From the IMG/VR virus record IMGVR_UViG_3300018432_000049, positions 1-22,906 of that record: 22,906 nucleotides of DNA, one strand, 5' to 3'. Made by a program: the position numbers and the translations under genes. Position 1 is the first letter of the stretch; each line of letters opens with the position of its first letter. Origin of the DNA: a virus. This document shows, piece by piece, positions 1-22,906 of this stretch. The notes under the pieces were generated by a model that searched no databases, was not told the origin of the DNA, and was given only the letters and a program-made list of their open reading frames with translations.

Positions 1-19
1 AGAGTGGTAGGTCCAAATC

Positions 20-62
20 GCCCCTCGGGCCCTCACGGGTCCGGGGGGCGTCCAACCTTTTT
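20..62 (+). terminator. Terminator-like hairpin, plus-strand orientation
   Basis: Bases 20-32 pair with 37-49 in a 13-bp stem (two G-U pairs, loop TCAC). On the plus strand a T5 run follows at 58-62, eight bases after the stem. On the minus strand the hairpin is followed only by a weak ATTT. It is the second of two tandem hairpins beyond the last tail gene. The orientation suggests termination of transcription entering from the left, although a strong GC stem may also stop leftward transcription in a high-GC host. Confidence 0.5.
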
Positions 63-72
63 CGTCTTTACT

Positions 73-118
73 GGACTTTATCCGCCTCCCTTCGGGGAGG
101 CGGATCAGGTCCTTTTTT
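73..118 (+). terminator. Strong rho-independent terminator, plus-strand orientation
   Basis: A perfect 10-bp stem (81-90 with 95-104) is closed by a TTCG tetraloop. It extends outward through GGAC/GTCC at 73-76 and 109-112 to about 18 bp with one mismatch. On the plus strand it runs directly into T6 (113-118). This is a textbook intrinsic terminator for rightward transcription. The minus strand has no U-tract after the stem. It lies 11 bases beyond the stop codon of the last minus-strand tail gene, so it probably marks a convergent operon boundary and may work in both directions. Confidence 0.72.
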
Positions 119-128
119 GCGTTGTGGG

Positions 129-500
129 TCAGGTGTTCTGGAAGCTGAGGGCCAGCTGCTTGGCCCCCAGGGCGTAGGTGCCGCCGTTGAGGATCCGCTT
201 CACCGCCGCCAGCGGGGAGGAGCCCACCAGGTTGCCGTTGTACTGCTTGTCCCAGAAGCCGATGTGGGTGAGCAGCACCTGGGGCAGACCGGTCCAGGTG
301 AGAGGGGTGACGTTCCAGGTGGCTCGGGACGACGGCGGGGTCAGGGTCATCTTCTTGCGGATGTAGGCCCCGCCGAACACCTCGCTGGCGTAGGCGCTGG
401 CCACCTGCGGGTTGTCGAAGTGCAGGGCCGCCCAGTAGTTGTTGAGCTCGCCCAGCCACTTCTCGACCTGGTAGTCGCTGAATACTCCTTGGTCGACCAT
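129..500 (-). CDS. Small minor tail / tail-tip protein
   Basis: This 123-residue protein is the last gene of the tail block. The start is set by an AGGAGA ribosome site that overlaps the TAG stop of the preceding gene, with only 7 bases between the genes. The middle (residues about 58-90) reads like a motif common in small phage tail-tip and fibre proteins: an aromatic strand followed by THIGFWD and then GNL and SPL. In other phages such segments form a beta-rich cap or knob at a fibre or tip. No signal peptide or membrane segment is seen. Tandem hairpins follow it directly, so it probably ends the transcript. The tail assignment rests mainly on position; the exact role is not known. Confidence 0.6.
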   Translation of the reverse strand: MVDQGVFSDYQVEKWLGELNNYWAALHFDNPQVASAYASEVFGGAYIRKKMTLTPPSSRATWNVTPLTWTGLPQVLLTHIGFWDKQYNGNLVGSSPLAAVKRILNGGTYALGAKQLALSFQNT

Positions 501-507
501 GTCTCTC

Positions 508-2679
508 CTACGAGCTCGCTGAGCCCATGTCGGCCCGGAAGCAGCGACCCAGGAAGTAAGCCGTCTGCACGGTGTCCTGGAAGAACATCGCGTAGAACTG
601 TCCCGCCGCCTTGTTGGTGATGTTGGCGTTCCGGTTGTTCACGTCGATCTCGTTGCCATCGGCGTTGAGCTCCCACTTGGTCTCGTCCACCAGCATCCCG
701 GTGACCGCGCCCTTGGCCCCCTTGGTGGACGGCCAGTAGCCAGCGGGCTCCTCCATCGTCCCCCAGGCCGCCAGCATGTTGGTGCCCGAGGAGAGCATCT
801 GGGCGTCATCGACCTGCTCACCGGTCCGTTTGTAGGTGTTGAACGCGGTCGGGAAGAACGGGTAGCGCTCGGACTCCTTGTAGCCGTTCGGCATCCCCTT
901 CTGGTTCTTCGGGATCATCGGCATCGCGTCCACCGCCGTGCCGTGGTTGTCGTAGAAGCCGACGTGGAACGGGATCTTCAGCACGTTGCCGTTGGCGTCG
1001 AAGGCGGCTATCTGGGTCAGCCGGATGGTGGCCTTCTGCGCTCCCTTGCAGGGCACCGACTGGGCGTACTGCCTGGTCGAGCTGTATTCGTAGTCCTGCC
1101 ACCGCTGAGTGGCCTTGGATCCCTTGCGGGAGACCTTGACGTAGTACTCCGGGTACTTGCTGGGCGGGTACTTCTTGGTCCAGGCGGTCCAGGGGAACGG
1201 GGTCTCCTGGGGCATCGAGTTGAAGAACTTGGTGGCGTCCCCGGCCTTGGAGCCGGACGGGATCACCCCGGAGCCCTCGAAGTAGCTCCAGGGCTTGGAG
1301 ATGTCGTTGGTCAGAGCCCCGACCTGTCCGGCCTTCAGCGAGTTCACCGGGTCCATGGCGTCCCGGGTCCGGGCGTTCACCTCGGCCACGGTCAGGGCGT
1401 CCCGGAACTTGGTGTCCACCGTCAGGGAGACAGTGCCACCCTCGGGGGAGACCGACACCGAGGAGATGTGGAACAAGACGTCGGCACCCCGGAAGTTGCG
1501 CACCAGGATCTGTCGACCGGCGATGATCAGCAGCCGGTTGAACGGCTGCTCGGCCAGCAGCGGGTCGGTGGTGAGGGTGATGGAGCCGGTGAGGCCGGGA
1601 TCGGCGAACCGTCTGATCTGGGCCAGCGAGGCATCCCTGGCGGCCTTCTCGTCCACCCCGTTGCTGAACTGCACCCGGGTCTCCTTGCGGATCATGCTCG
1701 GGATCCGACGCAGGTTGGTGGCGTTGGCCGGGTAGACCTGCGGCAGAGCGGCGAACGGCTCGTACCAGGTGGACTCCCCGTCCGCCGACACCTGAGCCCC
1801 GGAGAAGGCGGTGCCCTGCAGGTCCTGGCCGGTGCCGTAGACCACGTTGGCGGTCTGGCTGTAGTCCCGCGAGGCGGTGACCTCCACCCCGGGTACCCCG
1901 TTGTAGACCACCAGGGTGTTGGCGTTGGGATAGGTGAGCGGCTCCCGGACCCGCAGCACCGGCTGTCTGCCGTAGGCCTTCATGACGGTCCACTGGTCCC
2001 CGTCCGGGGTGTACATGGTGCCCAGCAGGCTCTGGATGTACCCGGTCAGTGAGGGCTCCCAGGCCCCCGTGGAACGGGTGGTGAGACCCGACCACCTGTC
2101 CCCGGGCACCACGCCCCAGGGAGCCAGGTACCACTGGTAGTCGGGGTGGGAGAACTTGGGCACCTTGACGTTCCAGCCCACTGGCCAGTCGATCCGCAGA
2201 GCCTTGTTCCACTTGGTCGGCACCTGCTTGAAGATGCGCTCCATCATCTTCTCGTAGGGCACCGGATTGGTCGGGTAGAACGGCATCGCCAGGTAGTTGT
2301 CGTAGAGGTACAGCGTGCCCTTGCACTGCACCGAGTAGGGCTTGCCGATCTCCTCGGAGACCAGGAACCCCTCCCAGATCCAGGTGGGGTGACGGACCGG
2401 AGTGCCGTCGATGATGTCCCACCAGAAGATGCTGACCTGGCTCCAGGGCACCAGCCAGAACAGGTCACCAGATCCCGGGGAGTCGAAGCTGGTGATGTTC
2501 TCGAAGCTGATCTGGGCGGTGGCGTCCCCGAACGGGTCGGAGAAGGTCAGGCTGTCCACCTTGGAGGGGGCTCCCCGGAAGAAAGTGACGTCCTTGGACC
2601 GCCCGTCCGGATGAATGAAGAACACCTGGAAGTAGCCCTTGCCGCCACGCAGCAGCCGGACGCCCGGGTCGTTGGCCAT
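508..2679 (-). CDS. Large minor tail protein, probably tail hub or tip
   Basis: 723 residues from the ATG at 2679, which shares one base with the TGA of the previous gene (TGATG). A longer reading upstream is open but lies inside the neighbouring gene and looks like out-of-frame translation. The N-terminal part (about 1-130) is rich in beta-forming and aromatic residues and resembles hub or tail-associated proteins at the distal end of siphovirus tails. The middle contains many W, Y and P residues. The last third has features of a virion beta-sandwich. It follows the tape measure and three smaller tail proteins, which is where the hub or tail-associated protein is expected. No enzymatic motif was recognised, so the hub role is inferred from size, order and composition. 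Confidence 0.6.
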   Translation of the reverse strand: MANDPGVRLLRGGKGYFQVFFIHPDGRSKDVTFFRGAPSKVDSLTFSDPFGDATAQISFENITSFDSPGSGDLFWLVPWSQVSIFWWDIIDGTPVRHPTWIWEGFLVSEEIGKPYSVQCKGTLYLYDNYLAMPFYPTNPVPYEKMMERIFKQVPTKWNKALRIDWPVGWNVKVPKFSHPDYQWYLAPWGVVPGDRWSGLTTRSTGAWEPSLTGYIQSLLGTMYTPDGDQWTVMKAYGRQPVLRVREPLTYPNANTLVVYNGVPGVEVTASRDYSQTANVVYGTGQDLQGTAFSGAQVSADGESTWYEPFAALPQVYPANATNLRRIPSMIRKETRVQFSNGVDEKAARDASLAQIRRFADPGLTGSITLTTDPLLAEQPFNRLLIIAGRQILVRNFRGADVLFHISSVSVSPEGGTVSLTVDTKFRDALTVAEVNARTRDAMDPVNSLKAGQVGALTNDISKPWSYFEGSGVIPSGSKAGDATKFFNSMPQETPFPWTAWTKKYPPSKYPEYYVKVSRKGSKATQRWQDYEYSSTRQYAQSVPCKGAQKATIRLTQIAAFDANGNVLKIPFHVGFYDNHGTAVDAMPMIPKNQKGMPNGYKESERYPFFPTAFNTYKRTGEQVDDAQMLSSGTNMLAAWGTMEEPAGYWPSTKGAKGAVTGMLVDETKWELNADGNEIDVNNRNANITNKAAGQFYAMFFQDTVQTAYFLGRCFRADMGSASS

Positions 2680-3557
2680 CAGTACGCTCCCACCGTCTTG
2701 TGTGCGCCCAGCGTCGAGGCGTATCTCGATACGATCTCTGCCGGGGCCGGGGCCTCGGCGGACCACAGGTCCAGGGAGAACACGTCCATGTCGCCCTGCA
2801 GGTTGAACACCAGCGAGATGGCGTCGTCCCGGCTGATCGGGGCCGTGCCCTGGTAGAGCTTGTCCGCCGCCAGCCCGCACATCAGCCGCAGGTAGCCCTC
2901 CTGGACGTCCAGCACCAGGTAGAGCGGCTTCTGCATGTAGGCCGAGAAGGGCATCGTCACCCCGAAGGACTGGCCCAGGTAGTTGGCCTCCAGGCCGGTG
3001 CCGGAGACCGCGATCCAGCCGCCGTTGCCGAAGTTCATGAACGGGATGTCGGTGGGGTTGCGCAGGTTGATGGCCATCCCCAGGGTGAAGTCGAAGGACT
3101 CGTCGAAGCCGGAGTTGAAGTTCGAAGTCAGTGGCGACTCCACCGAGACCACCATCGCCTCGGGAGCGAACCGCTCATTGCCCAGCCGGTACTCCACCTC
3201 GTCCAGGAACGGCTTGGAGGAGATGTCGCCCTCCATCCGGTACCGGGACACCGACTCGTCCCGCACAGGCGTCCAGACCCCCGTCACGTCGTCGTAGGAG
3301 TCGGTCAGCGGCACGAAGGAGACGAAGGCGTCCTCCTGCACGTCCTGCAGGGCGTCCCGCTCGGTGTAGTAGGTGCCATCGGCGGTGACCAGGGTGGAGG
3401 CGTTACACCAGATCTGAGGCACCCGGGGGCGACCGTTGTAGACGGCGTAGTCATCGGGAATGACCGATACCGTCCGCTGGGACACCTCCCGGGGGGCCGG
3501 GGGCGGGTCCGGGTAGCGGACCTGCGGGGTGACGAAGCCGTACGGGACGATAGCCAT
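2679..3557 (-). CDS. Minor tail protein
   Basis: 292 residues. The ATG follows the TAG of the preceding gene with no spacing (TAGATG), so translation is probably coupled. The N-terminus (residues about 8-26) is proline-rich. The rest is acidic, aromatic and beta-rich, with segments alternating as in a jelly-roll or lectin-like sandwich (for example around residues 150-240: many F, G, N and S, then YLVLDV and YLRLM). No catalytic motif or membrane segment is seen. It sits between two other tail-tip genes in a tightly coupled series and is most likely a structural part of the tip or a host-binding element. Family not recognised. Confidence 0.55.
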   Translation of the reverse strand: MAIVPYGFVTPQVRYPDPPPAPREVSQRTVSVIPDDYAVYNGRPRVPQIWCNASTLVTADGTYYTERDALQDVQEDAFVSFVPLTDSYDDVTGVWTPVRDESVSRYRMEGDISSKPFLDEVEYRLGNERFAPEAMVVSVESPLTSNFNSGFDESFDFTLGMAINLRNPTDIPFMNFGNGGWIAVSGTGLEANYLGQSFGVTMPFSAYMQKPLYLVLDVQEGYLRLMCGLAADKLYQGTAPISRDDAISLVFNLQGDMDVFSLDLWSAEAPAPAEIVSRYASTLGAHKTVGAY

Positions 3558-3992
3558 CTAGATCGTCTGCATCAGCCACTGGGTGCCGGTCATCTCGATC
3601 CCCACGGCTCCCGGGGTCAGCACCACCACACCGGTGGCCAGGATGTACACCGGCTCCTCCAGCTGTCCGACGAAGAACACCCGACCACCCTCCTCCTCGT
3701 CACAGATCGCCCAGTAGCCGATCCTGCCCCACTCCTCGTCGGCGGGCGGGAAGGTGATCTCGAAGACGTTGGCCACGGTGCCGTCGTGGATGGCCCAGTT
3801 GGCGCTGTCGTTGACGATCTCGGCCCGGGCGTAGACCTCGGAGTCCGGCTCGTCCAGGTTCTCCCCATCGGCGGCGAAGGTGGGTGGGATGGTGCAGATC
3901 AGGGCGACGTAGTAGGCACCCACCGGCTCCTCGCCCGCACTCCACAGCTCGGCCAGGTACGCCAGCCCGTCCGCCGTCGCTCCGCCAGCCAC
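3558..3992 (-). CDS. Minor tail protein
   Basis: 144 residues starting at a GTG that overlaps the TAG of the preceding gene (TAGTG). An upstream ATG in the same frame would run back through the neighbouring gene over residues with no tail-like character, so the GTG is preferred; a GGAG lies about 14 bases upstream. The protein is acidic and beta-rich, with two hydrophobic strands (residues about 20-30 and 115-130) and no cysteine pattern or enzymatic motif. Its place two genes after the tape measure fits a small distal tail or tip component. Function otherwise unknown. Confidence 0.55.
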   Translation of the reverse strand: MAGGATADGLAYLAELWSAGEEPVGAYYVALICTIPPTFAADGENLDEPDSEVYARAEIVNDSANWAIHDGTVANVFEITFPPADEEWGRIGYWAICDEEEGGRVFFVGQLEEPVYILATGVVVLTPGAVGIEMTGTQWLMQTI

Positions 3993-4474
3993 TAGAGCAC
4001 CATCTCCAGAGAGGTGGTGGGCCGGGCCGCGTAGCTGAAGGTCACCGAGCACATCCGGTTGTGCAGCAGCACGTGGGACATGTCGATCCGGTAGTCCGAG
4101 CACTCACAGACCAAGGTCTCCATCAGGTCCTCGGTCCGGAACCGCACGTTGTACTCGTCCTGGGTGAACCAGTCGATCAGGCTCTGCTGGGCCTCGGCCA
4201 TCTGGGCGATGGTCTGGCCCCGGACGTAGACCATCAGCGAGCGCTTGGTGTTGTCCCGGACCTGTCCGGTGGAGTAGCTGCCCTCGAAGTAGTCGCTGTT
4301 GACCTCACGCCGCCGCCAGGTCTGCTCCACCTGGCCGAAGCCCTCCGGGGCGGCGCGGAAGTTCACGTGGTCGTTGATCGAGTGCCAGAAGCCCGCGTAG
4401 GACACCTCGATGTCGATGTCCATCGGCTCGTCGGAGTAGGGCAGGTTCACCGAACCCTGCTGGAACAGTCTCAC
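3992..4474 (-). CDS. Minor tail protein directly after the tape measure (distal-tail candidate)
   Basis: 160 residues from a GTG start that overlaps the tape measure stop (GTGA). The sequence is rich in charged and aromatic residues. A central segment describes a compact alpha/beta fold (about 70-110), and the C-terminal part ends in short beta strands. In siphoviruses the gene behind the tape measure usually encodes the distal tail protein, which connects tube and tip. Here the size is smaller than typical distal tail proteins (about 250 residues), so it could be only the tube-binding ring domain. The assignment rests on position and general character; no motif proves it. Confidence 0.5.
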   Translation of the reverse strand: MRLFQQGSVNLPYSDEPMDIDIEVSYAGFWHSINDHVNFRAAPEGFGQVEQTWRRREVNSDYFEGSYSTGQVRDNTKRSLMVYVRGQTIAQMAEAQQSLIDWFTQDEYNVRFRTEDLMETLVCECSDYRIDMSHVLLHNRMCSVTFSYAARPTTSLEMVL

Positions 4475-7400
4475 TTCGAGCTCCTCGGTGCCGTCAGGGC
4501 CGCCATCCGGGCCTCCGCCTCCAGCTGATGCAGCAGCTTGTTCGGGTCGTTGCTGACCACCTGCACGCTATCCACCCGCACGCTGTGGTCGTAGGAGACG
4601 TTGTTCGTGGTGGTGGTCCCGGGGCTGACCGTCTGGCCCGCCTTGCCTGCCATCATCGCCATCTTCGACTGGGTGTGGTTGAGGACCTGCTCGCCGCCCT
4701 TCAGCTTGACGAACTCGTAGCCGTGCTCACCGACCATCTTCCAGCCGGGCGTGGCTGCCGGGGTACCGGTCCACAGCCCGTCACCGCCGCGTGCGTAGTC
4801 CTTCTGCTGCCAGTAGGCCCCCGAGCTCTTCCGGTTCTTGTTGACGTAGCCGTAGTCGTCGGACTTGGGCACCCCGTGCACGTGGTTGGCGTACCGGGTA
4901 CCTGCAGAGGTGGTGGCCCACTGACCCCGGACCCAGGCGGCGACACCGGCCTTGCGCAGCGCGGCCTGCAGGGCGAAGGCCTGCTTCTTGGACCCGGTCG
5001 GAGTGGCGTCGATGGCGTCGGCCTCGTGGGAGTAGCCCGAGGCGGCCACCGCGCCGTAGTTCCAGCCGCCCTGGGTGACCTTGATGTCACCGGAGAAGAA
5101 CTTGTCGGCCTTCAGCAGGGTGTTCCTGAACTTCTCGGTGAACTGCCCGCCACGCCACTTCACGATCTTCTTGCCGCCCGTGCTCGGGCCGGACCCAGCC
5201 GTGCTGCCCTCGCTGGCCCCGAACTCGTTGCTGGGCAGCGCGTCGCCCTTGAACGACTTGTAGTACTCCTCGGACTTCTTGTTGCGCCGGTTGACGGCGG
5301 AGTCGGAGACGTCGGCGGCCCGCTCGTACTTGCGCAGGAAGGACCGGGTGGCGTTGAACACCGAGGTCTGCTTCCTCAGGTCCGAGCCAGCGGCACCCTC
5401 GGCGTGCGGTCCCTTGCCTGCCAGCTGCTGCATCAGCGCCCAGATCTGGTTCTCCAGGTTGTTCTTCTTGCCCGCCTTCTTCAAGATGTCGCCCAGCTTC
5501 GTGCCGGGGGTCCACTGCACCAGTCCGTAGCCCGCCCGGTGGTTGGTGCTGGAGGACCGCGCCCCGCCCTGGACGATGTTCCAGATCAGGTTGGACTCGT
5601 GGAACATGTTGCCCATCACGCCAGCGGCCTGCTTCTCGCTCAGGCCACCGGTCCGCAGCGCGTTCCAGATCCCTCGGGCCCCGCTCTTGCCTCCGGTATC
5701 GGCCCCACCGGAGGTGCCCACACCTGCTGCCGCGTCCGCCTCCTGCTTCGCCTTGACCTTCTTGTCGAAGTCCTTCTGGACCGCCGCAGCCAGCGCGTTC
5801 TGACGGAAGAAGAAGCTGTTGCGGTACTTGACCCAGTTCTTGTCCATGAAACCCATCGAGGACAGCAGCTTCTCGTACTCCACGAACGGCTTGGCCTTGG
5901 CGAAGTCGGGCATCGGGCCGGACGGGGTGTCCCCACCGCTACCCACGGTGGAGGCTCCCTTCAGCCACTTCATCGGGTCGATGTCCCTGCCGTTGACCCG
6001 GACCTCGAAGTGCAGATGGGGACCGGTGGCGTTGCCGGTGGCCCCCACGTCACCGATCTTCTCGCCCTTCTTGACCTTGTCCCCGGACGAGACGTTCTGG
6101 GCGCTCTGGTGGGCGTACCAGGTCTGCACCCCGTTGCCGTGGGAGAGCTTGGTGAAGTTGCCGTAGGCGCTGTTCCAGCCCCGGAAGACCACGGTGCCAT
6201 CGGCAGCGGCGTAGATGTCGGTGCCGGAGGGGTTGGGGAAGTCGGTGCCGGAGTGGAAGCCACGACCCAGCGAGGTCGATCCCGACCAGCCACCACGCTG
6301 GCCGTACTTGGCGCTCTGGGTGTGGGAGGTGGTGGGGTAGCCGCGCCCGGCAGAGGCGTCGTTGCTGGCGTAGCTGTTGGCGCTCATGCTGCCGGGGTTG
6401 GCCACCGTGGGCCCGCCGAAGGCCCGGCTACCGGCGTACAGGGCGGCGTTGACCGACTGCTGGTCATGGCTGTCCGGACCACCACGGGTGTTCCCGCCCA
6501 GGGTGCTGTTGCTGTCGCGGACGGGGGTGGAGGGACGGCTACCCGGCGTGGTCTTCGCCTTCTTGTCCGGGGAGATGCCCCACTCGTTGTAGACCTCGTA
6601 GATGTGCCCGGCGATGGCCTCGTTGCCGGAGACGATCTGCTTGTCCAGGGTGTCCATCAGGATGCCGGTGGCGTCGGTCTGCTCCTTGGTCAGCCCCTTG
6701 GTGTTCTCCGCGATGATCTTGCGGTTCTCTTCCCACGACCGGGCGGTGTTCTCGGCGTAGTGGTTGATGTTCTCCATCTGGAGATCCATCTGGTAGCTGA
6801 AATCGTCCTTCATGTCGATCCAGCCCTGGTTCATCTGCTTCCGCTGGCGCTCGCGGTTGATGTCGAACTGCTCGATCTGGTCCTCGTTCATCGTCTCCAT
6901 GTCGGTCTTCTGGTTCCGCATGGACTTCAGGAACGCCTTGCTGGACCGATCCAGGCTCCGCTCGAACTGCCTGTCGCCTCGCTTCAGGTTGCGCTCGCGG
7001 TCCTCCTCCTGCTGCTGGTACTGGGTGTTCGACTCGTCCCGGATCAGGTCACCGGTCTCGGCGATCCGGGCCTTGACCGCCTTGTTGTACTCGGCCACCA
7101 CCTTGGGGTCGCTCAGGTCCGGCAGCAGCCGCTCCAGCTGCTGGGCGTTCTGGGCCTCGTTCAGCCCGAGCTGGGAGATCGCCTGGTCGCTCAGCCCCGC
7201 CCTGCGGGCCGCCGCCAGGTTGGCCTGCTGCTCGACCAGCCGCTTCTGCTGGTCCTCCATGTTCTGCAGCAGGGACTGCGAGCTCCAGGTGCGCTGTACC
7301 GTGACCCGCTGGTAGGCGTTGTAGAGGGTCTTCGCCTGTTCCTCGATGTTCCGCTTGACCATCCGGTCGTGGTCTTCCTCCTCCTCTCGCCGCGACCGGT

Positions 7401-10400
7401 CGAAGTCCTCACGGGCGTAGCGCTGCTGGAGGTCGAAGTCCTCCTGAGCCCGCTTGCGCTGCAGGTTGAAGTTGCGGAGGTTGATCTCCCGCTGCCGGTT
7501 GAAGTCCTCCTCCTGCCACTGCTGCTGCAGCCCGAAGTCCCGCAGCATCCGTGACCGGGTCCGAGCCAGCTGCTCCTCACCCTGTTGCCGCTGCCAGGTC
7601 AGGTTGACGAACTGGTCAGCCAGCGCCTGGGCCTGCTGTGCCCCCTCCATCCGGAGGTCCTTGGCCGCGTCGACACTGGCCTTCAGGTTCTTCGCGTTGT
7701 CCGGCGCGGTCGGGTTGTCGACGAAGGTCCGCATCTGGTTTGCGAAGTCACCCCGACCGGTGGCCAGCCGGTCCTGGATGGTGGTCTTGCCCGACATCGT
7801 GTTGGCGTACTGCCGCTCGGCCACGATCATGGCCTCGATGGCGTTGGTGTGCTGGTTGATCTTGTCGGTGGCAGCACCCGAGGCGTTGCCCATCAGCTGG
7901 ACCTGGCCAGCCGCCTTGGAGAAGTCCCCGCCCGCGTTAGCGATCAGCTGCTGGGCCATGGACACGTCAGCGGTGATCTGGGTGTCCTCGTTGGCCTCGG
8001 CCCCCAGCGCCGCGTTGAAATTCTGCCGGGCGTTCCAGAACTGACCACCCAGCTTGCTGCCGTCGATCTCGGTGGCCACCCGCCCGGCTTCGGTGGTGCG
8101 CAGCCGGTCGATCACCATCTGGGAGCCGAAGTTGGCCAGCGGACCGAGGTCAGCGTTGCCCTTCATCATGTACTCAGCGGAGCTGATCATGCCGCCCTGC
8201 TGCTGGGCCTGCTGCAGTCGGAAGCCCAGGTCGGTGCCGCCCAGACCCTCCCGCATCCCCTGGGCGAAGATCTTCTCCAGCTCCTTGGGGTCCTCCACCC
8301 CCATGGACCTCTCGGCGATCTTGTCCATCGCCTTGGTCAGCGCCTCGCGGCTGGCCTTGTCGTTCTCGGCCACGCCGAAGGAGTTGAGGATGGCGTCCCG
8401 GCGTGCCCGCTGGGCCGGAGCGGTGTCCAGGCCCGACCGACGAGCTCTCAGCTCCTCCTGCCCGTAGCCAGCGAACTGGGCCTGCTGGACCCGTCCGACC
8501 TCCTCCGCACCACCGGTCTCCGCCGCTCGGGCGATGTTGCCGGTGAGGGACCCCTTCAGGATCTCGGCGGAGGCCTTGTTGCCTTCACTCAGCCGGGTCT
8601 GCTTGAACAGCGCCCCCTGGTTCCACCAGCGGTCTCCTGCGTTCTCCGGGCTGATCGCGCCGAACAGGTTCTGCATGTTGCCACGGTTGCCGTAGGCCGT
8701 GTTCAGGATCTCCTGGCCCTGGGTCTGTCCGAACCGGGCGGCGACGTCCATCTTCAGCTTGTTGGCCGCCTGCGGTGAGGCGGTGCCCAGGACGGCTGCG
8801 GCGTACCGCTCGACGTCGGCCCGGGAGCCCTTCTTGATCTGCTCGTCCTCGATCAGGTCCATCCGCCCGAAGGCGGTCTTGGCCTGCTCCGCAGTGATCA
8901 GCAGGGCCTCGCCCATGCCGGAGACAGCCTTCTCCGTCCCTACCCCGGCGTCCTCCATGGCCTTGGCGAAGGTCCGGGTGGCCTTGGTCGCCTCGCCCAG
9001 GGCCATCCGGTAGGCCGCTCCGGGGGCGCTGTCCACCCCGACCTCGTTGGTGAAGGCCTGCTTGCGAGTGGCATAGGCGTCCATCACCGAGGAGGCCGCG
9101 AAGCCAGCGGCTGCGGTGGCCCCGCCGATGCCCAGCCCGACTGGACCACCGAGCCCACTGAACAGGGCCGAACCTGCCCGTCCGGCGAGACCCAGCCCTG
9201 TTCTGGCTGCACCGTAGCCGACCCCGCCGATGAACCCCGCACCCGCCTTGGCCCCCATCAAGCCGGTCTGGCCGATGGACCTGGCCAGCTGCCCGAACAC
9301 GGTGGCCGAGGTCTTGACGCCCTTGTTGGTGTCCTTCAGGCTGCTGCTGAGCTCCTTGAAGTTCTTGGTGACCCCGGCAGCGGCCTCCTTGGTCATCTCT
9401 GCGTTGAGAGCCACGCCTTCGCGGGAGGCACCGAACCCGAGTCGACCCAGACCACCCATGACCGCCCGCCCGGGACCGGTGTCCCGCAGCCGGTTCTCCT
9501 GGGTGAGGGCGAACCGGTTCTTCTCCGAGGCCCGGGCCGAGTCCTCCAGGTAGCCCGGTGTCCAGGGCCTCAGCTGCTCCTGGGCGATCCCACCCAGCAG
9601 GTTGATGCCACCGATGCCAGCCTTCCTCAGACCACCAGAGACGCCCGACTGAGCCCGCATCACCTGCTCGGCGTAGTTGGCGGGCAGGATGCCCCGCTCG
9701 GCCATCCAGTCCGCGCCCCGGGCCCAGCCAGAACTGACGTTCTTCCGTCCGCCGCCACCGGCCTGCTGGAACTCGATGTCCTCCAGCCGACCCCGGCGAC
9801 CGATGGGGTTGAACATGTCGCCCGCGTACATGGCAGCGGAGAACATGCGCCGGTACATGGCGTTGCCGCCACCGCCGACGAAGGTCTGCTGGGCGTCGGA
9901 CAGGTTCCTGCCGGGGTTCCGGCCCAGGGCGAAGCCCTGCCCGATGGAGCCCCTGCCGATGGCGGGGAGCAACGAGGTGGCGCTCAGGATCGAGAGGATC
10001 TTGGGCAGCATCGGCACCAGGGCCCCGAGCCCCAGTACGGCGGCCCCCGCCCACTTGGCCAGGTCCGGCATGTTGGACACGGCGGTACCCAGGGCCCCCA
10101 GGGTCTGGGCGATGGGGGTGATGACGTTGGCCACCTTCTCCATGGCCGGGACGAAGACCGAGCCGACCCCCTGGGCGAAGGTCTGCAGGGACTGGGTGGT
10201 CTTCTGCATGCTGTCGTAGAAGCCGTTCATGGCCTCTTCGGCGGACTTGTCGAACTTGGCTGTGCTCCCCCAGCCCTTGTCAGCCTGGTTGATGCCCTCC
10301 CGCAGACCGCCCTGAGCGACCACTGCCTGGACAGCCTTCTGGGACCGGACCCCCTCCAGACCCAGCCGCTCCAGGGTCTTGATGCCCTGGGGTCCCTGCT

Positions 10401-11247
10401 TGTTCAGCTCGGTGAAGATGTCGGTGATGACGTCGGCCTTGGGCATCGCCTTGAACTGCTCGACGGTGACACCCAGGATGTCGCTGTAGGCCTGCAGCTC
10501 CGGTGACCCGTACTGGATCGCCCGGTTCACATCGGACAGGATCTTGGTGTAGACGTTGCTTGCCGCCCCACCATCCGCCCCGGCCTTGGAGAAGGCCGCC
10601 GAGATGCCGGTGATCTGCTGGGCGCTCATCCCCATGGTCTTGGACAGGGGAGCGATGCTGTTGGCGAACTGCAGGGTGGCCTCGGCCCCGGCCCCGTAGT
10701 TCTGGGACAGGTTGGCCACCATCGAGGAGTACTTGTTGACGGCCCCCTGTCCGGTGCCCATAGTCCGGATGAACTGCTGCTGGCTGGAGGCCAGGGCACC
10801 GATGTTCTCCCCGGTGACCGCTGCCAGCTTGGCGTAGGACCGGGCGGTCTCCTGCGTCTTGGTGAAGGGGACGTTCAGCCGGTTCAGGTTGGTGACCAAG
10901 GCGATGGCGTCGGACCCGGTCATCCCCAGGGTCTTGCGCAGGTTGGCGACGGTGGCGTTGTAGGCGTTGGTCTTCTGACCCGTCATCACCGTCCGGGCCG
11001 ACAGCTGCTCCATCTGCTGGTCCAGCCGGGCAGCGGCCAGACCGGCTGCGGTCAGGGAGGCGACATTGGCAGCGGTGATGAAGGTGAGCTTGCGGTCTGC
11101 CGACTTCCACAGCGACTGCATCTGCGCGCCAGCAGCGGCGAGGGCCTGGGTGAACCCGTTGGTGGCGGTGACCGCCTGACCCATCTGCTGTTCGTACGGT
11201 TTGACGTTGGCATCAAGTGTGACTGTGTAGTCATCAGCCTGAGCCAT
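4471..11247 (-). CDS. Tape measure protein with M23, tail-lysozyme and M15-like domains
   Basis: 2258 residues; the ATG overlaps the chaperone stop by 14 bases. It sets tail length and is ejected with DNA. The N-terminal third is helical and Q/A-rich, with hydrophobic stretches at about 370-430 and 655-725. Two blocks of 11-residue repeats lie at 1236-1301 and 1415-1513. An M23-type endopeptidase domain covers about 1650-1765 (H1665, D1669, HLH at 1744-1746). A phage tail lysozyme-like domain covers about 1855-2000 (catalytic candidate E1884 in FHESN; GYGLVQWT downstream). A third, M15-like region covers about 2050-2135 (SHEADAID with H2074; HVHG at 2122-2125). The C-terminus has the GEHGYEFV-type motif seen at the ends of many tape measures. 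The order chaperones, tape measure, tip genes confirms the identity. Its length predicts a long tail. Confidence 0.95.
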   Translation of the reverse strand: MAQADDYTVTLDANVKPYEQQMGQAVTATNGFTQALAAAGAQMQSLWKSADRKLTFITAANVASLTAAGLAAARLDQQMEQLSARTVMTGQKTNAYNATVANLRKTLGMTGSDAIALVTNLNRLNVPFTKTQETARSYAKLAAVTGENIGALASSQQQFIRTMGTGQGAVNKYSSMVANLSQNYGAGAEATLQFANSIAPLSKTMGMSAQQITGISAAFSKAGADGGAASNVYTKILSDVNRAIQYGSPELQAYSDILGVTVEQFKAMPKADVITDIFTELNKQGPQGIKTLERLGLEGVRSQKAVQAVVAQGGLREGINQADKGWGSTAKFDKSAEEAMNGFYDSMQKTTQSLQTFAQGVGSVFVPAMEKVANVITPIAQTLGALGTAVSNMPDLAKWAGAAVLGLGALVPMLPKILSILSATSLLPAIGRGSIGQGFALGRNPGRNLSDAQQTFVGGGGNAMYRRMFSAAMYAGDMFNPIGRRGRLEDIEFQQAGGGGRKNVSSGWARGADWMAERGILPANYAEQVMRAQSGVSGGLRKAGIGGINLLGGIAQEQLRPWTPGYLEDSARASEKNRFALTQENRLRDTGPGRAVMGGLGRLGFGASREGVALNAEMTKEAAAGVTKNFKELSSSLKDTNKGVKTSATVFGQLARSIGQTGLMGAKAGAGFIGGVGYGAARTGLGLAGRAGSALFSGLGGPVGLGIGGATAAAGFAASSVMDAYATRKQAFTNEVGVDSAPGAAYRMALGEATKATRTFAKAMEDAGVGTEKAVSGMGEALLITAEQAKTAFGRMDLIEDEQIKKGSRADVERYAAAVLGTASPQAANKLKMDVAARFGQTQGQEILNTAYGNRGNMQNLFGAISPENAGDRWWNQGALFKQTRLSEGNKASAEILKGSLTGNIARAAETGGAEEVGRVQQAQFAGYGQEELRARRSGLDTAPAQRARRDAILNSFGVAENDKASREALTKAMDKIAERSMGVEDPKELEKIFAQGMREGLGGTDLGFRLQQAQQQGGMISSAEYMMKGNADLGPLANFGSQMVIDRLRTTEAGRVATEIDGSKLGGQFWNARQNFNAALGAEANEDTQITADVSMAQQLIANAGGDFSKAAGQVQLMGNASGAATDKINQHTNAIEAMIVAERQYANTMSGKTTIQDRLATGRGDFANQMRTFVDNPTAPDNAKNLKASVDAAKDLRMEGAQQAQALADQFVNLTWQRQQGEEQLARTRSRMLRDFGLQQQWQEEDFNRQREINLRNFNLQRKRAQEDFDLQQRYAREDFDRSRREEEEDHDRMVKRNIEEQAKTLYNAYQRVTVQRTWSSQSLLQNMEDQQKRLVEQQANLAAARRAGLSDQAISQLGLNEAQNAQQLERLLPDLSDPKVVAEYNKAVKARIAETGDLIRDESNTQYQQQEEDRERNLKRGDRQFERSLDRSSKAFLKSMRNQKTDMETMNEDQIEQFDINRERQRKQMNQGWIDMKDDFSYQMDLQMENINHYAENTARSWEENRKIIAENTKGLTKEQTDATGILMDTLDKQIVSGNEAIAGHIYEVYNEWGISPDKKAKTTPGSRPSTPVRDSNSTLGGNTRGGPDSHDQQSVNAALYAGSRAFGGPTVANPGSMSANSYASNDASAGRGYPTTSHTQSAKYGQRGGWSGSTSLGRGFHSGTDFPNPSGTDIYAAADGTVVFRGWNSAYGNFTKLSHGNGVQTWYAHQSAQNVSSGDKVKKGEKIGDVGATGNATGPHLHFEVRVNGRDIDPMKWLKGASTVGSGGDTPSGPMPDFAKAKPFVEYEKLLSSMGFMDKNWVKYRNSFFFRQNALAAAVQKDFDKKVKAKQEADAAAGVGTSGGADTGGKSGARGIWNALRTGGLSEKQAAGVMGNMFHESNLIWNIVQGGARSSSTNHRAGYGLVQWTPGTKLGDILKKAGKKNNLENQIWALMQQLAGKGPHAEGAAGSDLRKQTSVFNATRSFLRKYERAADVSDSAVNRRNKKSEEYYKSFKGDALPSNEFGASEGSTAGSGPSTGGKKIVKWRGGQFTEKFRNTLLKADKFFSGDIKVTQGGWNYGAVAASGYSHEADAIDATPTGSKKQAFALQAALRKAGVAAWVRGQWATTSAGTRYANHVHGVPKSDDYGYVNKNRKSSGAYWQQKDYARGGDGLWTGTPAATPGWKMVGEHGYEFVKLKGGEQVLNHTQSKMAMMAGKAGQTVSPGTTTTNNVSYDHSVRVDSVQVVSNDPNKLLHQLEAEARMAALTAPRSSK

Positions 11248-12030
11248 TCTCTGCCGCCTTCTTCCGGTCCCGGATGGCCTTCTCGTACCCCTGACGCTGC
11301 TTCTCTAGGAAGGCCGCTGAAGATGGCACCAGAATGATTGTCGTCCCTGGAAGCCGTCCTGTCTCCTCACCGGCGACGTGGCGGGCGTAGCAGCCTGGAC
11401 AATGTTTCTCCACGGGGGTATACGCGAAACGGTTCTCCCGCCACTCCCAAGCCATCGTCCCGCACAGGGCGCAGCGGTCAGACTCCTCCAGCAGGTGGGC
11501 GTGCAACTTCGCCCGGTCCTCGGGTTCCCAGTCCAGCAAGGCCGAATGGGGCAGTCCCTTGTCGGCGCACCAGGACAGCTCCAGTGCGAACTTGGTGTCC
11601 TGCCTCAGCCGCGCCCGCCAAAAGGGACGTCGAACCCCCGCGAGGTGGTACCCAGCACGATGTTCAGCAGGTGACCCAGCTCACCCGGAGACCACTCCTC
11701 CGAGGTCCAGACGTCGGTCCACTCCTCCAGGTTCATCTTGGGCTCTTGGATCGAGGCGGCGAACAGGGCGGGTGGGAAGGTCTTGGAGTTGGCCCCGATG
11801 AGGTCGTCCTCCTCCTTGTTCCGCCGCTTGGGGTGAGCAGCCACCAGGTCGTCGAACACCCGCTGGTGCAGGGCCTGGATGGTCACCTCGACGATGTTGC
11901 CGTCCAGGGTGATCTTCTGCTTGTCGATCCGCCTCTTCTTCTTCAGGAACTGGTCCCGCAGTGAGACCTTGTCTTCACCGAGGGCCTCTTCACTCAGCGT
12001 GGTGTTGTCGAGCGCGATCTTCGCGGTCAT
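11234..12030 (-). CDS. Tail assembly chaperone, long form made by -1 frameshift
   Basis: This is the G-T type product, about 265 residues. Ribosomes start at the ATG at 12030, slip back one base at CCCTTTT (11620-11626, codons 136-137), and continue in the -1 frame to the TGA at 11234-11236. The -1 frame is open through the whole overlap. Its downstream sequence (ELSWCADKGLPHSALLDW) has the form usual in the second chaperone of actinobacterial phages, which supports fusion over separate starts. The added part carries two CxxC pairs (C187/C190 and C211/C214 of the fusion). In lambda-like phages the long form binds the tape measure during tail assembly and is absent from the virion. Confidence 0.87.
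11605..12030 (-). CDS. Tail assembly chaperone, short form (no frameshift)
   Basis: The 141-residue product made when no slip occurs; it ends at the TGA at 11605-11607 shortly after the slippery site. An AGAGGGG ribosome site lies just upstream of the ATG. The protein is charged and helical, with KKKRRIDKQK near residue 30 and an acidic, W-rich C-terminal third. This is typical of the gpG-like chaperone that coats the tape measure before the tube forms. It lies between the major tail protein and the tape measure, the standard place. Identity follows from order, size and the overlapping second frame. Confidence 0.85.
   Translation of the reverse strand: MTAKIALDNTTLSEEALGEDKVSLRDQFLKKKRRIDKQKITLDGNIVEVTIQALHQRVFDDLVAAHPKRRNKEEDDLIGANSKTFPPALFAASIQEPKMNLEEWTDVWTSEEWSPGELGHLLNIVLGTTSRGFDVPFGGRG
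11620..11626 (-). promoter_or_regulatory. Programmed -1 ribosomal frameshift site CCCTTTT
   Basis: In the chaperone reading frame the codons are CCT TTT preceded by C, giving the heptamer C CCT TTT. Both tRNAs can re-pair after a one-base backward slip (CCC and TTT). The zero frame stops 13 bases after the heptamer, while the -1 frame stays open for about 128 further codons. This arrangement of slippery site and overlapping frames is conserved between the two tail chaperones of most siphoviruses. The GC-rich sequence after the site may fold and promote slipping, but no clear hairpin or pseudoknot was established. Confidence 0.87.
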
Positions 12031-12074
12031 GGCCCCTCTTCTGTCGACTTACCAGGGAGGCTACACAGAGTGCA

Positions 12075-12103
12075 ACCCCGGTGCCTAGGAAAGACACCGG
12101 GGT
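12075..12103. other. Hairpin between major tail protein and chaperone genes
   Basis: A perfect 9-bp stem (75-83 with 95-103 in the 12000 range; ACCCCGGTG with CACCGGGGT) encloses an 11-base loop. It occupies the 85-base gap after the major tail gene. Neither strand has a U-tract behind it, so a classical intrinsic terminator is not supported. In this position such a hairpin could reduce read-through, so that less chaperone than tube protein is made, or could protect the 3' end of the tube mRNA after processing. Confidence 0.5.
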
Positions 12104-12115
12104 CGGAAAGAACTG

Positions 12116-12592
12116 CTATGCGCCGATGAGGGCTTCCTCGTCCGGCTCCTCCGGGACAGCGGCGGTCATGGTGAAGGTGAGGACGGTGTTGTTGCCGCCC
12201 GCGCTCATGGTCCGGGAGACCACCAGGATCGGCCAGACCTCGACGGTGTCGGCAGCGATGGGGGTGGCACCAGGACCACTACCGCCGAAGCGGGAGAGGA
12301 CGACGTAGCCCTTCTGCTTGCGCGGGAAGGTCTCCCAGGCGAGGTCTTCCTCGTCGTCGCGGTAGAAGTCAGCGGTGAACGAGCCCGAGACCGTACCGGC
12401 GATGGAGGTCTCGAACAGGGTGTCCAAGGACGGCGTCGGCACCGTGTTGCCGGTGGTGGCCGCCGTGACGCTGAGGGCGTAGGACGTGACGTCGATGGCC
12501 GCCGCGAGCTCCGATGTCTTCGGCGCGTGGATGTCGACGATGGTGGGGCAGAACCCGATGTAGGTGTTCTCGTTCGGGATAAGACGGGTCAC
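12116..12592 (-). CDS. Major tail (tube) protein
   Basis: 158 residues from a GTG that overlaps the stop of the previous gene (GTGA); a GGAAGGAAC ribosome site lies upstream. This protein forms the rings of the tail tube. It starts with a short MTRLIPNEN arm and continues with alternating beta strands, with residues about 40-75 rich in T, S and V and a later FPRKQKGYVVL strand, as in short tube proteins of actinobacterial siphoviruses. It lies between the tail terminator region and the chaperone pair and is followed by a hairpin, as is common for highly expressed tube genes. Size fits the family. Confidence 0.8.
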   Translation of the reverse strand: MTRLIPNENTYIGFCPTIVDIHAPKTSELAAAIDVTSYALSVTAATTGNTVPTPSLDTLFETSIAGTVSGSFTADFYRDDEEDLAWETFPRKQKGYVVLSRFGGSGPGATPIAADTVEVWPILVVSRTMSAGGNNTVLTFTMTAAVPEEPDEEALIGA

Positions 12593-12804
12593 TGTGCTGT
12601 TCCTTCCGTGCCGGAGGCAGCCGCCTCACTTGTTGCGGTTGTCTCGGTGGCAGACGGCTGGTCTTGCACGTCAGCCTCCGACTCCTCCTGTACCGTCCAG
12701 CCGTTGCGCTTGAACGCAGGAACCGAGGACGGCACCAGCCACGCTTCGAGGTCGCCATTGGTGACCCGAACCATGCCCCGGTGAGCATTTCCACCCTTTG
12801 CCAT
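12589..12804 (-). CDS. Small unknown protein in the neck-tail junction
   Basis: 71 residues from the ATG at 12804, one base after the TGA of the tail terminator gene (TGAGATG), with AAGGGG upstream. The first 40 residues are basic and include a strand-like stretch ending in KRNGW. The last 30 are acidic and low in complexity (E, A, T, S, Q). The end overlaps the start of the tube protein by four bases, so the two genes are translationally coupled. I do not recognise a family. The position suggests a role in tail assembly or as a small virion part, but the sequence does not prove one. Confidence 0.6.
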   Translation of the reverse strand: MAKGGNAHRGMVRVTNGDLEAWLVPSSVPAFKRNGWTVQEESEADVQDQPSATETTATSEAAASGTEGTAQ

Positions 12805-12805
12805 C

Positions 12806-13273
12806 TCAACGCCCCTTACGGCAGATCCGGACTGATACGAGGTCACGCTGGTTGAGCTCTGACGGTTCGACGCTGCGGTTGATGTCGATGCCTCCGATGG
12901 AGGTGGTTCGTGCGTCCATCACGCCCCAAACCACCCCTCCGAGATCGACTTCGTCCCTCACCGTCTCTGCCACGATTCTACGAGCGGTGTCTGTTTGATC
13001 CTCCAGAGAACGAGCCGAAACGGCGTAGCTGGTGAGCGCGTACGGCAGGTTCCACATCAGCCCGTAGTCCTCCAGCGAACCGTCCGAATCGCTGCTGGTG
13101 AGAGGAACCAGCACCGTGTACGGCTGGTAGTAGGAGCCGATCTGCTTGGGGTCGTCGGACCAGCCACCGTCCCAGTCTCCGTTCGGGGTGTCCACGACGA
13201 CGGAGATGATCTCGGAGTTCAGCCGGGTGCACAGCCACTCGGTCAGGTAGCGCCGGTTCGGCGAGCTAGCCAT
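12806..13273 (-). CDS. Tail terminator protein
   Basis: 155 residues; the ATG overlaps the previous stop by 8 bases. The protein has the pattern of gpU-type tail terminators: an N-terminal helix ending in a WLCTRLNSE segment, a beta-rich core, a helix with SLEDQTDTARRIV in the C-terminal half, and a closing strand (VSVRICRKG). These proteins stop tube growth at the tape measure end and form the tail side of the head-tail joint. It follows the gp10-like neck gene and precedes the tube gene, which is where the terminator is expected. No catalytic residues are expected or seen. Confidence 0.7.
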   Translation of the reverse strand: MASSPNRRYLTEWLCTRLNSEIISVVVDTPNGDWDGGWSDDPKQIGSYYQPYTVLVPLTSSDSDGSLEDYGLMWNLPYALTSYAVSARSLEDQTDTARRIVAETVRDEVDLGGVVWGVMDARTTSIGGIDINRSVEPSELNQRDLVSVRICRKGR

Positions 13274-13724
13274 GAGGCCTCTTCCCGGTCTTGATCACGT
13301 CGATCTGCAGCTGGGCCAGCCTCGGCAGCATCCGCTCCATCACCTTCTTGCTGGAGACGGTCATATACGGGTTGGGCCTGGTGCCCGGGTGCTTGACCGA
13401 CTTCGCGTAGTAGGTGACCCCACCGATCTTGAACCGCAGCGTCGAGGCGTTCTTGGGCTTGATCGTGTGCGGCTTGGTGCCCTCCACCACGAACTGGTTG
13501 TACTCCACTCCGAAGGGTCCCACCCGCACCTTCATCGGCTCGTTCAGGGCCCGGATGGCGTCACGGAGCTTCCCGCTCTTGACCGGGGCCGCGTCCTTCA
13601 TCTCCCTGACCATGGCCGGGCCGACCATCTTGTGCAGCCAGAACTCCACCACCACCGGAGCCAGGTCGACAGCCTTCTTCAGCCTGTCGCTGAGCTGGGT
13701 GACGGCGGCGTACTCGATCACCAC
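13266..13724 (-). CDS. HK97 gp10-like neck / tail completion protein
   Basis: 152 residues. Two GTG codons lie at 13724 and 13721; the second makes the usual GTGA overlap with the preceding stop and may be the true start (151 residues). The protein is basic and carries the family pattern: helix, then DAAPVKSGKLRDAIR, then a strand with V-E-G-TKPHTI, and a late motif with HPGTRPNPYM. In the gp10 family the APxxTGxLrxSI and HPGT-P segments are typical. It belongs to the joint between capsid and tail and is required for tail attachment in related phages. Family assignment is firm, exact role by analogy. Confidence 0.8.
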   Translation of the reverse strand: MVIEYAAVTQLSDRLKKAVDLAPVVVEFWLHKMVGPAMVREMKDAAPVKSGKLRDAIRALNEPMKVRVGPFGVEYNQFVVEGTKPHTIKPKNASTLRFKIGGVTYYAKSVKHPGTRPNPYMTVSSKKVMERMLPRLAQLQIDVIKTGKRPHG

Positions 13725-14161
13725 GAGCTCTTGCGCGACTCGGAGATCCGCACCTGGAAGCGCCGGGAGGCTCGCAGCCCACCGCCCCGGACCACGCTGA
13801 TGATGTCCAGGGAGCGACCCACCAGGTCCTCGTCGTCAGAGTCGATGACGGTGATCAGGTCGTCGTGCTCGGGCAGTGGCTGGACCCAGAAGGGGATCGC
13901 CAGGTAGGTGGAGGTGACCACGACCTCCTCCTCCCCGATCACCACCTGCTGACCGGCAGGGGCCTCCCAGATACGGGCGGGGCCCTCGTACAGCAGGTCC
14001 CCCACCGTGGACGTGTCGCGTCGGGTGACGGGGTCGTACTCGGTGCCGGGACGGGAGATCCTGACAGCGGCGCTCATCAGGTTGGTGGCTCGCTGACGGA
14101 TGTGGTCACGCGGGTAGGTGCCGATCACCACCGGGATGGGCGTACCGCCCGCCTCGATCAT
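13718..14161 (-). CDS. Head-tail connector / stopper, DUF6093-like
   Basis: 147 residues; the ATG overlaps the previous stop (ATGA) and GGTGGGGA precedes it. After a helical N-terminus (about 15-35) the sequence is a small beta-barrel type: YDPVTRRDTSTVGDLLYEGPARI, with the pattern 'define layer, then range check' common to DUF6093-like proteins of actinobacterial phages and to head closure proteins such as SPP1 gp16. A C-terminal strand with DIISVVRGGGLRASRR follows. It probably seals the connector channel and binds the tail. The position between adaptor and gp10-like protein agrees. Confidence 0.7.
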   Translation of the reverse strand: MIEAGGTPIPVVIGTYPRDHIRQRATNLMSAAVRISRPGTEYDPVTRRDTSTVGDLLYEGPARIWEAPAGQQVVIGEEEVVVTSTYLAIPFWVQPLPEHDDLITVIDSDDEDLVGRSLDIISVVRGGGLRASRRFQVRISESRKSSW

Positions 14162-14640
14162 TCCCCACCGACCCAGCGCTCTCGCCAGTCCCAGTAGGGG
14201 CCGTAGTTGATGTCAGCGACGTCGCCGTAGTCCTGCTGCCCGGCCTCGGGGTTGTCATGCATCCGGGTGCCGAAGGCAGGTGACTCGGCCCCGGGAGTGA
14301 TCGCGGTGGTGTAGTCCAGCCCACCGACGTAGATGGTGCCGGGGAAGCCCGCCGCGTCCTGGCTGCGGAGCCGCTCCGCCAGCCGTAGGTACTTCTCCTG
14401 CAGCTGAGCCGCCGCCACGCTCTGGGAGTCGGCACTGATGTCGACCTCGCGGGCGAGCTTGGCCGCGATCCCCTCGGCACAGTACGAGGCCACCTGGTAG
14501 TCGCCGTACTCTCCCCAGATCGAGAGGAAGAAGTCGATCTCCTCGTCCGCCAGCAGCACCTGACCGGGGTTGGTGTCCCCAGTCAGGAGCCGTAGCGCAT
14601 CCCGACGAATCGTCGCCGGGTCGACGTAGGAGAAGGTCAT
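14158..14640 (-). CDS. Head-tail adaptor (connector) protein
   Basis: 160 residues from the ATG at 14640, one base after the TGA of the previous gene (TGAGATG). A longer open reading upstream is R/P/T-rich and inside the neighbouring gene, so it is not used. The first 100 residues are helical: DPATIRRDALRLLTGD, then an acidic ADEEIDFFLSIWG, then YQVASYCAEGIAAKLARE. This is the helical bundle usual in gp6/gp15-like adaptors that sit under the portal ring. The tail of the protein is acidic and aromatic. It lies first in the connector set after the capsid genes. Identity comes from this pattern and from order. Confidence 0.72.
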   Translation of the reverse strand: MTFSYVDPATIRRDALRLLTGDTNPGQVLLADEEIDFFLSIWGEYGDYQVASYCAEGIAAKLAREVDISADSQSVAAAQLQEKYLRLAERLRSQDAAGFPGTIYVGGLDYTTAITPGAESPAFGTRMHDNPEAGQQDYGDVADINYGPYWDWRERWVGGE

Positions 14641-14641
14641 C

Positions 14642-15745
14642 TCACGCCGGAAGCTGTCCAGCAGTCGGCTGGTCGCCAGGCAGGTCGTTGTTGGGCTTGG
14701 GGTCGTTGCCCTTGCCCTGATCGTGGTCACCCTCCCAGTCCTTGGATGCCTTGTCCTTGCCCTTGGCCTTGCCCCGGGACTTGCTGGCCGGGGCATCCGG
14801 AGCCGTGTTCTCCTCGGTGGGCTCGCCGGTGTCCACCTCGGTGGGCTCAGCGGGTACCGGGTCGTCCAGCTCCTCGGGCTGCTGCTCGATGTCGGGATCC
14901 TGGACCGGCTCGGTGTCCTCGGCCTGGGCCTCCTTCTCCTTGGCCCACTCCTCCTTCAGCTCCTCGGCGTACTCCTCGCGCTCGTCCGGCTCCAGCTGCG
15001 GAGAGCTGAACACCTGGTTGTTGAAGGGGTCCATCCGGTCCAAGATCGCGGGCTCACCCTCGACGACCTCGATCTGCTTCTTGCTGTCGGTCACGGCCTG
15101 TACCTCCTCGAAGGTGTCCTGGAGATCGCCATCATCGAACTCCGGGCGCAATGGGTTGTCCTCGCTGGCGTGGTACTGCGGGGTCTCGACCAGATCCTTG
15201 AACGCCTCCTCGGCGGCCTTGGCCCGGACGTCGAGGCGGTCCTCACCATCATCCTCGCTGTCGTCGGCCACCTCCTCCGCCTCACCCTTCTTGGAGTCAG
15301 TGAACAGCTTCTCGGCGGGCAGCTCGACCGGGCGCGGGGAGATCTGGTTGACCTCCAGCTTGTGGGTCCAGTCCTCGGCGGTGGCCGGGGAGGAGGTCTT
15401 GGCAGCGAGCTTGCTCAGCTCCTCGGCGTCCACGTTGTCGATGGCTGTCTGCAGCTTCTTCGGTGGTGTCCATTCCATCTCTATCGGAGCCTCTCCTCGG
15501 GCGATGATGTCGTTCACTTCCTGATAGGTCTTCACCGCGCTGAACACGTGCGGCGGCAGGTAGGCGTAGTTCGCGTCGGGGACGTAGGCGTAGAGGAACC
15601 CTGCTGAGAGCAGCGCGTAGAGGTTGGGCGAGATGACGGCTTCCTCGGGCGCGGGCTCACCCGGCCAGGCCCAGCCCTCGGAGGTCTGGAACGGACGACC
15701 CACGATGTACTGGGTGTCCTCGGTCGGGTCCAGCTTGGTGCTCAT
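14642..15745 (-). CDS. Unknown acidic low-complexity protein behind the capsid gene
   Basis: 367 residues from the ATG at 15745; AGGAG at the right distance decides against the in-frame codon six residues upstream. The N-terminal 75 residues look folded and aromatic (SPNLYALLSAGFLYAYVP). From about residue 95 on the protein is dominated by E, D, P, Q and K, with long acidic runs in the middle and a lysine-rich stretch (residues about 325-345) near the end. I do not recognise a family. It sits between major capsid protein and adaptor, starts after a terminator-like hairpin, and is not required in the standard siphovirus gene set. It could be a head-associated or chaperone-like accessory protein, or decoration displayed outside. 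Confidence 0.6.
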   Translation of the reverse strand: MSTKLDPTEDTQYIVGRPFQTSEGWAWPGEPAPEEAVISPNLYALLSAGFLYAYVPDANYAYLPPHVFSAVKTYQEVNDIIARGEAPIEMEWTPPKKLQTAIDNVDAEELSKLAAKTSSPATAEDWTHKLEVNQISPRPVELPAEKLFTDSKKGEAEEVADDSEDDGEDRLDVRAKAAEEAFKDLVETPQYHASEDNPLRPEFDDGDLQDTFEEVQAVTDSKKQIEVVEGEPAILDRMDPFNNQVFSSPQLEPDEREEYAEELKEEWAKEKEAQAEDTEPVQDPDIEQQPEELDDPVPAEPTEVDTGEPTEENTAPDAPASKSRGKAKGKDKASKDWEGDHDQGKGNDPKPNNDLPGDQPTAGQLPA

Positions 15746-15749
15746 CTCT

Positions 15750-15754
15750 CTCCT
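15750..15754 (-). promoter_or_regulatory. Ribosome site deciding the start at 15745
   Basis: AGGAG on the minus strand, four bases before the ATG at 15745. The in-frame codon at 15763 has no such site and lies in the base of the hairpin, so the later start is chosen. Confidence 0.65.
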
Positions 15755-15761
15755 ATCAAGC

Positions 15762-15792
15762 AAAAGGGACGGGGCCGTGTGGCCACCGCCCC
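15762..15792 (-). terminator. Terminator-like hairpin after the major capsid gene
   Basis: On the minus strand GGGGC-G-GTG pairs with CAC-G-GCCCC (15771-15792; one G-G mismatch, GCCA loop). CCGTCCC-type bases and a T4 run (15762-15765) follow. It lies 22 bases past the capsid stop and ahead of the next gene's ribosome site. It is a weak intrinsic terminator or a partial one, which would reduce transcription of the downstream genes relative to capsid. Confidence 0.5.
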
Positions 15793-15814
15793 TCAGGCTG
15801 TACTACTGCTGGAC

Positions 15815-16828
15815 CTACACGTCAGCAGCCGTGCCGACGACGTCGGTGAGGAACAGACCGCAGTCCCGGCTGACGACCTGCATGGAGTACGTCATCTCAC
15901 CCTCGATACGGTCCGAGCGGATCGAGTCCATGCGGAACCGAGCCATCCGGATGCCCTGCGCGTTGCCGCCCAGGTAGCCGTTCCAGGTGAAGGTGTACCC
16001 GGCTGCCGGGCTCATCAGAGAGGGGCTCGACGGGGTGTAGCAGAGCAGAGCGTTGTTCGGGTTGGCGATGAACTTGTTCACCGCAGCCGCGTCCTGCAGA
16101 GCCATGTCCGGGATGTCCACGCCATCGGAGTAGGTCGCGTAGGAGACCAGGATCTTCTCCACTCCGAAGAGCGTGCTGAGCAGCTCCTCGGTGACGATGC
16201 CCCGCTGGGTGTACTTGATCCGGTCGATGATCGCCGGGTGGTTCTTCAGCGCCTTCAGGCAGTTCGCGCCCATCACCAGCGTGTTCGGCTTGAAGCCGGT
16301 CTGCTGGATGAACTGCACCGTGGCGGTGGCGAAGAAGCCGACCGGGTCCGAGGTGGCGAGATCCCACCGCAAGCCCTCCGGGTTGCCCCCAGCGGTCTTC
16401 TTCAACTGCTGGTCGGTCTGCCAGACGCCGGGCCGGAAGAAGCTGGCCGCCCAGTCCAGGTCTCGCTTGATCAGCAGCTGGTTGGTCACGAACGCGGTGG
16501 CGTCGGAGTCCATCTTGAACAGTGAGTCCGCGTTGGCCCTCAGCTGGTCGTCGATGTCCTTGTGGACGCCGTACACGTGCGCGAAGTAGCTGTCCGTGCC
16601 GACGTTCCAGCCGGTACCCGGAGTCTCGGTGCTCGGGGCCCGACGCTGCACGTCGGTCCGTCGCCAGTCGCTCTTGGAGTACTTCCAGTAGAGATCCGAC
16701 TGCTTGGCGACAGGGACCTTGGGGAACACCTTGTCCGCGATGAAGTTCTTCGCGGACTGGATGTAAGCGACGCTGACGTTGGTCAGCGGCTGGTTGATGT
16801 GCAGATCATGCTGCGTGGGGCTCGGCAT
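15815..16828 (-). CDS. Major capsid protein
   Basis: 337 residues; GAGAGGAG lies upstream of the ATG and 14 bases separate it from the decoration gene. It forms the icosahedral shell, most likely in the HK97 fold. The N-terminal 50 residues carry a segment usual for this capsid type (LTNVSVAYIQSAKNFIADKVFP). A long helix with an acidic stretch spans about 95-130. The central domain has PNTLVMGANCLKALKNHP, followed by an LFGVEKILV strand. The C-terminal domain ends in a beta sheet with RMDSIRSDRIEGEM. The context (scaffold and decoration genes before, connectors after) and size are as expected for a phage capsid protein. The 'E-type' family of lambda-like capsids is the nearest match by eye. 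Confidence 0.9.
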   Translation of the reverse strand: MPSPTQHDLHINQPLTNVSVAYIQSAKNFIADKVFPKVPVAKQSDLYWKYSKSDWRRTDVQRRAPSTETPGTGWNVGTDSYFAHVYGVHKDIDDQLRANADSLFKMDSDATAFVTNQLLIKRDLDWAASFFRPGVWQTDQQLKKTAGGNPEGLRWDLATSDPVGFFATATVQFIQQTGFKPNTLVMGANCLKALKNHPAIIDRIKYTQRGIVTEELLSTLFGVEKILVSYATYSDGVDIPDMALQDAAAVNKFIANPNNALLCYTPSSPSLMSPAAGYTFTWNGYLGGNAQGIRMARFRMDSIRSDRIEGEMTYSMQVVSRDCGLFLTDVVGTAADV

Positions 16829-16842
16829 CAGTCACTCCTCTC

Positions 16843-17253
16843 TCAGTTGCACCGGAGCAGGACGGATGTCAGCTCATTGGCGACAGTGGCAGCTTCGACC
16901 GAGATACCGATGCCTGCGCCAGCACCGGCAGCAATGGCTCGTCCGGTGGCGTCGGTGTCGATCTTGACTCCTGCCGCGAAGGGACCACCGGCCAGCACCC
17001 GGGAGACTCCCCGGATGGAGACCGTGGCTGCTTCACCGGCAACCTGCGGCTTGCTCTGGCAGACCCCGACCACCAGGTCGGCTGCCGCCGTCGCCAGACC
17101 ACACTGCTTCGCGCCAGTGATCTTCACGAACCGGTACTGAGCCTTCCCGAAGTGCGGGCTCGCCGAACCAGGTGTACCGGCGACGCCGGTGTACCCCGCG
17201 AGGCTGGCATCAGCTGTGAGCGTGATGTTCCTGATGGCTTCGTCGTACGCCAT
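16843..17253 (-). CDS. Capsid decoration / cement protein, DUF2190-like
   Basis: 136 residues with a perfect AAGGAGG ribosome site upstream of the ATG, the best in the window, which fits a protein needed in large amounts. The sequence is rich in A, G, V and T. It shows the layout of DUF2190-like proteins: a strand region GKAQYRFVKITG, then CGLATAAADLVVGVCQSKP, then GEAATVSIRGVSRVLAGGP, with AGVKIDTDATGRA later. Members bind the outside of the capsid, often as trimers, and stabilise it. The gene sits between scaffold and major capsid genes. Two cysteines occur in the middle but no metal motif is obvious. Confidence 0.78.
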   Translation of the reverse strand: MAYDEAIRNITLTADASLAGYTGVAGTPGSASPHFGKAQYRFVKITGAKQCGLATAAADLVVGVCQSKPQVAGEAATVSIRGVSRVLAGGPFAAGVKIDTDATGRAIAAGAGAGIGISVEAATVANELTSVLLRCN

Positions 17254-17263
17254 GGTGCTCTAC

Positions 17264-17270
17264 CCTCCTT
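17264..17270 (-). promoter_or_regulatory. Consensus ribosome site AAGGAGG before the decoration gene
   Basis: AAGGAGG on the minus strand, fully complementary to the 16S rRNA tail, ten bases before the ATG at 17253. It is the strongest such site I see here and suggests high translation of the decoration protein. Confidence 0.7.
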
Positions 17271-17276
17271 CAGGGG

Positions 17277-18107
17277 TCAGAACTGGTAACGCGGTGCGCT
17301 GTTGTAGCCACCGGTCTCGTTGAGGTACTGCGAGTAGAGCGACGGGTCTGCCTCGAAGGCCTTGGCGATCTGGGCCTCCGTAGTGGTGTCCGCGTCCTTG
17401 GAGATGCCCTGGTTCGCATGCTCCTCGATGACCGCCATCACGTCGGAGTTGAAACCCCCACCCGAGGAGCCGATCTCGGCCAGCGCCGAGTCACTGGCTG
17501 CCGACAGGCACTTCTGCAGGGTCACGATGCTGGACTCGTCCAGGTTGTCCGCGCAGTCCATCAGAGCTGCCGCGAGCTGATCCTCGCCCACCGGGAGACC
17601 GGAGTAGGACTTGGCGATCTCCATGTACTCGGCCTCGCGGCGGATCTCCCGCTCGGTCTCGACGTCGGACTGCGCCTTGTGGACCAGGCTCTCCAGGTGC
17701 GAGATGTACCCGGCAGCCTTGCTGATCACCTCGTCGCGGTCCTCGTCGGTGATGGCCTTGGAGAGCTGCCACCGCACGTCCTGCTCGAAGTTCGGCTCCT
17801 GCTGCCCGGTTCGCCGGGCGGGGAAGCTCTTGCCGACCAGTGCAGGCTCCGGCTCGACTTCCTCGTACTCCTCGTCCAGTTCCTGCTCGGTGTAGACGAA
17901 CCCCTGACCGTCTTCGTCGAAGACGACATCGCCTTCCGCGAGTGCGTTGACGTCGACGGGGTTCCCATCCTGGTCGGTGTATCCCATGGCTTCCTCCTGT
18001 TCGACGCCGTCATCAGACTTGGCGATGGCGACCCGCGAGTGCTGGTTCGCGCCCTTGTAGACGAGGCTCACCTCGTCGAAGATCATGTCGCTCAATCTGT
18101 TCGGCAT
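17277..18107 (-). CDS. Capsid scaffold-like protein
   Basis: 276 residues; AGGA lies seven bases before the ATG. The first 30 residues contain DEVSLVYKGANQHSRVAIAK, a segment shared by phage protease-scaffold proteins in which the N-terminus is followed by 'valine-lysine-plus-alanine' strands. Residues about 45-90 are very acidic. A long helical, charged part (about 100-190) is likely a coiled coil, as in scaffolds. The C-terminus is short and aromatic. The gene lies just ahead of decoration and capsid genes, where the scaffold is expected, and there is no other scaffold candidate. The acidic, helical nature and low aromatic content agree. Confidence 0.65.
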   Translation of the reverse strand: MPNRLSDMIFDEVSLVYKGANQHSRVAIAKSDDGVEQEEAMGYTDQDGNPVDVNALAEGDVVFDEDGQGFVYTEQELDEEYEEVEPEPALVGKSFPARRTGQQEPNFEQDVRWQLSKAITDEDRDEVISKAAGYISHLESLVHKAQSDVETEREIRREAEYMEIAKSYSGLPVGEDQLAAALMDCADNLDESSIVTLQKCLSAASDSALAEIGSSGGGFNSDVMAVIEEHANQGISKDADTTTEAQIAKAFEADPSLYSQYLNETGGYNSAPRYQF

Positions 18108-18145
18108 TTCGTTCCTATTATGTCGAGGGTGGCAACGATGGTGTC

Positions 18146-18862
18146 TCAGTAGTACTGGGGCCGATAGGCCGGTGCGTAGGTCTTCCCACGCCTGCTTCTC
18201 TCCGAGTTGGCGAGCTTCCCGGCAGCCACCAGAGCCCCTCCGCCACCCAGCGTGAGCAGGGCGGCCTTGCCACCTTTGGCGTTCCGGATCCCCTTGGCCC
18301 GGTTGATCGCCGTCTTGGTCTTCAACTTCCCTGTCCGACCGTGCTGGCGGTAGGCCTCCTTGCCCGGTCCCACGGCAGCAGCCAAGGACCCAGCTCCGCC
18401 GACACCGAGCACACCGGCACCGATCTTGTTCTGCCTGTGCCGCTCCGCCTCCGGGTCGTAGGCCTTGTGAACCGTCGCGTCCAGCCGGTTGACCTTGTTC
18501 TTCAGCGCGTTGTACTCCGCCTGCTTGTGCTTGTTCTTCTTGCCCTCCTGGTGCTGGATGGCGGCGTAGTTGTAGCCACCGATCCCGCCGATCCCGGCAG
18601 AGGTGGTCAGGATCGGGGTCTCCTTGCCCTTCAGACCTGACCTGATCTTCTTCAGCCGACCCGCCACCTGAGGAGACTTGGTGCCGAGGTGCTTGATGGC
18701 CTGCTTGCCCGCGCCCGAGCGCAGACCCATCACACCCAGAGCACCGAGGCCCATGGTGGAGGTGGCGATGGAGGTGGCACCGCTGATGTTCTTACGACGC
18801 TGCAGCTGCTTGTCGGACCATTCCTTCTTCTCGATGGACTCCAGCGTGATGAGGCTAGGCAT
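18146..18862 (-). CDS. Unknown Gly/Ala-rich basic protein with hydrophobic segments
   Basis: 238 residues from the ATG at 18862, which overlaps the protease stop by 8 bases. A longer open reading upstream is inside the protease gene and is not used. Four short Gly/Ala-rich hydrophobic segments (residues about 30-48, 84-100, 147-166 and 203-218) alternate with strongly basic stretches rich in K, R and Q. This pattern is unlike soluble capsid proteins. The C-terminus is tyrosine-rich. The N-terminal part of the adjacent protease has similar segments. I do not recognise a family. Likely choices are a minor head protein that binds DNA, a membrane-active ejection protein, or a scaffold partner. 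Confidence 0.6.
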   Translation of the reverse strand: MPSLITLESIEKKEWSDKQLQRRKNISGATSIATSTMGLGALGVMGLRSGAGKQAIKHLGTKSPQVAGRLKKIRSGLKGKETPILTTSAGIGGIGGYNYAAIQHQEGKKNKHKQAEYNALKNKVNRLDATVHKAYDPEAERHRQNKIGAGVLGVGGAGSLAAAVGPGKEAYRQHGRTGKLKTKTAINRAKGIRNAKGGKAALLTLGGGGALVAAGKLANSERSRRGKTYAPAYRPQYY

Positions 18863-19781
18863 CAGCCGGGACCCGTCGTCCCGAACCGTGCACCGAGAAA
18901 CCGGCCAGCTTGCCGTCCTTCGCCTCGGCCCAGGTGTGGTCATCGTTCACCTTGAAGCCGACCCACCAGCCCTCCGGCGTCTCGTCCGGGAGGCCCATGG
19001 CGACCTTCTTCTCCGGCGTGACCACGAAGCTCTCGATCATGTCGCTGACGTGGATCGGCCCGGCGTCGCCCTTCTGATGCATCTTGCCGCCGACCCGCGA
19101 CTTCTTGACGAACTCGTACGCGGCCTTCTCGATCTCCTCCAGTGGGATCACGTCACCCTGGAGATCGACCACGTCGATGCCTCCCGACTTGGTCACACTG
19201 GCCCAGCCGAAGACCTGACGCTTGTCGGTGTCGACCTTGCTGATCTCGGTGTAGATGTCGAACTCCGTCTTGCCGAACTCCTTCGGCGGCTTCTTCGGAG
19301 CGGTCTTCTTCCCCTCCTGGCGCGCTAGCACCTGGTTGGTGACCGCGTCACCGGCGAGGTTGCCCACCTGCAGAGCGGCTCCACCCCCCGCCAGACCGAG
19401 AGCCACCTTCGGGTTCTTCAAGGTCTTCAGGGCCCCGTGCCCGGCTCGGGCCAGACCACCCTTCACCCCGCCATCAGCCTGACCGATCCGCTTCAGTCGC
19501 TTCTGCATGCTGGGGCCCTTCGGCTCCGGCAGACCTTTCGCCTTGCGGTAGGCGGGTCCGATCTCAGCGATGGCACCTGGGGTGGCAGCCAGGCCAGCGC
19601 CGAGACCGACCACGTTGGAGACCTGGGCCACCCGCTTGGCGGTGTCCGGCTTCTCTTCCTGCTTCTTCTTGCCGAACTCGACCAGTGCCTTGGCTACTTC
19701 CTCGCCCCGGTCGCCGTAGAGCAGGTCGACGATGGTGGCACCAGCCTCGCTGTGCTCCTGCAGTGCCTTGACCACGTCCAT
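18855..19781 (-). CDS. Prohead protease, XkdF-like, with N-terminal extension
   Basis: 308 residues from the ATG at 19781, decided by AAAGGAG upstream; the reading frame is open 31 codons further but that part overlaps the MuF gene and lacks a ribosome site. The C-terminal domain (about 180-308) is XkdF/S78-like: EFDIYTEISKVDTDKRQVFG, then GGIDVVDLQGDVIPLEEIEKAA, H235 in KMHQKGDAG, ESFVV, and S296 in AGFSVHG. H235 and S296 are the likely catalytic pair. It cleaves scaffold and capsid arms during maturation. The N-terminal 175 residues are not part of the family: they are basic and contain two Gly/Ala-rich hydrophobic segments (about 52-72 and 123-145). Confidence 0.82.
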   Translation of the reverse strand: MDVVKALQEHSEAGATIVDLLYGDRGEEVAKALVEFGKKKQEEKPDTAKRVAQVSNVVGLGAGLAATPGAIAEIGPAYRKAKGLPEPKGPSMQKRLKRIGQADGGVKGGLARAGHGALKTLKNPKVALGLAGGGAALQVGNLAGDAVTNQVLARQEGKKTAPKKPPKEFGKTEFDIYTEISKVDTDKRQVFGWASVTKSGGIDVVDLQGDVIPLEEIEKAAYEFVKKSRVGGKMHQKGDAGPIHVSDMIESFVVTPEKKVAMGLPDETPEGWWVGFKVNDDHTWAEAKDGKLAGFSVHGSGRRVPADA

Positions 19782-19790
19782 GGGTTCATT

Positions 19791-19797
19791 CTCCTTT
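19791..19797 (-). promoter_or_regulatory. Ribosome site deciding the protease start
   Basis: AAAGGAG on the minus strand nine bases before the ATG at 19781, within the 22-base gap after the MuF stop. It supports this start over the earlier in-frame ATG inside the MuF gene. Confidence 0.7.
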
Positions 19798-19803
19798 GGC
19801 CGT

Positions 19804-21903
19804 CTACTCGGGCTCGTCGTCGTCAACCCAGTCGAACGGGTCGATGAGGTAGGTGTCCGATCCGATCTGCGCATCCGTATCCGGGTCAGTCACAGGATCA
19901 GTCAGACCGAAGTTGCGATGTGGCCCGCTCACGTTCCAGTCAGGGTCCGCAGTCGGACCTGTCCTGTTCATCGACTCCCTGCTGAATCCAGGGTTGGAGT
20001 CCACCCTGGGTATCTTCACGACCGCTGGCATCAGCGATTCGAGCAGATCAGGTATCGGAAGACCATCGACCTTGACCTTGTCGTACAGCTCCTCTGCCGC
20101 CAACTGGTGGTCCTTGCGGTCGTAGTTGGTGGTGGTGCTGATCGTGGCGTCCCTGGCGGTCCAGTCTCTGAGGTCCTCATCGTGCTCCAGGGCCAGCTGC
20201 TTGCCTCTGGTCCATTCGATCAGCTCACGAACCGCCTGCTCGTCGGCGTAGTGCTTCCTGCCCCCCTGGGAGTAGACGAGCTTGGTGTCGTTCGTGGCGA
20301 ACTCGTTCTGGATGCTTTCTTCGTACTTTTCCGCCAGTGCGTCCTCTAGTCTCACCTTCAACTGGTTGATGTCCGGCCCCGCGTCAAGATCACTGACCGT
20401 GACCTCGGCGGCATTCGGCTCCATGTCTGCTGGCATCACCGCGTAGAGCTCGTGACCCCGGTCGAAGGCGATGATGCCTGGCTTGGCCGCCCGCAGGTCT
20501 TCCTGCGCGTGCTGGCGCTCCTGTGGACGCGGGGCCACCGGCTGCGGGGTCGCCTGGGACGGGGTGTAGGTGGCGTGCGAGAACGGCGTCTTGTGGGGCG
20601 GGAAGGAGAGCCGCTCGGCAGGTTGCGGTGGAAAGGCGAGACGCTCGACTGGCGGTGTCGAAGGGAATGACAGTCGCTCTACCGGTGGTGGTTGTTCTGG
20701 CTGAGCTGACGGGAAGGAGAGGCGTCCAGCCGGGAGTGACGACGGTCCAAAGGAGAGACGACCACTTGGTCGTCCGAACGAGAGTCGATCTGGCTGTTGT
20801 GGAGGTGGTGGAGGTGGAGGAGGTTCTGGCTGCTCCGGGTCATCCACCGGTTGTGGTGCAAGAGCAGGCTGAGGCACCGCGTCCTGGCTGCTCGGTCCCT
20901 TGACCCACTGACCCTCCTCATCACGCTTCTGGTGCCGGGCCCAGGGGTGTCCTTCGTAGGCCTTCTTGACCGGTTGCTTGCGGAGCTGACCCAGCAGGAT
21001 CCGACGCATGCTGGCCCGCAGCTTGACCTCGCACCGGCAGTTGACGTGCAACGGCGGGGTCAGCGTCTTGCCCAGGTCGGTCTCAAACTTCTCGGTCACC
21101 TTGATCTTGACGCCGTCCAGCGGACCACAGGAGGGACAGACCCGCTCATCGTCGGCGGTCTGCCAGACCTTGGTGGCGGACCCGGTGATGATCCCCTCGC
21201 CCATCGCCCACAGCCAGGCCGCCTCCTTGGCCTGCTCCCGAGCGTTCCAGGCCTCATGCGCCCCGATAGTGCGGGCTCGGTCCTTGATTCCCTTGGACGC
21301 GATCAGGGAGGCACGCTTCTCCTTGACCGAGCCGATCCGCTTGACGTTGGTGTAGGCCTTCTCCTCCTCGGCGGTCCACACGTTCACCAGCGTGTTCATG
21401 GCCCGGGGTCCGACTCCGAAGGCGCTGGCGGTCTGCCGCAGAGCACGCCGGTGGTCGACCTTGCGGTTGACCAGGGCCCGGAAGCCGCTCAGCATGGCGT
21501 CGCTGCTGACGGTGTGGATGTAGGTCCCCAGGCTCTGGCTGTAGCCGTTGGCCATCTGCTCCAGCACTTCGGTGGGCAGGGTCACCCCGGACTGCTTCAC
21601 ACCGGCCAGGTAGCCCGCGTACATCAGCGGCGAGGACATCTTGACCCAGCTGGACTGAAAGCTGGCGAAGGCGTCTTCGAGTCCGAGGAGCAGGGCCTGC
21701 TCCATCAGCAGCGGAGTCGGTGCGTCGATCTTCTCCATCCGTCGCTGCATGATCCAGCGGTAGACCATGAAAGCCGCCGAGAGCGCGCGACCGACCGACG
21801 CCGTCCCGACCACTCGGCGGGCGGAGATCGCCTCGACCGCGATGGCCTCTTCCGGACTGAGGAACGAGCGGGCAAGCAGGCCTTCCGGATCCGGAACGGC
21901 CAT
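19804..21903 (-). CDS. MuF-like head morphogenesis protein with repeat linker and unknown C-terminal domain
   Basis: 699 residues. The ATG follows the preceding stop by three bases. Residues about 150-300 are the Mu gpF-like domain: a helical part, then TADDERVCPSCGPLDG with C256 and C259, then PPLHVNCRC with H286, C289 and C291. These proteins are minor head components next to the portal. The usual family ends near here. Instead a motif HPWARHQKRDEEGQWVKG (about 317-335), an oligoproline run (about 358-368), six RLSF/RLAF repeats (373-434) and a separate acidic domain (about 465-699) follow. The C-terminal domain is not recognised. Fusions of MuF domains to toxin-like domains are known, so it could be such an effector, but no catalytic motif is visible. 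Confidence 0.85.
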   Translation of the reverse strand: MAVPDPEGLLARSFLSPEEAIAVEAISARRVVGTASVGRALSAAFMVYRWIMQRRMEKIDAPTPLLMEQALLLGLEDAFASFQSSWVKMSSPLMYAGYLAGVKQSGVTLPTEVLEQMANGYSQSLGTYIHTVSSDAMLSGFRALVNRKVDHRRALRQTASAFGVGPRAMNTLVNVWTAEEEKAYTNVKRIGSVKEKRASLIASKGIKDRARTIGAHEAWNAREQAKEAAWLWAMGEGIITGSATKVWQTADDERVCPSCGPLDGVKIKVTEKFETDLGKTLTPPLHVNCRCEVKLRASMRRILLGQLRKQPVKKAYEGHPWARHQKRDEEGQWVKGPSSQDAVPQPALAPQPVDDPEQPEPPPPPPPPQQPDRLSFGRPSGRLSFGPSSLPAGRLSFPSAQPEQPPPVERLSFPSTPPVERLAFPPQPAERLSFPPHKTPFSHATYTPSQATPQPVAPRPQERQHAQEDLRAAKPGIIAFDRGHELYAVMPADMEPNAAEVTVSDLDAGPDINQLKVRLEDALAEKYEESIQNEFATNDTKLVYSQGGRKHYADEQAVRELIEWTRGKQLALEHDEDLRDWTARDATISTTTNYDRKDHQLAAEELYDKVKVDGLPIPDLLESLMPAVVKIPRVDSNPGFSRESMNRTGPTADPDWNVSGPHRNFGLTDPVTDPDTDAQIGSDTYLIDPFDWVDDDEPE

Positions 21904-21906
21904 CGG

Positions 21907-22906
21907 CTATGCGCTCCTACGGCGGAAGGGGTAGACGTTGGTGTTACCAGGCGGTGGGTAGACGTTGGAACCAGCGCCAGGCGGCAGGGTGGACGGCGGG
22001 ACAGGTGGCGGTGAGGAAGGAGGCGGCCCGCCAGCGAACGGGCTGTTGTTCTGGTTCCTGTTCTCCAGAGTGTGCTTGCGGAAGGCGAGCAGCCGTAGCA
22101 GGTCCGCCTCCTTCTCCTTCAGCTTGGCTCGCTCCACCGGGCTGGTCTCGGCCTTGGCCTGGTCCTGTGCCAGCAGGGCAGCCTGCTTGACCTGAGCGTC
22201 GGACATGTTCCGGGTGAGCTCTCCTTCCCCTCGGACGAAGCCTCCACCTAGTGGGCGGGTCTCGGTGATGTAGCCCCGCTGGAGCAAGATCCTGCGGTCC
22301 TCGTCACTGAAGGGCTGAGGTGCGGACGGGTTATCCCTCCCGGCCTTCACCGCCTGCTTGACTGCCTCCACGTTGTCCACGATCCGAGGAGCTGCACCCG
22401 CCACCGCCTGGCTCTGGGGCATAGCCGAGATCCTGCCGACAGCAGTCTTGATTGCAGCCTGGTTCTGGTCGGCGAACGCCTTCTGATCCGGGGCATTGCG
22501 GAGATCGTCCAGGATCTTCAGCTCAGGCGGGATGTCCGGGATGGGATCGGTTGGCAGGGGCAGCTGATCTGCCCAGAACTTCGCTGCCTGGTAGACGGAG
22601 TCGTCCCGCTCAATCTCGGCAGTCCGCACCCGGCCTTGGTTGCGACCACGCTCGGCGTGCTCCTCCGGCGAGCCTGCGGCCTGCGTCCGACCACCCACGG
22701 CAGTGACCGGCGCCGCCTGACCAGGCTGGTCCGGAGCAGACACAGTCCCGGGAGTCGTGGCGGGAGTCTCGCGGTCCCCCTGTGGAGCCTCGGTCTTCAT
22801 GTGCTGCCGCACGCCCCAGTTCTGGTAGTGCAGGTTCTCCGCCGACCGCTTGGTCTTTCCTTCTCCCTCGATCCCCGCCCCGAAGTAACCGGCCTGGGCT
22901 GCCTCG
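21907..22906 (-). CDS. Probable portal protein, C-terminal part (cut by window edge)
   Basis: The frame is open from the right edge of the window to the TAG at 21907-21909, giving at least 332 residues. Internal GTG and ATG codons at 22812 and 22800 exist, but residues upstream (GYFGAGIEGEGKTKRSAENL and on) look like real protein, so the gene starts outside. The visible part is flexible and charged: a Q/A/P-rich linker, a helical region (about 95-160 of the visible part), and a proline-rich end with PPPSSPPPVPPS followed by FRRRSA. A portal gene normally stands directly before a MuF gene and often ends in such a variable tail. The call therefore rests on order; a separate head protein is possible. 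Confidence 0.55.
   Translation of the reverse strand, partial: EAAQAGYFGAGIEGEGKTKRSAENLHYQNWGVRQHMKTEAPQGDRETPATTPGTVSAPDQPGQAAPVTAVGGRTQAAGSPEEHAERGRNQGRVRTAEIERDDSVYQAAKFWADQLPLPTDPIPDIPPELKILDDLRNAPDQKAFADQNQAAIKTAVGRISAMPQSQAVAGAAPRIVDNVEAVKQAVKAGRDNPSAPQPFSDEDRRILLQRGYITETRPLGGGFVRGEGELTRNMSDAQVKQAALLAQDQAKAETSPVERAKLKEKEADLLRLLAFRKHTLENRNQNNSPFAGGPPPSSPPPVPPSTLPPGAGSNVYPPPGNTNVYPFRRRSA

Follow-up and report, generated by a model that had tools for sequence, protein, structure and literature searches.

Three consecutive domains resembling cell-wall enzymes in a viral tape measure protein, the third LAS-like and lacking a family model

We detected three consecutive domains resembling cell-wall enzymes near the C-terminus of a 2258-aa tape measure protein encoded in a 22,906-base virus record, the whole of which is called the window here (Table 1). 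The C-terminal part of this protein is probably a peptidoglycan-cutting module, in which the predicted activities are those of an M23 endopeptidase, a tail lysozyme of the muramidase type, and a zinc peptidase of the LAS superfamily (M15-like). Three such domains in a row had been proposed in an earlier note on the same DNA, and all three are present: the first two are recognized by Pfam models and the third by its homologues and predicted fold, and every residue number given in that note is exact when checked against the translation of the open reading frame.

The gene was identified as that of a tape measure protein by its N-terminal profile and by its place after the gpG/gpGT chaperones. 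PhageMin_Tail matched residues 99–283 (E 2.5e-12, Pfam), TIGR01760 tape_meas_TP901 matched as well (E 5.8e-12, NCBIfam), and the gene comes immediately after a tail-chaperone pair with a frameshift. After the slippery heptamer, the −1 frame is open to 11234 (DTKFALELSWCADKGLPHSALLDW...), this being the gpG/gpGT frameshift of the tail assembly chaperones. Neither the Rfam scan nor the tRNA scan gave a match in the window. The best matches of the major capsid protein were to Pseudomonas, Rhizobium, and Arthrobacter phages (39–44%), whereas the tail enzymes point to Actinobacteria, so the genome may be a mosaic or the host may be uncertain.

Table 1. Positions of the tape measure gene, its C-terminal domains and motifs, and neighboring features in the window
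Feature	Window positions	Strand	Basis or remark
Tape measure protein gene, 2258 aa	4471..11247	-	ORF; PhageMin_Tail; TIGR01760; chaperone neighbor
Peptidase_M23 (PF01551), residues 1664-1758	5974..6258	-	hmmscan E 9.3e-36, full-length profile
M23 H-x3-D motif, H1665 + D1669	6241..6255	-	position check
M23 third histidine H1713 (YAHQ)	6109..6111	-	role by analogy with LytM His260 (PMC9662197)
M23 HLH motif, residues 1744-1746	6010..6018	-	position check
Phage_lysozyme2 (PF18013), residues 1857-1999	5251..5679	-	E 6.4e-25, profile positions 3-140 of 140
Presumed catalytic E1884 in FHESN (residues 1882-1886)	5596..5598	-	position check; WSESN in relative L002
Domain 3, LAS/M15-like metallopeptidase-like, about residues 2024-2161	4765..5178	-	alignment A3, structure model, profile links
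Domain 3 H-x5-D, H2074 + D2080 (predicted Zn ligands)	5008..5028	-	SHEADAID 2073-2080
Domain 3 HVH, H2122 (predicted water-activating) + H2124 (predicted Zn ligand)	4876..4884	-	HVHG 2122-2125
Canonical -1 slippery heptamer C_CCT_TTT	11626-11620	-	near end of gpG-like ORF, within 11234-12030
Major capsid protein	15815-16828	-	nearest capsids from Pseudomonas and Rhizobium phages, 42-44%

The first domain scored far above the curated cut-off for Peptidase_M23 (122.4 against 28.7 bits, profile positions 2–96 of 96), and the HxxxD, the HxH, and the extra catalytic histidine of this family are all present (H1665/D1669, H1744/H1746, and H1713), bearing out the M23 pattern read earlier from H1665, D1669, and HLH. 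A 98-base stretch of this domain (window about 5971–6068, minus strand) shares ~76% DNA identity with small endolysins of Microbacterium foliorum phages. The second domain, with the Glu in FHESN and with GYGLVQWT at residues 1906–1913, scored 88.4 bits against a curated cut-off of 28.2 for Phage_lysozyme2, and the tail-lysozyme-like domain that those two motifs and E1884 had suggested is thereby placed in PF18013.

No family model in Pfam, PHROGs, or NCBIfam matches domain 3, and direct sequence searches against these collections and the PDB were set aside as giving chance matches only. About 15 further sequences from phages or prophages have the domain close to the C-terminal end of a tape measure protein: iterative searches found a 77.9-kb contig (L002) with the same three-domain tape measure protein, 79% identical in domain 3, as well as Dulem virus 32, further IMG/VR contigs, and Propionibacteriaceae genomes. 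Across 13 tape measure sequences, divergent to about 34% identity, the motif is invariant (S-G-x-S-H-x2-D-A-x-D, L-R, and H-x-H-x2-P). The nearest relatives are actinobacterial and phage proteins of about 300 aa with SAGTHDGGGxxD and HIH, and the tape-measure set aligned with this actinobacterial GTHDGGG family at Prob 99.8 and E 1.8e-29 (hhalign). In a genome search confined to a single bacterial class, the one to which Arachnia propionica belongs, on which the family label "actinobacterial" rests, 21 of 395 genomes had a domain 3 profile match; leaving aside an Arachnia prophage tape measure, nearly all matches were ORFs of about 200–440 aa with SAGTHDGGGxxD...HIHAVAI. Scanning with the actinobacterial set gave 64 viral loci; most of these are stand-alone genes of 150–300 aa, and some lie in tape measure proteins of 1200–2500 aa. 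The family occurs in 2 of 50,697 isolated-phage records, and this near-absence may explain the lack of a database model. Plasmid records held no match to the window's domain 3 and one match, in a Nonomuraea record, to an H-x6-D relative.

Several members of the family were observed outside tape measure proteins. Actinobacterial genomes (L044–L062) encode proteins of about 300 aa with the unmodelled LAS-like domain, some of which have secretion-like N-termini and a PG_binding_1-like part; these chromosomal proteins are probably an uncharacterised actinobacterial wall hydrolase family. Dulem virus 32 carries, downstream of its tail genes, a second, stand-alone LAS-like domain annotated as hypothetical (L003 14697–15503, XCD05795.1), which may be its endolysin. 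A 177-aa ORF with THRGGGVAD and HSH (L068 291–821, minus strand) lies on the contig of L011, a phage whose tape measure protein has the domain too. A check for neighboring holins showed a small ORF with a predicted TM stretch near 20 of 30 stand-alone members; this tally had no control and is not counted as evidence.

Structure prediction for residues 2045–2135, on which the earlier note had let its third enzyme stand or fall, gave not a non-hydrolase fold but a model that resembles LAS zinc peptidases, several phage endolysins among them. The AlphaFold2 model of domain 3 has a pLDDT of 80.8 and a pTM of 0.81, and its best 16 VIA-align rows were all LAS proteins (Z 7.2 to 5.2), including Hedgehog (7.2; rmsd 3.5 Å, 101 aligned), LysECD7 (6.4), ChiX (6.0), RB49 endolysin (5.5), and Ply500 (5.2); the first unrelated row also had a Z of 5.2, and all values lie below 8, where a score can reflect a common arrangement. 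Foldseek gave no significant E-value (best 0.17) and was dropped as fold evidence on its own. The H-x6-D relative L070, modelled as a control (pLDDT 86.2), had LAS proteins in 50 of 50 VIA-align rows, with Z of 8.1 for Hedgehog, 7.6 for VanX, 7.4 for the Streptomyces albus G peptidase, 6.7 for MepA, and 6.4 for Ply500; VanXY, VanY, and LdcB were also among its structural matches. The predicted fold of domain 3 thus resembles that of LAS zinc peptidases such as Hedgehog, VanX, Ply500, and LysECD7, and the H(x)nD and HxH arrangement of this superfamily (two His, one Asp) can be read from its sequence.

Profile comparisons point the same way, with Pfam M15_3 nearer than M15_4. The actinobacterial set aligned with the Pfam M15_3 sequences at a score of 36.8 (hhalign, P 8e-6; none of 30 column shuffles exceeded 16.2), the H-x6-D and HxH motifs lining up, and the window-led alignment A9 scored 27.5 (P 5e-4); the tape-measure set alone scored 19.0, inside a shuffled range of up to 20.1. 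M15_4 was also considered as the nearest family and rejected, its hhalign result being weak (best P 0.0019, with A6). Pfam M15 models gave no match to domain 3 or its relatives with hits reported up to E 10, domain 3 stays under the curated cut-off, and its spacing is H-x5-D, not the H-x6-D of M15. Because no curated M15 model is reached, we use the name LAS-like for domain 3 and leave it outside M15. Its sequence has no acidic residue at the place of the Hedgehog catalytic Glu, four residues before HxH.

A fold likeness with Z below 8, which can reflect a common arrangement, in a domain that sits in a structural protein, would also be expected if domain 3 were a structural element of the tail tip with a mere LAS likeness and no relation to hydrolysis. 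This reading is highly improbable, as the family also occurs stand-alone, and some members outside tape measure proteins are fused to GH25 (E 1.3e-19), CHAP, LysM, and PG_binding_1; chromosomal family proteins exist as well, one of them with a weak PG_binding_1 match.

The earlier note had observed that H2074 and D2080 lie one residue closer than in standard M15 enzymes, and had taken this to mean that the region could be a divergent family or inactive. The short spacing is real and common to a branch of tape measure proteins: all 83 family members examined have H-x(5 or 6)-D with HxH, 17 of them with H-x5-D and 66 with H-x6-D, and in the tree the 16 tape-measure H-x5-D rows fall on one side of a branch with support 99/92, found in 99% of bootstrap trees. 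Judged from these sequences, H-x5-D is a heritable trait of one tape-measure branch and not a local defect. The six tape-measure rows with H-x6-D add two label changes to the tree; tape measure proteins have therefore probably acquired the domain on more than one occasion, though the few columns of the tree call for caution. Divergence is supported by the lack of a Pfam match, the separate branch, and the relatives with standard H-x6-D; inactivity finds no such support, since all of the expected metal ligands are invariant.

Domain 3 could still be an inactive LAS pseudo-enzyme with a role in peptidoglycan binding or in assembly, leaving the M23 and lysozyme domains as the sole cutters. Its H-x5-D is one residue shorter than in M15-like relatives, and the model is weakest before H2074 (pLDDT <50 at 2067–2070, with a mean of about 66 for 2070–2079), which makes any metal geometry with H-x5-D tentative. 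Degenerate LAS members are also known, including inactive LytM factors (PMC8416486) and Drosophila Hedgehog, which is without Zn ligands (PMC4102407). The predicted ligands and HxH of domain 3, however, are conserved without exception across the 16 tape measure rows with H-x5-D and in one further member (L052). Pseudo-enzymes usually lose ligands. Moreover, M23 or tail-lysozyme matches were absent from eight sampled domain-3 tape measure proteins (seven of the eight scanned over the relevant part), and in such proteins domain 3 would be the only or main cutter. The dN/dS values against L002 are similar for domain 3 (0.45), the M23 domain (0.38), and the lysozyme domain (0.48), giving no sign of decay. 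In M23 enzymes, H(x)nD spacing varies between members (3, 7, and 12; PMC9662197), so shortening by one residue need not abolish function. We therefore consider a dead domain 3 unlikely.

With domain 3 read as a peptidase, the protein most likely delivers the M23 endopeptidase, the lysozyme, and a LAS-type peptidase for stem peptides while the DNA enters the cell; the tape measure proteins of T5 and TM4 have been shown to carry peptidoglycan-cleaving domains (PMC6116005). We suggest that the tail tip would open at the cell surface and the tape measure protein be expelled, its C-terminal part being near the tip. The lysozyme would then cut glycan strands, M23 would cut cross-bridges or D-Ala-mDAP links, and domain 3 would cut another stem-peptide bond, using Zn coordinated by H2074, D2080, and H2124 and a water molecule that H2122 activates; L-Ala-D-Glu as its target is a guess, suggested by the endolysins nearest in structure. 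Together these cuts may make a local opening through which the tail tube and DNA would pass. The roles of the domain 3 HxH residues are drawn by analogy with M23 and LAS enzymes (PMC9662197, PMC4102407), the first His of HxH having been proposed to activate water in M23 (PMC9662197). The three domains might instead not be used together, if processing of the tape measure protein frees one domain as an endolysin or for another stage: tape measure proteins are often cleaved, as noted for ArV2 (PMC4205034), and the M23 stretch resembles small Microbacterium phage endolysins at the DNA level. Domain 3 lies inside long tape measure frames in the sampled relatives too, however, and we regard such separate use as improbable, leaving joint delivery during DNA entry as the preferred reading.

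Virion-associated lysins have one or two lytic domains, most of them one, according to a 2017 review (PMC5380687), so the claim that three in a row would be unusual holds as far as it can be checked. Among the tape measure proteins examined, only those of the window and L002 had all three domains. Another (L115) combines the LAS-like domain with an SLT lytic transglycosylase domain over the cut-off (E 2e-10), and in two more (L013 and L098) the SLT match is just under it. Literature searches found no tape measure protein with three catalytic domains and, in 5.39 million papers, no mention of GTHDGGG or similar motif strings, both weak results because most subscription papers were outside their scope. 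The chances are about even that we are dealing with an undescribed LAS family, common in uncultured phages and actinobacterial chromosomes, with an H-x5-D branch dedicated to tape measures, and with the first tape measure to have three different lytic activities. If true, this would provide a testable new wall-cutting enzyme family, probably aimed at actinobacterial walls, and a clear further example of LAS zinc sites that differ in H-D spacing, and it would mean that one tape measure protein can hold every tool needed to cut both glycan and peptide bonds.

Among known systems that we scanned, Staphylococcus phage SPbeta-like 2 resembles the window in having PF18013 and M23 in one tape measure protein of 2757 aa, Mammaliicoccus phage phi6255 has the same lysozyme and M23 pair but in a split gene, and Staphylococcus SA1 pairs a lysozyme with NlpC/P60. 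The phi29 gp13 type, which also joins a tail lysozyme to M23, is a tail-tip enzyme and not a tape measure, and it is not known to have a LAS/M15-like domain. In a 2023 enterococcal survey, the tail lysozyme was combined with M23 or CHAP, architecture DA3 being tail lysozyme plus M23 (PMC10194240). CwlP of SP-beta joins a lysozyme and an endopeptidase, according to the 2017 review, which cites Sudiarta 2010 (PMC5380687); unlike the window, CwlP and the SPbeta-like tape measures have two lytic domains, lysozyme then M23, without domain 3. The M15/LAS endolysins and endopeptidases (Ply500, LysECD7, the RB49 and T5 L-Ala-D-Glu peptidases, and ChiX) share the predicted fold and the H..D..H pattern of domain 3, which differs from them in having H-x5-D where they have H-x6-D, an HxH with no acid close by, and no significant M15 model match. 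The unmodelled actinobacterial GTHDGGG...HIH proteins and their phage relatives (such as L070) belong to the same family as domain 3 by profile and tree, but have H-x6-D and are usually stand-alone or endolysin-like fusions. The M23 and lysozyme pair and the underlying themes are already known, and what is new is the combination of the three domains, one of them from an unmodelled enzyme family.
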